A stretch of 64,000 bases of DNA from assembly GCF_003688285.1 (NCBI RefSeq), contig NZ_RCNT01000002.1, forward strand, positions 186,001 through 250,000. Reading direction: 5' to 3'. Positions within the stretch are counted from its first letter, which is position 1. Each line of letters starts with the position of its first letter. Source of the DNA: Rhodophyticola porphyridii (GTDB lineage: Bacteria; Pseudomonadota; Alphaproteobacteria; Rhodobacterales; Rhodobacteraceae). The position numbers and the translations under genes were made by a program. The notes below the pieces were generated by a model, which saw nothing but the letters and a program-made list of their open reading frames with translations, searched no databases and was not told the DNA's origin. This document shows, one piece after another, positions 1 to 64,000 of this stretch.

Positions 1-383
1 ACGGCCCCGAACATGCGCAGGGTCGGGCGCGTCATCAGCGGCAGAACGGTCGTGATGGTATTTTCGGTGAAAAGCTGCATCCGGCCCAGGATCACCAGCA
101 GGAAACCAAGCGAATAGCCGAGGTTTTCAAGCAGAAACCTCTGCGGACTGTCCGGCAGATAGGTGCGGAAGATCGCTTCGCCCAGAACCGAAAAGCTGAT
201 CATGATCCCCGCGGCGATGCCTGACCAAATCAAAGAACGGGTCGGGCGCGCCAGTTCTTCCACACCGTCGCGGCGGATGACTTCGTAGATCAGTTTTGAG
301 GAAAGCTTCGCGGCGTCCTCGACCGAAGCCTCCTCCGCCGCCTGCTCGATACGGTTCCTGATTTTGGTGTCTTGAATGTCCAC
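1..383 (-). CDS. Formate/nitrite transporter (FNT) family channel, YfdC-like, 3' part outside window
   Basis: The 5' part of a gene that runs off the left edge; about 127 residues are visible. The start is GTG at 381-383 with a GGAGA ribosome site about 8 bases upstream. A hydrophilic, acidic N-terminal segment of about 50 residues precedes the first membrane helix (WSGIAAGIMISFSVLG). A second helix (SLGFLLVILGRMQLF) leads into the FNT-type signature TENTITTVLP. FNT proteins are pentameric inner-membrane channels for small monovalent acids such as formate and nitrite. The long charged N-terminus suggests the YfdC-like branch, whose substrate is not established. The pore residues lie outside the window, so substrate cannot be judged. 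It points the same way as the next operon but is separated from it by 192 bases. Confidence 0.75.
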   Translation of the reverse strand, partial: MDIQDTKIRNRIEQAAEEASVEDAAKLSSKLIYEVIRRDGVEELARPTRSLIWSGIAAGIMISFSVLGEAIFRTYLPDSPQRFLLENLGYSLGFLLVILGRMQLFTENTITTVLPLMTRPTLRMFGA

Positions 384-550
384 TAAGCAATCTCCGTCGA
401 TTAAACCATGATACTCCAACGCCACTCGCCGGGCGCGGTTCCGGGCAATTTCGGAACCTTTGCGTTTCTCCCGGCGTTTCGCCTGAATGTGCGAGGCGGT
501 TTTAGGGCAGGTTCTCTGGCCTGCGCCAGTCAACGATAGCGTTTGGCCGC

Positions 551-577
551 GACGGGTTTTGCCGGTTGTGACCCGTC
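551..577 (-). terminator. Possible weak stem-loop at the end of the peptide/amide operon
   Basis: Just after and touching the stop codon of the PanE-like gene, a perfect 7-base inverted repeat (GACGGGT / ACCCGTC) encloses a 13-base loop. There is no T tract after it, so it does not qualify as a standard Rho-independent terminator. It could be an mRNA 3'-end hairpin or chance. Confidence 0.3.
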
Positions 578-1553
578 AGGCGGGCAACCCGGCGGATTTC
601 GCGCGCAGCCGGATCAGGGCCAGAACCGTGTCGATCGTTGGCGTCTCGGTGCTGGTTACGCGCCCGAGCTCCTGTACCGAACCGACCAATGCGTCGATCT
701 CCATCGGGCGGCCCGCGTCGAGATCCTGCAACATGGAGGTTCTGTGCGCGCCCACCGCCGCGCCGCCGTCAATCCGGCGCTCGACATCGATGGGAAATTT
801 CACACCCAGCTTTTCTGCGATCGTCTGGGCCTCCAGCATCATCGCCCTTGCAACTGCGCGGGTGCCGGGATCGGTGCAAAGCACCTCCAGCGTCGCATGG
901 GTCAGCGCCGAAATCGGGTTGAAGGACAGGTTACCCCACAGCTTGACCCAGATCTCGTCGCGCAGGCGCGGGCGCACAGGCGCCTTGAGCCCCGCCGCCG
1001 CAAGCGCCTTGGACAGCGCCAGGGCACGCTCCGATTTCGATCCGTCAGGCTCGCCCAGGGAAAACCTGTTACCCTCCACATGCCTGATCACACCGGGTTC
1101 GGCCACCTCGGCGGCGGGATAGACCACACAGCCCAGAACCCGGTCGGGGCCGAAGCCCTCCCATTGCGCGTCGCCCGGATCGACCGAGCGCAGGCGCGTG
1201 CCCTCCAAAGGGCCGCCGATCTTGTGAAAATACCACCATGGAACGCCGTTCACGCCCGAGACGACCGTGGTCTCCGGCCCGATCAGCGGCTGCATCCGGC
1301 TGACGACGGGCGGCACCGAATGGGCCTTGAGCGTGATGATCACGTAATCCTGCGGCCCGAGTTCTTCGGGATCGTCGGAGGCGGTGATGGGCAGGGTCGT
1401 GCTCTGCCCGTCCTCGATCAGTGTCAGTCCGTTGGCCTGCATTGCGGCCAGATGCGGCCCCCGCGCCACAAGGCTGACATCGGCGCCGGCCTCCGCCAGT
1501 TTCGCCCCCATATAGCCGCCAATGGCGCCCGCGCCGAAAATGCAGATCTTCAT
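576..1553 (-). CDS. PanE/ApbA-family 2-dehydropantoate 2-reductase-like protein
   Basis: A 325-residue, full-length member of the ketopantoate reductase family. The N-terminus carries the dinucleotide-binding motif FGAGAIGGYMG at residues 6-16. The C-terminal helical domain contains WVKLWGNLSFNPISALT, with the lysine expected at the active site. Family members reduce 2-dehydropantoate to pantoate with NADPH, but many paralogues act on other 2-oxo acids. This is the last gene of the ten-gene operon. Its ATG overlaps the stop of the acyl-CoA synthetase by four bases (ATGA), so translation is probably coupled. The company of transport and amide-hydrolysing genes suggests a catabolic reductase for a 2-oxo or 2-hydroxy acid rather than the housekeeping pantothenate enzyme; that part is inference. 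Confidence 0.8.
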   Translation of the reverse strand: MKICIFGAGAIGGYMGAKLAEAGADVSLVARGPHLAAMQANGLTLIEDGQSTTLPITASDDPEELGPQDYVIITLKAHSVPPVVSRMQPLIGPETTVVSGVNGVPWWYFHKIGGPLEGTRLRSVDPGDAQWEGFGPDRVLGCVVYPAAEVAEPGVIRHVEGNRFSLGEPDGSKSERALALSKALAAAGLKAPVRPRLRDEIWVKLWGNLSFNPISALTHATLEVLCTDPGTRAVARAMMLEAQTIAEKLGVKFPIDVERRIDGGAAVGAHRTSMLQDLDAGRPMEIDALVGSVQELGRVTSTETPTIDTVLALIRLRAKSAGLPA

Positions 1554-3088
1554 GGGGTCGCTCCATCCGCGAGGCCGAGTTTTTCGGCCAGCCCGATCCG
1601 TTGCAGCTTGCCGGTCGCGCCTTTCGGGATTTCGTCGAGGATCAGGACCTTGCGCGGCACCTTGAAGCCCGCCACCCGCTCGGCCGCGAAGGCGCGGATA
1701 TCCGCTTCGGTCGCCTCGGCCCCTTCTTTCAGCACCACGGCCGCCGCGACGTCTTCGCCCAGTTTCGGATGCGGCAGGGCAAAGGTCACGACCTGCGCAA
1801 CCGCCGGATGCGCGCTGAGCACGCCATCCACCTCCAGCGGGCTGACCTTTTCGCCACCTCGGTTGATGATTTCCTTCAATCGTCCGGTCAGGGTCAGGTA
1901 TCCGTCGGCATCGAAGGTTCCCTGATCCCCGGTGCGGAACCAGCGCCGCCCCTCGGCCTCGAAGAAATTCTTGGCGTTGGCCTCCGGGTTCCCCTCGTAG
2001 CCGGGCGTGACGTTGGGACCAGAAATCACCACCTCGCCCACACCGTCGGAAAGCCTGTTTTCGGTCTCGTCAGCGATGCGGATCAGCGGCCCCGCCTCCA
2101 AACCGACCGATCCGGGCTTCTGGACGCCGGGCGGTAGCGGGTTGGAGGCCATCTGATGAGCGGCTTCGGTCATGCCGTAGCCTTCGATTACCGGGGCCGA
2201 GAAGGTCTCAGACAGGGCCTCCATCACCGGTCCCGGCAGGGAGGCGGAGGAGGAGCGCAGGAACCGCAGGGGCATGTCGGCGATGGTGTCGGCATTGCGC
2301 GGCGCGCGCGCCAGGATCGCCTGATGCATCGTCGGCACAGCCGTGTACCAGCTTGGACGCGCCTCGCGCATCCAGCCGAAGAACCGGATCGCGTCGAAGC
2401 CGGGCGCGCACCAGATCGATCCGCCCGCCGCGAGCGAGGCCGAAACCGCGGCGATCAGCCCGTGAATGTGAAAAAGCGGCATAACGTTCAGGCAGCGATC
2501 CGCGGATGTCAGGTTGAGCGAGGCCTTGATATGCAGGGCCGAGGCCGCGACATTCGAGTGCAGCAGCGGCACGATCTTGGGCCGCGAGGTCGTGCCCGAG
2601 GTGTGCAGGATCAGCGCCACGTCGCCGCCACCGGGCAGGGTGCCGTCGGTCTGGCCCGCCGATCCGTCCGCACGGAGCGTGAACAGGCCCGCGGCGCCGT
2701 CATCCCCGGCCTCCAGCCAGAGGATCGTCAGGCCCATCTTTCGCGCGGCTTCGAAGGCCGGGCCGCTGTCTCCCGCCTTCAGGACCACCGCGCGCGCCCT
2801 GAGATCTTCAAGATAGAAGGCAAACTCCTCTTCGCGATAGGCCGGGTTCAGCGGGGCGGTCACGGCGGCCTGCGCGATGGTCACGAAGGCCGCGGCCATT
2901 TCGGGGCCGTTGGGCAGGACGATGGCGACCCTGTCGCCCCGTCCGATCCCGGCGGCATGCAGCGTATCGGTGACGGTGGCCGACAGATCGCGAAGCCCGC
3001 CATAGCTGAGCCATGTGCGTCCCGGTGCGCCAAAGGCGGGCGCGTCTGCATCCTGCGACGCGAACAGGGCGGCGATCGTATTGGTCAT
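1550..3088 (-). CDS. Acyl-CoA synthetase, oxalate-CoA ligase-like (AMP-forming)
   Basis: 512 residues. The ATG at 3086-3088 is chosen because GGAG lies 7-8 bases upstream and the protein then begins like its family; an open frame continues further upstream but overlaps the neighbouring gene. ANL-superfamily motifs are present in order: HTSGTTSRPK near residue 160-170 (phosphate loop), the block GYGMTEAAHQMASNPLPP, GRLKEIINRGGEK (hinge) and the C-terminal GATGKLQR lysine motif. The 'MTEAxHQMxSNPLPP' block is what I associate with oxalyl-CoA synthetases of the AAE3/Pcs60 type. The reaction would be acid + ATP + CoA giving acyl-CoA + AMP + PPi. Its place after a GGT-like hydrolase suggests that it activates the acid released there. 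Oxalate is the best guess, but other small acids cannot be excluded. Confidence 0.75.
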   Translation of the reverse strand: MTNTIAALFASQDADAPAFGAPGRTWLSYGGLRDLSATVTDTLHAAGIGRGDRVAIVLPNGPEMAAAFVTIAQAAVTAPLNPAYREEEFAFYLEDLRARAVVLKAGDSGPAFEAARKMGLTILWLEAGDDGAAGLFTLRADGSAGQTDGTLPGGGDVALILHTSGTTSRPKIVPLLHSNVAASALHIKASLNLTSADRCLNVMPLFHIHGLIAAVSASLAAGGSIWCAPGFDAIRFFGWMREARPSWYTAVPTMHQAILARAPRNADTIADMPLRFLRSSSASLPGPVMEALSETFSAPVIEGYGMTEAAHQMASNPLPPGVQKPGSVGLEAGPLIRIADETENRLSDGVGEVVISGPNVTPGYEGNPEANAKNFFEAEGRRWFRTGDQGTFDADGYLTLTGRLKEIINRGGEKVSPLEVDGVLSAHPAVAQVVTFALPHPKLGEDVAAAVVLKEGAEATEADIRAFAAERVAGFKVPRKVLILDEIPKGATGKLQRIGLAEKLGLADGATP

Positions 3089-3179
3089 CTTGTTATCTCC
3101 GGTTCTTGCCAGTGCAGGTTCGGCTGTTTGGCGCCAGCCTGCAACCATGGCGCGCCGCGGCGGGTGCCGGCCACGTCCC

Positions 3180-3935
3180 TCAGGTATCCAGTTCTGTCGC
3201 GAAGGAGCGGCTGGCCCGCCCCTCGGCCTTGCGCGTTTCGTCCGCCGCCCTGATCGCGGCGTCGATCCCGCGGCGATCTGTGGTGCCGGAGAAGTTAACG
3301 CGGGTCGGCATCGCATCGGCGACGTAGACGAACCGTTCATGGGCCACATCGTAAAGCCGCCGCAGTTCGGCCAGCGGATCAGGATGATCGTCCGCCCGCA
3401 GGGACAGCCACGGGTAGTCCTCGGACCGGTGGATGACCAGCGCCGCCGACTGGGTGCCCCGCTTGTCCCCGCCAGCGCCGGCACCAGCCTCCATCGCGGC
3501 CATGAGCCGTTCCGCCAGCGGCAGATGCCGGTGGGCGTCATAGGCCGCGAGCGTCTCGCTGATCACCGAGGGTCCGGCCAGCATGTTGCCTGCCACCGAA
3601 ACCTCCTGACCTGCGGTATGGCCGCACCAGTCCACGCAGTCCGCGCCCGTATGGGCGGCTAAATGGCCCCGCGCGTCGATCATGTGGATCTGGCGGCTTG
3701 CCTGGCCAGCGTCACGGGCCACCAGATCCGCCACCACATCCTCCGACCTCTCGCCCGCGGCCAGCCGGTCCGCGGCTTCGATCCCCCAGATCGGGCTGAC
3801 GAACGCCTGCGTGGCGACGGCGCATTTGCCGCCGCGCAGATGCGGGACAAGCGCGCCGGTGGCGAAGAAACGGCTGGCCACGGCCACGCCGTACTCGCCG
3901 GTTTTCGCATCGCGGGCGACAATGGAGTAGGTCAT
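3180..3935 (-). CDS. DUF1028 family protein (Ntn-hydrolase-like)
   Basis: 251 residues with the typical DUF1028 opening MTYSIVARDAKTGEYGVAVAS, where Thr2 would be exposed if Met is removed. Further family features are CAVATQAFVSPIWG and a mid-protein GNMLAGPSV. DUF1028 proteins are predicted to adopt an Ntn-hydrolase-like fold, but no activity is established. It lies between the GGT-like hydrolase (25-base gap) and the acyl-CoA synthetase (91-base gap) in the same operon. That makes a role in opening or editing the same amide substrate plausible, as inference only. No signal peptide is seen, so it is cytoplasmic. Confidence 0.8.
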   Translation of the reverse strand: MTYSIVARDAKTGEYGVAVASRFFATGALVPHLRGGKCAVATQAFVSPIWGIEAADRLAAGERSEDVVADLVARDAGQASRQIHMIDARGHLAAHTGADCVDWCGHTAGQEVSVAGNMLAGPSVISETLAAYDAHRHLPLAERLMAAMEAGAGAGGDKRGTQSAALVIHRSEDYPWLSLRADDHPDPLAELRRLYDVAHERFVYVADAMPTRVNFSGTTDRRGIDAAIRAADETRKAEGRASRSFATELDT

Positions 3936-3960
3936 GGGCGTCTACTTTCTGCGTGTCTGT

Positions 3961-5754
3961 CTAGCGGCCGGCGGCATAGGCCTGCATCAGGCGCGGCGTG
4001 GCCGCAGCCTTCAGCAGCCCCTCCTTGCTTCGCGAGGCGGCGGTCAGGCGACCGACAGTCCAGGGTTCGGCCAGCTCGATATCGTGGCCTTTCCGGCCAA
4101 GGGCGTCGATCACGGCCTCACCGAAGGCGGGCTCCAGCATCAGATGGCCGGGCCGCGTGGCGCGGGGGTAGAAGGACGACTGGAAATGCCCGGTATGGAA
4201 CAGGGGGGCGTCGATGCCTTCCTGAAGGTTCAGCCCGCCATGGACCAGGCGCAGGAAATAGATCAGCTGCCACTGATCCTGCTGGTCGCCGCCGGGCGTG
4301 CCGAAGGCGAGGTCGAGCGATCCGTCCGTCCGGGCCGCCATCGAGGGAGAAAGCGTCGTGCGCGGGCGACGGCCCGGTGCAAGCGATGTCGGCAGGCCCT
4401 CGTCCAGCCAGAACATCTGGGCCCGGCTGTTGAGCGGCATGCCCAGCCCCGGCACCACGGGCGAGGATTGCAGCCAGCCGCCCGATGGCGTGGCCGAAAC
4501 CATGTTGCCCCATTGGTCGATGACGTCGATATGCACGGTATCCCCGCGCCGCTCGGTCAGGTGGGCCATGGTCGGTTCCCCGGCGCCGACGCCGGGGGTC
4601 TGGGCCGGATCCATGCCCGCGCGCGCAACCGCCGCATCGGCCCAGGCCTCGAACCCCGCGATCCTGCCCGGGCGTTGCTCAAGGGAGGCCGTGGCCCCGA
4701 TCTGGGCGCGGCGGGTGGCGGCGTAGTCTGCCGACAGGAGCGTTTCGATGGGCAGATCGGTATGCATCGGGTCGCCGTAATAGGCCTCACGATCGGCAAA
4801 GCTGAGTTTCATCGCCTCGGTCACCGCATGGACGAAGTCGGCCCCGTTCAGGTCCATCGCCGCGATATCCATACCAGAGAGTGTCTGCAGCGATTGCAGA
4901 AGCGTCGGTCCCTGGGTCCACGCGCCCGGTTTCCAGACCGTCCAGCCATGATACTCAATGCCGAGCGGATCTTCGTAGCTGGCCGACCATCCGGCCATGT
5001 CCTGCCCGTTCAGTACGCCCTTGCGCCGCCCGCCTGCGGCATCCATCACGCAAGCCTCCGACAGGTAGTCGTCGATTGCCTCTGCGATGAAGCCTTCGTA
5101 GAAAGCGCGTCGTGCGGCATCGATCTGAGCCTCGCGGCCCTTCACCGCTTCGGCTTCGGTCAGGAGCCGGTCCCAGGTATCCGCCAGATCGGGATTGGCG
5201 AACAGCGCCCCCGGCTCCGGCGCGGCCCCGCCGGGCAGCCATGTGGCATGGGAGCTTGGCCATTCCTCTTCGAAGAACGCCGCCAGCCCCGCGATGGTAT
5301 GTGCGACGCGCGGCAGCACCGGATGGCCCGCGCGCGCATAGTGGATGGCGGGTTCCAGCACCGCCCGGAGCGGCAGGCGCCCGTGGTCGCGCAGCATCAG
5401 CATCCATGCGCCGAAGGCGCCGGGCACGACGGTGGCAAGCAGACCGGAGCCCGGGATGAGCGTCAGTCCCTCGCTCTTGTAATGCGCGATGGTGGCGCCT
5501 GAGGGCGCAGTGCCCTGACCGCAGATCACCTGCGGTTGTTCCGCCCCGGCCAGACGGATCATCAGCGGCATATCCCCGAGCGGGCCGTTCAGATGCGGCT
5601 CCACCACATTCAGCACGAAGCCCATCGCGGCGGCGGCATCGAAGGCATTCCCGCCCTCTTCAAGCAGTTTCATGCCCACCGCCGACGCGATCCAGTGGGT
5701 CGAGGTCGCCACGCCAAAGGTGCCGGTGATTTCGGGTCGGGTCGTGAAAGTCAT
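3961..5754 (-). CDS. Gamma-glutamyltransferase-like Ntn hydrolase
   Basis: 597 residues, close to the usual GGT length, but no signal peptide is visible, unlike classical periplasmic GGT. The N-terminal half contains ASAVGMKLLEEGGNAFDAAAA, typical of the family. The autoprocessing site is RRGDTVHIDVIDQWGN, with Thr406 as the expected N-terminal nucleophile of the small subunit. After it comes VSATPSGGW. The usual Gly-rich EPHxxGxGGD block reads EPHLNGPLGDMP, which is atypical. Members of this superfamily include GGT, cephalosporin acylases and the oxamate amidohydrolase HpxW. Given the cytoplasmic location, the upstream peptide importer and the downstream oxalate-CoA-ligase-like gene, an amidohydrolase role looks more likely than periplasmic glutathione turnover. 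The exact substrate is unknown. Confidence 0.8.
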   Translation of the reverse strand: MTFTTRPEITGTFGVATSTHWIASAVGMKLLEEGGNAFDAAAAMGFVLNVVEPHLNGPLGDMPLMIRLAGAEQPQVICGQGTAPSGATIAHYKSEGLTLIPGSGLLATVVPGAFGAWMLMLRDHGRLPLRAVLEPAIHYARAGHPVLPRVAHTIAGLAAFFEEEWPSSHATWLPGGAAPEPGALFANPDLADTWDRLLTEAEAVKGREAQIDAARRAFYEGFIAEAIDDYLSEACVMDAAGGRRKGVLNGQDMAGWSASYEDPLGIEYHGWTVWKPGAWTQGPTLLQSLQTLSGMDIAAMDLNGADFVHAVTEAMKLSFADREAYYGDPMHTDLPIETLLSADYAATRRAQIGATASLEQRPGRIAGFEAWADAAVARAGMDPAQTPGVGAGEPTMAHLTERRGDTVHIDVIDQWGNMVSATPSGGWLQSSPVVPGLGMPLNSRAQMFWLDEGLPTSLAPGRRPRTTLSPSMAARTDGSLDLAFGTPGGDQQDQWQLIYFLRLVHGGLNLQEGIDAPLFHTGHFQSSFYPRATRPGHLMLEPAFGEAVIDALGRKGHDIELAEPWTVGRLTAASRSKEGLLKAAATPRLMQAYAAGR

Positions 5755-5784
5755 CTTGAGCGTCCGATTGTTATTGTCGTTGGT

Positions 5785-6666
5785 CTAGTGATCGCGCGGG
5801 TCTAGCGCATCCCGAAGCCCGTCGCCAAAGAGATTGAAGCCCAGAACGACCAGAAAGATACCCGCGCCGGGGTAAAGCGCCATCCACGGCGCCTGTTCTA
5901 GGAAGTTCTTCGCCACATTCAGCATCGAGCCCCAGGACGGTGCGGGAGGCTGCTGCCCCAGGCCGAGAAACGACAGCGATGCCTCGGCGATGATCGCGGT
6001 GGCGATGGTCAGCGTGGCCTGCACGAGGATCGGCGGGAAGATGTTGGGCACGATGTAGCGGGCCACCAGCGCGAAAGGCTTCAACCCGACGGCCCGCGCG
6101 CTTTCAACGTAGTCTTCGGTCATCACCATCATGGTCTGGCCCCGTGCCAGACGTATGAAGATCGGCATCGCGGAAAGCCCGATGGCGATCATCGCGTTTG
6201 TCAGGGAGGGGCCCAGAAACGCCGCCAGGGCGATGGCGAGGATCAGAAACGGTGCGGCCAGAAGCGCCTCGGTCACGCGGCTGATGACGGCATCCGTCCA
6301 GCCGCCGAAGTAGCCCGCCATCACCCCGAGCGGCACGCCGAGACAGACCGCGATCGCGACGGAGATCACACCGGCCAGCAGCGAAGCCCGCGCGCCCCAG
6401 ACCATGCGGGACAGTACGTCGCGGCCGATCTCGTCGGTGCCGAACGGATGGGCGGCGGAGGGCGCCTGGCGGACCGCCATCCAGTCCGTCGCGACCGGAT
6501 CGACGATCGGCAGGATCGGGGCCAGAAGGGCCACGGCGACGAAGAACACCACGATCGCCCCGCCCAGAAGCGCCGCCGGGCTGGCCCGCATCTTGCGCAG
6601 GAAACGGCTCTGCTTTCTTGGCAGCGTTGCGGGTGAGGTTTTTGCGGGTTCGGTGGCGGCGGTCAT
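5785..6666 (-). CDS. Oligopeptide/dipeptide ABC transporter permease, DppC/OppC type
   Basis: 293 residues from the ATG at 6664-6666, which overlaps the stop of the DppB-type gene by four bases (ATGA). The N-terminal cytoplasmic arm ends in the Opp/Dpp motif HPFGTDEIGRDVLSRMVWG (residues about 75-93). The BPD permease EAA loop reads ESARAVGLKPFALVARYIVP. Membrane helices are evident, the first near residues 33-52. It pairs with the DppB-type permease to form the inner-membrane channel of the importer. The longer open frame upstream is simply the unused part of the frame inside the neighbouring gene. Confidence 0.9.
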   Translation of the reverse strand: MTAATEPAKTSPATLPRKQSRFLRKMRASPAALLGGAIVVFFVAVALLAPILPIVDPVATDWMAVRQAPSAAHPFGTDEIGRDVLSRMVWGARASLLAGVISVAIAVCLGVPLGVMAGYFGGWTDAVISRVTEALLAAPFLILAIALAAFLGPSLTNAMIAIGLSAMPIFIRLARGQTMMVMTEDYVESARAVGLKPFALVARYIVPNIFPPILVQATLTIATAIIAEASLSFLGLGQQPPAPSWGSMLNVAKNFLEQAPWMALYPGAGIFLVVLGFNLFGDGLRDALDPRDH

Positions 6667-7607
6667 TTGTCCCTCATGCGCGGGTTCAGGACGCGGTAGG
6701 CCACGTCTGCCAGAATGTTCATGAAGATGAAGGCGACACCGGTGCACAGCACGATCCCCTGCACGACCGCATAATCGCGGTTGAACACGGCATCGACCAC
6801 CAGCTTGCCAAAGCCGGGTATGGTGAAGATCTGCTCCGTCAGGACGGCGCCGGCCAGAAGTTCCCCGAAGATCAGCGTAGTGACCGTGACGATGGGCACC
6901 AGCGCATTCCTGAGCGCGTGTTTCACCAGCACCACGCGCTCGGCCAGGCCCTTGGCGCGCGCGGTGCGGATATAGTCCGACTGCAACACGCTCAGCATTG
7001 CCGATCTCGTGTGGCGCATCAGGGTGGCGGCGAGTGCGGTGCCCAGCACGAAGGCCGGCATGAGCATGGTTCGTATGGATTGAAGCGGGTCTTCGCTGAA
7101 CGGCTGGTAGCCCGAAGCTGGCAGCCACCCAAGCTTCACCGAGACCAGAAGGATCATCATGATCCCAAGCCAGAAATTCGGCACCGACAGCCCCGAGAGA
7201 GCCACCACATTGGCGACCCAGTCGATCCATGTGCCCTTCTTGTAAGCCGACAGAACGCCCGCGGGCACGCCGATCACCAGTGCGAAGACCAGCGCCATGA
7301 CCGCAAGTTGCAGAGTGACGGGAAGCTTTTCACCGATCAGTTCGAGAACCGGCTGGTTGGTTCTGAACGAGATCCCGAGATCGCCCTGCAGCGCATTGCC
7401 GACCCAGGCCAGATACTGGATCGGGATCGGGTCGTTCAGGCGGTACTTCTCGCGCAGGAACTCCAGCACTTCGGGGTCACGCTCCTCCCCGGCCAGCACC
7501 AGGATCGGGTCGCCCGGCAGCAGGTGCTGCAATGTGAAGACGAAGATCGAGATCAGGATGATCGTCGGGATCGCAATCAGGATACGGCGTCCGATGAAGG
7601 CCAGCAT
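6663..7607 (-). CDS. Oligopeptide/dipeptide ABC transporter permease, DppB/OppB type
   Basis: 314 residues. The ATG at 7605-7607 is preceded by AGGAGA 5-6 bases upstream and starts the family-typical sequence MLAFIGRRILIAIPTIILI. The characteristic 'PGDPI' segment follows helix 1 (HLLPGDPILVLAG). The long periplasmic loop contains YLAWVGNALQGDLGISF. The EAA loop is DYIRTARAKGLAERVVLVKH. It is the membrane partner of the downstream DppC-type permease and is served by the two ATPases encoded upstream in the operon. Confidence 0.9.
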   Translation of the reverse strand: MLAFIGRRILIAIPTIILISIFVFTLQHLLPGDPILVLAGEERDPEVLEFLREKYRLNDPIPIQYLAWVGNALQGDLGISFRTNQPVLELIGEKLPVTLQLAVMALVFALVIGVPAGVLSAYKKGTWIDWVANVVALSGLSVPNFWLGIMMILLVSVKLGWLPASGYQPFSEDPLQSIRTMLMPAFVLGTALAATLMRHTRSAMLSVLQSDYIRTARAKGLAERVVLVKHALRNALVPIVTVTTLIFGELLAGAVLTEQIFTIPGFGKLVVDAVFNRDYAVVQGIVLCTGVAFIFMNILADVAYRVLNPRMRDK

Positions 7608-7645
7608 GGGGCTCTCCTGCGTGAACAAGCGGCAAGGGGTGGGAT

Positions 7646-7665
7646 GCGCGGGACGGACCCCGCAC
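7646..7665 (-). other. Intercistronic stem-loop between binding-protein and permease genes
   Basis: In the 83-base gap after the binding-protein stop, the transcript can form a GC-rich hairpin (about seven pairs, GTGCGGG with CCCGCGC in the RNA). There is no T tract. Hairpins at this place in ABC operons often stabilise the upstream binding-protein message relative to the permease message; that role is inferred from position. Confidence 0.4.
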
Positions 7666-7690
7666 AACCCCTGTTTTTCCGGTCAGCCCG

Positions 7691-9202
7691 TCATTCGGAC
7701 AGGGTGACGCCTTCAAGCCGGATCATCCCGTCGGGATAGGGGGTGAACCCCTCGACCGAGTTGCTCAATGCCCAGATCCATGTCGGGTGGTAGAGATAGA
7801 TGATCGGCAGATCCTGGATCAGGATATCCCGCGCCGCATTGTAGCTTGCCTGACGGACGGCCGTGTCGGTCGATGTGCGCGCCTCGTTGAGAAGCCGGTC
7901 CACCTCCGGGTTGGAGTAGCCCGAGTCGTTGATGCCGCCATCGGTGGTCATGAACTGATGGATGTTGCCATCGGGGTCGACCCGGCCCGACCAGCCGATC
8001 TGGCTGGCGGTATAGTCGCCGGCAGACTGATCGGCGAGCAGCGTGGCAAATTCCTTGGCCTGCAGCTCCAGATTGATGCCGGCTTCGGACGCCATGGCCT
8101 GAACGACCTGCATCATCTGCAATTGCACCGGATTGTTTGTGACCTGGACGGTGATGTCGATGCCATCGGCAAACCCGGCTTCGGCCAGAAGTGCACGGGC
8201 GGCCTCCACATCGCGTTCGGGTACGGGATAGGCATCATTGTACCATGGCGAGGTCGGCGGGAACGGTTGGTTGCCCGGCGCGAAAGCACCTTCGAACACG
8301 ACCTGGTTGATGACACTACGATCAATCGCAAGCGACAATGCCTGACGGATCCGGGCATCCTGCCCAAGCGGGTTATCCGCGCCGGCGCCATTGTTCACAT
8401 TGATCGTAATGCCCTGATATCCAAGCGAAACCGCTTGTTCCAGTTGCAGGTTTTCGTCGTTGTTGACGGACGCCACATCGGTTGCCGCGAGGCGTTCCAG
8501 CATATCCAGATCACCCGCCCGCAGGTTTGCAAGGCGCACGGTTGTGTCGGGGATCGGCAGGAAGGTGACGCTGTCGACATTGATCGCATCGGCGTTCCAG
8601 TAATCGGCAAAACGGTTCAGGACGATACGGTCCTGCTGGATCCGCTCGCCAAAGCTGAACGGGCCCGAGCAGACCGGGTTCAGCCCCAGATCGGTGCCTG
8701 CCGCCTCGAACGCGGTCGGCGACAGCATCATGCCGGCGCGGTCGGCGAACTGTGCCAGAAGCGTGGCGTCAGGCGCGCCAAGGGTGAAACGGATGGTCAT
8801 GTCGTCCACCACCTCGACGCCGGTGATCGAGCTCAGCTCGGATTTCCGGCGGCTTTCCGGCAGGTTCTGGCTGCGGTCGATATTCGCCGCCACCGCCTCG
8901 GCATTGAAGGGCGTACCGTCATGGAACACAGCGCCTTCGCGCAGCGTCATGGTGAGTTGCAGTCCGTCATCGGACCATTCCCAGCCCGTCGCCAGTTGCG
9001 GGATGATCTCCAGATCGGGCGTGATGTCGACCAGCTTGTCGCAAAGCGAGGCATAGACGATCCGGCCCACGAATGTGCGGGACTGGTCAGGGTCGAGCAC
9101 ATCGGGGTCTTCCTGAAGGCCGATCCGCAAATCCTGTGCATGAAGCGCCGTTGCCGCAAGCCCGAAGGCGAGCGCAAAGGCCGTGAGTTTCGATGTTACC
9201 AT
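7691..9202 (-). CDS. Periplasmic peptide-binding protein (SBP_bac_5), DppA/OppA type
   Basis: 503 residues. Two in-frame ATGs lie five codons apart; the downstream one (9200-9202) is chosen because GGAGG sits about 8 bases before it, overlapping the other. The signal peptide MVTSKLTAFALAFGLAATALHA is followed by QDLRIGLQEDPDVLDPDQ, the usual mature start of family-5 solute-binding proteins. The family also shows in PFNAEAVAANIDR and ILIQDLPIIYLYH. It captures the substrate in the periplasm and delivers it to the DppB/C-type permeases encoded next. Family 5 covers dipeptides, oligopeptides, glutathione, opines and nickel, so the ligand cannot be read from sequence alone. Confidence 0.9.
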   Translation of the reverse strand: MVTSKLTAFALAFGLAATALHAQDLRIGLQEDPDVLDPDQSRTFVGRIVYASLCDKLVDITPDLEIIPQLATGWEWSDDGLQLTMTLREGAVFHDGTPFNAEAVAANIDRSQNLPESRRKSELSSITGVEVVDDMTIRFTLGAPDATLLAQFADRAGMMLSPTAFEAAGTDLGLNPVCSGPFSFGERIQQDRIVLNRFADYWNADAINVDSVTFLPIPDTTVRLANLRAGDLDMLERLAATDVASVNNDENLQLEQAVSLGYQGITINVNNGAGADNPLGQDARIRQALSLAIDRSVINQVVFEGAFAPGNQPFPPTSPWYNDAYPVPERDVEAARALLAEAGFADGIDITVQVTNNPVQLQMMQVVQAMASEAGINLELQAKEFATLLADQSAGDYTASQIGWSGRVDPDGNIHQFMTTDGGINDSGYSNPEVDRLLNEARTSTDTAVRQASYNAARDILIQDLPIIYLYHPTWIWALSNSVEGFTPYPDGMIRLEGVTLSE

Positions 9203-9240
9203 TTTTTGGTCCTCCATCTGGTGGGATTGGGTGCGCCCGG

Positions 9241-10332
9241 TTACGGGTCGTTATTCTTGTCTGTCGGCGCGGTGGCGCTGCCTGCCATCGCGCGGGCGTA
9301 TAAGGCAAAGCGTTCGGTCGCCGCGGGGCTGCGCGCCGCCTCTGCATTCGTGAGCCCTTCAAGCGTAAGCGTCTCGGCGTGATGACACGCCACCTGTCGC
9401 CCGCCGGGCAGGGTGCGCAGTTCGGGCCGCGCGCTGCGGCACAGCTCGGTCGCATAGAGACAGCGCGGGTGGAACCGGCAGCCCGACGGCGGGGAGATCG
9501 GATTTGGGGGATCGCCCTCCACCGGCGTGTGGGCGCGCCGCGCACCATGGCTCGCCACCGGGATCGCGGCCAGAAGCGTTTCGGAATAGGGATGGCGCGG
9601 GGATGAATAAAGCGCGTCCGCGGGGGCGCATTCCACGATCTCTCCCAGATACATCACAGCGACCCTGTCGGCCATATGCCGGATAACGGCGAGGTCATGG
9701 GCGATCACCACGAGTGTCAGGCCGAATTCGTCCTTCAGGTCTTCCAGCAGGTTCACCACCTGGGCCTGGATCGACACGTCCAGTGCGCTGACCGGCTCGT
9801 CCCCGATCAGCACGGTGGGGCCGGTGGCCAGCGCTCGGGCAATCCCGATCCGCTGGCGCTGCCCGCCGGAGAATTCATGCGGATAGCGATCTGCATGGGC
9901 GGGCCGCAGGCCGACCCGCGTCAACAGTTCGGCCACCCGTTCGCGCCGTACGCGGGCAGGCCCGGTGCCATGAACGCGCAACGGTTCCTCGATCAGCGCG
10001 CCGACCGTCATTTGCGGGTTCAGCGAGGAGAAGGGATCCTGAAAGATGAACTGCAGATCGCGCCGCAACGCGCGCATCCGGTTCTTGTCGATATGGGCCA
10101 GATCCTCCCCATCATACCAGACCTCGCCCGAGGTCGGCTCGATCAGGCGAAGCAGCAGCCGTGCCAATGTGGACTTGCCGCACCCGCTTTCGCCAACGAT
10201 GGCGAAGGTTTCTCCCTGCCCGATATCGAGCGACACACCGTCGACCGCCCGAACCACCGTCGGCGTGCCGAAAATCGGCCTTGCGGTGACGAAGTCCTTG
10301 CGCAGGTCGCGGGCGGCGAGAATGGCGGTCAT
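9241..10332 (-). CDS. Oligopeptide ABC transporter ATP-binding protein, DppF/OppF type
   Basis: 363 residues. Walker A is GESGCGKSTLARLLLRL (near residue 48), the ABC signature is FSGGQRQRIGIARAL and Walker B is VLIGDEPVSALDVSIQ. The C-terminal oligopeptide-transporter extension is present with the cysteine pattern CRFHPRCLYATELC. It pairs with the DppD-type ATPase, whose stop overlaps this start by four bases (ATGA). It powers the importer from the cytoplasmic face. There is a 38-base gap to the binding-protein gene. Confidence 0.9.
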   Translation of the reverse strand: MTAILAARDLRKDFVTARPIFGTPTVVRAVDGVSLDIGQGETFAIVGESGCGKSTLARLLLRLIEPTSGEVWYDGEDLAHIDKNRMRALRRDLQFIFQDPFSSLNPQMTVGALIEEPLRVHGTGPARVRRERVAELLTRVGLRPAHADRYPHEFSGGQRQRIGIARALATGPTVLIGDEPVSALDVSIQAQVVNLLEDLKDEFGLTLVVIAHDLAVIRHMADRVAVMYLGEIVECAPADALYSSPRHPYSETLLAAIPVASHGARRAHTPVEGDPPNPISPPSGCRFHPRCLYATELCRSARPELRTLPGGRQVACHHAETLTLEGLTNAEAARSPAATERFALYARAMAGSATAPTDKNNDP

Positions 10333-11348
10333 GTCCCGGTCTCCCTCAGATCGCGCGCGGCGAGGTTTTCAAGCGGCGCATGGATGCAGGCGACCTCATG
10401 CCCCTCGCCGCAGGGGCGCAGCACCGGAACGGTCTCGCACGCCTCCGTGCGAAACGGACAGCGGGTTGCGAAACGGCATCCTTTGGGCATCGCGCCGGGC
10501 TGCGGCACCACGCCCGGCACCGTCACCAGCCGGTCCTGCCGCCGCCCGAGCGAGGGCATCGAACTCATCAGGCCGATCGTGTAGGGGTGCTGGGGGTCGG
10601 TGAAGATGCGTTCCACGCTGCCGGCCTCAACGATGTGCCCGCCATACATCACCGCCACCTTGTCGGCCATTTCCGCCACCACCCCCAGATCGTGGGTGAT
10701 CATGATCATCGCGGCACCGGTTTCGGATTGCAGAACGCGCATCAGATCGAGGATCTGGGCCTGTATCGTGACGTCCAGCGCAGTGGTCGGCTCATCGGCG
10801 ATGAGGAGTTCGGGGTCGTTCGCAAGCGCCATGGCGATCATCGCGCGCTGCCGCATTCCGCCCGAAAGCTGATGGGGGTATTCGTCCAGCCGTTTTTCGG
10901 GCGCGGGGATGCGCACCCGGCGCAGCATCTCCAACGCGCGGTTCCTTGCCGCGGCACGGGAAACTCCCTTGTGCCGTCGCACGGATTCAGCGATCTGCTC
11001 CCCGATCCTGAGTCCGGGATTGAGCGAGGTCATCGGTTCCTGAAAGATCATCGCCATGCGGCCGCCGCGGATCTCGCGGAAGTCCGCGGGCTGCATCGAC
11101 AGAAGATCCTCCCCGCCAAGCCGGGCGGTGCCGCCTGAAATCGACAGCGGCGGGGACTGCAGCAGCCCCATCAGCGCCAGCGCCGTCAGGCTTTTCCCGC
11201 AGCCGCTTTCGCCCACGACACAGAGCGTCTGCCCGGGAGCCAGCGTGAAGGACACGTTGTCGACGATGTTCTGATCCATCTTGCCCAACCGTACCGACAG
11301 GCCGTCGACATCGAGGATCGGCAAAGCATCGGCGGGTGACGGCATCAC
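10329..11348 (-). CDS. Oligopeptide ABC transporter ATP-binding protein, DppD/OppD type
   Basis: 339 residues. Walker A is GESGCGKSLTALALMGLL, the signature LSGGMRQRAMIAMAL and Walker B LLIADEPTTALDVTIQAQ. The C-terminal oligopeptide-transporter domain has the pattern CRFATRCPFRTEAC. The two ATPase genes come first in the operon, ahead of the binding protein, rather than last as in the common dppABCDF order. The gene overlaps the GntR regulator stop by four bases, so regulator and transporter are co-expressed. Confidence 0.9.
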   Translation of the reverse strand: MMPSPADALPILDVDGLSVRLGKMDQNIVDNVSFTLAPGQTLCVVGESGCGKSLTALALMGLLQSPPLSISGGTARLGGEDLLSMQPADFREIRGGRMAMIFQEPMTSLNPGLRIGEQIAESVRRHKGVSRAAARNRALEMLRRVRIPAPEKRLDEYPHQLSGGMRQRAMIAMALANDPELLIADEPTTALDVTIQAQILDLMRVLQSETGAAMIMITHDLGVVAEMADKVAVMYGGHIVEAGSVERIFTDPQHPYTIGLMSSMPSLGRRQDRLVTVPGVVPQPGAMPKGCRFATRCPFRTEACETVPVLRPCGEGHEVACIHAPLENLAARDLRETGT

Positions 11349-12049
11349 TCCGGGCCCCTTTCGCGGGAGAGTTCCAGGTTTTCCTTCAGCGCGGTCAGAT
11401 GCGCGCGCATCGCCGCGCGGGCGCCCTCTTCGTCGCGGGCGTTGATCGCGGTGATGATCTGGTGGTGATGCGCGTCATACTCCGCCATCAGGTCCTTGGA
11501 CCGCGCGGTGTCGCGTTCCTGCCGCCAGCGCGGATCGGCCCGCACCTCGTTGATCAGCGCGAAGGCGGTATGCAAGATCGGGTTGCCCGCGATGCGCGCG
11601 ATCAGGCGGTGCAGCGATCCATCCCAGAGTTCGGCCGCATCCGCATCCGCCGAGCGCCCGGTGCGGTCCGCCAGATCGTGCATCCGCGCCACATCCTCGG
11701 AGGTCGCGCGCCGCGCGCAGAGCGCTGCAAGTTCGGGTTCGATGGCAAGACGCGCCTCCATCACGCTCATCGGGTCGGTGTCCGGCGCGATGGCGGCCAC
11801 CAGCCGCCCGTTCGGGTCGGGCGGTTCGCCGGCGAAAGTGCCCTTGCCCTGTCGGCGCCAGATCAGCCCCTCGGCCTCAAGCGCATCAAGCGCCCGGCGC
11901 ACCGCCCGGCGGCTGACATCGAAGCGGGCGCAAAGGTCGCGTTCCGTGGGAAGCTTGCCGTCCTCGGCGATCTCGCCTTTTCGGATCATCTCCCGGATTT
12001 CGGCGCGTGCAAGCGATGCATTGTCAATTCTGTGCGCGGTGTCGGGCAT
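11345..12049 (-). CDS. GntR/FadR-family transcriptional regulator (FCD domain)
   Basis: 234 residues. The N-terminal winged helix spans about residues 10-75 and contains LPTERDLCARFDVSRRAVRRAL and the wing GKGTF. The C-terminal FCD ligand domain includes EARLAIEPELAALCA, the aspartate and histidine of LWDGSLHRLIARIAGN, and EYDAHHHQIITAI, the histidine-rich metal or ligand site of FadR-type regulators. It is the first gene of the operon it probably controls. An inverted repeat GAACCA-N9-TGGTTC lies 40-60 bases upstream, over a candidate -10 box. Autorepression relieved by the substrate or a breakdown product is the likely mode (inference). Confidence 0.88.
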   Translation of the reverse strand: MPDTAHRIDNASLARAEIREMIRKGEIAEDGKLPTERDLCARFDVSRRAVRRALDALEAEGLIWRRQGKGTFAGEPPDPNGRLVAAIAPDTDPMSVMEARLAIEPELAALCARRATSEDVARMHDLADRTGRSADADAAELWDGSLHRLIARIAGNPILHTAFALINEVRADPRWRQERDTARSKDLMAEYDAHHHQIITAINARDEEGARAAMRAHLTALKENLELSRERGPE

Positions 12050-12088
12050 TCAGGTGACCTGCATGTGAACCAAAGGGAAATTGGCGTC

Positions 12089-12128
12089 GAACCAATGTCA
12101 GAATGGTTCAGTCCGTAAACAGGGTCAA
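12089..12128 (-). promoter_or_regulatory. Candidate promoter and GntR operator of the peptide/amide operon
   Basis: Read on the minus strand, TTGACC (12128-12123), a 17-base spacer and CATTCT (12105-12100) make a plausible sigma-70 promoter. A perfect inverted repeat GAACCA-N9-TGGTTC (12089-12109) covers the -10 box. A further GAACCA copy lies at 12067-12072. Overlap of the repeat with the -10 box fits repression by the GntR protein encoded immediately downstream. Confidence 0.5.
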
Positions 12129-12309
12129 GCGATTCCTGCAACAGCCCTGATCCGGCATTCCGAATGTCGGTGCTAGGCCCGCGGCTGGCAGGCGGGGACG
12201 TACGGCCCGGACGCCCCGATACTAGGGCCGTGAAACGGGCGATCCATATCATGCGGGGCAGGGGCAGGCGCGATTTCACAACTGCTTGCGAAACCGGCAC
12301 CCGAACAGC

Positions 12310-12336
12310 AAAAAGGCGTCCCGAAGGACACCTTTT
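12310..12336 (-). terminator. Rho-independent terminator of the tRNA-Gly gene
   Basis: On the minus strand, 27 bases after the tRNA, the sequence folds into AAAAGG-GTCC / GGAC-CCTTTTT with a TTCG tetraloop and ends in a T tract. This is a standard intrinsic terminator for the tRNA transcript. The A/T-rich stem base may also let it work from the other side. Confidence 0.8.
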
Positions 12337-12362
12337 GAGCATTCGATGCAGTCTTATCAAAC

Positions 12363-12437
12363 TGGAGCGGGCGATGAGATTCGAACTCACGACCCTAACC
12401 TTGGCAAGGTTATGCTCTACCCCTGAGCTACGCCCGC
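12363..12437 (-). tRNA. tRNA-Gly (anticodon GCC)
   Basis: A full cloverleaf on the minus strand: acceptor arms GCGGGCG (12437-12431) and CGCCCGC, D-arm GCTC/GAGC, anticodon loop TTGCCAA (anticodon GCC at 12405-12403) and T-arm GTGAG-TTCGAAT-CTCAT. The discriminator base is T and CCA is encoded (12365-12363). It decodes GGC and GGU. It stands alone, with its own promoter and terminator. Confidence 0.95.
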
Positions 12438-12453
12438 TCTCTGTGAGAGGCGT

Positions 12454-12480
12454 GTTATAAACTTCGCAAAGGCGGTGCAA
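12454..12480 (-). promoter_or_regulatory. Candidate promoter of tRNA-Gly
   Basis: Minus strand: TTGCAC (12480-12475), a 15-base spacer and TATAAC (12459-12454), ending 16 bases before the tRNA. The -10 is strong; the spacing is short. The rest of the gap up to 12742 shows no further gene or obvious signal. Confidence 0.5.
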
Positions 12481-12742
12481 GACCAAAATTGCGTGAACGG
12501 CTCGCCATTAATCCAAACGGGCACCGCGAGCGCCGGGTATCCTTGGGGGATGGCGGGCCCCGAACCGGCGCAAAGGAGCCGCCTGCGCCCGCTCGGCGCC
12601 GTTCCGCTCATAGAGCCGGGCCGACAATCAAAAATGGATTGGTCCCCTTTTTACCATGCCGGCCCAACCCATATGCGCCGCATGAGGCATGGTGCCTCTG
12701 ACTTCGGGCCAGAAGAGGCCCCGTTCCAAGGAGCGAAAGCAA
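12481..12742. other. Gene-free stretch before the EF-hand gene
   Basis: Together with 12438-12480 this makes a gap of about 305 bases. It is GC-rich and holds no convincing reading frame, RNA gene or repeat. The only clear element is the ribosome site AAGGAG at 12729-12734 for the next gene. A promoter for that gene should lie here, but no clear box was found. Confidence 0.4.
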
Positions 12743-12979
12743 ATGAAAACCGTTGTTTCCACCGTTGCCCTGATCGCAGCCCTGACCGCCGCACCGGCGT
12801 TCGCCGAAACGATGGTCAGCGATACAGACGGAGATGGTCTCTATAGTCTCGAAGAGGTGCAAGCCGCGATGGAAGACGTCACCGAAGAGATGTTCGCCGC
12901 CGCCGATACGGATGGCGACGGCTTCTTGTCGGAAGATGAACTGACCGCCGCAGAAGAGGCCGGCACCTTCGACGCCTAA
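12743..12979 (+). CDS. Small periplasmic EF-hand calcium-binding protein
   Basis: 78 residues with ATG at 12743, ribosome site AAGGAG 8 bases upstream. A signal peptide with cleavage expected after AFA (residue 21) leaves a mature chain of about 57 residues. That chain holds two canonical 12-residue EF-hand loops: DTDGDGLYSLEE (27-38) and DTDGDGFLSEDE (55-66). Both have acidic residues at positions 1, 3, 5 and 12 and glycine at 6. The mature protein is therefore little more than one EF-hand pair. Calcium buffering or sensing in the periplasm is likely; partner unknown. It is a single-gene unit facing the pyruvate carboxylase gene. Confidence 0.85.
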   Translation: MKTVVSTVALIAALTAAPAFAETMVSDTDGDGLYSLEEVQAAMEDVTEEMFAAADTDGDGFLSEDELTAAEEAGTFDA

Positions 12980-12990
12980 CCACACGCAAG

Positions 12991-13024
12991 ACCGGTCGCC
13001 GCATCCAGTGGTGCGGCGGCCGGT
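12991..13024. terminator. Stem-loop between convergent EF-hand and pyc genes
   Basis: A 13-pair GC-rich stem (ACCGGTCGCCGCA with TGCGGCGGCCGGT, one G-T wobble) and an 8-base loop sit in the 58-base gap between the two convergent stop codons. Neither side has a T tract, so termination may be weak or Rho-assisted. Position and stem strength suggest a shared bidirectional 3'-end element. Confidence 0.5.
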
Positions 13025-13037
13025 TCCAGGTCGGAGA

Positions 13038-16000
13038 TCAGGCCTCGAATTCCACAAGCAGATCCTTGGCGTCGATCTGTCCGCCAGGGGCCACATGCAC
13101 CGCCTTGATCACCGCGTCGCGATCGGCATGGATGCCGGTTTCCATCTTCATCGCCTCGATGGTCAGCAGCAGATCGCCTTCTTTGACCTTTTTGCCCGCG
13201 GTCGCCGCTACTGAGGCGACGACGCCCGGCATCGGCGCCCCGATATGGCAGGGGTTGCCTATCTCCGCCTTGGGGCGCTTGGCCGTGGTGGCCGCCGCGC
13301 GGCGGTTGGGAACACGGACGGTGCGGGGCTGGCCATTCAGCTCGAAGAAGACCTTGGCCTCGCCTTCCTCGTTCGTTTCGCCGACCGCCTGCATGCGGAT
13401 CACCAGCGTCACGCCGGGATCTATCTCCGCCTCGATCTCCTCGCCGGGTTCCATTCCGTAAAAGAAGGTGCGGGTGGGGATCGTGCGGACCGGCCCATAT
13501 TCCGCGTGGCGCGTCATGTAATCGGTGAAGACCTTGGGATACATCAGATATCCGTTCAGATCCTCGTCATCGATCTCGACGCCCAGTTGCGCGGCAAGCT
13601 TCTGCCGTTCCGCCTCCAGATCAACGGGTTTGAGATGCCTGCCCGGGCGTTCCAGCACCGGCTTTTCATCCTTCAGCACCTTTTTCACGATGCCCGGCGG
13701 GAACCCACCGGGCGGCTGGCCCAGATTGCCGCGCATCATGTCGATCACGCTGTCGGGAAAGGCCACGTCCTTGGCGGGGTCCTCAACGTCGGCGCGGGTC
13801 AGGCCCTGGCTCACCATCATCAGGGCCATGTCGCCCACCACCTTGGAGGAGGGTGTGACCTTCACGATATCGCCGAACATCCGGTTCACATCCGCATACA
13901 TCTGCGCCACTTCGTGCCAGCGCTCCTCCAGCCCGAGGCTGCGCGCCTGTGCCTTGAGATTGGTGAACTGGCCGCCGGGCATTTCATGGAGATAGACCTC
14001 GGACGCCGGCGCCTGCATGCCGCTTTCGAAGGCGGCGTAATGGCCCCGCACGCTTTCCCAGTAATCGCTGATCTCGCGGACCGCCCCGATGTCGATTCCG
14101 GTATCGCGATCGGTATGTTTCAGTGCCTCCACGATGGTGCCGAGCGTCGCCTGCGAGGTGTTCCCCGACAGCGCATCCATCGCGCAATCCACCGCGTCCA
14201 CCCCCGCCTCGGAGGCGGCAAGGATCGTGGCGCAGGCAATGCCCGCCGTGTCATGGGTGTGGAAATGGATCGGCAGGCCCACCTCGTCCTTCAGTGCCCG
14301 GATGAGGATCGAGGCGGAGGCGGGCTTCAGTAAACCCGCCATGTCCTTCAGGCCCAGAACATGGGCGCCCGCGGCCTTCAGATCCTTGCCCATGGACACA
14401 TAGTATTTCAGGTCGTACTTCGCGCGATCGGGATTCAGGATGTCGCCGGTGTAGCAGATCGTGCCTTCGCACACCTTCTCTGCCGCGATCACCGCATCCA
14501 TCGCCACGCGCATATTCTCGACCCAGTTCAGGCTGTCGAAGACGCGGAAGACGTCCACGCCGGACTTCGCGGCCTGCGCGACGAAGCTTTCCACGACGTT
14601 GTCGGGGTAATTCGTGTAGCCCACGCCATTGGACGCGCGGAGAAGCATCTGCGTCATGATGTTGGGCATGTTGCGGCGGATGTCCCGAAGCCGCTGCCAG
14701 GGGCATTCCTGCAGGAACCGGTAGGCCACATCGAAGGTCGCTCCGCCCCAGCATTCGACGCTGAACAGCCCGGGTAGATTGGCCGCATAGGCAGGTGCCG
14801 CACGGATCATGTCGATGGAGCGCATCCTGGTCGCCAACAGGGACTGGTGGCCGTCCCGCATGGTGGTGTCGGTGATCAGCAGATGCGTCTGCGCGGCCAT
14901 CCAGTCGGCCACGGCCTGCGGGCCCTTTTCATCGAGAAGATTGCGGGTGCCGGGCACGATCTCGGCTCTTTGCGGCGGCGCCTTGGGTTGCTTGATATCC
15001 GAGCGGGGCAGGGGCCGGCCTTCGGTCTCGGGGTGCCCGTTCACGGTGATATCGGCGATATAGGTCAGGATCTTGGTCGCCCTGTCCCGACGCGGCTTGA
15101 AGTCGAACAGTTCCGGTGTCTCGTCGATGAACTTGGTGTGATACTGGTAGTTCAGGAAGGTCGGATGCTTCAGCAGGTTCTCGACGAAGGCGATATTGGT
15201 GCTGACGCCGCGAATGCGGAACTCCCTCAGCGCTCGGTCCATCCGGGCGATGGCGGCCTCGGGCGTGGGGGCCCATGCGGTCACCTTTTCCAGAAGCGAG
15301 TCGTAATAGCGGGTGATGACGGCACCGGAATAAGCGGTGCCGCCGTCAAGCCGTATGCCCATGCCGGTCGCCCCGCGATAGGCGGTGATGCGCCCGTAAT
15401 CGGGGATGAAGTTGTTGGTCGGATCCTCGGTCGTGATCCGGCACTGGATCGCGTGGCCGTCCAGCTTCACATCGTATTGGGAGGCCGTGCCGGTCGCCTC
15501 CACGAGGCTTTTGCCCTCGGCGATCAGGATCTGGGCGCGGACGATATCGATGCCGGTGACCTCCTCAGTCACCGTGTGCTCCACCTGCACCCGCGGGTTC
15601 ACCTCGATGAAGTAGAATTTGCCGGTCTCCATATCCATCAGGAATTCGACCGTGCCCGCGCATTCGTAGTTCACATGTTCGCAGATGCGTTTGCCAAGCG
15701 CGCAGATCTCCTCGCGCTGCGTCTCGCTCAGATAGGGGGCGGGCGCGCGCTCCACGACCTTCTGGTTGCGCCGCTGGACCGAGCAATCACGCTCGTAAAG
15801 GTGGTAGATCGCGCCATGGCTGTCGCCCAGGATCTGCACCTCCACGTGGCGCGCGCGCAGGATCATCTTCTCCAGATAGCCCTCACCGTTACCGAACGCC
15901 GCCTCGGCCTCGCGCCGGCCCTCGCGCACCTTTTCCTCCAGCTCCTCCGGCCCGGCGATGGGGCGCATGCCGCGCCCGCCACCGCCCCATGACGCCTTCA

Positions 16001-16478
16001 GCATCAGCGGATAGCCGATCTCTTCGGCCTCTCTGGCGATGGTGTCCATGTCATCGCCCAGAACCTCCGTCGCCGGGATCACGGGCACACCGGCCTCGAT
16101 AGCCACGCGGCGTGCGCTGGCCTTGTCCCCAAGCGCCCGCATCGTTTCGGCCTTCGGGCCGATGAAGGCGATACCCGCATCGGTGCACGCATCCACGAAA
16201 TCGGGGTTTTCCGACAGGAGCCCATAGCCGGGATGGATCGCATCCGCGCCCGCCATCCGGGCCACCCGAATGATCTCCTCGATGCTCAGATAGGCCGCGA
16301 CCGGGCCCAGTCCCTCGCCGATCTTGTAGGCCTCGTCGGCCTTGAACCGGTGCAGGCTCAGCTTGTCCTCCTCGGCATAGACCGCGACCGTGCGTTTGCC
16401 CAACTCGTTGGCCGCGCGCATCACGCGGATGGCGATCTCGCCGCGATTTGCGATGAGGATTTTGCTGAATTCGGTCAT
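13038..16478 (-). CDS. pyc: Pyruvate carboxylase
   Basis: 1146 residues, the full length of single-chain pyruvate carboxylase. The biotin carboxylase domain comes first (KILIANRGEIAIRVMRAANE at 6-25; Gly-rich ATP loop KASWGGGGRGMRP; FIEVNPRVQVEHTVTEE). The carboxyltransferase domain begins around LITDTTMRDGHQSLLATRMR, and GLKDMAGLLKP is visible. The C-terminal biotinyl domain has EAMKMETGIH with biotinylated Lys1111. It converts pyruvate, ATP and bicarbonate to oxaloacetate in the cytoplasm, refilling the TCA cycle. It is monocistronic and follows the 2-hydroxyacid dehydrogenase on the same strand after a 112-base gap. That neighbour could supply 2-oxo acids, but co-transcription is uncertain. 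Confidence 0.97.
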   Translation of the reverse strand: MTEFSKILIANRGEIAIRVMRAANELGKRTVAVYAEEDKLSLHRFKADEAYKIGEGLGPVAAYLSIEEIIRVARMAGADAIHPGYGLLSENPDFVDACTDAGIAFIGPKAETMRALGDKASARRVAIEAGVPVIPATEVLGDDMDTIAREAEEIGYPLMLKASWGGGGRGMRPIAGPEELEEKVREGRREAEAAFGNGEGYLEKMILRARHVEVQILGDSHGAIYHLYERDCSVQRRNQKVVERAPAPYLSETQREEICALGKRICEHVNYECAGTVEFLMDMETGKFYFIEVNPRVQVEHTVTEEVTGIDIVRAQILIAEGKSLVEATGTASQYDVKLDGHAIQCRITTEDPTNNFIPDYGRITAYRGATGMGIRLDGGTAYSGAVITRYYDSLLEKVTAWAPTPEAAIARMDRALREFRIRGVSTNIAFVENLLKHPTFLNYQYHTKFIDETPELFDFKPRRDRATKILTYIADITVNGHPETEGRPLPRSDIKQPKAPPQRAEIVPGTRNLLDEKGPQAVADWMAAQTHLLITDTTMRDGHQSLLATRMRSIDMIRAAPAYAANLPGLFSVECWGGATFDVAYRFLQECPWQRLRDIRRNMPNIMTQMLLRASNGVGYTNYPDNVVESFVAQAAKSGVDVFRVFDSLNWVENMRVAMDAVIAAEKVCEGTICYTGDILNPDRAKYDLKYYVSMGKDLKAAGAHVLGLKDMAGLLKPASASILIRALKDEVGLPIHFHTHDTAGIACATILAASEAGVDAVDCAMDALSGNTSQATLGTIVEALKHTDRDTGIDIGAVREISDYWESVRGHYAAFESGMQAPASEVYLHEMPGGQFTNLKAQARSLGLEERWHEVAQMYADVNRMFGDIVKVTPSSKVVGDMALMMVSQGLTRADVEDPAKDVAFPDSVIDMMRGNLGQPPGGFPPGIVKKVLKDEKPVLERPGRHLKPVDLEAERQKLAAQLGVEIDDEDLNGYLMYPKVFTDYMTRHAEYGPVRTIPTRTFFYGMEPGEEIEAEIDPGVTLVIRMQAVGETNEEGEAKVFFELNGQPRTVRVPNRRAAATTAKRPKAEIGNPCHIGAPMPGVVASVAATAGKKVKEGDLLLTIEAMKMETGIHADRDAVIKAVHVAPGGQIDAKDLLVEFEA

Positions 16479-16590
16479 CCAATGTCCCTTTTGCGCCGTG
16501 ACGGAGCCGTTTTCCCGGTCTGCTTCTGTCGGGTCAAGCCCTCATGCTGCAGAGCGGCATAATAGGGGTGACCTAGGGAAAGGGAAGCCG

Positions 16591-17724
16591 CTAAAGTACG
16601 CGGTCGGGCAGATCGGCAAGACGTGCGGCACCGATCTGCGCCATGTTCGCGGACATGTCCTGCGCCAGAATATGCTGCAGATGCGCAGGACCGTAGGCCC
16701 CGAGCGCGCCAAGCGCATAGTGCCATGCCCGCCCCATCATCACGAAATCGGCCCCAAGGGCGAGCGCGCGCAGAATGTCCAGCCCGCCCGCGATGCCGCT
16801 GTCGAAAAGAAGCGGCAGATCGGTCGCCGCGCGAATGGCAGGTAGCGCGTCGAGGCTTGCGATTGCGCCGTCAAACTGGCGTCCGGCATGGTTCGAGACC
16901 CAGATGGCATCGACCCCCTCCGCCCCGAGACGCGCGGCGTCACCTGCATTCAGAACACCCTTCACGATCAGCGGCCCGTCCCATGCGGCCCGCAGCTCCG
17001 CCAGATAGGCCCAATCGGGCGAGGTGCGCAGCAGATAGCCCACATGCGCCGTCGAAGGCAGGGTGCCGTCGGTCTTCGGTGCGTAGCCATCCATCAGTCG
17101 CATCCTTGGCATGCCCGAGTTGCGCATGCCAAGCGCCCATGCCGGGCGCCGCGCCACCTGCATCGCAAGGCGCGGCGTCAGCCGGGGCGGCTGCACGAGC
17201 CCACCGCGTGTCTGCCGCTCCCGGCGCGAGGCCGCGGGCACATCCACGGTCAGGACGAGCGTGTGAAATCCGGCCCGCCGGGCGCGATCCAGCATGTCGG
17301 CGCGAATGGCGGGGTCGCGGGGCGGATACATCTGAAACCAGCCCTGATCGCCGATCACACCGGCCAGATCATCCGGGGTCTGCGTGGCGACGGTCGACAG
17401 GCAATAGGGCACCCCCGCCGCCGCCCCATGGGCCGCGAGGATCCGCTCCGCCCCCGGCCAGATCAGGCCCGACATGCCAAGCGGCGCGATCCCGAAGGGC
17501 ACCGGATAGTCCTTGCCCAGAAACGTGGTTGAGAGATCCGGAACCATTTCTCCGTGCAGGATGGAGGTGCGGAACAGAACCCGATCCAGCGCCGCGCGAT
17601 TGCGCGCAGTTACCGTCTCGGCTCCGGTCGCGCTGTCCAGGTACTCCCACACGAATTGCGGGATCCGCCGTCTGGCACGGGCCTTCAGATCGGCGATGGC
17701 CGGAAATCTCTGGTCATGGGTCAT
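16591..17724 (-). CDS. FMN-dependent L-lactate dehydrogenase / 2-hydroxyacid oxidase family
   Basis: 377 residues from ATG 17722-17724; an in-frame TTG nine bases upstream (17731-17733) with GAGGG close by is an alternative start. The family fold shows throughout: FVWEYLDSATGAE near the N-terminus, VPFGIAPLGMSGLIWPGAE, LTVDVPAASRRERQ, and the active-site segment WVSNHAGRQFDGA, where the usual Gly after His is Ala. The end has FDSGIAGGLDILRALALGAD. Enzymes of this family oxidise 2-hydroxy acids (L-lactate, glycolate, mandelate) to 2-oxo acids, often at the membrane in bacteria. Lactate is the likely substrate but not certain from sequence. The gene is divergent from uvrD with a 214-base gap. 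Confidence 0.85.
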   Translation of the reverse strand: MTHDQRFPAIADLKARARRRIPQFVWEYLDSATGAETVTARNRAALDRVLFRTSILHGEMVPDLSTTFLGKDYPVPFGIAPLGMSGLIWPGAERILAAHGAAAGVPYCLSTVATQTPDDLAGVIGDQGWFQMYPPRDPAIRADMLDRARRAGFHTLVLTVDVPAASRRERQTRGGLVQPPRLTPRLAMQVARRPAWALGMRNSGMPRMRLMDGYAPKTDGTLPSTAHVGYLLRTSPDWAYLAELRAAWDGPLIVKGVLNAGDAARLGAEGVDAIWVSNHAGRQFDGAIASLDALPAIRAATDLPLLFDSGIAGGLDILRALALGADFVMMGRAWHYALGALGAYGPAHLQHILAQDMSANMAQIGAARLADLPDRVL

Positions 17725-17938
17725 GACGCGCAATCAGCCCTCGCCGCGCGGGGCTTGTCCAGCGAAATCAACCGCCTCCCTCTTTCCCCTGGCGCTGTCA
17801 TCGGGGTGAACGCGCGCTTTCCCTGTCTTTCCGCTTGCAAAACATCCCTGCGGGAGGCTCCGGGGGCGGGCATGGCTGCGCGGGAACAATCAAAGAACAT
17901 GCCTTTCCACCTGCGCACCCGCGATATATGCTTCACCC

Positions 17939-20620
17939 ATGAGCAGTTTCGACGAGTCAGAGGCGTTTCAGGCCGCATCCCTTTCCGCGCGGGCGATGGC
18001 ACCCCGCGCCGCGGCCTATATGGAGGGCCTGAACCCCGCGCAGCGCGCGGCGGTGGAGGCGGTGGAGGGCCCTGTCCTGATGCTGGCGGGGGCGGGCACG
18101 GGCAAGACCCGCGCGCTGACTGCCCGGATCGCGCATCTTCTGGCCACGGGTACCGCCCGCCCGAACGAGATCCTCGCCGTCACCTTCACCAACAAGGCCG
18201 CGCGCGAGATGAAGACCCGCGTCGGCGCGCTTCTGGGCCAGCCCGCCGAGGGGATGCCATGGCTCGGTACGTTCCACGCGATCTGCGTGAAGCTGCTGCG
18301 GCGGCATGCGGAACTGGCCGGGTTGAAGTCGAATTTTACGATCCTCGACACCGACGATCAGGTGCGGTTGATGAAACAGCTGATCCTGGCGGAGAATATC
18401 GACGAAAAACGCTGGCCCGCCCGGGTGCTGGCCGGTGTCATCGACAACTGGAAAAACCGCGCCTGGACACCTGAAAAGGTGCCCGCGGGCGAAGCCGGGG
18501 CCTTCAACAAGCGCGGGGTCGAGCTTTACGCTGCCTATCAGGCCCGGCTGAAAGCCCTGAACGCGGTCGATTTCGGTGATCTGCTGTTGCATGTGGTGAC
18601 GATCTTTCAGGAGAACGCGGACGTTCTGGCCCAGTATCAGCGCTGGTTCCGCTACATTCTCGTGGACGAGTATCAGGATACCAATGTCGCGCAGTATCTC
18701 TGGCTGCGGCTGCTGGCGCAGAGCCACCGGAACATCTGCTGTGTCGGCGATGACGACCAGTCGATCTATGGCTGGCGCGGGGCCGAGGTGGGCAATATCC
18801 TGCGGTTCGAAAAGGATTTTCCGGGCGCCAAGGTGGTGCGGCTGGAACAGAATTATCGCTCGACCGAACACATTCTCGATGCAGCAAATCACCTTATCCA
18901 AGGCAACAAGGAACGGTTGGGAAAGGAACTTGAGACCAAGACGGGGACGTCCACGGTTGCGGAAGCAGACGAAAGGGCTGTGCACAAAGTCCGCCTGATC
19001 GGACACTGGGACGGTGAAGAAGAAGCTCGTTGGGTTGGTGAAAAGATCGAAGACTTGCAGAGCGGGCGCGCGGAGGAAGCCCGCAAACGTTTCAATACGC
19101 GGTTCAAGAGCTTTCAAGAAATGCTTGATTTCCGTGCCAAACACGGTTTGGGGCCCATCGGAAAACAACAATTCATCAAGGATGCGTTTGAAAGCGGTAA
19201 AGCCTTCAGCGATTTCAAAACATACAATTTGTTGCGCGAGCTTCTGAAGGACGATCCGAGGGCATCAAATATGCTTGGTGCCATGGAGGACTATGCGGAA
19301 AGGAAATACTCACTCAACGAAATCGCCATCCTCGTCCGTGCCAGCCACCAGATGCGCGCCTTCGAAGACCGGTTCCTCACCATCGGCCTGCCCTACCGCG
19401 TGATTGGCGGCCCACGCTTTTACGAGCGAATGGAGATCCGCGATGCCATGGCCTATTTCCGTCTTGCTGTTAGTCCGACCGATGATCTTGCCATGGAGCG
19501 AGTTATCAATGTTCCTCGCAGAGGAGTTGGCCCCGCTGCGATGCAAAAGATCTACGATCGCGCTAATGAAAAATCTGTCAGCCTCACGGCGTCCGTAAGA
19601 TCTTTGGTGCATGATGGGAAGATTGCCACCATGGGCGGCAAGGCGCGCACGAAAGTCCCAGAGCTTGTCGACCAAATATTTCGATGGCACGAATTAACGC
19701 GAGATCACGACTGCAGCCACGTAGAATTGGCGGAAATGATCCTCGAGGAATCAGGGTATATTGAATCGTATTTCCAGCCTCGTACTGAAGAGGAAATTGA
19801 GCGTGGCGATCCTCCCACATACAAGGATGTCGAGGCGCCGGGGCGGCTGGAGAACCTCAAGGAACTGGTCAAGGCGCTGGAAAGCTTCGAGAACCTGCAA
19901 GGGTTTCTGGAGCATGTCAGCCTGATCATGGACAACGAGAGTGACGATCAGGAGCCGAAAGTGACGCTGATGACGCTTCATGCCGCCAAGGGGCTGGAGT
20001 TTCCGGCCGTCTTTCTGCCGGGCTGGGAGGATGGGCTGTTTCCCTCTCAACGCTCCATGGACGAAAGCGGTCTCAAGGGCCTCGAAGAGGAACGCCGTCT
20101 GGCCTATGTCGGCATCACGCGGGCCGAGGAGGTCTGCACCATCTCATTTGCCGGCAACCGCCGCGTCTACGGGCAATGGCAGAGCCAGATGCCGAGCCGT
20201 TTCATCGACGAATTGCCCGAAGAGCATGTGGAAGTGCTGACCCCGCCGGGCCTTTACGGCCATGGCGGTGCGATGTCGGCCAGCGCCTCGCCCGTGGCCG
20301 GCATGATGCGCGGCTCGGACCTGCACCAGAAAGCGGCGGAGGCGAATGTCTACAACTCCCCGGGATGGCGCCGCTTGCAGGCCAATCAGGGCCAGCGCGG
20401 GATGAGCCAGCCCCGTGAGGCCCGCAACATGACCATAGATACCGAAGCGATCAGCGCGTTTTTGCTGGGTGATCGGGTGTTCCATCAAAAATTCGGCTAT
20501 GGTCGCGTGAATGCGGTAGAAGGAGACAAGGTCGAAGTCGCTTTCGACAAGGCCGGTATCAAGCATGTGGTGGGCCGGTTTCTGACCGCCGCCGACAGCG
20601 CCGGCGACGTACCGTTCTGA
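17939..20620 (+). CDS. uvrD: UvrD/PcrA-type DNA helicase (superfamily 1)
   Basis: 893 residues, longer than usual for UvrD/PcrA (roughly 720-800). SF1A motifs appear in order: Q-motif GLNPAQRAAVE, Walker A AGAGTGKTRAL, FTNKAAREM, DEYQDTN, DDDQSIYGWRGAE, EQNYRST, TLHAAKGLEFPAVFLPGWE, and YVGITRAEE near the end. A C-terminal segment (FGYGRVNAVEGDKVEV) matches the RNA-polymerase-binding Tudor-like tail of PcrA/UvrD. It unwinds 3'-5' in nucleotide excision and mismatch repair. Oddity: about 82 extra residues (375-456) lie in domain 2B between WVGEKIEDLQ and YSLNEIAILVR. Two tracts (18880-19322 and 19455-19835) have lower GC and unlike codon use; see findings. No good ribosome site precedes the start. 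Confidence 0.93.
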   Translation: MSSFDESEAFQAASLSARAMAPRAAAYMEGLNPAQRAAVEAVEGPVLMLAGAGTGKTRALTARIAHLLATGTARPNEILAVTFTNKAAREMKTRVGALLGQPAEGMPWLGTFHAICVKLLRRHAELAGLKSNFTILDTDDQVRLMKQLILAENIDEKRWPARVLAGVIDNWKNRAWTPEKVPAGEAGAFNKRGVELYAAYQARLKALNAVDFGDLLLHVVTIFQENADVLAQYQRWFRYILVDEYQDTNVAQYLWLRLLAQSHRNICCVGDDDQSIYGWRGAEVGNILRFEKDFPGAKVVRLEQNYRSTEHILDAANHLIQGNKERLGKELETKTGTSTVAEADERAVHKVRLIGHWDGEEEARWVGEKIEDLQSGRAEEARKRFNTRFKSFQEMLDFRAKHGLGPIGKQQFIKDAFESGKAFSDFKTYNLLRELLKDDPRASNMLGAMEDYAERKYSLNEIAILVRASHQMRAFEDRFLTIGLPYRVIGGPRFYERMEIRDAMAYFRLAVSPTDDLAMERVINVPRRGVGPAAMQKIYDRANEKSVSLTASVRSLVHDGKIATMGGKARTKVPELVDQIFRWHELTRDHDCSHVELAEMILEESGYIESYFQPRTEEEIERGDPPTYKDVEAPGRLENLKELVKALESFENLQGFLEHVSLIMDNESDDQEPKVTLMTLHAAKGLEFPAVFLPGWEDGLFPSQRSMDESGLKGLEEERRLAYVGITRAEEVCTISFAGNRRVYGQWQSQMPSRFIDELPEEHVEVLTPPGLYGHGGAMSASASPVAGMMRGSDLHQKAAEANVYNSPGWRRLQANQGQRGMSQPREARNMTIDTEAISAFLLGDRVFHQKFGYGRVNAVEGDKVEVAFDKAGIKHVVGRFLTAADSAGDVPF

Positions 20621-20685
20621 AATAAAAAGAGCGACCAGGGGCAGGATTTCGGACAAGGCCGGTTCGGCCAAGACGGGAGGCTGCC

Positions 20686-21009
20686 ATGAAGACACTTGTT
20701 CTGGAACCGGATGTCACCCGCGCGCGGGCCTGGGTCGCACGCTACGCCGCGGGAGCAGACAATACCTGCCATGTGGCGATCAGCGCGGCGCAGGCTCGTC
20801 TGATGCTGATCGGCAGCTGTTACGACCGGCTCTGCCTGCGCCTCGGGCATCTGGGCGGTCAAAGCCACGCCATTCTTGCGGTGGCGCGGGCCTGCAACCC
20901 GGAGTGCGAGATCGTCGATTTGGCGCGCATGACCCGGCGGTCCGTTTCCGGTCCGTCGATGGGGGAGGTGCTGAGAGCCGAGCCGCCTCAGGCCATGAGG
21001 ATCGGATAA
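20686..21009 (+). CDS. Small protein resembling a degenerate response-regulator receiver
   Basis: 107 residues with a good ribosome site (GGGAGG, about 5 bases before ATG). The pattern LVLEPDVTRARAWVARY, CHVAISAAQARLMLIGSCYDRLCLRL, and SHAILAVARACNPECEIVDL follows the beta-alpha spacing of CheY-like receivers. The phospho-acceptor aspartate position (YDRLCLRLGH) is not Asp, and the conserved Lys is missing. If it is a receiver, it cannot be phosphorylated in the usual way. It overlaps the convergent LysE-type gene by 22 bases. Function unknown; the fold assignment is by eye. Confidence 0.6.
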   Translation: MKTLVLEPDVTRARAWVARYAAGADNTCHVAISAAQARLMLIGSCYDRLCLRLGHLGGQSHAILAVARACNPECEIVDLARMTRRSVSGPSMGEVLRAEPPQAMRIG

Positions 21010-21587
21010 AGCGAGGCCACCAGAAGACCCGCGGCGGTGATGTTGAACGCTCTGAGCCGGGCGGGATTGGTGAGGAACCGGCGCATTTGCAGGCCGAGCC
21101 ATGCCCAGGAGCCGACCGAGGGCAGATTTACCAGCCCGAAAACCGTGGCCATGATCAGGAGATCGCCCAGGTCGCGGCCCGGCGGTGTGTAAACCGTGAT
21201 CGCGGTCAGCGCCATGCTGAGAGCCTTGGGATTCACCCATTGAAACCCGGCCGCCTGCAGGAAGGTCAGCGGCGTGCCCGTCGCCTGCGCGTTGGGCAGG
21301 ATCGGCACGGCGGTTCCGATTTTCCATGCCAGATAAAGCAGATAGACGATGCTGATCACTTTCAGGATGTCGTAGATCACCGGGTATGCGTCAAAGACCC
21401 GGATCAGCCCGACACCGATTGCCAGCGCCATGATCACGAAGCCGAGCGCCACGCCCAGCATGTGCGGAATGGTGCGCCGAATGCCGAAATTGGCTCCGGA
21501 TGCCATCAGCATCAGGTTGTTCGGCCCCGGTGTGATGGAGCTGACGAAGGCGAAAAGCGCGAGAGCAAAGATCAGGTCAGATGTCAT
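20988..21587 (-). CDS. LysE/RhtB-family amino-acid exporter
   Basis: 199 residues from ATG 21585-21587 (MTSDLIFALALFAFVSSITP); the frame is open ten codons further but the family starts here. The LysE/RhtB signature SSITPGPNNLMLMASGANFG follows helix 1, and about six membrane helices are visible, with GFQWVNPKALSMAL in the middle. It exports amino acids or related molecules across the inner membrane. It is divergent from an Lrp/AsnC regulator with only 73 bases between the starts, a common regulator-exporter pair, so induction by the exported amino acid is likely. Confidence 0.88.
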   Translation of the reverse strand: MTSDLIFALALFAFVSSITPGPNNLMLMASGANFGIRRTIPHMLGVALGFVIMALAIGVGLIRVFDAYPVIYDILKVISIVYLLYLAWKIGTAVPILPNAQATGTPLTFLQAAGFQWVNPKALSMALTAITVYTPPGRDLGDLLIMATVFGLVNLPSVGSWAWLGLQMRRFLTNPARLRAFNITAAGLLVASLYPILMA

Positions 21588-21610
21588 GAGCGCAACGTTA
21601 TGGCGTAAGC

Positions 21611-21627
21611 TGCACAATGAAATTGCA
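21611..21627. promoter_or_regulatory. Candidate Lrp/AsnC operator in the divergent promoter
   Basis: TGCA-N9-TGCA with an A/T-rich centre lies between the divergent exporter and Lrp-type genes. Imperfect, A/T-rich dyads like this are typical Lrp-family sites. This is inferred from position and symmetry only. Confidence 0.3.
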
Positions 21628-21660
21628 AGATTGGTTAAAGTCGGACTACATTCACAATAA

Positions 21661-22113
21661 ATGACGAAGATTGATCAAAAAGACCGCCAGATATTGCGCG
21701 TTCTGTCCCGGGAGGGCCGGATCAGTAATCTCGATCTGGCGGAACGTGTGGCGCTGTCGCCGTCGGCCTGCTTGCGGCGGGTGGCGGCGCTGGAGCAGTC
21801 AGGGGTTATCAAGGGCTATCGCGCGGTGCTTGATCCGGGGCAGATGGGGGTGGGGTTCACGGCCTATATCGCCGTCGGCTTGTCGGAACATACCAAGCGC
21901 GCGCAGGAAGCTTTCGAGGCGGCGATTTCGCGCACCGACGAAGTGCGGGAGTGCCATAACATCACGGGTTCGGTGGAGTATCTGCTGCGAGTCGAGGCGG
22001 CGGATTTGCCCAGCTACAAGCGGCTCCATACGGATCTTCTGGGCGCGCTGCCGCAGGTGGCGACGATCACCACCTATGTGGTGATGGGCTCGCCCAAGGA
22101 CGACCGGGCCTGA
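21661..22113 (+). CDS. Lrp/AsnC-family transcriptional regulator
   Basis: 150 residues. The N-terminal helix-turn-helix is IDQKDRQILRVLSREGRISN then LDLAERVALSPSACLRRVAALE (residues 4-45). The C-terminal RAM ligand domain has VRECHNITGSVEYLLRVEAADL and ends TTYVVMGSPK. These octamer-forming regulators sense amino acids. Divergence from the LysE-type gene argues that it controls that exporter and itself. No Shine-Dalgarno sequence is seen before the ATG, so the message may be leaderless. Confidence 0.92.
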   Translation: MTKIDQKDRQILRVLSREGRISNLDLAERVALSPSACLRRVAALEQSGVIKGYRAVLDPGQMGVGFTAYIAVGLSEHTKRAQEAFEAAISRTDEVRECHNITGSVEYLLRVEAADLPSYKRLHTDLLGALPQVATITTYVVMGSPKDDRA

Positions 22114-22510
22114 ACCTGGTCAGGCAACCTGCGGGACAGAACGCAGCGCAGGCGCGTCGCGAATTCAGCGCTGGCTGTTCTTCCGCGTGTCGCCGCTGGG
22201 AACGTGAGGCGATGGGTGAAATCGATCAGCGCGTCGCGCACAAGCGGCGGATCGTCGATATGCGCTGCCGCCAGGTCCCTGTCGATCCTTTCGTTTGTCT
22301 CGGCCAGATGGCCCGCGATCGGCGCCGGATAAGCCAGCGCATGCAGCGTTAGTTCGGGATATCACGGGCGACGGCTATCGGGGTGGCACGGAGAGACGGT
22401 GCCAGCGACCGGAAGGTCAGGGCGCCGGGCTCCGCCTTTCGCAGAAGGGTCAGGACGGCGGCCCGAATGCGCTTTATCCCAAGGCGCGGGTTCTCCGCTT
22501 TCGGATCACC
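22110..22510 (-). pseudogene. Broken TetR-family regulator
   Basis: No intact gene lies in the 410 bases between the Lrp gene and the RibD-type gene, but the minus strand holds TetR-like pieces. One frame reads KRIRAAVLTLLRKAEPGALT then FRSLAPSLRATPIAV, matching the TetR helix-turn-helix, and stops at a TAA after DIPN. A second frame then continues with HALAYPAPIAGHLAETNERI and DDPPLVRDALIDFTHRLTF, which looks like a TetR C-terminal part. No good start codon is visible and the 3' end runs into the Lrp gene. It directly follows the RibD-type gene on the same strand, so it may once have been that gene's regulator. The call is by eye. Confidence 0.45.
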
Positions 22511-22523
22511 GGGCCCGGGTATT

Positions 22524-23057
22524 TCAGCGGAGTTTGTAGCGGGTCTTCACGATGCCGGAGGGAAACGATGTCACCTCGACCAGATCCAGCCGCAGATCCT
22601 TCTCCAGCGACCCGAAAAGCGGGCGGCCCTCGCCGATCAGCACAGGCATCCGGAACAGAGACATTTCGGCGATCAGCCCTGCCGCCAGAAACGACTGGAT
22701 CACCTGCCCGCCATCTATATAGGCTCTTGTCCAGCCGCGGCGGGCGAGCCGGGCCATGACCGATTGCGGCGTTTCATCGGTGATTTCCACCCGGTTTTTC
22801 AGGTCGTCCGAAAGGTCTTCCTGCCGCAGGGTCCGGCTCATCACGATCACCGGTCTGGAATAGGGCCAGGGATCGAACGCGGTCACCACGTCGAATGTGC
22901 CCCGCCCCATGACGATCCCGTCCACGCTGTCGATGAAGGCATTATAGCCGTGATCCTCCCCGGTAACGGACACCCCGGTCAGCCAGTCGAGACTGCCATC
23001 CTTGCGGGCGATGAAGCCGTCTTGTGACGTTGCGATGAAGACATGGCCTTCGATCAT
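22524..23057 (-). CDS. Dihydrofolate reductase family protein (RibD C-terminal domain)
   Basis: 177 residues, full length for single-domain RibD_C proteins. It starts MIEGHVFIATSQDGFIARKD, continues GIVMGRGTFDVV, and has the NADPH-binding stretch AYIDGGQVIQSFLAAGLIAE followed by IPV-like MPVLIGEGRPLFG. The family includes the reductase of riboflavin synthesis and many uncharacterised NADPH reductases. This one has no deaminase domain and is not near rib genes, so the substrate is unknown. It lies just downstream of the CcsR terminator (77 bases), on the same strand. Confidence 0.85.
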   Translation of the reverse strand: MIEGHVFIATSQDGFIARKDGSLDWLTGVSVTGEDHGYNAFIDSVDGIVMGRGTFDVVTAFDPWPYSRPVIVMSRTLRQEDLSDDLKNRVEITDETPQSVMARLARRGWTRAYIDGGQVIQSFLAAGLIAEMSLFRMPVLIGEGRPLFGSLEKDLRLDLVEVTSFPSGIVKTRYKLR

Positions 23058-23134
23058 GAAACGCTCCGCTCATTCGTACATCGTACAAATAAGATCAAAG
23101 GGCGGATCAGGACAGGGCGATCTGTAGCGGGAAG

Positions 23135-23179
23135 AAAAAAGGCGGTGACACCAAAACGGGAGGAGAAGGTGCCACCGCC
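23135..23179 (-). terminator. Rho-independent terminator ending the ccaF1-CcsR transcript
   Basis: On the minus strand GGCGGTGGCACC pairs with GGTGTCACCGCC (12 pairs with one mismatch) and is followed by TTTTTTCTT (23140 downward). The loop carries CTCCTCCC, so the terminator is also the last of six motif-bearing hairpins. Confidence 0.9.
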
Positions 23180-23218
23180 AGATCTCAGCGCCCCTCAAAG
23201 GGAGGAGGAGAGGGGGCC
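23135..23218 (-). ncRNA. CcsR-type (cuckoo) small RNA, third of three
   Basis: Two stem-loops on the minus strand: 23218-23188 (GCCCCCTC with GAGGGGC around TCCTCCTCCCTTT) and 23179-23141 (the terminator hairpin). Each loop shows the anti-Shine-Dalgarno-like CUCCUCCC. Two such hairpins in tandem define the CcsR/cuckoo RNA family of Rhodobacterales and Rhizobiales. In Rhodobacter sphaeroides these are stress-induced and affect C1 and pyruvate metabolism (established knowledge). Exact 5' end unknown. Confidence 0.85.
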
Positions 23219-23392
23219 GATATATGGGCCAGATGGCCCGGAACTTAACGGCGACCCCAAGGGAGGAGGACGGAGCCGCCGTGAATGGACCCAACCTCAA
23301 AGGGAGGAGGAGAGGTCAGGTCCGCTTTGCGGCCTCATCCAAAGGGAGGAGGAGGATGCTGCCGCGTCGCATCGCGGGCCCTAAGGGAGGAG
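23158..23392 (-). repeat. Six copies of a CTCCTCCC loop motif
   Basis: The plus-strand motif GGGAGGAG begins at 23158, 23200, 23261, 23302, 23344 and 23385. Spacings are 42, 61, 41, 42 and 41. Upstream flanks share (C)AA(A). Every copy is a hairpin loop on the minus strand. The one long spacing holds an additional GGGCCA-TC-TGGCCC hairpin (23226-23239). Confidence 0.95.
23250..23323 (-). ncRNA. CcsR-type (cuckoo) small RNA, second of three
   Basis: Two stem-loops on the minus strand: 23323-23287 (GGACC-TG-ACCTC pairing with GAGGT-TG-GGTCC around TCCTCCTCCCTTT) and 23280-23250 (GGCGGCTCC with GGGGTCGCC around GTCCTCCTCCCTT). Stem sequences differ entirely from the neighbours while the loops are conserved, the pattern of selection for loop presentation. 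Confidence 0.87.
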
Positions 23393-23400
23393 CGGGCCGC
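23336..23400 (-). ncRNA. CcsR-type (cuckoo) small RNA, first of three
   Basis: Two stem-loops on the minus strand: 23400-23374 (GCGGCCC with GGGCCCGC around GCTCCTCCCTTA) and 23358-23336 (CATCC with GGATG around TCCTCCTCCCTTT). It begins 16 bases after the ccaF1 stop, so it must be cut from the ccaF1 transcript. Confidence 0.87.
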
Positions 23401-23416
23401 GCGAATTTCGGGTGGC

Positions 23417-23641
23417 TCAGCGCTTGGCTTTGCCATAGGCGGCCTCAAGGGCCACGGATTTGATCATCGAGCGTGACAGCCCCAGATCGTTCAATTCGCG
23501 ATCCGAGCAGCGTTCCAGCTCGGTCATCGTGCGGCGATACAGCTTGTGGGCGGTGTAAGCCTCGACAAGCTGGGTCTTGATCTCCGCCAGACGGTCGCCG
23601 AAAGAGAGAGCGGATGAATGAGAGCCCGATACATAGGCCAT
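23417..23641 (-). CDS. ccaF1: CcaF1-like DUF1127 small RNA-binding protein
   Basis: 74 residues from ATG 23639-23641, with GAGGT 7 bases upstream. The C-terminal DUF1127 block is YRRTMTELERCSDRELNDLG then LSRSMIKSVALEAAYGK, Arg-rich and helical. In Rhodobacter sphaeroides the DUF1127 protein CcaF1 is encoded directly ahead of the CcsR RNAs, binds RNA and takes part in sRNA maturation (established knowledge). The same gene order is seen here, with three sRNAs following. An RpoH-type stress promoter is expected upstream of the gene, but I could not place one with confidence. An open frame continues upstream of this start, but the start chosen fits the family and the ribosome site. Confidence 0.92.
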   Translation of the reverse strand: MAYVSGSHSSALSFGDRLAEIKTQLVEAYTAHKLYRRTMTELERCSDRELNDLGLSRSMIKSVALEAAYGKAKR

Positions 23642-23849
23642 TGGTCGTACCTCAATTAAATGCCGCCAACGGTGCCCGGACCCATTTCCGAAGCGCTTTG
23701 GATGGCGATCTGTTTGCGGGGGCATTCTGCCTCTTGCCACAGAAAGATAGCCACATGCTGCGTGTGCACAATCCCCAGCAGGGGCAATGCTGCTATGCAG
23801 AAAATGCATACCCATCATCCTTGTTTTGCTGCGTTTTTGGGCAAGCGCC

Positions 23850-25037
23850 ATGAAAGTCGCCGCTTTTTCCAACCGTCAGTTCCGGCTGTTCTTCATCGGC
23901 GTGTTTTTCGCCGTGCAGGCGATCTGGATCCAGCGGGTGACAATTTCCTGGCTCGCCTGGGAACGGACTGGATCGGCGGGATTCGTGGGTCTCGTCGCGG
24001 GGCTCAGCCTGCTGCCCACCCTGCTTACCGGTCCCTTCTTCGGCGTGCTCACCGATCGGGTGGATATCCGACGCGCCTCCATCGTGACAAATTCGGGACA
24101 GGTGATCTGCATAACGGTTCTGGCGCTGTCGCTGCCCTGGATCGGGGCGCCGGGGCTGGCGCTGGCGGCGCTGGCCATCGGCATCGTCAGTTCGGCGCAC
24201 CACCCCGTCAGGATGTCGCTCGGCCCGCGTCTGGTCCCGACGGAGCTGGTGCAGCATGTGGTTTCGGCCACGGCGCTCAACTTTAACATGGCCCGCCTTG
24301 TGGCGCCGGCGGGCGCGGGCCTGATCATCGCGCAGTTCGGCGCGCCGGTGGCTCTTTGGGTCGCTGTCGCCTTCTATCTGCCGATGCTTGCGGTGTTGAG
24401 CCAGCTCCGCCCGCGGGATCTGCCGCCGCGCCAGACGCGTCCGTTCTTCGGCGAGCTTGCCGACGGGTTTCGCTATGCCCGCGACACACCGCTGATCCGG
24501 CTTGCCTTTCTGCTGACGATGATTTTCGCAACGAGCGCCCGCGGGGCGCTGGAGGTATTGCCGGTCCTGGCCGATGGCGCGTTCGAGAGGGGCGCCGAAG
24601 GTCTCGGCCTTTTGACCGCTGCGGCGGGCGGAGGCGCCGTGGTGGCCGCACTGGTCAAGGCGGTGGGGGTCGGGGCCGTGGGCGCGCGCATTCCGCTTGC
24701 GGTCTATGCGGCGGTAATGGGCGGGCAACTGGCCGTTGTCGGCATGGGGGTGGCACCGGTCTGGTCGGTTGCCCTGCTGGCGGTCGGTCTGGCGGGGTTT
24801 TGCTCCACATGGTGCGGGGTCAGCTTGCAGGCCGCGATCCAGACCGATCTGCCAGACGCATTGCGGGGCCGCGTGATGAGCTTGTGGACCGTAGCGGGCT
24901 TCGGCACCGTCGCCCTGGGGGCGTTTGCCATCGGCGCGCTGGCCGATTGGGTCGGGATCGGCGCGGCGCTGGTGATTGCCGGTCTCGCCGGAGGGCTGTG
25001 TCATTTGATCCTGATCACATGGGGTGCGCGCCGGTGA
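23850..25037 (+). CDS. MFS transporter (EntS-like, MFS_3)
   Basis: 395 residues from ATG 23850, where the family-typical start MKVAAFSNRQFRLFFIGVFF begins; an ATG 21 codons upstream has no ribosome site. About ten to twelve membrane helices are visible, with the loop GVLTDRVDIRRASIV after helix 2 (MFS motif A) and GRVMSLWTVAGFGTVALGAF in the second half. EntS-like MFS members export siderophores or drugs, or have unknown substrates. It is divergent from ccaF1 (208-base gap) and followed by mrp after 67 bases. No hint to the substrate. Confidence 0.85.
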   Translation: MKVAAFSNRQFRLFFIGVFFAVQAIWIQRVTISWLAWERTGSAGFVGLVAGLSLLPTLLTGPFFGVLTDRVDIRRASIVTNSGQVICITVLALSLPWIGAPGLALAALAIGIVSSAHHPVRMSLGPRLVPTELVQHVVSATALNFNMARLVAPAGAGLIIAQFGAPVALWVAVAFYLPMLAVLSQLRPRDLPPRQTRPFFGELADGFRYARDTPLIRLAFLLTMIFATSARGALEVLPVLADGAFERGAEGLGLLTAAAGGGAVVAALVKAVGVGAVGARIPLAVYAAVMGGQLAVVGMGVAPVWSVALLAVGLAGFCSTWCGVSLQAAIQTDLPDALRGRVMSLWTVAGFGTVALGAFAIGALADWVGIGAALVIAGLAGGLCHLILITWGARR

Positions 25038-25104
25038 GTTCTGCCCTATGTGATGGGGCAAAGCCTGACCAAATCGCTCAGGCGATACTGCACGGAGCCC
25101 TGAG

Positions 25105-26205
25105 ATGACCCTGACCAAGCAAACCGTTCTCGATGCCCTTTCCGGACTGACCCTGCCCGATGGCGGCGATCTGATCAGTCGCGATCTGGTGCGCGCGGTG
25201 CAGGTTCAGGGCGACAGGGTCAGTTTCATCATCGAAACAGAAAGCCCCGATCAGGCGCGCAAGATGGAGCCCGTGCGACTGGCCGCCGAACAGCTTGTGA
25301 AGAAGCTGCCCGGCGTTGCCTCGGCCACGGTGGCGCTCACCGCCCATGGCCCCGCTGCCAAGGCACCGGCGCAGCCGGCGGGTGCGCCGGGCTCCGCGCC
25401 GCCCACCCTGAAGATCGGCGGCCATCCGAAACCGCAGGCCGAGCCGATGAACCCGAAGGGTGTCGCACGGATCATCGCCATCGGATCCGGCAAGGGCGGG
25501 GTCGGCAAATCCACCGTTTCGTCCAATCTGGCCGTGGCGCTGGCGCGGCAGGGCCGCAAGGTGGGGCTTCTGGATGCGGATATCTACGGGCCGTCCCAGC
25601 CCCGGATGATGGGCGTGAACAAACGCCCCGCCTCGCCGGATGGCAAGACGATCATCCCGCTGCACAGCCATGGCGTCACCTGCATGTCGATCGGTTTCAT
25701 GCTGCCCGAGGAACAAGCCGTTGTCTGGCGCGGCCCCATGTTGATGGGGGCGTTGCAGCAGATGCTGGGGCAGGTGCAGTGGGGCGAGCTGGACGTGCTG
25801 CTGGTCGATCTGCCGCCGGGCACGGGCGATGTCGCGATGACGCTTTGCCAGCGGTCGAAGCTGACCGGGGCGATCGTGGTATCGACGCCGCAGGATGTGG
25901 CGTTGCTGGACGCGCGCAAGGCGCTGAACATGTTCGAGACGTTGAAAACCCCGGTTCTGGGGCTGATCGAGAACATGTCGACCTTTCATTGCCCGAAATG
26001 CGGGCATGAAACGCATATTTTCGGACAGGGCGGGGTCGAGGCGGAGGCGAAAGCCGTCGGCCTTCCGTTTCTGGGCGCGTTGCCGATTTCGCTGGAAACG
26101 CGACTTGCGGGCGATAGCGGCGTGCCGATTGCCGCCGGAGACAGCCCGATGGCGGAGGCCTATGCCGCGCTGGCCGCACGGCTGGTGGCGGGCGGCATGG
26201 CCTGA
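25105..26205 (+). CDS. mrp: Mrp/ApbC/NBP35-type Fe-S cluster carrier ATPase
   Basis: 366 residues. An N-terminal DUF59/MIP18-like domain (about 1-85), an Ala/Pro-rich linker, then the deviant Walker [11 protein letters not shown] (residues 128-137). Further MinD-type motifs are [14 protein letters not shown] and [13 protein letters not shown]. The CPKC pair (Cys296, Cys299) binds the transferred cluster at the dimer interface. It carries Fe-S clusters to apo-proteins in the cytoplasm. It ends before the long control region of the dcw cluster and is probably a separate unit. Confidence 0.93.
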
Positions 26206-26481
26206 GCCGCACGGGCGGCGCGCGCGCCGCGCGCCTGTCCCGGTTACACCACATCGGCCGCGACGGGCGGGGAGGCTCGGCTATGGGGCCGCACCGGACT
26301 GAGCGGTTGCCCGCGACCGAAGCGGTGTTTTCGCCGCGAATGGCGGGTGACGCAGGGTGATTCGCGGCCGATCATGACGAGTTCCGGCGATATTCCTGTC
26401 GATTCTCAGAATTGCTGGATTTTTTTCCCGTGAGGGCACGGTCTCTCATCTCGTCTACATCTTGGGCGACATGTGGGCCGG

Positions 26482-26532
26482 GGCACAAATTGTGGGCGCT
26501 GTTGCGCCGTTTTGACCACAATCACTTGTGCC
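26482..26532. promoter_or_regulatory. Large imperfect inverted repeat upstream of the MraZ boxes
   Basis: Outer arms GGCACAA-ATTGTGG (26482-26495) and CCACAAT-CAC-TTGTGCC (26516-26532) are complementary apart from a 3-base bulge. Inside lies GGCGC-TGTT-GCGCC. As DNA it could bind a dimeric regulator; as RNA it would form a branched hairpin. A TTGACC -35-like hexamer (26512-26517) overlaps the right arm. Confidence 0.6.
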
Positions 26533-26556
26533 GGGAATGCTCCTGAAACCACATCT

Positions 26557-26591
26557 TGGGGAAAATTCCCATAGAAAGGGATTGCATGGGA
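26557..26591. promoter_or_regulatory. MraZ box array
   Basis: Four TGGGA-like pentamers sit exactly five bases apart: TGGGG (26557), TCCCA (26567, the complement of TGGGA), AGGGA (26577) and TGGGA (26587). Direct repeats of TGGGN at 10-base spacing are the known MraZ recognition pattern in front of mraZ operons. One copy here is inverted. Confidence 0.65.
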
Positions 26592-26877
26592 AATCATTCC
26601 ATGAGACAAGTTTTTCACAGCAGTTGAGATCGCACCGGGCCGGACAAGGTTCGGGACAAAAACAAAAAACGGCAGGTTTTATACAGGCACTCTCACACGC
26701 TGAACAAAGAGATCCGGCGCGCAAGCGAGCAGACATCCCCCCAGGTGGCCTGCGCAGTCGGACACCCAGCAATGGGACGAGGGCGGCGGATTGGGCAGTG
26801 GCAGCTTGCTCGATCCGCCGTTGTCCGTTCCGGGGCCGATACATGGCCGAGTTGCGGCACAAAGAGGGCGCGAAACA

Positions 26878-27408
26878 TTGGAACGCAGGTTTCAGGGTGA
26901 AAGCCTGAACAAGGTGGACGGAAAGGGCCGGGTGTCGATCCCGGTCAAATTTCGTCGCGTTCTGCAAAACTCCGACAAGCACTACACCCCTGGCGGCGCT
27001 CCGCGTCTTTACATTGCCTATGGCAACTCGAACGCGAATTATCTCGAATGCCTGTCCGGCGACGCCTTCGATGAGATCGACGCGATAATCCGGGCCGAGA
27101 AGCGCGGTACGCAGCTTCGGACGGCGCTGGAATATCTCTATTATTCGAAATGCGACGAAACCAGCGTCGACGATACCGGCCGGCTGGTTCTGTCGGCTCA
27201 GGCGCGCGACAAAATCGGTCTGGGCACCGAAGCCCTGTTTCAGGGCAAGGGCGACAAGTTCCACATTCTCAACTCCGCCGATGGAGCCGCAGCGGATGAG
27301 AATATCGAGGCACTGTTGGCGGCTTTGGGGCAAGGCAATGAATTCTTCGATCCGCTCTCGCTGGCCGGGCAGGCCGGGCTTGATTCTTCCGACGACGGGC
27401 ATGCGTGA
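26878..27408 (+). CDS. mraZ: MraZ transcriptional regulator
   Basis: 176 residues, slightly longer than the common 140-160. The start is a TTG at 26878 with AGAGGG 9 bases upstream, chosen because the family begins here ([21 protein letters not shown]). Two AbrB-like halves each carry the DxxxR motif: DGKGR near residue 15 and DDTGR near 98-102. MraZ forms a ring and binds TGGGA-type boxes, repressing its own operon; such boxes lie upstream. First gene of the dcw cluster, meeting rsmH at TGATG. Confidence 0.92.
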
Positions 27409-28418
27409 TGTCGGCCAGGAGGCCTTCCAGCCCGGCCGAGCGTCCTCATATTCCCGTTCTGCTGGCGCCTCTGTTGCGCGCGGTGGCCCCCGTTGGCGGG
27501 GTCTGGCTGGACGGCACTTTCGGCGCTGGTGGCTACGCCCGTGGCTTGCTTGACGCGGGAGCGGACACGGTGATCGGTGTGGATCGCGACCCTTTGGCAT
27601 TCGAAATGGCCGGAGACTGGGCCCGCGATATGGGCGACCGGCTGGTGCTGATCGCAGGCGAGTTTTCCGCGATGGACATCCATGCCGCAGAAGCGGGGTA
27701 TCCCGCGCTGGACGGAGTCGTTCTCGATCTTGGCGTGTCGTCCATGCAGCTGGACTGGGCGGAGCGCGGATTTTCGTTTCGCAACGACGGACCGCTGGAC
27801 ATGCGAATGGGGCAGGCTGGCCTCTCGGCCGAGGATATCGTCAATGAAGCGCCCGAAGCGCTGCTGGCCGATATTCTCTACCATTACGGCGAGGAACGCG
27901 CGGCCCGGCGCATCGCCCGGTCGATCGTTGCCGCCCGGGCCGAGGCGCGGATCACGCGGACTTCGGAACTGGCCGCCATAGTCGAGAAGAACCTGCCGCG
28001 CGCCAAACCGGGCCAGAGCCATCCCGCGACCCGCAGCTTTCAGGCGATCCGCATCGCGGTGAATGACGAGTTAGGCCAGTTGGCCGAAGGGTTGCAGGCC
28101 GCGGAGCGCGCGTTGAAACCCGGCGGCCGGCTTGCCGTCGTGACCTTTCATTCCATCGAAGACCGGATCGTGAAGCGGTTCCTGCAGGACCGCGCCAGCA
28201 CCGGCGGCGGCGGCTCGCGCTATGCGCCCGAAGCGGCGGAGCGAGAGCCGGCTTTCGAGTTGACGCCCCGCCGCGCGATCGCACCGGATGCCGAGGAACT
28301 ATCCGCAAATCCCCGCGCCCGGTCGGCGAAACTGCGCGTGGCCCGGCGCACCGATGTACCCGCCAGCGCCGTCCCGCAGGAAGTCTTCGGCCTTCCGCAA
28401 CTGGCGGAGATCACCTGA
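27408..28418 (+). CDS. rsmH: 16S rRNA (cytosine-1402 N4)-methyltransferase
   Basis: 336 residues from ATG 27408, sharing one base with the mraZ stop (TGATG); a GTG three bases upstream is possible. Family motifs: [30 protein letters not shown] (SAM loop), [26 protein letters not shown], and [14 protein letters not shown] near the C-terminus. It methylates N4 of C1402 in the ribosomal P site of 16S rRNA. As in most bacteria it is the second gene of the cluster. Confidence 0.96.
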
Positions 28419-28768
28419 TGCGCGGATTTGCGACCGTTCTCGCGGCCTTGGCCGTGATCGGGCTCGGATACTGGGCCTATCACCAGAACATCCTGACCCA
28501 GCATTCCGTCCGCGAAGTGGAGCGCCTGCAACGCGCCATTGGCGCCGAGCGGGAGCGGTTGTCGGTCCTGCGGGCCGAGTGGGCCTATCTGAACCGCCCC
28601 GACCGTCTGCGGGAGCTGGCCGACTTGAATTTCGACCGGCTGGGGCTGATGCCGATGTCGCCCGATCATTTCGGAAACGTGCATCAGGTGGTTTATCCTC
28701 CGCTGCTGGATCAGCTGATCAACGAGACGCTGACCGGCATGACCTATGATCCGGAGCAGCTTCCATGA
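28418..28768 (+). CDS. ftsL: Cell-division protein FtsL
   Basis: 116 residues. A short cytoplasmic tip, one membrane helix (FATVLAALAVIGLGYWAYH, 4-22) and a periplasmic coiled-coil segment (REVERLQRAIGAERERLSVL) followed by RPDRLRELADLNF, the usual FtsL tail. It forms the FtsQLB complex that activates FtsWI at the septum. It overlaps both neighbours: TGATG with rsmH and ATGA with ftsI. Confidence 0.93.
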   Translation: MRGFATVLAALAVIGLGYWAYHQNILTQHSVREVERLQRAIGAERERLSVLRAEWAYLNRPDRLRELADLNFDRLGLMPMSPDHFGNVHQVVYPPLLDQLINETLTGMTYDPEQLP

Positions 28769-30549
28769 CGCTTCGCACGCCCTTGCGCCCGCTCACCAGA
28801 ATTCTGAAGGCGCGCGAACACGGGGAAAACCCCGATGCAATCGAACGGGAAAACCTGCGCCTCAGGCATGAGGCGCAGCGCGACAAGATGCGCCAGCGCG
28901 CCGAGACGCGACTGCTGCTTCTGGCGATGTGTTTCTTCGCTGCGTTCGTGACAGTGGGCTTGCGCATGTCGACCCTCGCCGCCTCCGAACCCCAGGAGCC
29001 GCGGATTGCGACGTCTGGCTCTGCCATTCTCAACACGCGCGCCGATATCGTGGACCGGGAAGGGCGCGTACTGGCGACCAATCTGGTGACCAATTCGCTA
29101 TATGCCCACCCCCATGAGATTATCGATCCCGTGGCGGCCGCCCGCGGGCTGGCCGGGATTTTTCCGGACCTGGAAGAAGAGGCGCTTCTGCGCCGGTTCA
29201 CATCCGACAGCCGGTTCATCTGGCTGCGCCGCTACATCTCGCCCGAGCAGGAGCAGCAGGTGCACGAGCTGGGGGAGCCCGGTCTCCTTTTCGGGCCGCG
29301 GGAGATGCGGCTCTATCCCAATGGATCGGTCGCGGCCCATATCCTTGGAGGTGCCGGTTTCGGCCAGGAGGCCGTGAACGCCGCCGAAGTGATCGGCGTG
29401 GCCGGGGTGGAGGCCCAGTTCGACGAGGATCTGCGCGATCCGGCCCGCGATGGTGCACCGCTGGAACTGTCGATCGACCTGACCGTGCAATCGGCGGTGG
29501 AGCAGGTGCTGGCGGGCGGCATGGTGATCATGAACGCGCGCGGCGCGTCGGCGGTCCTGATGGATGTCCATACGGGCGAGATCCGGGCCATGGCGTCGCT
29601 GCCGGATTTCGACCCCAACGCGCGCCCCCAACCCCTGACCGAAGGGGACCAGGCCGACAGCCCGCTTTTCAATCGCGCCGTTCAGGGTGTGTATGAGCTG
29701 GGATCCGTCTTCAAGATCTTCACCGTCGCACAGGCGTTGAACGAAGGTCTGGTCAGCCCCGCCACCATGGTGGATACGACCGGGCCGCTCCGCATGTCGG
29801 GCTTTTCGATCAGCGATTTCCGCAGTTACGGCCCCAGCCAGTCGGTCACCGATGTGATCGTGCATTCCTCCAACATCGGCACCGCGCGCCTTGCCCAGAT
29901 GCTGGGCGCCGAGCGGCAGCAGCGCTTTCTGGAACAGCTCGGGTTCTTTCAACCGACATTGGTGGAAATGGTCGAAAGCCGATCCGGCCGCCCGCTCCTG
30001 CCCGCCAGATGGGGTGAACTGACGACGATGACGGTGTCCTATGGCCATGGCATTTCGACCTCGCCGCTTCATTTGGCCGCGGCCTATGCCTCAATCACCA
30101 ATGGCGGCACACTGATCCAGCCAACGCTGTTGCGTCAGGACGGGCCCCAGAACGGCGAACGCGTGGTGTCGGAAGCCGTCTCGGCCCAGATCCGCGACAT
30201 GCTGCGCGCCGTGGTCACCGATGGCACGGCCAGTTTTGGCGACGTGGCCGGCTATGCCGTTGGCGGAAAAACCGGTTCGGCGGACAAGCCGCGCCCCACC
30301 GGCGGCTATTTCGAGGATCGCGTGCTGTCCACATTCGCCAGCATCTTTCCCGCCGACGACCCCAGATATGTCCTGATCGTGACCCTTGATGAGCCCGAGA
30401 TCCTGGCCCTCGGCGAAGCCCGGCGGACTGCCGGTTGGACCGCCGTTCCCGTCGCCGCGGAGGTGATCCGCCGCGTGGCGCCGCTTTTGGGGATCAGACC
30501 AGAGATTGAACCCCTGGACGGCTTTCAGCTATCCAGCGCCTCAGACTGA
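28765..30549 (+). CDS. ftsI: Septal peptidoglycan transpeptidase FtsI (PBP3)
   Basis: 594 residues. A cytoplasmic N-terminus and one membrane anchor (LLLLAMCFFAAFVTVGLRMS, about 49-68). A class-B PBP dimerisation domain follows (ILNTRADIVDREGRVLATNL, LYPNGSVAAHILG). The transpeptidase domain has catalytic Ser314 and Lys317 in GSVFK, SSN in VHSSNIGTARLA, and KTG at 502-504. It cross-links septal peptidoglycan with FtsW. Its 3' end is close to murE. Confidence 0.96.
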   Translation: MTLRTPLRPLTRILKAREHGENPDAIERENLRLRHEAQRDKMRQRAETRLLLLAMCFFAAFVTVGLRMSTLAASEPQEPRIATSGSAILNTRADIVDREGRVLATNLVTNSLYAHPHEIIDPVAAARGLAGIFPDLEEEALLRRFTSDSRFIWLRRYISPEQEQQVHELGEPGLLFGPREMRLYPNGSVAAHILGGAGFGQEAVNAAEVIGVAGVEAQFDEDLRDPARDGAPLELSIDLTVQSAVEQVLAGGMVIMNARGASAVLMDVHTGEIRAMASLPDFDPNARPQPLTEGDQADSPLFNRAVQGVYELGSVFKIFTVAQALNEGLVSPATMVDTTGPLRMSGFSISDFRSYGPSQSVTDVIVHSSNIGTARLAQMLGAERQQRFLEQLGFFQPTLVEMVESRSGRPLLPARWGELTTMTVSYGHGISTSPLHLAAAYASITNGGTLIQPTLLRQDGPQNGERVVSEAVSAQIRDMLRAVVTDGTASFGDVAGYAVGGKTGSADKPRPTGGYFEDRVLSTFASIFPADDPRYVLIVTLDEPEILALGEARRTAGWTAVPVAAEVIRRVAPLLGIRPEIEPLDGFQLSSASD

Positions 30550-30568
30550 GATGTTGGGGGAATCGGCC

Positions 30569-32047
30569 ATGGCGCCAGGAGTGAAGACACTATCTGCGCT
30601 TGGCTTGACGCCCACCCGGGGCGGCGACGTCTCGGTCAGCGGGCTCAGCCTTGACAGCCGCGCGGTCAAGCCGGGGCATCTGTTTGCGGCCTTGCCCGGC
30701 ACGCGGGTCCATGGCGCCGAGTTCATCCAGTATGCGGTGCGCATGCAGGCGGGCGTCATCCTGACCGACCGGGAGGGGGCGGAAATCGCCACCGAGCATC
30801 TGCGCGATGTCGGGGTTGTGCTGGCCGAGGATCCGCGCGCGGTCTTTGCCCATGCCTGCGCTCTGTGGTTCGGGGCGCAGCCCGAAACGATGGTTGCCGT
30901 CACGGGTACCAACGGCAAGACGAGCGTGGCCAGCTTCACCCGCCAGATCTGGGCTGCCCTGGGCATTGAGACGGCAAGCATCGGTACCACCGGAGTGGAG
31001 GGCGCGTTCACCGCGCCGGGCATCCACACCACGCCGGACGCACTGACGCTGCATCAATTGCTGGCCGACATGGCCGCCGCCGACGTGCAGCACGTGGCGA
31101 TGGAAGCGTCGTCCCACGGACTGGACCAGCGCCGGATGGAGGCGGTGCACCTGGCCGCCGCCGCCTTCACCAACCTGACCCAGGACCATCTGGATTATCA
31201 CGGCACGATGGAGGCGTATTTCCAGGCCAAGCTCCGCCTGTTCACCGAGCTTCTGCCCGAAGAGGCAACTGCGGTCGTCAATCTCGACGATCCGCGCGGC
31301 GCCGATGTGGTCGCCGCCTGTGCGGCGCGCGATATCGAGGTGATCACCATCGGCCAATATGCCGAAGACGCCCGGATGAAGATCACCGGGCGCCGCCTGG
31401 ATGAAGCCGGGCAGGATGTCCTGTTTCGCTGGCAGGGACAGCAATATCAGACCCGGCTGGATCTGATCGGCGGATTTCAGGCGATGAATGTGCTGACCGC
31501 CGCCGGGCTTGTCATCGCGGGGGGCGCCGATGCGGAGATGGTATTTGGCGTGCTCTCCAGGCTTCAGGGCGTGCGCGGCCGGATGCAACTGGCCGCCCGG
31601 CGCAGTTTCGGCGCACCGGTTTACGTAGACTACTCCCATACGCCCGACTCGCTGGAAACGGCGCTGAAAGCGCTTCGCCCGCACGTACTCGGCCGCCTGA
31701 TCGTGGTCTTCGGCGCGGGCGGCGACCGGGATCGCGGCAAGCGCCCGCTGATGGGGCGGGCTGCGGCGGAAAACGCCGATATTCTGATTGTGACGGATGA
31801 CAACCCCAGATCCGAGGATCCCGCTGCGATCCGCGCCGCAATCCTGCAGGCCTGCCCTGAGGCGTCGGAGGTCGGCGACCGGGCGGAGGCGATCCTGCGC
31901 GGTGTCGACGCGTTGCAGCCCGGAGATGCGCTTCTGATTGCGGGCAAGGGTCATGAAACCGGCCAGACCGTTGGCGATGTGGTCTATCCCTTCGATGACG
32001 TGGAGCAGGCGAGCGTCGCGGTCGCGGCGCTGGAGGGGCGGGTATGA
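30569..32047 (+). CDS. murE: UDP-MurNAc-L-Ala-D-Glu:meso-DAP ligase
   Basis: 492 residues. The ATG at 30569 is chosen because GGGGGA lies 7 bases upstream; an ATG six codons earlier and an extension into ftsI are less likely. Mur ligase features: SLDSRAVKPGHLFAA, ATP loop VTGTNGKTSVASF, TNLTQDHLDYHGTMEAY with the carbamylated-lysine region, and TDDNPRSEDP, whose DNPR signals meso-diaminopimelate specificity. It adds the third stem residue in cytoplasmic peptidoglycan synthesis. It overlaps murF by four bases (ATGA). Confidence 0.96.
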   Translation: MAPGVKTLSALGLTPTRGGDVSVSGLSLDSRAVKPGHLFAALPGTRVHGAEFIQYAVRMQAGVILTDREGAEIATEHLRDVGVVLAEDPRAVFAHACALWFGAQPETMVAVTGTNGKTSVASFTRQIWAALGIETASIGTTGVEGAFTAPGIHTTPDALTLHQLLADMAAADVQHVAMEASSHGLDQRRMEAVHLAAAAFTNLTQDHLDYHGTMEAYFQAKLRLFTELLPEEATAVVNLDDPRGADVVAACAARDIEVITIGQYAEDARMKITGRRLDEAGQDVLFRWQGQQYQTRLDLIGGFQAMNVLTAAGLVIAGGADAEMVFGVLSRLQGVRGRMQLAARRSFGAPVYVDYSHTPDSLETALKALRPHVLGRLIVVFGAGGDRDRGKRPLMGRAAAENADILIVTDDNPRSEDPAAIRAAILQACPEASEVGDRAEAILRGVDALQPGDALLIAGKGHETGQTVGDVVYPFDDVEQASVAVAALEGRV

Positions 32048-33459
32048 CCGCGCTCTGGACCGCCGCGGAGGCCGCCGCGGCCACGGGGGGGCGGACCGTT
32101 GGCGACTGGACCGCAACCGGTGTCTCCATCGACACCCGCACGCTGTCGCCGGGGGATCTGTTCGTTGCACTGAAGGATGTGCGCGATGGCCATGACTTCG
32201 TTGCGCAGGCCCTTGAAAAGGGGGCGGCCGCGGCACTGGTCAGCCGCAGACCCGATGATGTGGCCGCGGAGGCGCCGCTTCTGATCGTGCCGGATGTTCT
32301 GGCCGCGCTGGCGGATCTGGGACACGCCGGGCGGGAGCGTATGGCGGGCCGGGTGATCGCGATCACCGGATCGGTGGGCAAGACCACAACCAAGGACATG
32401 CTGCGCGTGGCGCTTGGGGCGCAGGCCCGCACCCATGTGGCGGAAGCCAGTTACAACAATCAGTGGGGCGTTCCGCTGACGCTGGCGCGGATGCCGGCGG
32501 ATACGGAATTCGCGGTGATCGAGATCGGAATGAACGCCCCCGGGGAGATCGCGCCGCTCAGCCGGATGGCCCGGCCCAATGTGGCGATGGTGACCACCGT
32601 GGCGGCCGTGCATCTGGAGGCTTTCGGCGTGATCGAGGGGATCGCGCGCGAGAAGGCCAGTATCTTCGAGGGTCTGGAGCCCGGCGGCGTGGCCCTCATC
32701 AATGCCGATCTGGAGACAACCCCGATCCTGCGGCGGGCTGCCGAGGTGCATGCCGCAAAGGTGGTCGAGTTCGGCCAGACGCCCGGATTGCCCGCGACGC
32801 TTGGCGAGGTGACGCTGGTAGACGAGACAACCGTTATCCAGGCCTCGCTCCATGACATGCCGCTTCTGTTCAAGCTGGCGGCACCCGGGCGGCATCTGGC
32901 GCTGAATGCGCTGGCCGCGCTGGCCGCGGTGGCGGCCGTAGGGGCGGATATTCCGCGCGCGGCCCTGTCGCTTGGCGCGTGGGAGGCCGTGACCGGTCGC
33001 GGCAAGCGCGAACGGATCGTTCTGGACCCGGCTCGGGACGGTGCGATCGAGATGATCGATGATGCCTTCAATGCGGGGCCTGCGTCGATGGCCGCAAGCC
33101 TCGAGGTTCTGGCCGCTGCGACGCCCGAGGGGCGCGGACGGCGGATCGCGGTTCTGGGCGACATGCTCGAACTGGGCCCCGACGGCCCCGCGATGCATGC
33201 GGATCTGGCCGATCTTCCGGCGCTGTCGAAGCTCGATCTGATCTGCACATCGGGCCCGTTGATGGCGCATCTGGATGCCATCCTGCCGGTTGACAAGCGC
33301 GGCCCCCATACCGAGACCGCCGCCGAGATGGCCCGCATTCTTCCCGGGCTGCTGCGGCCGGGCGATATCGTGCTGATCAAAAGCTCCAAGGGATCACGGC
33401 TGTCCCTCGCTGTTGACGCGCTCAGGAAACTGGGGCAAGCGATTGCGGATAGAACATAA
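32044..33459 (+). CDS. murF: UDP-MurNAc-tripeptide:D-Ala-D-Ala ligase
   Basis: 471 residues. Typical parts are SIDTRTLSPGDLFVALKDVR, ITGSVGKTTTKDMLR (ATP loop), NNQWGVPLTLARMP and IEIGMNAPGEIAPLS, with a C-terminal domain containing DDAFNAGPASMAASL and LGDMLELG. It attaches D-Ala-D-Ala (made by Ddl, encoded later in the cluster) to the tripeptide, completing the UDP-MurNAc-pentapeptide. It starts inside the murE stop (ATGA) and ends 12 bases before mraY. Confidence 0.96.
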   Translation: MTALWTAAEAAAATGGRTVGDWTATGVSIDTRTLSPGDLFVALKDVRDGHDFVAQALEKGAAAALVSRRPDDVAAEAPLLIVPDVLAALADLGHAGRERMAGRVIAITGSVGKTTTKDMLRVALGAQARTHVAEASYNNQWGVPLTLARMPADTEFAVIEIGMNAPGEIAPLSRMARPNVAMVTTVAAVHLEAFGVIEGIAREKASIFEGLEPGGVALINADLETTPILRRAAEVHAAKVVEFGQTPGLPATLGEVTLVDETTVIQASLHDMPLLFKLAAPGRHLALNALAALAAVAAVGADIPRAALSLGAWEAVTGRGKRERIVLDPARDGAIEMIDDAFNAGPASMAASLEVLAAATPEGRGRRIAVLGDMLELGPDGPAMHADLADLPALSKLDLICTSGPLMAHLDAILPVDKRGPHTETAAEMARILPGLLRPGDIVLIKSSKGSRLSLAVDALRKLGQAIADRT

Positions 33460-33471
33460 GGAAACCGCTAT

Positions 33472-34557
33472 ATGTTGTTTTGGCTGAGTGAACTGTCCGA
33501 CGGCGGCGATTTTTTCAACCTGTTTCGCTACATCACCTTTCGCGCCGGTGCCGCGTTTTTTACGGCGCTGATTTTCGGGTTCATTTTCGGCCGGCCGCTG
33601 ATCAATGCGCTGCGGCGGAAATATGCAAATGGCCAGCCTATCCGCGAGGACGGTCCGGCCCATCACATCACCGCCAAGGCGGGCACACCGACCATGGGCG
33701 GGCTGCTGATCCTGGCGGCGCTCACGCTGGCGACGCTGCTATGGGCCCGGCTCGACAACCCCTATGTCTGGGTCGTGCTGGGTGTGACGGTGGGGTTCGG
33801 GCTGATCGGCTTTGCAGATGACTGGGCCAAGGTCAGCCGCAACAACACCAAGGGCGTATCGGGGCGGATCCGGTTGTCGCTCGGTTTTCTGATCGCGGCG
33901 GTGGCGGCCATCGTGGTGATGTACATGCACCCCGACGAGCTGTCGCAGCGGCTGGCGGTGCCCGTCTTCAAGGATTTCCTGCCCAATCTGGGCTGGATGT
34001 TCCTGCCCTTTGCCATGGTCGTGATCGTCGGCAGTGCCAACTCGGTCAACCTGACCGATGGTCTGGACGGGCTCGCGATCATGCCGGTCATGATTGCCGC
34101 GGGCACTCTGGGTGTGATCGCCTATGCAGTGGGGCGGGTCGACTTCACCACCTATCTCGACGTGCATTACGTGCCGGGAACCGGTGAGTTGCTGGTTTTT
34201 ACGGCGGGCCTGATCGGCGGGGGGCTTGGGTTTCTATGGTATAATGCGCCACCGGCGGCGGTGATTATGGGCGATACCGGGTCGCTGGCTCTCGGGGGGG
34301 CCCTGGGCGCGATTGCGGTATGCACCAAGCACGAGATCGTTCTGGCCATCGTCGGCGGGCTTTTCGTGGCCGAAACGCTGAGCGTCATCATTCAGGTGCT
34401 GTATTTCAAGCGCACCGGCAAACGGGTCTTCCTGATGGCGCCCATCCATCATCATTTCGAGAAAAAGGGCTGGACGGAGCCGCAGGTCGTGATCCGGTTC
34501 TGGATCATCTCGCTGATCCTTGCGCTGATCGGTCTGGCCACGCTGAAGCTGCGCTGA
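33472..34557 (+). CDS. mraY: Phospho-MurNAc-pentapeptide translocase MraY
   Basis: 361 residues, integral membrane protein with about ten helices. Signature segments: [39 protein letters not shown] (metal-binding aspartates), [14 protein letters not shown], and the C-terminal [20 protein letters not shown]. It transfers phospho-MurNAc-pentapeptide to undecaprenyl phosphate, making lipid I at the inner membrane. A 115-base gap separates it from murD. Confidence 0.97.
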
Positions 34558-34672
34558 TGGCCGCGCCCGTACCTCTCAGTGTATCGGTGGCGAGCGGGCA
34601 CGGGGTGGTGATCTGTTCGCGTTATCCCGCGACGATATCGGAGACGACAAAACGAGGCGGAGTGAGGCACGT

Positions 34673-36076
34673 ATGATCCCGGTAACTGGGTTTGAGGGCG
34701 CGAAGGTCGCGGTTCTGGGGCTTGGCCGATCGGGTCTGGCCGCCGCCCGGGCCTTGCGGGCGGGCGGCGCCGAACCGCTGGTCTGGGACGACAGCGCCAC
34801 GGCGCGGGAGGCTGCCGGGAGCGAGGGATTTTCGCTTGTCGATCCGCTCAAAGCTGGCGCGCTGAACGGCGTGGCGGCGATGACCGTCTCCCCCGGTATC
34901 GCGCATCTTTATCCCGACCCTCACCCGGCGATCATGGCGGCCTGGGCGGCGGGCGTGCCGGTGGACAATGATGTGGGGCTGTTTTTCCGGTCCCTCGCCG
35001 CGGGCGACTGGGACCGGCATGTTACCCCGCCCCGGGTGATTGCGGTCACCGGCTCGAACGGGAAATCCACCACCGCCGCGCTGATCCACCATTGCCTGAC
35101 GGAGGCCGGGATGCCCGCGCAACTGGCGGGCAATATCGGCGTGGGGGTGCTGGATATCGAACCCCCCGAGGATGGCGAGGTGATCGTGCTGGAACTGTCG
35201 AGCTATCAGATCGATCTGGCGCGCGCCCTGACCCCGGATGTGGCGGTGTTCACCAATCTTACCCCCGATCATCTTGACCGGCATGGCGGCAGGGGAGGCT
35301 ATTTCGCGGCCAAGCGCCGTCTGTTTGCCGAAGGCGGGCCGGACCGCGCGGTGATCGGTGTCGACGAGAAGGAAGGGCGCTATCTGGCCAACCAACTGGC
35401 CGAGGGGCCGGGCGATGGGCGGCTGATCCGGGTCTCTGCCACATCGAAGCTGACGGGTCCGGGATGGGACGTGACCGCGCGCAAGGGCTGGTTGAGCGAA
35501 ACCCGGAAAGGGCGACAGGCGGCGTCGATAGATCTGCGAGGGGTGCGGGGGCTGCCCGGCGTCCACAACCATCAGAATGCGTGCTGTGCCTACGGGGCGC
35601 TTCGGGCGCTTGGCATCGCGCCCAGGGTGATCGAGACGGCGTTTCAGTCCTTCGGCGGTCTGCCTCATCGCAGCCAGATCGTCGGCGAAAGGAACGGGGT
35701 TCTGTTCGTGAATGATAGCAAGGCCACGAATGTGGACGCGGCCGCCAAGGCACTGGCCGCGTTTCCGCGGGTGCGGTGGATCTGCGGCGGACTGGAGAAA
35801 GAGGGCGGGCTCGACGGGCTGAAACCGGTCCTCGGATCGGTGTCGAAGGCCTATGTGATCGGGCGCGAGGCCGAGGGGTTCGCCCTGAAACTGGGCGATC
35901 TGCCGGTGGAGGTCTGCACCGATATGGCGATTGCGGTCGCCCGCGCCGCGGCGGAAGCCGAGCCAGGCGAGACGGTGCTTCTGGCCCCGGCCGCGGCGAG
36001 TTTCGATCAGTATGACAACTTCGAACAGCGCGGGCAGGATTTCATGGATCAGGTCGCGAAGGTTTTGGCGGTGTAG
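34673..36076 (+). CDS. murD: UDP-MurNAc-L-Ala:D-Glu ligase
   Basis: 467 residues. The N-terminal Rossmann-like domain ([20 protein letters not shown]) binds UDP. The ATP loop is [35 protein letters not shown] and [12 protein letters not shown] follow, and the C-terminal domain has [15 protein letters not shown]. It adds D-glutamate as the second stem residue. It is preceded by a 115-base gap with no clear promoter and followed by an unrelated VOC gene 48 bases later. Confidence 0.95.
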
Positions 36077-36124
36077 CCCCCCGTCTGCTATGGTCATCCC
36101 CGCATGATAGCAGGGAGGGACGAG

Positions 36125-36508
36125 ATGGCACAGGTGATCGGTGTGGGGGGCGTGTTTCTGGAATGCGTCGACCCGGAAGCTACGAAGGACTGGTATACCC
36201 GCGTTCTGGGGATGACGCCGACCGATTACGGCGGCTTCGATTTCCTGCATACGGGCAGCGCGGAGAAGTTCCCCAAAGGCGCGCGGACGATTTTCGCCCC
36301 CTTCGCGGCCGGGGGCGACTACTTCAAACCGTCGACACTGCCATTCATGATCAATCTGATGGTCGACGATCTGGACGCAATGCTGGCCCGGGTCGAGGCC
36401 GAGGGCGTCGAACAGGTGCAACCCGCCCAGACCCTGGAATACGGAAAATTCGGCTGGATACTGGACCCTGACGGCCGCAAGATCGAGCTCTGGCAGCCGC
36501 CAAGCTGA
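36125..36508 (+). CDS. VOC-superfamily (glyoxalase/bleomycin-resistance-like) protein inside the dcw cluster
   Basis: 127 residues from ATG 36125 with GGGAGGGACGAG just upstream, a strong ribosome site. Two beta-alpha-beta-beta-beta halves are visible: IGVGGVFLECVDPEATKDWY with RVLGMTPTDY, and PFMINLMVDDLDAMLARVEA with GKFGWILDPDGRKIELWQPP. The Glu of 'KIELWQ' is the usual metal ligand. The protein looks like a single-chain metal-dependent VOC enzyme. It has no known cell-wall role and interrupts murD-ftsW. Substrate unknown. Confidence 0.88.
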   Translation: MAQVIGVGGVFLECVDPEATKDWYTRVLGMTPTDYGGFDFLHTGSAEKFPKGARTIFAPFAAGGDYFKPSTLPFMINLMVDDLDAMLARVEAEGVEQVQPAQTLEYGKFGWILDPDGRKIELWQPPS

Positions 36509-36626
36509 ATTCGGCCTGCCCGTGGCGGGGTCGCTTGTTTCGCTGGCCCCGCAGGCGATTTCACGCTAAGCTTTGCCCCAGACCCGGCAAACCGGGCATC
36601 AATGAGGCAGTATTGGGCGGTATCCC

Positions 36627-37793
36627 ATGACGGAAATGGCGCATGGCACGGTTGTCGTGCAATCGGGCGAGGCTGTTTTGCCGCGCTGGTGGCGGACGGT
36701 CGACCGCGTCACCATCGGTTGTATTCTGGCTCTGTTCGCAATCGGGTTGTTGTTGGGCTTTGCGGCATCTCCGCCGCTGGCGGAACGCAACGGGCATGAC
36801 CCGTTTCACTACGTGATCCGGCAGGCGGCTTTCGGCGGGCTGGCCCTTGCGGTGATGGTCATGGTGTCGATGCTGACACCGGTGCAGATCCGGCGCTTGG
36901 CCGTTCTGGGCTTTTTCGGTGCGTTCGGAGCGCTGGCCCTGCTTCCGGCCTTCGGGACCGATTACGGGCAGGGGGCGGTACGCTGGTACTCGCTCGGCTT
37001 CGCCTCGGTACAGCCCTCGGAATTCCTCAAGCCGGTCTTTGTCGTCTTCACCGCGTGGATGATAGCCGCAAGCCAGGAGGTCGGCGGCCCGCCGGGCAAG
37101 GCCGTTTCGCTGGCGGTGACCATCACGATCGTGGGTTTTCTGGCGATGCAGCCGGATTTCGGCCAGGCGGCGCTGGTCGTCTTCGCGTGGTGCGTGGTTT
37201 ATTTCGTGGCCGGTGCGCCGATGCTCCTGCTGGCCGGGGTCGGCGCACTGGTCGGTGTTGCGGGGTCGGTCGCGTACTCGAATTCTGAGCATTTCGCTCG
37301 GCGGATCGACGGATTCCTCTCGGCTGAACTGGACCCGAACACACAGCTGGCCTATGCCACAAACGCGATCCGCGAAGGCGGCTTCTTTGGCGCCGGTCTG
37401 GGCGAGGGGGCCGTGAAATGGACCCTGCCGGATGCCCATACGGATTTCATCATCGCGGTCGCGGCCGAGGAATACGGTCTGGTCCTCGTGCTTGTCATCA
37501 TCGCGCTCTTTGCCACCATCGCGCTGCGTGCGTTCTTCCGGCTGACGAAGGAGCGCGATCCGTTCATTCGGCTGGCGGGCGCCGGGTTGGCAAGCCTTCT
37601 GGCGTTGCAGGCGATCATCAACATGGGTGTGGCGGTGCGGCTGCTGCCCGCCAAGGGCATGACGCTTCCTTTCGTGAGCTACGGCGGGTCGAGCCTTATC
37701 GCGACCGGCATCACCATCGGCATGCTTCTGGCCCTGACCCGGACCCGCCCGCAGGGCGAGATCGGCGATATCCTCCTCAGCCGGCACCGGTAA
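36627..37793 (+). CDS. ftsW: Septal peptidoglycan glycosyltransferase FtsW (SEDS family)
   Basis: 388 residues, ten-helix SEDS membrane protein. It contains the conserved [30 protein letters not shown] (helix 4), and near the C-terminus [20 protein letters not shown] followed by [12 protein letters not shown], the SEDS signature. SEDS proteins polymerise lipid II into glycan strands together with FtsI. A 118-base gap follows the VOC gene. It ends four bases before murG. Confidence 0.96.
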
Positions 37794-37797
37794 TCCC

Positions 37798-38898
37798 ATG
37801 AGCACGACCCCCCATCTCATCATCGCAGCCGGTGGCACGGGCGGACATATGTTCCCGGCCCAGGCCCTGGCCGAGGCGATGCTGCGCCGGGGATGGCGGG
37901 TGACGCTTTCCACCGATGCGCGCGGCGCATGCTACACTGGCGGGTTCCCTCATGTGGTGGAGATACGACAGGTGTCTTCGGCGACCTTCGCGCGGGGCGG
38001 TCTTCTGGCGAAGATAATCGCGCCGCTGCGCATTCTGGGCGGCGTTCTGAGCGCCACGGCACGGATGGCGCGCGAACGCCCGAGCGTCGTGGTGGGCTTC
38101 GGCGGCTACCCGTCGATCCCGGCGATGGCAGCGGCCTGGCTGACCGGGCGCCCGCGCATGCTGCACGAGCAGAACGGCGTTCTGGGCCGGGTCAACCAAC
38201 TCTTTGCCAGGCGCGTGGATGTGGTGGCCTGCGGCACCTGGCCCACGGAACTGCCCGAGGGCACGAACGCCGTTCATACCGGCAACCCGGTGCGCGCCGC
38301 CGTTCTGGAACGCGCGGGCGCGGCCTATATTCCGCCGGGGGATTATCCGATGTCGGTCGTCGTGATCGGCGGCAGCCAGGGCGCGCGCATCCTGTCCGAT
38401 GTGGTGCCCGCCGCCATCGCCGCCCTCCCGGACGCGGTCCGCGCCAATATCCGCATCGCGCAGCAGGCCCGCCCCGAGGATCAGGATCGTGTGGCCGCCG
38501 CTTATGCCGAGGCCGGTGTCACCGCCGAGGTGGCGCCGTTCTTCCGGGACATCCCGCGCCGGTTTTCCGAGGCGCAACTGATCATCAGCCGGTCGGGCGC
38601 GTCATCCGTCGCGGATATCTCGGTCATCGGTCGCCCGTCGATCCTGGTGCCGCTTGCGGCCGCGATCCGCGACGAGCAGACGGCCAATGCCCGCGCGCTG
38701 GTCGATGCGGATGCAGCCATCCTGATGCCTGAGAGCCAGTTCACCCCCGCAAGTCTTGCGGATCATATCAAAGCCATCCTTGACCAGCCCGAGGCCGCCT
38801 TGCAGATGGCAAATGCCGCCCTTGGCACCGGCCTGCCCGATGCCACCGAGCGCCTTGCGGTTCTGGTCGAGGAACTGGTAAGGAAAGGCCAGTCATGA
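37798..38898 (+). CDS. murG: UDP-GlcNAc:lipid I N-acetylglucosaminyltransferase
   Basis: 366 residues. The GT28 opening [20 protein letters not shown] carries the first G-loop. [18 protein letters not shown] and [17 protein letters not shown] are family blocks. The C-terminal donor site has [13 protein letters not shown] and [20 protein letters not shown]. It makes lipid II on the inner face of the membrane. It overlaps murC by four bases (ATGA). Confidence 0.97.
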
Positions 38899-40295
38899 AT
38901 GCCGCCACGAAGCTTCCCACCCAGCTTGGTCCGATCCATTTTGTCGGTATCGGAGGCATTGGCATGTCCGGAATCGCGGAAGTGCTGCTGAACCACGGGT
39001 ATCAGGTGCAGGGGTCCGATCTGAAAGCCACCAAGATCACCGAGCGGCTTGAGAAACTGGGCGCCAGGATTTTCACCGGGCAGAAGGCCGAAAACCTCGA
39101 CGAGGCCGAGGTGGTCGTTATCTCCAGCGCGATCAAGCCCGGCAATGCGGAGCTGGACGCGGCGCGGGCAATGGGGCTGCCGGTGGTGCGGCGCGCCGAG
39201 ATGCTGGCCGAGCTGATGCGGCTGAAATCCAACATCGCGGTGGCCGGCACCCATGGCAAGACCACGACCACCACGATGGTTGCCACCCTGCTGGATGCCG
39301 GCGGGTTGGACCCGACGGTGATCAATGGCGGAGTCATCCACGCCTATGGCTCGAACGCGCGGATGGGGCAGGGCGAATGGATGGTGGTGGAGGCAGACGA
39401 AAGCGACGGCACCTTCAACCGCCTGCCCGCAACCATCGCCATCGTCACCAATATCGATCCCGAACATATGGAGCATTGGGGAACCGAAGAGGCGCTGCAT
39501 CAGGGGTTCCTCGATTTTGTGTCGAACATCCCGTTTTACGGTCTGGCCGTCTGCTGCACCGACGATCCGGACGTGCAGACGCTGGTGGGCCGGATTACCG
39601 ACCGCCGGGTGCTGACCTTCGGCTTCAACGCCCAGGCCGATGTGCGGGCGGTCAACCTGCGCTATGCCAAGGGGGTGGCGCATTTCGATATCGCGTTGCA
39701 GGCCGAAGGACAGCTGATCGAACGTTGTACTTTGCCGATGCCGGGCGATCACAACGTCTCCAATGCCCTGGCCGCGGTGGCCGTGGCCCGTCATCTGGGC
39801 CTGAAGGTCGAGGAGATCCGCGAGGCTCTGGCCGCGTTCAAGGGCGTTAACCGTCGCTTCACCAAGGTGGGCGAGGTTGGCGGCGTGACGATCATCGACG
39901 ATTACGGCCACCATCCGGTGGAAATCGCCGCCGTCCTGAAGGCCGCGCGGCAGGCCAGCGAAGGCCGCGTGATCGCGGTGCATCAACCACATCGCTATTC
40001 GCGGCTGCACTCCCTGTTCGAAGAATTCTGTGCCTGTTTCAACAACGCCGATGTGGTCGCCATCGCCGAGGTCTTTGCCGCCGGCGAGGACCCGATCGAA
40101 GGGGCCAGCCGCGATGATCTGGTCGCGGGGCTTATCCGCCACGGTCATCGCCATGCCCGCGCGTTGCACAGTGAGGACGATCTTGAACGCCTCGTGCGGG
40201 AGCAGACCCGTGATGGCGATATCGTTGTTTGCCTTGGCGCGGGCACGATCTCGGCCTGGGCGCACGGTTTGCCTGACCGATTATCAATACGTTAA
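38895..40295 (+). CDS. murC: UDP-MurNAc:L-alanine ligase
   Basis: 466 residues. It starts with [20 protein letters not shown] (UDP-binding). The ATP loop is [38 protein letters not shown] and [11 protein letters not shown] follow, and the C-terminal domain has [14 protein letters not shown] and [15 protein letters not shown]. It adds the first stem residue. The stop is followed by 154 bases that hold no gene, then two DUF2484 genes. Confidence 0.97.
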
Positions 40296-40449
40296 CCAAC
40301 GTAGCGTTACGATTTCTTAAACCCTTGTGCGATTGCACTCAGAAAGGGGCGGGCATGACAGGCATGATAGAACCGGATCTGACATCGAGTATCCGCGGGC
40401 CGGGCCATCCGCGACCGGCCCCCGCCCTGACCCGGCGGGAGGCGGTCTC

Positions 40450-40701
40450 ATGAGCCTGTCGCTGACGCTTTCCTGCCTGTGGGTTCTGGCCGCCGCCGCC
40501 GTGGCGATGTTGCCGATGCGGCTGCAATACCTTCCCGGCGTCATGCTTCTGATCCTGTCGCTGCCGCTGATGGCCTTCGTGGCCTCGCAGCATGGGCTGC
40601 TGCTGGTTCTGCTGGTGGCTTTCGCGGTGCTGTCGATGTTCCGTCGCCCGCTGATCTACTTCCTGCGCAGAGCCGTGACACGGCTGAAAGGGGGTGCGTG
40701 A
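40450..40701 (+). CDS. DUF2484 small membrane protein, copy 1
   Basis: 83 residues from ATG 40450 (MSLSLTLSCLWVLAAAAVAM). Three membrane segments and a basic tail (RRPLIYFLRRAVTRLKGGA). DUF2484 is a small family I know mainly from Rhodobacterales, in this same place between murC and murB, with no known function. It overlaps copy 2 by one base (TGATG), so the two are translated together. The position suggests a role in envelope growth, as inference only. Confidence 0.8.
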   Translation: MSLSLTLSCLWVLAAAAVAMLPMRLQYLPGVMLLILSLPLMAFVASQHGLLLVLLVAFAVLSMFRRPLIYFLRRAVTRLKGGA

Positions 40702-40949
40702 TGCCGATTTCCCTGACACTGGCCTGTCTCTGGGCGGTGATCGCCTGCCTGATCGGCCTGGGGCCGCAGCGATACCACTGGCCGGCCGCTTGGGCGCTGA
40801 TCGCAACGGGCATTCCGCTACTGGGCTTTGTGACCTGGCAACTGGGCCCGTGGTGGGGTTTGGGTGTGCTGGTCGCCGGGGCTTCGATCCTGCGCTGGCC
40901 GCTGATCTATCTGGGCCGTTGGGTCCGGCGAACCAGTGGTGGCCAATAG
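40701..40949 (+). CDS. DUF2484 small membrane protein, copy 2
   Basis: 82 residues from ATG 40701, with AAAGGGGG 6 bases upstream. It is a paralogue of the gene before it: both begin with a short MxxSLTLxCLWxxxA motif, have the same three-segment layout, and end RWPLIYLGRWVRR / RRPLIYFLRRAVTR. It differs in composition (more Trp, Gly). The pair probably arose by tandem duplication and may form a heteromer. Confidence 0.8.
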   Translation: MPISLTLACLWAVIACLIGLGPQRYHWPAAWALIATGIPLLGFVTWQLGPWWGLGVLVAGASILRWPLIYLGRWVRRTSGGQ

Positions 40950-41016
40950 GCGTCCGCGCGGGGTTCAGCTTTACAAGACCTGCCGGTAGAGTGGCGCGGT
41001 GGAAGGGGCAGCGGCG

Positions 41017-41310
41017 ATGGAACCTGACGTCATACTGATCATTGCGGGAACGGGGCTTGCATCGGCGGCTCTTGCCTTTGTTCTGGGCCGGTTCCTCTCG
41101 CCCCGGTTCGTCTATCTGTTATGGGCTTTCGTCGTGGCTTTCGCACTCTGGATCCTGATCGGCATGACTGCGCAGGTCGGCTGGGACGCGCTTGGATCGA
41201 CGGTTGTGCTGGTATTCGTGGCGCTGCCCGCCATCGTCGGGGCGTTCGGCGGCGGGGTGCTGGGCATGCGGGCCCGCAAGGCGGCGCGGGCCGGGGGTGA
41301 CGGATCGTGA
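41017..41310 (+). CDS. Small integral membrane protein before murB
   Basis: 97 residues from ATG 41017, with AAGGGG 8 bases upstream; a GTG six codons earlier is less likely. Three hydrophobic segments ([40 protein letters not shown] and [20 protein letters not shown]) and a basic C-terminus (RARKAAR). No family recognised. The murB start overlaps its stop by four bases (GTGA), so its product is made with MurB. Confidence 0.75.
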
Positions 41311-42245
41311 GAGAACTGCCCGAGGTCAAGGGCCGGCTCAGCCGGGGGCGCCCGCTCGCCGATCTTACCTGGATGCGGGTGGGCGGCCCGGCGGATGTGC
41401 TCTTTCAACCGGCGGACGAGGAGGATCTGGCGCAGTTTCTGGCCGCGCTCGATCCGGACATGCCTGTGTTCCCCATGGGCCTCGGCTCCAACCTGATTGT
41501 CCGGGATGGCGGGCTTCGGGCCGTTGTCATCCGGCTGGGCCGGGGCTTCAACGGGATTGAAACCGGCGATGGTACGGTGATCGCCGGAGCGGCGGCGCTG
41601 GATGCCCATGTGGCGCGAAAGGCGGCGGAAGCCGGGCTGGACCTGACGTTTCTGCGCACCATTCCCGGTTCCGTCGGCGGGGCGCTGAAAATGAATGCGG
41701 GCTGCTATGGCGCCTATGTGGCGGATCATTTCCTGTCTGCCACGGCCGTCCTGCGCGACGGGACGCGTGTAAGGCTTGGCCCCGGCGACATCAACTTCGC
41801 CTATCGTCAGACCGATCTGCCCGATGGAGCGGTGATCACATCGGTCACCTTCCGGGCCGACCCCGGCGATCCCGCGATGCTGGCGGCGCGCATGGAAGAC
41901 CAGCTTGCCAGGCGCGACGCGACGCAGCCCACACGGGACCGGAGCGCCGGATCGACCTTTCGCAACCCCGCCGGGTTCAGCTCTACCGGCCGGGCGGACG
42001 ATACCCATGATCTGAAGGCGTGGAAGGTGATCGACGATGCCGGATTGCGGGGCGCCACGCGCGGCGGCGCGCAGATGAGCCCGAAGCATTCCAATTTCAT
42101 GATCAATACCGGCGCCGCCACCGCCGCCGATCTGGAAGGATTGGGCGAGGAGGTTCGAAAAAAGGTTTTCCAACACAGTGGAATAGAGCTAGAATGGGAA
42201 ATTATGCGTGTGGGAGAACCCGCAGGCGATAAACCACCGGATTAA
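41307..42245 (+). CDS. murB: UDP-N-acetylenolpyruvoylglucosamine reductase
   Basis: 312 residues, GTG start at 41307 overlapping the preceding stop (GTGA). FAD-binding and active-site blocks: [52 protein letters not shown] (with the conserved Tyr region), SAGSTFRNP (catalytic Ser) and [14 protein letters not shown]. It reduces UDP-GlcNAc-enolpyruvate to UDP-MurNAc with NADPH. The last 60 bases are more A/T-rich than the rest, and the stop codon sits in a hairpin loop. Confidence 0.96.
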
Positions 42246-42285
42246 CCGGTGGAAAAGAACACCAAAACGGGCAGCCAAAAGCCCG
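42234..42285 (+). other. Two consecutive hairpins at the murB-ddl junction
   Basis: CCACCGG-ATTAA-CCGGTGG (42234-42252) has a 7-pair stem with the murB stop codon in its loop. CGGGC-N8-GCCCG (42268-42285) follows. There is no T tract. Most other junctions in this part of the cluster overlap; this 47-base gap is an exception and could set the relative level of Ddl or be an RNase entry or block point. Confidence 0.5.
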
Positions 42286-42292
42286 GCGGTAT

Positions 42293-43228
42293 ATGAGGCA
42301 CATGTTGGCGGTGAGTTCGGGCAGAACACTCCCCACAGTTGCGGTTTTGATGGGCGGCCCCTCTGCAGAACGGGAGGTGTCGTTGTCCACAGGGCGTGAA
42401 TGCGCCGCTGCACTGCGTGGAGAGGGATTTCAGGTGACGGAGGTCGATGCCGGCCCCGACCTTCCCGCGCGTTTGGCCGAGATCAGGCCGGATGTCGCCT
42501 TCAATGCACTGCATGGCCGGTGGGGCGAGGATGGCTGCGTTCAGGGTCTGCTTGAATGGCTGCGCGTACCCTATACCCATTCCGGGGTTCTGGCCTCGGC
42601 GCTGGCGCTCGACAAGCAGCGCAGCAAGGATATGTACCGGGCCCATGACCTGCCCGTCGTCGACAGCGTGCTGGCGGCGAAGGCCGATGTCATGGCCGGT
42701 CACGTGATGGCCCCCCCTTACGTCGTGAAGCCCAACAACGAAGGCTCCTCGGTCGGGGTCTATCTGGTGCATGAGGCGGCCAACGGCCCGCCGAAACTGG
42801 CCGGCACGATGCCCGATGAAGTGATGGTGGAGACCTTCGTGCCGGGGCGCGAACTGACCACCACGGTGATGGATGACCGGCCGCTGACGGTGACCGATAT
42901 CCTGACCGATGGCTGGTACGACTACGACGCGAAGTACAAGCCCGGCGGCTCCCGCCATGTGGTGCCCGCGGATCTGCCCGCGTCGGTCTTCGATGCCTGC
43001 ATGCAAATGGCGCTCACGGCCCATATCGCGCTTGGATGCCGGGGGATCAGCCGGACGGATTTCCGCTGGGACGAGACGCGCGGCCTGGATGGTCTGATCC
43101 TGCTGGAGACCAACACCCAGCCCGGCATGACGCCCACATCGCTGACACCCGAACAGGGTCAGGCCGTCGGGATGAGTTTCGGCCAGATGTGCCGCTGGCT
43201 GGTGGAGGATGCGTCATGCGACCGCTGA
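42293..43228 (+). CDS. ddl: D-alanine-D-alanine ligase
   Basis: 311 residues from ATG 42293; an ATG three codons on is also possible. ATP-grasp motifs: VLMGGPSAEREVSLSTG, ALHGRWGEDGCVQGLLEWL, PYTHSGVLASALALDKQRSK, PYVVKPNNEGSSVGVYLV, and ISRTDFRWDET with LLETNTQPGMTPTSL at the metal site. It makes D-Ala-D-Ala for MurF. It overlaps ftsQ by 13 bases. Confidence 0.96.
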   Translation: MRHMLAVSSGRTLPTVAVLMGGPSAEREVSLSTGRECAAALRGEGFQVTEVDAGPDLPARLAEIRPDVAFNALHGRWGEDGCVQGLLEWLRVPYTHSGVLASALALDKQRSKDMYRAHDLPVVDSVLAAKADVMAGHVMAPPYVVKPNNEGSSVGVYLVHEAANGPPKLAGTMPDEVMVETFVPGRELTTTVMDDRPLTVTDILTDGWYDYDAKYKPGGSRHVVPADLPASVFDACMQMALTAHIALGCRGISRTDFRWDETRGLDGLILLETNTQPGMTPTSLTPEQGQAVGMSFGQMCRWLVEDASCDR

Positions 43229-44112
43229 TTGCCCGCCGCGGCCCGGTTCTGACCCATCGCGACCCCGCGCCGTCGATCTGGTCCTACAGGTTCCAGAGGC
43301 TCTGGCTGACACCGCTGTTCCGGTCGCTCCTGCGGGTGGGGCTGCCGGCCTTCGCCCTTGTGATGGGCGTCGGGTGGTACCTGTCCGACCCGGCCCATTG
43401 GCGCGGTGTCTCCGATCAGGTCGCGGAACTGCGCCGCGAGATCGAGAACCGGCCGGAATTCCGGGTCAACCTGATGAATATCAACGGCGCAAGCCCGCAG
43501 CTTGCCGAAGATCTGCGCGCGGTGCTGGCACTTGATCTGCCGGTGTCCTCCTTCGATCTCGATCTCGCGGCGATGCGGGAAACCCTGGAACAGATCCCTG
43601 CGGTATCCCGTGCCGAGTTGCGGATCCAATCGGGCGGCTATCTTGCCGTCACGATCGAGGAGCGGGTGCCGGTCGTTGTCTGGCAGACCCGCGTCGAACC
43701 GGTGCTGCTGGACGGAGAGGGCAATTTTGTCGCCCGCCTGGTGGATCGGGAACTGGTTGCGCCCTTGCCGATGATCGCCGGTGAAGGCGCCGATCTGGCG
43801 GTGGCGGAGGCGCTGTCGCTCTTTGAAACCGCGGCCCCTTTGCGGGACAGGATGCGCGGGCTTGTGCGCATGGGCGAGCGGCGATGGGATGTGGTCCTGC
43901 GCGACGGGCGCCGCATCCTGTTGCCCGCAGACGAGCCGAGACCTGCGCTTGACCGGGTGCTGGCGCTGGATGACGCGCAGGACGTGCTGGAGCGCGCCGT
44001 TCTCAGGATCGACATGCGCAACCCGCAGCGCCCGAATATTCAACTCAGCCCTTATGCATTGACCGAGTTGCGTCGGATGCGGGGCGCAGACATCGGAGAC
44101 GGGAACGGATGA
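43216..44112 (+). CDS. ftsQ: Cell-division protein FtsQ
   Basis: 298 residues from ATG 43216, with GGAGG 5-6 bases upstream, inside the end of ddl. A cytoplasmic basic N-terminus, one membrane helix (VGLPAFALVMGVGWYLS, about 40-56), a POTRA-like domain (FRVNLMNINGASPQLAEDLR to RAELRIQSGGYLAVTIEERV) and the FtsQ beta domain. It scaffolds FtsL and FtsB at the divisome. It overlaps ftsA by four bases (ATGA). Confidence 0.93.
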   Translation: MRPLIARRGPVLTHRDPAPSIWSYRFQRLWLTPLFRSLLRVGLPAFALVMGVGWYLSDPAHWRGVSDQVAELRREIENRPEFRVNLMNINGASPQLAEDLRAVLALDLPVSSFDLDLAAMRETLEQIPAVSRAELRIQSGGYLAVTIEERVPVVVWQTRVEPVLLDGEGNFVARLVDRELVAPLPMIAGEGADLAVAEALSLFETAAPLRDRMRGLVRMGERRWDVVLRDGRRILLPADEPRPALDRVLALDDAQDVLERAVLRIDMRNPQRPNIQLSPYALTELRRMRGADIGDGNG

Positions 44113-45443
44113 GTATGCTGTACCAATCGCAGCGGGCCATGCGCGCCAAACGCCAGGAAGCCATGCGCCGCGGGGTAATGGCGATCCTTGATGTGGGCAG
44201 CCACAAGATCGCCTGTCTTGTGCTGCGCTTCGACAGCTCGGACGAATTTCGCCCGTCCGACGGGGTCGGCGCGATGGCGGGGCAATCCTCGTTCCGGGTG
44301 ATCGGGGCGGCAACCACGCGGTCGCGCGGCGTGAAGTTCGGCGAGATCGAGACGATGCAGGAAACAGAACGCGCGATCCGGACGGCGGTTCAGGGCGCGC
44401 AGAAAATGGCCGCCTCCCGCGTGGATCATGTGATCGTCAGCTTTGCCGGCGCGCGCCCGCGATCCTACGGGCTGACCGGGGAGGTCAGCCTGCAGACAGG
44501 AACGGTCAGCGAATGCGATGTCGCCCGGGTTCTGGCCGCCTGCGATGTGCCGGATTTCGGCGAGGGCCGCGAGGTACTGCATGCGCAGCCGGTGAATTTC
44601 GCGCTCGATCACCGGACCGGGCTTAGCGATCCGCGCGGGCATGTGGGCAACCGGCTGTCCACGGATATGCATCTGCTGACCATCGACGCCCACGCGATCG
44701 AAAATCTGCTTTACTGCGTCAAACGCTGCGATCTGGAGTTGGCCGGCATCGCGTCGTCGTCCTATGTGGCCGGTGTGGCGAGCCTTGTGGAGGATGAGCA
44801 GGAACTGGGGGCGGCCTGCATAGATATGGGCGGCGGCTCGACCGGGCTGTCGATCTTCATCAAGAAACACATGATTTTCGCCGATACCGTGCGCATGGGG
44901 GGGGACCACGTCACCTCGGATATCAGTCAGGGGCTGCAGATTCCGATGCATGACGCGGAACGGCTGAAAACCCGCTTCGGCGGCGTCGTCGCCACCGGCA
45001 TAGATGACCGGGAACGGATCGAACTCGAAGCCGATACCGGCGACTGGCACCACGACCGGCGCACGATTTCACGGGCCGAACTGATCGGCGTGATGCGACC
45101 CCGGGTGGAGGAAATCCTCGAAGAGGTGCGCGCCCGGCTGGACGCGGCCGGGTTCGACCATCTGCCAAGCCAGCGGATCGTTCTGACCGGCGGGGCCAGT
45201 CAGGTGCCCGGCCTCGATGCGCTGGCATCGAAGATTCTGGGCAATCAGGTACGGCTCGGACGACCGCTGCGCGTGCAGGGCCTGCCGCAATCGGCTTGCG
45301 GCCCCGCATTTTCCGCCTGTGTGGGCCTGTCGCTCTTCGCGGCTTACCCGCAGGACGAGTGGTGGGACTTCGAAGTGCCCGCCGATCGGTACCCCGCGCG
45401 CTCTCTGAAACGGGCGGTAAAATGGTTCCGCGACAACTGGTAA
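44109..45443 (+). CDS. ftsA: Cell-division actin-like ATPase FtsA
   Basis: 444 residues. MAILDVGSHKIACLVLRF is phosphate loop 1; ACIDMGGGSTGLSIFIKKHM is phosphate 2; IVLTGGASQVPGLDALASKI is the adenosine motif. The SHS2-like 1C insertion follows the first block. The C-terminal amphipathic segment RYPARSLKRAVKWFRDNW is the usual membrane-targeting helix. FtsA anchors FtsZ at the membrane. It is followed by a 192-base gap before ftsZ. Confidence 0.96.
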   Translation: MSMLYQSQRAMRAKRQEAMRRGVMAILDVGSHKIACLVLRFDSSDEFRPSDGVGAMAGQSSFRVIGAATTRSRGVKFGEIETMQETERAIRTAVQGAQKMAASRVDHVIVSFAGARPRSYGLTGEVSLQTGTVSECDVARVLAACDVPDFGEGREVLHAQPVNFALDHRTGLSDPRGHVGNRLSTDMHLLTIDAHAIENLLYCVKRCDLELAGIASSSYVAGVASLVEDEQELGAACIDMGGGSTGLSIFIKKHMIFADTVRMGGDHVTSDISQGLQIPMHDAERLKTRFGGVVATGIDDRERIELEADTGDWHHDRRTISRAELIGVMRPRVEEILEEVRARLDAAGFDHLPSQRIVLTGGASQVPGLDALASKILGNQVRLGRPLRVQGLPQSACGPAFSACVGLSLFAAYPQDEWWDFEVPADRYPARSLKRAVKWFRDNW

Positions 45444-45635
45444 CCGCAATATCCGGGGTGATCGGGCGAAATACCGCCTATCAGCCTCAAATTTGCCCTA
45501 TATTTTGCGGTTTTCTGCCAGTTTTCGCGTGACGGAGGTTAATGAAAGCGTTAATCTCGCCTGAAAATGAGGCAGCACATGGCCAAACGGCAAAAGACCG
45601 GGGCCTATATCCATGAAAACAGGCGGACAGAGCTA

Positions 45636-47195
45636 ATGACCTTGAATCTCACCATGCCGGATGATCAGCCGGACCTGAAACCTCGCATCACCGTATTCGG
45701 CGTGGGGGGCGCTGGCGGCAACGCGGTCAACAACATGATCGAGCAGTCGCTGGACGGGTGTGAGTTTGTGGTTGCCAATACCGACGCACAGGCGCTGGCT
45801 CAGTCGAACGCCACCGCGCGCATCCAGATGGGCGCCCGCGTGACCGAGGGTTTGGGCGCGGGTGCCCGGCCCGCCGTCGGTGCATCGGCCGCCGAGGAGT
45901 CGATCGAGGATATCGTCGATCACCTTGCGGGCGCGCATATGGCCTTCATTACCGCGGGCATGGGCGGCGGCACCGGAACGGGCGCGGCCCCGATCATCGC
46001 GCAGGCTGCGCGCGAACTTGGTGTGCTGACCGTGGGCGTGGTGACCAAGCCGTTTCAGTTCGAGGGCGCGAAACGCATGCGTCAGGCCGATGAGGGCATC
46101 GAGGCGCTGCAAAAGGTCGTCGATACGCTAATCATCATCCCGAACCAGAATCTGTTCCGCCTCGCCAACGAGAAAACAACCTTCACCGAAGCCTTCGCGA
46201 TGGCCGATGACGTGCTCTATCAGGGCGTCAAGGGCGTGACCGATCTGATGGTGCGCCCGGGTCTGATCAACCTCGACTTCGCCGACGTCCGCGCCGTGAT
46301 GAACGAGATGGGCAAGGCGATGATGGGCACCGGCGAGGCCGATGGCGAATCGCGCGCGGTTCAGGCCGCGGAGAAGGCGATTGCCAATCCGCTTCTCGAC
46401 GAGATCAGCCTGCGGGGCGCACGCGGCGTTTTGATCAATATCACAGGCGGTTACGACCTGACCTTGTTCGAACTGGACGAGGCCGCGAACCGCATTCGCG
46501 AGGAAGTGGACCCCGAGGCGAACATCATCGTGGGATCGACCCTCGACACCGCTATGGAGGGCCGGATGCGGGTGAGTGTCGTGGCCACCGGCATCGACGC
46601 CGGCGAGGTCCAGCAGGATATTCCGATCACCACCCGCAGCCGTCTGCGTGAGCCGGTCGCCGCCGCCCCGGTGGACACGGACGAAGTGGAAACGCCGGAT
46701 ATCGCCGCCGTCGCGGCCGATGCTCAGCCCGAGCCGAGCCTTTTCTCCGATCTGGATGCAGGTCAGGCTTCCGATGGCTATGGTGAGGACGATGTGCCGG
46801 AGCCTGCCTATCAACCGCAGCCCGCCGCGGCACCGGCGTTCATGCGGCCCGCGGCTGCAGCGCCCGCTGTCGCGGCCGAGCCCGAAGCCGAGTTCGTCGC
46901 CCCGCGGCCCGTTTCGGCCAGCACCCCCTCGCCGGAAGCGCTGGCCCGTCTGCGCGCCGCGATCAACAAGGAAGCCCCCGGAGCACAGGCCCGCGCGGCC
47001 GAGACCGAGGGCAAACCGCGTTTCGGGATCAACTCCCTGATCAACCGGATGACCGGCCACGGAGAAGACCAGCCTGCGCCGGTCGAGCGGCGCCAGCCGC
47101 CGGTTGCCAGCCGTCCGGCACCTGAAGACGCCCATGTCGACCCCGATCAGGAGCGGATCGAAATCCCGGCCTTCCTGCGGCGTCAAGCCAACTAA
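45636..47195 (+). CDS. ftsZ: Cell-division GTPase FtsZ
   Basis: 519 residues from ATG 45636 ([20 protein letters not shown]), the family-typical start; 23 in-frame codons upstream are not typical. [16 protein letters not shown] and the tubulin signature [12 protein letters not shown] (about 108-119) form the GTP site. A long variable, Ala/Pro/Glu-rich linker (about 330-505) ends in [12 protein letters not shown], the FtsA-binding tail. The T7-loop region reads [20 protein letters not shown]. It forms the Z ring. A strong terminator follows. Confidence 0.97.
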
Positions 47196-47213
47196 ACCAT
47201 CACAACACCGCAA

Positions 47214-47242
47214 GAAAGGCCGGCCTCGCGCCGGCCTTTTTT
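47214..47242 (+). terminator. Rho-independent terminator after ftsZ
   Basis: AAAGGCCGGC-CTCGC-GCCGGCCTTTTTT: a 10-pair stem, 5-base loop and T tract, 20 bases after the ftsZ stop. It closes the division operon and separates it from lpxC. Confidence 0.93.
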
Positions 47243-47269
47243 CATTCCCGATCATGCGTTTAGCCTGAG

Positions 47270-47312
47270 TTGCCAATAAATGTGGCAGAATCTTGCCGAT
47301 ACTCACGGGCAA
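47270..47312. promoter_or_regulatory. Alternating TTGCC/GGCAA half-sites ahead of lpxC
   Basis: TGCCA-N7-TGGCA (47271-47287) and TTGCC-N10-GGCAA (47293-47312) are two short inverted repeats sharing the TTGCC theme, in the terminator-lpxC gap of about 200 bases. They may be binding sites of a regulator at the lpxC promoter. No clear -35/-10 pair could be fixed. Confidence 0.35.
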
Positions 47313-47441
47313 TGTTGCAACCCGTCATAAAGGTTGAATTGTCTCTACCGCGCGCGCCCGATAGGCACCATTTTGAACCGGTTTGAGACGGAACCGGACA
47401 TATGAGCAGACGTTGATCTTGGCTACCGATTGGTGAACCAC

Positions 47442-48365
47442 GTGCAGGCAACCCTACGATCCTCCATCAGCTTTGCGGGCGTTGGCCTGCATACAGGCCA
47501 TCCGGTTCGCATGACCGTCCGGCCTGCGGCTGCGCATTTCGGGATCTGGTTTCAGCGCACCGATATCCGGGATCGCGACAATCTCATCCCGGCGCGGTTC
47601 GATCTGGTGCCGGACAGCCGCCTGTGCACAAAGTTGCAGAACGAGGCCGGTGTGGAGGTGTCGACCATCGAACATCTGATGGCGGCGCTGGCCGGTTGCG
47701 GCATCCATAACGCGCTTGTGGAGATGGACGGCCCCGAGGTTCCGATCCTCGACGGGTCTGCGGCGCAGTTCGTGCGCGGCTTCCTGTCCCGCGGGATCCA
47801 GCATCAGGGCGCCCCGATCCACGCGATCGAGGTTCTGAAGACGGTCACGGTGACCGAAGGCGACGCGACGGCCACGATCAGCCCGGATATGGGCCTGACG
47901 ATGAGTTTCACGATCGATTTCGCCGATGCGGCCATTGGCCGTCAGACCCGAGTGGCGAACCTTGCCAATGGTCGGTTCGTGCGCGAGCTTTGCGACAGCC
48001 GCACCTTCTGCCGTCAGGCGGATGTGGATGCAATGCAGGCAAACGGTCTTGCGCTCGGCGGCATCCCCGGTGAAAACGCGGTGGTTTTCGATGGCGACGA
48101 AGTGACCAGCCCCGGCGGCCTGCGCCATGCGGATGAAGCCGTGCGCCACAAGATGCTCGATGCGCTTGGCGATCTGGCGCTGGCAGGAGCCCCGCTTCTG
48201 GGCCGTTACGAAGGTGTCCGGGCCGGTCACATGCTGACCAACCGGTTGCTCAGAGTTCTCTTTTCGACCCCGGGCGCGACCCGTCTGGTCGAATGCTCGC
48301 CCGCTCAGGCGGCGCGTCTGCCCGGGGTCGGCGTCAATCCGACCGATCTGGCCTATGTCGCTTGA
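47442..48365 (+). CDS. lpxC: UDP-3-O-acyl-GlcNAc deacetylase LpxC
   Basis: 307 residues from GTG 47442 (MQATLRSSISFAGVGLHTG). TTG and GTG codons 3-4 codons upstream are alternatives, but this start places the active-site residues within two of the Escherichia coli numbers. Zinc ligands are His78 (STIEHLMAAL), His236 and Asp240 (RHKMLDALGDL); the catalytic His263 is in GHMLTN. It performs the committed step of lipid A synthesis in the cytoplasm. It has its own promoter region after the ftsZ terminator; bamD follows after 112 bases. Confidence 0.95.
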   Translation: MQATLRSSISFAGVGLHTGHPVRMTVRPAAAHFGIWFQRTDIRDRDNLIPARFDLVPDSRLCTKLQNEAGVEVSTIEHLMAALAGCGIHNALVEMDGPEVPILDGSAAQFVRGFLSRGIQHQGAPIHAIEVLKTVTVTEGDATATISPDMGLTMSFTIDFADAAIGRQTRVANLANGRFVRELCDSRTFCRQADVDAMQANGLALGGIPGENAVVFDGDEVTSPGGLRHADEAVRHKMLDALGDLALAGAPLLGRYEGVRAGHMLTNRLLRVLFSTPGATRLVECSPAQAARLPGVGVNPTDLAYVA

Positions 48366-48477
48366 AGGGCGACTGCGCTGCATTCAGGCATTTTGCCCTC
48401 AGAATTAATGTGCTAGGACCATACATAGACAGGGCGGGCGCGCAAGCCTGCCGGAGACGGTGGACGGGGTTGCAGGC

Positions 48478-49350
48478 ATGTTACGCGGGCTGAACAGCAT
48501 CACAGGGCGCACAAGACTGAGCGTTGCGATGGTCTTGGTTCTTGTTCTTGGCGCATGCGGTGGTGGTGGCGGCCTATTCGGCGGAAACCGCAGCAACGAC
48601 GTGCCGCTGGAAGAACTGGGCGCGCAGGAGATTTTCCAGCTGGCCGAGTTCGAGCTTTCGCGCGATGACCCAGAAGAGGCCGCGCGCCTGTTCACCGAGG
48701 TCGAACGCCTGCATCCCTATTCGGAATGGGCCAAACGTGCGCTGATCATGTCGGCCTTCGCCTACCATGCGGACGGCGACTACGAAAACGCCCGTGTCGC
48801 CGCACAACGCTATATCGATTTCTATCCAGCCGATGAGGATGCGGCCTATGCGCAGTATCTGCTGGCGCTCAGCTATTACGACCAGATCGATCAGGTCGGC
48901 CGCGACCAAGGCATCACCTTTCAGGCGCTTCAGGCCCTGCGCCTTGTGATCGAGCGCTATCCCGACAGCCCTTATGCGACCTCCGCGATCTTGAAATTCG
49001 ATCTGGCTTTCGACCATCTGGCTGGCAAGGAAATGGAGATCGGGCGTTATTATCTGCGCCGCGGCCATTACACCGCCGCGATCAACCGCTTCCGCGTCGT
49101 CGTCGAGGAATTCCAGACCACCAGCCACACGCCCGAGGCGCTGCACCGCCTTGTGGAGGCCTATCTGTCGCTCGGACTCACCGATGATGCGCAGACCGCC
49201 GCGGCGATTCTGGGCTACAACTTCCAGTCTTCGCCGTTCTACGACGACAGTTTCCGCCTCCTCACGGGGCGTGATCTGAGCCCCGAGGCGGCCGGTGAAG
49301 GATGGTTGCGCGACATCTGGCGGCAGACGGTTCGCGGCGCTTGGCTTTAA
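48478..49350 (+). CDS. bamD: Outer-membrane assembly lipoprotein BamD
   Basis: 290 residues from ATG 48478; a GTG six codons upstream is less likely. Lipoprotein signal with lipobox LGAC, followed by a Gly-rich linker. About five tetratricopeptide repeats follow: LFTEVERLHPYSEWAKRALI, NARVAAQRYIDFYPADEDAA, LRLVIERYPDSPYATSAI and YYLRRGHYTAAINRFRVVVE. BamD is an essential part of the BAM complex that inserts beta-barrel proteins. The lpxC-bamD-recN order is common in this group. Confidence 0.94.
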   Translation: MLRGLNSITGRTRLSVAMVLVLVLGACGGGGGLFGGNRSNDVPLEELGAQEIFQLAEFELSRDDPEEAARLFTEVERLHPYSEWAKRALIMSAFAYHADGDYENARVAAQRYIDFYPADEDAAYAQYLLALSYYDQIDQVGRDQGITFQALQALRLVIERYPDSPYATSAILKFDLAFDHLAGKEMEIGRYYLRRGHYTAAINRFRVVVEEFQTTSHTPEALHRLVEAYLSLGLTDDAQTAAAILGYNFQSSPFYDDSFRLLTGRDLSPEAAGEGWLRDIWRQTVRGAWL

Positions 49351-49394
49351 CCGGATTTGGGGCGTCTTGCCCCCGGCTTACGGACTGAAGGTGG

Positions 49395-51053
49395 ATGCTG
49401 CGCCATCTCGACATTCGGGACATGCTGATCATCGACCGGCTGGAGCTTGCGTTCCAGCCGGGCCTGAATGTTCTGACCGGGGAAACCGGGGCGGGGAAAT
49501 CCATTCTGCTGGACAGTCTGGGCTTCGTGCTCGGCTGGCGTGGGCGGGCGGATCTGGTGAGAACCGGCGCCGATCAGGGCGAGGTTGTCGCGGTGTTCGA
49601 CCTTGCCCCCGGGCATCCCGCTTTCACGGTGCTGGAGGCGGCGGGGCTACCCGCAGGCGATGAGTTGATCCTGCGCCGGGTGAACACGCCCGAAGGTCGC
49701 AAGACGGCCTGGGTCAATGATCGCCGCGCCAGCGGTGATGTGCTGCGCGCGCTGAGCGATACTTTGGTGGAGCTGCACGGGCAGCAGGACGACCGCGGGC
49801 TTCTGGACCCGCGTCAGCATCGCGCGATGCTGGACGCCTATGGCGGGCTTGCCGATATGCGCGCCGAGGTCGCCGGGTTCTGGCGCGCGCGGTCGGCGGC
49901 GGAAAAATCCCTTGCCAAGGCCGAGGCGGCGCTGGCTGATATACAGGCGGAGGAGGAGTTCCTGCGTCATTCCGTGGCCGAACTCGACGCGCTGGATCCG
50001 CAACCGGGGGAGGATGCGGAACTGGACAGCAGGCGCCGCCTCATGCAGGGCGCGGAACGGATGCGCGCCGATCTCGCCAAGGCGTTGAGCGCGCTTGGAC
50101 CGGATGGGGCGGAGGGTGCGATGGGGGATGCCGCGCGCTGGCTCGACGGGCTGGCCGGTCAGGCGGAGGGCGGGCTGGAAGAGCCGCTGGCCTCGATCGA
50201 ACGCGCGCTGGTGGAACTGGGCGAGGCGCAGGCCGGGGTGGACCGCTTTGCCGAAACCCTGAATTTCAATCCCGCGGCCCTTGAAGAGACCGAAGAGCGG
50301 CTCTTTGCCTTGAGGGGGCTGGCCCGGAAACACGGGGTGGCGCCCGATGATCTCGGGGCCTTCGCTGCCGATCTGCAAAGCCGGCTGGCGGCACTTGACG
50401 GCGGCGCACATCAGATCGAGGGCCTGCGGATCGCGCTGGCCGATGTGACGGCGGAGTATGATCGCGCCGCGGCCGGGCTTTCCGATGCGCGCGCTGCGGC
50501 GGCGGTGCGGCTGGATGCGGATATGGCCGGCGAACTGGCCCCGTTGAAGATGGAACGGGCGGTTTTTTCCACCACGCTTGCCGAGGCGCCGGCGGGCCCC
50601 GACGGGGTGGATGCGGTGGCCTTTGTGGTGGCGACGAACCCCGGCGCGCCCGCAGGGCCGCTCAGCAAGATTGCATCGGGCGGGGAGTTGTCGCGCTTTC
50701 TGCTGGCGCTGAAAGTCTGCCTGACCCGCGAAGCGGAAGGCGTGACGATGATCTTCGACGAGATCGACAGGGGCGTCGGCGGCGCAACGGCGGATGCCGT
50801 GGGCAAACGTCTGGCAGCCTTGGCCGAGGGGGGGCAGGTGCTGGTCGTCACCCATTCGCCGCAGGTCGCCGCGCGCGGTGCGCATCACTGGCGCGTGGCC
50901 AAGGCGGTCCGTGGCGGCATCACCACATCCGAGGTCAGCCCGCTGGACGCCGACGCCCGCGTTGACGAGGTCGCAAGGATGCTGGCCGGCGACACGGTGA
51001 CGGCCGCGGCCCGCGATGCGGCCCGGGCACTGCTTCAGGCGAGAGACGGCTGA
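49395..51053 (+). CDS. recN: DNA repair protein RecN
   Basis: 552 residues. SMC-like ATPase: the N-terminal Walker A LTGETGAGKSILLDSLGFVL (residues about 29-48), a central coiled coil split by a short hinge, the signature KIASGGELSRFLLALK, and Walker B MIFDEIDRGVGGATADAVGK. It acts in double-strand break repair. The start is 44 bases after bamD. The gene ends 23 bases before a convergent SnoaL-like gene. Confidence 0.95.
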   Translation: MLRHLDIRDMLIIDRLELAFQPGLNVLTGETGAGKSILLDSLGFVLGWRGRADLVRTGADQGEVVAVFDLAPGHPAFTVLEAAGLPAGDELILRRVNTPEGRKTAWVNDRRASGDVLRALSDTLVELHGQQDDRGLLDPRQHRAMLDAYGGLADMRAEVAGFWRARSAAEKSLAKAEAALADIQAEEEFLRHSVAELDALDPQPGEDAELDSRRRLMQGAERMRADLAKALSALGPDGAEGAMGDAARWLDGLAGQAEGGLEEPLASIERALVELGEAQAGVDRFAETLNFNPAALEETEERLFALRGLARKHGVAPDDLGAFAADLQSRLAALDGGAHQIEGLRIALADVTAEYDRAAAGLSDARAAAAVRLDADMAGELAPLKMERAVFSTTLAEAPAGPDGVDAVAFVVATNPGAPAGPLSKIASGGELSRFLLALKVCLTREAEGVTMIFDEIDRGVGGATADAVGKRLAALAEGGQVLVVTHSPQVAARGAHHWRVAKAVRGGITTSEVSPLDADARVDEVARMLAGDTVTAAARDAARALLQARDG

Positions 51054-51076
51054 AGAGGCCGCGTTGCAGATCCTGC

Positions 51077-51535
51077 TCAGGACCGGCGGTAATCCTGCGG
51101 GCGCAGGCCAGTGGCGGATGCAAGCTGCGTTTCCGCGCCCGGGACGATATCGGTATTCTGGGCGGAAAGAACACGCCAGCCGCGGGCGGTCTTTTCGGCC
51201 ACGAATGACAGGATCGTGCTGCGCGCCGGGGCCTCCGCCCCGTCGGGTGTCAGTTGCCCGCTCAGCCGCATTCTGGCGTGAATGACCGCGACGCCTTCGC
51301 CGATCCTGCGGGTTTTCACCCGGCCAAGCACAAGTCTGCTTTGCGCAAAGAAACGCGTCAGCGCATAGTCATGGGCAGCTTCGATAGCGGCCCGATCCTC
51401 CCACCAGATGCCCACCACATTCACGAAATCGGCATCCGGGGCGAAGAGCGCGGCGAGCGCCCCGGCGTCCCGCGCCGCCCACGCGGCGACGAAGGCGGCA
51501 GGGATTTCCCCGGGGCTTTGGGGCAGGGCGGCCAT
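51077..51535 (-). CDS. SnoaL-like / SgcJ-EcaC family protein
   Basis: 152 residues with a SnoaL/NTF2-like cone fold: IPAAFVAAWAARDAGALAAL, FAPDADFVNVVGIWWEDRAA, then beta strands including ILSFVAEKTARGWRVLSAQN. The family (DUF4440-like) includes hydrolases, isomerases and proteins of unknown role. No catalytic residues can be assigned here. It is a single gene convergent with recN. Confidence 0.8.
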   Translation of the reverse strand: MAALPQSPGEIPAAFVAAWAARDAGALAALFAPDADFVNVVGIWWEDRAAIEAAHDYALTRFFAQSRLVLGRVKTRRIGEGVAVIHARMRLSGQLTPDGAEAPARSTILSFVAEKTARGWRVLSAQNTDIVPGAETQLASATGLRPQDYRRS

Positions 51536-51696
51536 GCGCTTGTGTCCTCCACGGGGTTTCCAGCTTCAAAGTCTTGTTTTACAACCAAGATAGGCCCGCC
51601 AGCAACGGATGACGTGCAAGGGCCCCCATACCCCCGCTGCGCCGCCGGACCCGGCGACACCGGTCAAACAGATCTATCCGGGTCCGCGATACGGGG

Positions 51697-53394
51697 ATGG
51701 CCTCTTTGGCCCAGGACAGCCGCTCGGTTTTCAAGCATCAGCTCGACACTGTTGTCGCAACCTGTCGCGGTGGCTGGCAGGTCCTGCGCCAGAAGGGCCC
51801 CAGCCAGGTGCAATTCTGGTTCATCGCGCTGGCCATCGGGATCGCGGCGGGATTTGCGGCGCTGCTGTTCCGGATAGGGATCAGCGCGCTGCAAACGCGG
51901 CTTTACGGTGTAGAAGACGTGCGGATGCTGCATTCCTTCGCGGAAAGCCTGCCGTGGTACTGGATCTTGATGATCCCGGCGTTCGGCGGGCTGGTGGTCG
52001 GGCTGATCCTGCACTGGTTCACACCCGATGCGCGGGTCAGATCGGTGGCCGATGTGATCGAGGGGGCCGCGCTGGCCGATGGCAGGGTGGAGCAGAAAGC
52101 GGGGCTCGCCTCCGCGGCGGCCTCGCTGATCACCCTTGGCAGCGGCGGCTCCTCGGGGCGGGAGGGACCGGTCGTTCATCTGGCGGCCGTCATCTCCAGC
52201 CGTGTCTCCGACTGGATCAAGGCCGACGGGATCACCGGTCGCGATCTTCTGGGCTGCGCCGTGGCCGCCGCCGTCAGCGCGTCGTTCAATGCGCCCATCG
52301 CCGGTGCGATTTTCGCCCTTGAGGTTGTCCTGAGGCATTTCGCGGTTCACGCCTTCGCGCCCATCGTCATCGCCTCCGCCGCCGGTACGGTCATCAACCG
52401 GCTGGAATTCGGCGATGTGACCGAGTTCAGTCTTGGCCGCGACAGCAGCCTGCAGTTCTATGTCGAACTGCCGGCCTTTCTGATCCTCGGGCTGGTCTGC
52501 GGGATCATCGCGGTCGCGTTCATGCGGGCGATCTTCTGGGCCGAGGATATGGGCTCGCTGATCCAGCGTCTCGCGAACCTGCCGCGATGGCTGCGCCCGG
52601 CGGTGGCGGGCCTGATGCTTGGCGCCATCGCGATCTGGTTCCCGCATATCATCGGGGTCGGCTACGAGACGACCTCCGCCGCGCTGACCGGTGAATTGCT
52701 GCTTCACGAAGCAATCGTGTTTGCGATGATCAAAACCGCCGCGGTCGCGATCACTGTCGGCGGCCGGATGGGCGGCGGGGTCTTCTCGCCATCGTTGATG
52801 GTCGGGGCGCTGGCGGGGCTGGCGTTCGGCATCATCGCAACCGGGCTTCTGCCAAACGTCTCCGGATCGGAGACGTTGTATGCGCTGGCCGGGATGGGAG
52901 CGGTGGCTGCGGCGGTTCTGGGCGCGCCGATTTCGACCACGCTGATCGTGTTCGAGTTGACGGGCGACTGGCAAACGGGACTGGCCGTGATGGTTGCGGT
53001 CTCCATGTCCACCGCGCTCGCCTCGCGCCTTGTGGATCGCTCGTTTTTCCTGACGCAACTGGAACGGCGTAACATACATCTTGCAGCCGGGCCGCAGGCC
53101 TATCTTCTGTCGATGTTCCGCGTCGGCAAGGTCATGCGCCCGATGGATCACGAAAACGCCGCTCCCGAAGAGGCGTTGCTGACGCTGATCGATCAGGGCA
53201 TTTTCACCGACACACATGCCACGCTGGAACGTGCTCTGCCGATCTTCGAGCGCACGGGGCTGGATTTCGTCCCGGTCGTGCAGCTGGCGCCGGGCGATGG
53301 CCCCCCTGCGCTGGAAGGGGCACTGTTCCACGTGGATGCGCTGAAGGCCTACAACCGCGCCCTCGCCGCGACCGCGGCAGAGGAACACAGCTGA
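51697..53394 (+). CDS. ClC-family chloride channel or H+/Cl- antiporter with C-terminal CBS-like region
   Basis: 565 residues. Helix-rich membrane part with the ClC selectivity motifs GSGGSSGREGPVV (GREGP with the gating Glu) and GGRMGGGVFSPSLMVGA (GxFxP). A third motif, NAPIAGAIFALEVV, lies between them. The last 100 residues (VMRPMDHENAAPEEALLTLI onwards) look like a degenerate CBS pair. It moves chloride across the inner membrane. A start with no strong ribosome site; the frame begins MASLAQDSRSVFKHQLDTVV. Confidence 0.9.
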   Translation: MASLAQDSRSVFKHQLDTVVATCRGGWQVLRQKGPSQVQFWFIALAIGIAAGFAALLFRIGISALQTRLYGVEDVRMLHSFAESLPWYWILMIPAFGGLVVGLILHWFTPDARVRSVADVIEGAALADGRVEQKAGLASAAASLITLGSGGSSGREGPVVHLAAVISSRVSDWIKADGITGRDLLGCAVAAAVSASFNAPIAGAIFALEVVLRHFAVHAFAPIVIASAAGTVINRLEFGDVTEFSLGRDSSLQFYVELPAFLILGLVCGIIAVAFMRAIFWAEDMGSLIQRLANLPRWLRPAVAGLMLGAIAIWFPHIIGVGYETTSAALTGELLLHEAIVFAMIKTAAVAITVGGRMGGGVFSPSLMVGALAGLAFGIIATGLLPNVSGSETLYALAGMGAVAAAVLGAPISTTLIVFELTGDWQTGLAVMVAVSMSTALASRLVDRSFFLTQLERRNIHLAAGPQAYLLSMFRVGKVMRPMDHENAAPEEALLTLIDQGIFTDTHATLERALPIFERTGLDFVPVVQLAPGDGPPALEGALFHVDALKAYNRALAATAAEEHS

Positions 53395-53421
53395 TACACG
53401 CGCCCGGCGCCCGGGTGCGGT

Positions 53422-53763
53422 CTAGAGTTGCTCCACCGTCACGCGGTCGGTGTAAAAGGCGATGTGATCCTTGATTTCGGCCACGTTGTCCTTGGGTGTC
53501 TCATAGCTCCAGGCGGCATTGGTCAGTTCTTCGGCGGTGGAGGTGACCGTGTAATGCGTCGCCTCACCCTTATGGGGGCAGGTGGTTGTCTTCGAGGTCT
53601 TCTCCAGAAAGGCCATACCGATATCGCCACGCGGGAAATAGATGACCGGAGCATAGCTGCCTTCGGCCAGTTCCAATGCCTGATCGCTTTCGCCGATGAC
53701 GGCGCCGCCTGCGCGGACGACCCATTTGCCGGCGGCTTTTCGAATTGTGATGTGATCGGACAT
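53422..53763 (-). CDS. DUF427 domain protein
   Basis: 113 residues, full length for single-domain DUF427. Diagnostic segments: GKWVVRAGGAVIGESDQALE, YFPRGDIGMAFLEKTSKTTT, CPHKGEATHYTV and AWSYETPKDNVAEIKDHIAF. The family has a small beta-rich fold. Its function is unknown, though such proteins occur widely in Rhodobacterales. It is convergent with the ClC gene (27 bases) and follows the aminopeptidase P gene on the same strand after an 81-base gap. Confidence 0.88.
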   Translation of the reverse strand: MSDHITIRKAAGKWVVRAGGAVIGESDQALELAEGSYAPVIYFPRGDIGMAFLEKTSKTTTCPHKGEATHYTVTSTAEELTNAAWSYETPKDNVAEIKDHIAFYTDRVTVEQL

Positions 53764-53844
53764 GATCTCCCCTCCCTCATGTGGCTTTGGTCAAGCGGCC
53801 CCTCCGGGGGCAAGCATGTGCCCCGGGCCTGTAACGATTTGATG

Positions 53845-55659
53845 TCAGAGCGGCGCGGTGGCCTTGGCCAGCCAGGCGGCGGCTTCTCCCTCCAGAAGCG
53901 GGCCAATCCGTGCGGCAACCTCGCCATGATAGGCGTTCAGCCAATCCAGTTCCAGTGCGCCAAGCTGACCCCGGTCAATAAGTCGCCGGTCGATGGGAAC
54001 ATAGCTCAGAGTTTCAAAATGCAACATCGGCCGGTCGTCGCCGCCGGGCAGGGGTGGGGCCTCGGCAACGACGACGAGGTTTTCGAGCCGGATGCCAAAG
54101 GCGCCGTCGCGGTAATAGCCAGGTTCGTTCGACAGGATCATGCCCGGCTCCAGCGTGACGGTGCCGTTGCGCGACAGCCGCTGCGGTCCTTCGTGAACGC
54201 CCAGATAGACGCCCACGCCGTGCCCCGTTCCATGGTCGAAATCGCGGCCCGCGGCCCAGAGAGGCGCCCGCGCCAGCGCGTCCAGATCGCGCCCGGTAAG
54301 CCCTTTCGGAAAGCGGGCCAGATGGATCGCGATCATCCCGCGCAGCACCTGGGTGAAGGCTTCGCATTCTTCCGCGCCGACCTTGCCCACCGGAAGTGTG
54401 CGGGTCACATCCGTGGTCCCGTCTTCGTATTGCGCCCCGCTGTCGATCAGGAACAGCTGGCCGGGCAGCACCGGCGCGTTGGTCTCCTCCGTCACGCGGT
54501 AATGGACGATCGCGCCATTCGGGCCCGCGCCTGCAATCGTGTCGAAGCTGATTTCCTTCAACGCGCCGGTTTCGGCACGGAACCCCTCCAGCGCGCGGGC
54601 AATGTCAATCTCGCTCAGGGTACCGGTGGGGGCGTTTTCATCGAACCAGTGCAGAAACCGCGCCATGGCCGCGCCGTCGCGCAGATGCGCCTGCGTGGTG
54701 GCGGCGATCTCGGCCGGGTTCTTGCGGGCCTTGGGCAAGAGGCACGGGTCGCTGTCCTGCGCACTCTCGCGGCCCGCCGCGTCCAGCGTCTGTTTCGCCG
54801 CAAATGGGGCCGAGGCCGGGTCCAGACGCACCGGCTGGGGCGCTTGCGCAAGGGCATCGCTCAATGCATCGGGCGGGTGCGCCGTCACTCCCTTCGGCAG
54901 ATCCAGATCCACCAGCTTTTCCGCCGCAATGAAAAGATCCAGCGTTCCATTGGGATGAAGGAGCGCAAAGGCATGGACCAGCGGTGTATGGGCAACGTCC
55001 GCCCCCCGGATGTTCAGAAGCCAGCAGATACTGTCCGGCTGGGTCAGAAGCGCGCAGCCATGTCCCGCATCGTTCAGTGTTTCCGCGCATTCGGCGAGTT
55101 TCTGAACGGCGGTCTTGCCCGCGAACCGGTCCGGCCAGGCGCGCGCGGGGGCCAGAGGCGGGCCGGGCTGGTCAGGCCAGATGGCGTCGACCAGATTATC
55201 CCCGGGCCGCAGGCTGATCTGATGTGGGGACAGTGCGCCCTCCATCCGCTCGATCTCCGCCACCGTGTGCAGCCAGGGGTCGAAGCCGACCACGCCGCCC
55301 TTGGGCAGTTCAGCGATCAGCCAGTCTTCCAGCTTGGTCTCGGGCCAGTTCACCGGTGTGAAATGCGCCGTATCGGTCTGCGCCTTCACCTGAAGGCGAT
55401 AGCGCCCGTCGACGAACACGCCCGCACGCTCGGGCAGAACGGCGCAGAACCCGGCCGAACCGGTGAACCCGGTCAGCCATGACAGGCGTTCGTCGCGCGG
55501 TGCAACATACTCGCCCTGATGGGCATCGGCGCGGGGGATCAGGAAACCCTGCAGACCCGCGCGCCCCATTTCCGCGCGCAGCTCGGCAAGGCGTGGCGGG
55601 CCCTGATCCGGGCGCGTCGTCGCGGTAAAAGACTGAAAGTTCTGCGCGGTGTCAGGCAT
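53845..55659 (-). CDS. pepP: Xaa-Pro aminopeptidase (M24, aminopeptidase P type)
   Basis: 604 residues, the length of the two-creatinase-domain aminopeptidase P form. The N-terminal non-catalytic domains contain FLIPRADAHQGEYVAPRDER and WLTGFTGSAGF. The C-terminal pita-bread domain has the metal ligands in LFLIDSGAQYEDGTTDVTRT, DHGTGHGVGVYLGVHEGPQ, MILSNEPGYY and GIRLENLV. It ends with the M24 C-terminal region (DRRLIDRGQLGALELDWLNA). It removes N-terminal residues before proline, in the cytoplasm, with Mn2+. Confidence 0.93.
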   Translation of the reverse strand: MPDTAQNFQSFTATTRPDQGPPRLAELRAEMGRAGLQGFLIPRADAHQGEYVAPRDERLSWLTGFTGSAGFCAVLPERAGVFVDGRYRLQVKAQTDTAHFTPVNWPETKLEDWLIAELPKGGVVGFDPWLHTVAEIERMEGALSPHQISLRPGDNLVDAIWPDQPGPPLAPARAWPDRFAGKTAVQKLAECAETLNDAGHGCALLTQPDSICWLLNIRGADVAHTPLVHAFALLHPNGTLDLFIAAEKLVDLDLPKGVTAHPPDALSDALAQAPQPVRLDPASAPFAAKQTLDAAGRESAQDSDPCLLPKARKNPAEIAATTQAHLRDGAAMARFLHWFDENAPTGTLSEIDIARALEGFRAETGALKEISFDTIAGAGPNGAIVHYRVTEETNAPVLPGQLFLIDSGAQYEDGTTDVTRTLPVGKVGAEECEAFTQVLRGMIAIHLARFPKGLTGRDLDALARAPLWAAGRDFDHGTGHGVGVYLGVHEGPQRLSRNGTVTLEPGMILSNEPGYYRDGAFGIRLENLVVVAEAPPLPGGDDRPMLHFETLSYVPIDRRLIDRGQLGALELDWLNAYHGEVAARIGPLLEGEAAAWLAKATAPL

Positions 55660-55665
55660 CGGAGA

Positions 55666-55932
55666 TCACGGTTCCCAGGTGAGATAAGACGGCAGAACCG
55701 TGCAGCGCGCCTTGCGGGACTGTGCCGCGCCGGGACCGCCGCTCAGGCTCGGTCCGGCGATATGATAGGTGAAACCGCCCCGGTGCAAGTCGTTTGATAG
55801 AAAAAACTCGCAAGCCGAATTCCCGTGTTTCGGTTTCCGCAGCTTTACGGTCAGGCATGGCCTCCATGGGCAAAACAAAGGCGGGAGGTGCCGGATGTCC
55901 CGCGATCCGCTCGGCGCAAGGTGCAGCGTCAT
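55666..55932 (-). CDS. Possible small protein between cobT and pepP
   Basis: An 88-codon frame whose ATG overlaps the cobT stop by four bases (ATGA) and which ends 6 bases before pepP, as a coupled gene would. The product is basic and Cys/Pro-rich in the first half, without a family I know. No ribosome site is seen, and its third-base GC is lower than in neighbours. An overlapping frame is open as well. Real or not is undecided. Confidence 0.35.
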
Positions 55933-57806
55933 GACGCCCGTTTGATGCCCATGACCCGTGCCCGCGCGCGGGGGTCTGCATCGAAGAGGGATGCCAGTTG
56001 CTCCGTCATTGCGCCCGCCAGCTGTTCCACATCGGTGATGGTCACGGCGCGATTGTAATAGCGGGTCACGTCATGACCGATGCCTATGGCAAGCAATTCG
56101 ACAGCCCGGCGTTTTTCCACCATGGCGATCACGTCCCGCAGATGTTTTTCCAGATAATTCGCGGGGTTAACCGACAAGGTTGAATCATCCACCGGGGCCC
56201 CGTCCGAGATCACCATGAGGATCTTGCGCGCCTCCGGGCGGGCCGTCATGCGCCGATGCGCCCATTCCAGTGCCTCGCCGTCGATATTTTCCTTCAGCAG
56301 ACCCTCTTTCATCATCAGGCCAAGATTGTCGCGGGTCCGGCGCATGGGCGCGTCCGCTTTCTTGTAGATGATATGGCGCAGGTCGTTCAGGCGCCCGGGT
56401 TGCTGAGCGCGGCCCTGTGCCAGCCAGTCCTCTCGCGCGCGCCCACCCTTCCACGCTCGCGTGGTGAAGCCAAGGATCTCGACCTTCACGCCGCAGCGTT
56501 CCAGCGTACGCGACAGGACATCGGCACAGATCGCCGCGATGGAGATCGGACGCCCACGCATGGACCCGGAATTGTCCAGCAGCAGCGTGACCACTGTGTC
56601 GCGGAACTCGGTATCCTTTTCCCGCTTGAAGCTGAGCGGCGTGGTCGGGTTCGCCACAACGCGCGCCAGACGGCCCGCATCCAGCGTGCCTTCCTCCAGA
56701 TCGAACTCCCAGCTTCGGTTCTGTTGCGCCTGCAACCGCCGCTGCAACTTGTTCGCCAGACGGCTGACCGCGCCTTTCAGCGGTTCGAGCTGCTGATCCA
56801 GATAGGCGCGGAGGCGTTCCAGCTCCTGCGGTTCGGCAAGTTCTTCGGCGGGAATCTCCTCGTCGTATTCCGTAGAAAAAACTGTGTAATTCGGGTCGGC
56901 TTCGGAATGCGGGGCAGGGGGCGGGGGCTCCAGCGGGGCCTCGCCATCGGGCAGTTCCTGCTCCTCCGCTTCTTCCATCTCGCCGGCATCATCCATCTCG
57001 ACCTGGGCCTGCGCGGCGTCCTGCTGATCCTCCTGCGACCGCTCGGGCGCGGCCTCGCTGTCCTGCTCGTCGTCGTCATCCGCGTCGCCGGTGGAATCGG
57101 GCTGTTCCTCTTCCTCTTCGGAGGCGCTGTCCTCGTTTTCCGGGTCGGTTTCGTCGGGATCGTCGCCCAACTGATCGCCATAGCCCAGATCGTCGATCAA
57201 CTGCCGGGCAAGCCGGGCGAATTTGGTCTGGTCGGAGAGTACGGTTTCGAGGTTTTCAAGCGTTGCGTCGCACCGCTCCTCGATGAATCCGCGCCAGAGT
57301 TCCATCACATTTGCCGCTTCCGGCGGCAAGTCGCGACCCGTGGCCAGATGCCGGATCAGATAGCCCGCGGCGGTGGCCAGCGGCGCGTCCGCCGCCTGCC
57401 GGATCTCGCCGTAGCCCTTGCGCCGCGCGTCATTGCCGATCTTGGCGTCGATATTCGTGGCGGTCCCGGGCATGTCGCGCGCGCCCACGGCCTCGCATCG
57501 CGCGCCTTCCATCGCCTCCATCAGATCGCGGGCCATCTGACCCTGCGGCGCATAGCGCGTCGCGGTGGCGACATCATGGTATTTGTGCCGGAGCGCCAGT
57601 GCATCCGCAGTGCCGCGGGCCAGAAGGATCTCGTCTGCGGTCATCCGGCGGCTGATCTGCGGCAGGCGCAGGCTGTCAGCGGTGGCGCCGGGCGGATCGA
57701 CCGAATAGGTGACGGCGAGCTCCGGATCATCGGCAAGCACGCGGGTCGCCTCGGCGAGGGCCTTCTTGAACGGCTCGGTGGGGTTGTCGGCGGGAGGTTT
57801 GCTCAT
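55929..57806 (-). CDS. cobT: Cobaltochelatase subunit CobT
   Basis: 625 residues. The N-terminal domain (about 1-200), a highly acidic stretch rich in Glu, Asp and Gln (about 200-300, for example [20 protein letters not shown]), then a C-terminal von Willebrand A domain with MIDAS motif DNSGSM at 411-416 and [14 protein letters not shown]. With CobN and the AAA+ subunit CobS it inserts cobalt into hydrogenobyrinic acid a,c-diamide in aerobic cobalamin synthesis. CobS, often adjacent, is not in the window: upstream lie two small secreted proteins. Confidence 0.94.
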
Positions 57807-58000
57807 GAGGGGAAGATGGGCCAGATCGGGGGCGGAGGCAAGAGAGGGCGGCGCGGTGCGGGGCGCTTGCGATGCAACCGGGCGCGTCTCGCAGCACCTG
57901 TAGCCGGATGCGGATGCCCCGGGCCGATGCCGTAACGGGCCACGTCCTCGGACGATTCTGGAAAATAATTTTAAAACAGAGTGATGGGAGGCGTCGTTCC

Positions 58001-58447
58001 CTAGCCTTCAGGAACCGAGAGGCGGTCATGCAAAGCCCGGCAATAGGCCAGGTTTTCCTCCAGATCCGGATCGAGGATGGTGCCGGTCGCGCCATGATTG
58101 CTGCGGAATCGGGAGAGGTAGAGCACGGCGACGCTTTCAATGGCGGGTGCGACCGTTTCCATCGCCAGCGCCATGGTCTCGCCGGTTTCGTTTTCGCGCA
58201 CGACGGTCGCGAAAACGGCCATGTCGGTTTCCAGTTCCATGACAAGATCGCTCAACTCCGTCCCATCGGCGGACACCTCGCCAAAGGCGCGGAACAGCCC
58301 GCCGCAATGCAGAAGACCCCGCTCCTGACCGGTATCGGCCAGGGCGGCGGTCAATTGCGTCTCGAAATCCAGGGCGGGCTGCGACAGGGCCGGCAGCGGG
58401 GCGAGGGGTAAAATAAACACATATATTGCAATAGCTTGCAGCCGCAC
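58001..58447 (-). CDS. Small secreted protein, paralogue of the next gene
   Basis: 148 residues. A signal peptide (cleavage expected after ALS or nearby, about residue 22) and a soluble, mainly helical chain with two cysteines: Cys48 in [13 protein letters not shown] and Cys136 in [11 protein letters not shown], 88 apart. They probably form a disulfide. The Cys-flanking pattern matches the gene at 58522-58944. No known family recognised. It points toward cobT with a 194-base gap that holds no gene or clear terminator. Confidence 0.75.
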
Positions 58448-58521
58448 GATGCATCCTTTCCAGCGGGGTCTTCCCGGGAAAGCTAGAGCATTATCGCGGC
58501 GGGCACACCCGTTTGGCGGGT

Positions 58522-58944
58522 TTACAGGTCGAAATACGCGGCACAGCGGCCGACCGCGCTTTGCAGTTCCAACCCGTCATCGGCCAGATAGGGCGTACCG
58601 GTTTGCGTGAGGCGGGGATAGAAACTGGTGCGAGCGAGGCTTTCCCAGTGATCCCGCCAGCTGCTGGCAACCTCGGCAATGTCGCCCAGACGCTCGGGGC
58701 CGCCTGCCAGATCGATCAGCCGGGCGGGGGTCTGGAACCTGGGCGGGTCTTCCGCGCCCGACAATTCTACCGCAAATTCATAGGCCTGGCCGAATGCTGT
58801 CATCACGGCGGCACAATGCAGCGCCAGATCGGCCTCACCTGCACCATCGGCAGGCCAGAGGATGGGGGCCGCGACGGTCGGTGCGGCGTAGAGGGGTAGT
58901 GATGCCGCCATGATCATGGCGGCGCAGAGGCGTCTTGCGCGCAT
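58522..58944 (-). CDS. Small secreted protein, paralogue of the previous gene
   Basis: 140 residues. Signal peptide cleaved near APTVAA (about residue 26). Two mature cysteines: Cys44 in ALHCAAVMTAFGQ and Cys134 in VGRCAAYFDL, 90 apart, matching the layout of the protein encoded at 58001-58447 (HC-x5-AFG and a C-terminal C). The two are likely the result of an old tandem duplication. Function unknown; periplasmic location expected. Confidence 0.75.
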   Translation of the reverse strand: MRARRLCAAMIMAASLPLYAAPTVAAPILWPADGAGEADLALHCAAVMTAFGQAYEFAVELSGAEDPPRFQTPARLIDLAGGPERLGDIAEVASSWRDHWESLARTSFYPRLTQTGTPYLADDGLELQSAVGRCAAYFDL

Positions 58945-59109
58945 CGTGTTACCCTTTCAGTCGTGACACACTGCTCATTTCGGCAGCTTTTGACCCCGGA
59001 AAGGTCGCCCATGGAGGTTAACAAAGCTTGAAAGGCAGGGGAAATCACGACGGGTGATGCGCGCGTCACCTATAACAATGGTATATCAATCCGGCAGGGC
59101 CCGGGACGG

Positions 59110-60042
59110 TCAGCCGGTGAACCAGTCGACCTCGGCATTGCCGCCGCAAAGCAGGACGGCGACCCGTTCGTCGGGTTCGGGAACATAGGCCCCCGAGGTG
59201 AGCGCGGCCAGCGCGGTGGCGGCCCCCGGCTCGCCGAGCAGCCGCGTCGCTTCCCACAGGTTGCGGGCGGCGGTGTAGACCTCCGCATCGGGGAGGACGA
59301 TGGCGGTCCTGACCCGCTCGCGGACAATCTCGTAGGGCAGTGCGCCGAGCGCGGGGCCGCCGAGCGATCCTGCGGACACACCGGAGGCCGCGACGTCGAT
59401 ATCCGGCCCCTCGTCGAGGGAGCGGGCCAGCGTGTTGGTGCCCTCGGTCTCGACCGAGACGACATTGATCCGGTCGCCGAACCATGCGGCGATGCCGCCG
59501 ATCAATCCGCCGCCGCCGGTGGCGACCATGATCGTGTCGAAACCGTCGAGCTGCTCCTCCATCTCCTTGCCCACCGAGCCCTGACCCGCGAGCGTGGGCG
59601 CGGTGTCATAGGGGTGGACGGAAAGCGCGCCCGTCTCCTCGGCGTGCCGGGCATAGCGGGTCATGCAGTCCGCCACGGAGCCGTCGGTCAGCACCACCTC
59701 GCCGCCGAAGGCGCGCATGCGGCGGAGCTTTTCCTCTTTCGCGATGGCCCGGGGCACGTAGATCACCGATTTATGGCCAAGCTTGGTGGCCGCATAGGCG
59801 ACAGCGGCCCCGTGATTGCCGCCCGAGGCCGCCACGACACCCGCGGCAGGCACCGCGCGCGAGAGCAGGTTGTTGAACGCGCCGCGCACCTTGAACGACC
59901 CGGTCACCTGGGTGTGTTCCAGCTTGAACCGGACCGGATAGGGCAGGCCGAGCGGGCCGGGCTCGACAGTCAGAACCGGGGTATGACGGATGTAGGGGGC
60001 GATGCGGGTCGCGGCGGCGGCGATCTGGGTCGGGTTCAACAT
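59110..60042 (-). CDS. PLP-dependent threonine/serine dehydratase-like enzyme
   Basis: 310 residues from ATG 60040-60042; a TTG 12 codons upstream, directly after the preceding stop, is an alternative. Fold-type II PLP enzyme: KLEHTQVTGSFKVRGAFNNL holds the PLP lysine (SFK), AASGGNHGAAVAYAA the Asn/His loop, and ATGGGGLIGGIAAWF the phosphate-binding Gly loop. No ACT regulatory domain, so a catabolic serine/threonine dehydratase or a related racemase or ammonia-lyase is likely. It shares its operon with an Asp/Glu-racemase homologue. Confidence 0.85.
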   Translation of the reverse strand: MLNPTQIAAAATRIAPYIRHTPVLTVEPGPLGLPYPVRFKLEHTQVTGSFKVRGAFNNLLSRAVPAAGVVAASGGNHGAAVAYAATKLGHKSVIYVPRAIAKEEKLRRMRAFGGEVVLTDGSVADCMTRYARHAEETGALSVHPYDTAPTLAGQGSVGKEMEEQLDGFDTIMVATGGGGLIGGIAAWFGDRINVVSVETEGTNTLARSLDEGPDIDVAASGVSAGSLGGPALGALPYEIVRERVRTAIVLPDAEVYTAARNLWEATRLLGEPGAATALAALTSGAYVPEPDERVAVLLCGGNAEVDWFTG

Positions 60043-60078
60043 GGAGAAAGCTGTTCCATGTCCGGCGCTTGCGGTCAA

Positions 60079-60771
60079 TCACGCGATCCGGTCGAGCGCG
60101 ATCTGATCCGTGGCGAGGCGGGTGAGCAGATCCACATGGATATCGACCGCGTCGATCACGCGGTAACCGGGATCATGGCCGTCAAAGGCAAGGCCCAGAT
60201 CGGTGCCGGCCATCACGATGGCCTCTGCGCCCCCGGTCTCCACCATCCGGCGGCCTTCGTCGAAGAGGCGGCGGCGCTGTGCCGCGCTGCAGGTGCCGGA
60301 GAGGGCGATATCCTGATACAGCAGCCCGATCTCCCTGAGATCGCCGGCGGGCGCGACGGGTCTGGTGCGCCGCATCTGGCCGTAGAGCCCGGTGCGCATG
60401 ACGACCTCTGTCCCCAGAAGGCCGACGGTGGCGAGCCCTTCGGCGGCAAAGGCGCTGTCGAGCGGGGTGATCGCGCTGACCAGCGGCAGCGGCGAGATCG
60501 TCTCGGTCTCGGCATAGCAGAAATGGCCGCCGAGGGAGGTGATGGCGGCGCAATCGGCGCCCGCGGCATGCAGGCGCGACAGAAGCCCCGCATAGATCCG
60601 GGCCTGCGCCGCGCGATTGTCGGCATTGTTGTTGCGGATCAGATCGCCCACATCGGCCTGCACGATTGTGAGGTCCAGCCTGCGGTCCAGCGCGCGCATG
60701 CGGGCGGTGAGGCGCTGGTAATAGACAAGGGTGGCGGCGGGGCCGATGCCGCCGATCAGGCCGATATGCAT
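60079..60771 (-). CDS. Aspartate/glutamate racemase-like protein without the catalytic cysteine
   Basis: 230 residues. The Asp/Glu racemase opening MHIGLIGGIGPAATLVYYQR is clear. The first active-site position reads AITSLGGHF (residues 76-84), where family members have C-N-T or T-N-T. The second reads VMAGTDL (186-192), where ILGCTE is usual, so Gly189 replaces the catalytic Cys. A racemase or lyase using other chemistry, or a binding role, is possible. It lies one codon or so upstream of the PLP enzyme on the same strand, likely acting on the same amino acid. Confidence 0.82.
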   Translation of the reverse strand: MHIGLIGGIGPAATLVYYQRLTARMRALDRRLDLTIVQADVGDLIRNNNADNRAAQARIYAGLLSRLHAAGADCAAITSLGGHFCYAETETISPLPLVSAITPLDSAFAAEGLATVGLLGTEVVMRTGLYGQMRRTRPVAPAGDLREIGLLYQDIALSGTCSAAQRRRLFDEGRRMVETGGAEAIVMAGTDLGLAFDGHDPGYRVIDAVDIHVDLLTRLATDQIALDRIA

Positions 60772-60908
60772 GGGCGCGACCTCCCGGATTTGAGCCGGGT
60801 TGATTTGACGCGCGGGGGCGGGCCGGTGTCAAATCAGGATTGGTGATCTGCGCCATCGGTATCCCCGTGCGGCGGACCGGGCGACCTGTGCGCCCTGCGA
60901 GCGATGTG

Positions 60909-62252
60909 TCAGACAGCCGCCTGAACCGCGCCCACGATCTCGTCGACCACGGAGACCATCAGCGCCTCGTCCTCGGCCTCGGCCATGACGCGGATCAGCG
61001 GTTCGGTGCCCGATTTGCGGATCAGCAGGCGGCCGTGGCCGTTCAGCCGCGCCTCGCCCGCCGCGATCGCGGCCAGGACTTCAGGCGCCTCCAGCGGAAG
61101 CTGCCCGTTGGCATAGCGCACGTTCTTCAAGAGTTGCGGCACGGTCTCGAAATTGCGGGCCAGCGCACTGGCCGGGCGGTCCGTCCGGACCATTTCCGCC
61201 AGAAACTGCAGGCCCGCGATCAGCCCGTCGCCTGTGGTCGCATAATCCGTCATCACGATATGGCCCGATTGCTCCCCGCCGAGGTTCAGCCCGTGCTGGC
61301 GCATCGCCTCCACCACGTAGCGGTCGCCCACCGGGGTCCGGTGCAGTTCGATCGAGCGTTCGGCCAGATACCGCTCCAGCCCCAGATTGGACATCACCGT
61401 AGCCGCAAGGGTCTGCCCGTTCAGGCGCCCCTCTTCGGCCCAGCGGTTGGCGAACAGCGCCATGATCTGGTCGCCATCGGCCAGGACGCCGTTTTCGTCG
61501 ATCAGCATCACCCGGTCGGCATCGCCGTCGAGGCAGATGCCCAGATCCGCGCCGACCTCCCTGATCTTGGCCGCGGCGGCGCCGGGCGCGGTGGAGCCGA
61601 CCCCGTCATTGATGTTGGTGCCGTCGGGGGACACGCCGATCGCCACCACCTCGGCCCCCAGCTCCCAGAGCACTTCGGGGGCCGTGCGGTAGGCCGCGCC
61701 GTTGGCGCAATCCAACACCACTTTCAGCCCGTCCAGACGCAATCCGGGCGGGAAGGTGCTTTTCACCCGCTCCATATAGCGGAACCGGCCATCGTCGATC
61801 CGCCGGGCGCGGCCGATATTCTTGGCCTGCGCGGGCTGCACGTCGGCGTCCAGCAGGGCCTCGATCTCGACCTCCGCCTCGTCGGAGAGCTTGAAACCGT
61901 CAGGCCCGAAGAGCTTGATCCCATTGTCTTCCGCAGGGTTGTGAGAGGCGGAGATCATTACCCCCACATCGGCCCGCATCGAGGTTGTCAGCAGGCCCAC
62001 CGCCGGTGTCGGCACGGGGCCGAGCAGCAACACGTTCATCCCGGTGGAGGTGAAGCCCGCAGTCAGCGCATTTTCGATCATGTATCCCGAAAGCCGGGTA
62101 TCCTTGCCGATCACCACCCGGTGCGCCCGGCCTCCATCAGTGCGGAAATACCGGCCCGCCGCCGCGCCCAGTTTCAGCGCCATTTCGGCGGTCATAGGAA
62201 ACTCGTTCGCCCGGCCTCGCACCCCGTCGGTGCCAAACAGCTTGCGCGTCAT
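60909..62252 (-). CDS. glmM: Phosphoglucosamine mutase
   Basis: 447 residues from ATG 62250-62252 ([20 protein letters not shown]), overlapping the folP stop by four bases (ATGA). The active-site phosphoserine motif is [13 protein letters not shown], the metal site [20 protein letters not shown], the sugar loop [19 protein letters not shown], and the phosphate site [19 protein letters not shown]. It converts glucosamine-6-P to glucosamine-1-P, feeding UDP-GlcNAc for the murein and lipid A routes encoded earlier in this window. Confidence 0.97.
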
Positions 62253-63280
62253 GTCTGGTCGTCCTTCTCGCTGCCCGTCCCGCTTGCGGCCCCCCACAGC
62301 GCGATCATTTGTCGGTGCACTTCTATATCATGAACCCGCAGCATCTGTATCCCCTGCGATATCGCCCATAGGCCAACCGCCGCCGAAGCCGCACCGCGCG
62401 CCTCGGGCACCGCGACCCCGCCGATGCGCCCGATCATGCCCTTGCGCGAGACACCCAGCAATACACCGCAGCCCAGACCGTGAAACAGGCTGATCCGGGC
62501 GAGGAGCGCAAGGTTGTGCGGGTCGCGCTTGCCGAATCCGATGCCCGGATCGACCATGATCCGCGCGCGCGGGATGCCCGCGGCCTCGGCCCCGGCCACG
62601 GCGGCCTCCAGCGCGTCGTAGACATCGAGCAGGACGTGATCGTAACGCGGATCGTCCTGCATGGTTTCGGGCAGTCCCTCGGAATGCATGAGGACGATCG
62701 GGGCGCCGGCAGCGGCGGCCACTTCGGCCACCTGCGGATCGAAACGCAGGCCCGAGATGTCGTTGACGATGCCAGCGCCCGCGGCCAGGGCGGCGCGGGC
62801 CACGGCGGCCTTGCGGGTGTCGATGCTGATCGGCACGGTCACGCCGCCGCGGCGGAGGGCCGCGATCACCGGGCCGGTGCGGGCGATTTCTTCCTCCGCG
62901 GGCACCTCCACCGCGCCGGGCCGGGTCGATTCGCCCCCGATATCCAGAAGATCGGCCCCCTGATCCAGCATCTCATGCACACGCCGCAGTGCCGCATCGG
63001 GCGCGTTGAACCGCCCGCCATCGGAAAAACTGTCGGGCGTCAGGTTCAGTATTGCCATGATCCGAGGGGTGTTCAGCGAAACGCCGCCCAGATCGGCACG
63101 CGGAGCCGTCAGCCGGGTCAGGATGTCGGGGGGAACCGCCTCGATTGGAACGATCCGGGGCGCGGCATTGCGGGACAAAACCTCCACCCGGTCGAAATGG
63201 CACCAGCCGCCAGCCAGCAGTTTCGCGCCCGGAATCGCGGCCGGATCGCGCAACGGAATCGGTCTGAAATAGCGTGTCAT
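62249..63280 (-). CDS. folP: Dihydropteroate synthase
   Basis: 343 residues from ATG 63278-63280. The catalytic barrel starts near residue 70 with [20 protein letters not shown], then [64 protein letters not shown] and [11 protein letters not shown]. The first 65-70 residues are an extension compared with the Escherichia coli enzyme (about 280). It joins p-aminobenzoate to the pterin in folate synthesis. Translationally coupled to glmM. No obvious ribosome site. Confidence 0.95.
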
Positions 63281-63394
63281 GCGTTCGCGTAACTTCGGGC
63301 CGGGGCCATCGCAAGTGGCAAAACCCCGCCCGCCGCAGTGCGGCGCGGGCGCAAACAGCTTGCCGGAACCGCGCGCGCATGGGAAATTCCGCCC

Positions 63395-63922
63395 ATGACG
63401 ATCGCTGTTCGCACCACAGAGCCGGAGCCGATTTTCCGCACCGCGCGGCTGACATGCCGCCCGGTGGAGGCGTCCGATGCCGCGTTTTACGCCGATCTTT
63501 TCGCGCGTCAGGAACTGGTGGAGCATCGCCCCGATCCGACGCCCTTCGACACAGCGCGCAGCGCCACCAGCCTGGGCCGCGATCTGGCCCATTGGCAGCG
63601 CCACGGGTTCGGCCGCTGGGCGCTGCTTCATGCGGGCCGCCCGGTGGGGCTGGGGGGACTGAGCCTCAAGTTCCAGTATCGCGGTCTCAATCTCAGCTAT
63701 CACCTGCTGCCGGATCTCTGGGGGCAGGGGCTGGCCAGTGAGTTCGTGCGCGGGGCGGTCGACTATGCCGGACTGGCGCTGAAGGCCGACGAGGTCTATG
63801 GCCTTGTGCGGCCCTCGAACACCGCGTCCATCCGGGTGCTGGAAAAAGCCGGTTTCGCGCGCGGTGCGGACCACATGGTGGGTGGCGCGCCGATGTCGGA
63901 GCTGCGCCTAAAACTCCGGTAG
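63395..63922 (+). CDS. GNAT-family N-acetyltransferase (RimJ/RimL-like)
   Basis: 175 residues from ATG 63395. Typical RimJ/L layout: FRTARLTCRPVEASDAAFYA at the start, WALLHAGRPVGLGGLSLKF, LSYHLLPDLWGQGLASEFVR (acetyl-CoA loop Q-G-x-A) and VRPSNTASIRVLEKAGFA. It would acetylate an amine on a protein, antibiotic or metabolite; target unknown. Divergent from folP with 114 bases between. Its 3' end overlaps the convergent last gene. Confidence 0.87.
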   Translation: MTIAVRTTEPEPIFRTARLTCRPVEASDAAFYADLFARQELVEHRPDPTPFDTARSATSLGRDLAHWQRHGFGRWALLHAGRPVGLGGLSLKFQYRGLNLSYHLLPDLWGQGLASEFVRGAVDYAGLALKADEVYGLVRPSNTASIRVLEKAGFARGADHMVGGAPMSELRLKLR

Positions 63923-64000
63923 CGCCGCCGCCGGCCAGACATCCATCGGCAGGCCAGCGCCTTCGGGGGCGGACCCGCCCAGCAGAACCAGCCGTTCCGC
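63908..64000 (-). CDS. 3' end of an unidentified gene
   Basis: The last 30 codons of a minus-strand gene enter at the right edge, ending at TAG 63910-63908. Visible residues include ERLVLLGGSAPEGAGLP and end WPAAALPEF. It overlaps the GNAT gene stop by 15 bases. Too short to identify. Confidence 0.55.
   Translation of the reverse strand, partial: AERLVLLGGSAPEGAGLPMDVWPAAALPEF

Follow-up and report, generated by a model that had tools for sequence, protein, structure and literature searches.

A ccaF1-CcsR-type operon with three pairs of anti-Shine-Dalgarno hairpins in Rhodophyticola porphyridii and a predicted LsrB/VtlR-type site in its promoter

Short DUF1127 genes accompanied by CcsR-like RNAs are known as CIN1, and reports on Rhodobacter sphaeroides describe processing of these RNAs by RNase E, a maturation that depends on CcaF1, and induction by stress (PMC10253847, PMC8307010, PMC8625941). 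In Rhizobiales, an RNA family with a variable number of CCUCCUCCC hairpins has been described (PMC3927594). NfeR1 silences ntrB through three redundant anti-Shine-Dalgarno (anti-SD) loops, and an LsrB site of the form TGCA-N6-GCAT lies at -72 to -57 of nfeR1 (PMC10746234). Activation by LysR-type proteins has been reported for outputs of both kinds, that is for small RNAs and for DUF1127 genes. Brucella VtlR, whose motif is given as CAATGCAGCCATGCA, activates AbcR2 together with three DUF1127 genes (PMC12595884), and Agrobacterium VtlR activates abcR1, atu1667 and vrsA (PMC7486931).

The window analysed here is a stretch of 64,000 nucleotides from Rhodophyticola porphyridii. On its minus strand, read from 23641 to 23135, a DUF1127 gene is followed by six hairpins with CTCCTCCC loops and then by a terminator (Table 1). 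Seen from the plus strand, GGGAGGAG occurs at 23158, 23200, 23261, 23302, 23344 and 23385, with successive steps of 42, 61, 41, 42 and 41, exactly the six copies at 41-42 base steps with one of 61 that an earlier note on this DNA had listed. Both strands of the whole window hold seven copies, where 2.84 are expected, and six of the seven fall inside 235 bases of the locus. A scan of the same genome returned no second close motif pair at array spacing. The minus strand of 23131-23420 folds at -140.2 kcal/mol (z -7.6), and none of 200 shuffles was equally low. The open reading frame matches PF06568 at E 1.8e-12, its stop lies 24 nt ahead of the first motif, and the last hairpin runs directly into TTTTTT, so the array does sit right behind a DUF1127 gene and close with a terminator, as had been claimed. 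Each motif copy also has its own loop hairpin on the minus strand; the accompanying claim that all stems are fully paired holds for three of the six, the other three having an internal loop or a bulge. The loops carry the nonamer CCTCCTCCC in four of six cases and the octamer in all six. The 61-nt step is occupied by a seventh hairpin that lacks the motif (GGGCC-ATCT-GGCCC).

Table 1. Features of the operon and of its promoter region, in window coordinates, listed in the direction of transcription.
Feature	Position	Strand	Basis
Inverted repeat TATGCA-N5-TGCATA, T-N11-A, LysR-type, about -74 to -57 of the inferred start	23794..23810	-	start inferred from -10
Box 1, CTGCATAGCAGCATTG, 13 of 15 bases as in TGCATGGCTGCATTG, the reverse complement of the published VtlR motif	23785..23800	-	motif from PMC12595884
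Box 2, ATTGTGCACACGCAGCAT, its TTG being the inferred -35	23755..23772	-	sequence
Inferred -10 CTATCTT, RpoH-like promoter	23744..23750	-	sequence
DUF1127 gene (CcaF1 homologue, 74 aa)	23417..23641	-	PF06568 match
Hairpin 1, type A, first pair, loop GCUCCUCCCUUA	23373..23403	-	fold, alignment
Hairpin 2, type B, first pair, loop UCCUCCUCCCUUU	23329..23365	-	fold, alignment
Hairpin 3, type A, second pair, loop UCCUCCUCCCUUU	23287..23323	-	fold, alignment
Hairpin 4, type B, second pair, loop UCCUCCUCCCU	23248..23282	-	fold, alignment
Small motif-free hairpin GGGCC-AUCU-GGCCC, between pairs two and three	23226..23239	-	fold, alignment
Hairpin 5, type A, third pair, loop UCCUCCUCCCUUU	23186..23219	-	fold, alignment
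Hairpin 6, type B, third pair, with U run forming the intrinsic terminator, loop UUCUCCUCCCGUUUU	23135..23179	-	fold

The locus shares with ccaF1-CcsR1-4 of R. sphaeroides (CIN1) the DUF1127 gene, the tandem two-hairpin RNAs with CUCCUCCC loops in the 3' UTR, the RpoH-like promoter and the terminator. It differs in having three pairs instead of four, in its stems, in the extra motif-free hairpin ahead of the last pair, and in falling below the Rfam cut-off for CcsR1. Like ar14, NfeR1 and SmelA075 of Rhizobiales (RF02344) it has tandem CCUCCUCCC-loop hairpins, whereas those are stand-alone sRNAs of three or four hairpins, and the ar14 model scores 48.3 bits at the locus against a gathering score of 58.8. 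No Rfam family reached its gathering score inside 23135-23641. The search with a cuckoo-type covariance model that the earlier note had called for placed CcsR1 (RF02791) on the three hairpin pairs at 29.2, 27.5 and 14.9 bits, the last of these (E 0.41) at chance level and all below the gathering score of 65.3. When the same model was run against 61 genomes, 30 matched at E≤0.001 (28 of 37 from the family and 2 of 24 others) and only 2 reached the cut-off, which is therefore narrow; among the control genomes 1 of 14 had a match below the cut-off (Thermus composti). The locus is accordingly filed under the CIN1 or cuckoo kind and under neither RF02791 nor RF02344. Gene order, hairpins, loops, terminator and the covariation described below support the ccaF1-CcsR identity put forward in the earlier note, and that the locus is a further member of this known operon kind is well supported; the array adds to it a three-pair example. 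Separately, three close CTCCTCCC motifs occur in each of 104 stretches from predicted viral contigs (loci L156-L233), and all 15 that were chosen exceed the ar14 cut-off, at 73-83 bits; these loci may be phage-borne or belong to host flank.

Compensatory stem changes in related genomes had been named beforehand as a test of the hairpins, and they were found. Six members of the genus were aligned, of which one is truncated at a contig end and four fall into two near-identical pairs; 95.7% of 394 cells are paired. Changes on both sides occur in 6 of 70 pairs (mean of the shuffles 2.9, with 0 of 500 reaching this number), and the covariation score is higher than in all shuffles; one of the five covariation measures, the number of further pair types, was not above the shuffles (20 vs 19.0, 170 of 500). 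When the partner is slid along the alignment, pairing falls to 36-48%. The double changes sit in hairpins 2, 3 and 5 of the array (helices 2, 3 and 6 of the alignment), and the remaining helices vary little and are little informative. The motif-free hairpin between pairs two and three is kept in the genus, with 1 unpaired cell in 30; it could be a processing or spacing element. Among 461 unique hairpins, nine of nine pairs form between a hairpin's own arms in 34.7%, compared with 2.8% when arms are swapped between arrays.

The same data bear on which strand is the RNA. If the plus strand were the active one, its GGAGG loops might bind CsrA-like proteins or mimic Shine-Dalgarno sequences; it too can fold the hairpins, with GGGAGGAG loops, and it is the more stable strand in 137 of 492 pooled hairpins, those in which the energy is not lower on the motif strand. 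The motif strand is nevertheless the more stable in 355 of the 492, the U-tract terminator and the DUF1127 gene both lie on the minus strand, and the genus alignment contains 44 G-U cells against 5 A-C cells, from which it follows that the minus strand is the RNA. We regard an active plus-strand RNA as extremely improbable.

We then compared the minus-strand array with its relatives. At least one close motif pair is present in 245 of 295 genomes of the same family (Rhodobacteraceae), by a loose pattern; the reversed control has matches too, in a minority of genome rows. From fetched loci we built 80 arrays, taken from close-pair places, from CcsR1 matches and from eleven loci chosen by organism name, and thus not a random sample. 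Excluded from the array table were L001-L004 (the window locus), L008, L013 and L024 (further places in genomes, or pair-only), L279 (a repeat of L015) and L283-L292 (the same places as later stretches). The exact motif is absent from L314, L322, L324 and L325; L046, from a 'Rhodobacteraceae bacterium' record, is an identical copy of L305, an array of the present family, to which the name Rhodobacteraceae is applied here for that reason, and L313 belongs to another family. A DUF1127 ORF precedes 70 of the 80 arrays at E<0.01, and the hairpin counts below refer to the 69 unique DUF1127-linked ones; the ten arrays outside these lack a DUF1127 match, an absence confirmed with the family HMM. The count of hairpins that the earlier note had proposed gave 2 to 26 per array, most often six (14 arrays, including four from the genus of the window) or eight (13), with an even number in 51 of 69 arrays. 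The DUF1127 stop lies 16-35 nt from the first motif in 60 of 69. The array of 26 hairpins, in genome G165, consists mostly of copies of one three-hairpin unit, about 140 nt long; found at G165:C1, about 334949-336100 (L015, repeated as L279), it looks as if its anti-SD hairpins had recently been amplified in tandem.

Counting from the 3' end of each of the 69 arrays, we called odd hairpins type B and even hairpins type A. Leaving the terminal hairpin aside, and with the caution that hairpins within one array are not independent, the two types differ in median stability (B -21.3, A -17.8 kcal/mol) and in the share with a CGG-type 5' arm (118 of 186 B, 59 of 237 A). The step from A to B is the shorter one (41 vs 49), and the mean longest U run is 4.8 in terminal B hairpins and 2.0 in internal ones, which thus have no U run. 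The simplest reading is that the arrays arose by repeated duplication of an sRNA with its terminator, and that the internal copies lost the U run. The order in the window is A-B-A-B-A-B, and three RNAs of two hairpins each, as the earlier note had surmised, are therefore supported.

Gene order, hairpins, covariation, strand and pair architecture are thus computed properties of the locus; RNase E processing, the role of CcaF1, stress induction and pairing with Shine-Dalgarno (SD) sequences would carry over from relatives. On this analogy, an RpoH-like promoter would give a single transcript that encodes the DUF1127 RNA-binding protein and bears three two-hairpin RNAs in its 3' UTR. As reported for R. 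sphaeroides, RNase E would cut this UTR into stable RNAs with help from the DUF1127 protein, and the CUCCUCCC loops of these RNAs would pair with SD sequences and block initiation on SD-rich messages. That the locus is a ccaF1-CcsR (CIN1, 'cuckoo') operon and that its loops act in this way is, taken jointly, very probable. Perfect GGGAGGAG-ATG sites number 26 against 3 in the control, which shows only that such SD sequences exist. By eye, the ORFs behind them include alanine dehydrogenase, formate-dehydrogenase-like subunits, a tricarboxylate-binding protein and an AraC-type regulator. As a target list these sites were insufficient, about half of them leading into ORFs too short for genes.

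The earlier note had also suggested that the loops serve as decoys. Such an array would titrate an RNA-binding protein or SD-bearing messages in bulk, in the manner of CsrB, and would not silence particular mRNAs. Many near-identical loops on one transcript, up to 26, would suit this role, as would a DUF1127 partner that is RNA-binding in R. sphaeroides (PMC10253847). Set against it, the related NfeR1 silences ntrB by direct pairing through its redundant loops (PMC10746234), and the even hairpin counts and the A/B pairing indicate discrete RNAs. Our own findings added nothing in favour of a decoy, and nothing in favour of protein titration in particular, and we consider this role rather unlikely.

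Silencing by discrete RNAs, the preferred reading, leaves the matter of what turns the operon on, and here the region upstream of the DUF1127 gene is informative. Allowing up to three mismatches, box 1 (CTGCATAGCAGCATTG) occurs in 65 of the 69 arrays and in 0 of 69 shuffled sequences, and box 2 (ATTGTGCANNNGCAGCAT) in 64 and 1, respectively, each from one shuffle; the boxes were derived from the sequences in which they are counted, and the comparison with shuffles therefore excludes chance and nothing more. In 60 of 69 arrays the boxes, in the forms TGCATRGCAGCATTG and TTGTGCANNNGCAGCAT, stand at an offset of 27-28 nt over an RpoH-like promoter, and CYATNTT, with at most one mismatch, follows 22 or 23 nt past the start of box 2 in 50. 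TTG-N17-21-YAT was present in 58 of 66 promoters compared with 9.7 shuffled, a descriptive figure for a pattern picked after viewing the source region. The patterns CTTG-N-CYAT and RpoE-like TGATC-N-TA (1 of 66 each) and CTTGA (5 of 66) did not rise above shuffles and were dropped. Both boxes are also carried by G021 and G026, the genomes that pass the CcsR1 cut-off. Of the 295 family genomes, 150 contain an exact composite pattern of the element, almost always in a single copy, and none contains its reversed control. The longest ORF of the divergent MFS gene (23787-25037, plus strand) begins within the two-box element; an ATG near 23850 is its likelier start.

The element is not merely part of DUF1127. 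Five of the ten arrays without DUF1127 carry both boxes at an offset of 27 before their hairpins, one is cut by a contig end, and four have no box pair. Of 14 elements that we fetched, most were odd ones (several per genome, or from genomes that have no motif pair). A DUF1127 ORF follows 13 of them, in four cases with no CTCCTCC inside 1300 nt, and the remaining one is followed at 78 and 118 nt by two CTCCTCCC motifs, DUF1127 being absent from the interval. This last case, L387 (G048:C7), shows the Rhizobial layout inside the family. The two other DUF1127 genes of the window's own genome have no box at up to three mismatches in gene orientation. We found no earlier description of the two-box promoter element in print, and it looks new.

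We then asked to which protein the boxes might belong. The inverted repeat TATGCA-N5-TGCATA consists of box 1 and the bases before it. The reverse complement of the VtlR motif, TGCATGGCTGCATTG, differs from TGCATRGCAGCATTG by one base beyond R and from the window's box 1 by two of 15, and the site predicted in the window lies at about the same distance from the start as the LsrB site of NfeR1. The predicted switch would therefore be an LsrB/VtlR-type LysR protein bound near -65, at TATGCA-N5-TGCATAGCAGCATTG, and also at a second half-site that overlies the -35. PhaR was our first idea. The PhaR core is CTGC-N3/4-GCAG, and the CTGC-ATA-GCAG of box 1 matches it. The VtlR motif nevertheless fits better, with 13 of 15 bases in agreement; the T-N11-A repeat sits where the LsrB site on nfeR1 is reported, at -72 to -57, and the output genes (DUF1127, anti-SD sRNA) are of the same kinds as those of VtlR/LsrB. 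Among the papers listed, mostly off-topic, none showed a link to PhaR, the idea was set aside, and ownership of the boxes by PhaR now appears improbable. We think it equally doubtful that the block is an extended RpoH promoter to which no activator binds. Box 2 does overlap the -35, and control by RpoHI/RpoHII is reported for R. sphaeroides, but conservation at fixed spacing extends some 38 bases further upstream than box 2, and the block resembles a LysR site that was published independently. For the LysR-type reading we also searched 88 motif clusters, which represent the 80 loci listed among at least 120 stretches and include unrelated phyla. The VtlR reverse complement, at up to three mismatches, lies within 250 nt upstream of 16 of the 88 and of 0 of 88 shuffled; 14 of the 16 sites are 75-86 nt ahead of the first loop, all in Rhizobiales-type records. 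At the same threshold the motif is absent from most Rhizobiales clusters, including clusters of Sinorhizobium, Agrobacterium and Mesorhizobium.

A candidate for such a protein is encoded in the window's own genome. The LsrB relative at G000:C20:177270-178130 (L376) has 38% identity to the Sinorhizobium LsrB query, and this query matches 288 of 295 family genomes at E≤1e-40, once per genome except in G127 (two), most near 1e-70 and the weakest, in G114, at 3e-41. Among the 7 genomes with no match at this threshold, G022, G028, G160 and G196 have motif pairs (assembly completeness 85, 86, 96 and 64%). G004 and G083 have the regulator and no motif pair, and in G093, which also has the regulator, the promoter of the array is without the boxes. 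Searched back against three Rhizobiales genomes, the LysR protein found the trxB-linked LsrB gene as its best match in all three (E 9e-76 to 3e-71), with the next best matches at 1.3e-47 to 4.2e-43. Its relationship to LsrB is concentrated in the helix-turn-helix, where identity is 73-77% compared with 38-48% in eight paralogues; the remainder of the protein has 29-38%, hardly above the paralogues (27-35%). A tree of 30 LysR rows gave no clean split. A tree of 22 rows, which omits four candidates as well as four paralogues (of the three rows flagged as long, two are omitted, and so are two that joined one of them), places the candidates and LsrB on one side of a branch with support 99/99, with a long-branch warning; LsrB there adjoins the candidates of G004, G008 and G083.

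LsrB has been termed unique to Rhizobiales, on a tree of selected species (PMC11975290). The present result disagrees with that range and suggests, from sequence comparison, that LsrB is not confined to Rhizobiales. From motif, position, output genes and orthology we consider it likely that a LysR protein of this type controls the ccaF1-CcsR promoter. The VtlR/LsrB regulon of Brucella, Agrobacterium and Sinorhizobium offers a parallel, its LysR protein activating sRNAs and DUF1127 genes through a TGCATGGCTGCATTG-like motif; in the window's organism, unlike there, the regulator gene does not adjoin trxB, the Rhizobial cysteines are missing, and control of the locus is a prediction. A single module probably spans Rhizobiales and Rhodobacteraceae, in which an LsrB/VtlR-type LysR and a TGCATRGCWGCATTG box would drive interchangeable outputs, namely DUF1127, anti-SD hairpins or both on a single transcript, and in which the DNA-binding half and the box would have been kept while the sensor, having no thiol switch, diverged towards a different signal. 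Among the papers listed, all open without subscription, we found none that states a link between CcsR/CcaF1 and LsrB, VtlR or LysR, nor one between LysR and DUF1127 in Rhodobacter; the accessible part of PMC12501420 names both sides without linking them. If the LysR link is true, it would name a transcription factor for CcsR-type RNAs and make ccaF1-CcsR part of the LsrB regulon, with the same silencing RNAs answering a different signal. It would also correct the published phyletic range of LsrB and join the literature on CcaF1/CcsR in Rhodobacter to that on VtlR/LsrB, AbcR and NfeR1 in Rhizobiales.

The genomic setting and the cysteines of the regulator deserve separate mention. At the trxB loci of the window's own genome and of five other Rhodobacteraceae-type genomes, a LysR gene is absent. 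In Agrobacterium, LsrB is described as a thiol redox switch (PMC11975290). Three LsrB proteins were compared with 15 family proteins; at least one of the three has a cysteine at four columns, and none of the 15 has one there. Five of the 15 have one cysteine elsewhere, and the relative encoded in the window's own genome is free of cysteine. That this protein keeps the DNA-binding domain without the Rhizobial cysteines hints at a changed signal.
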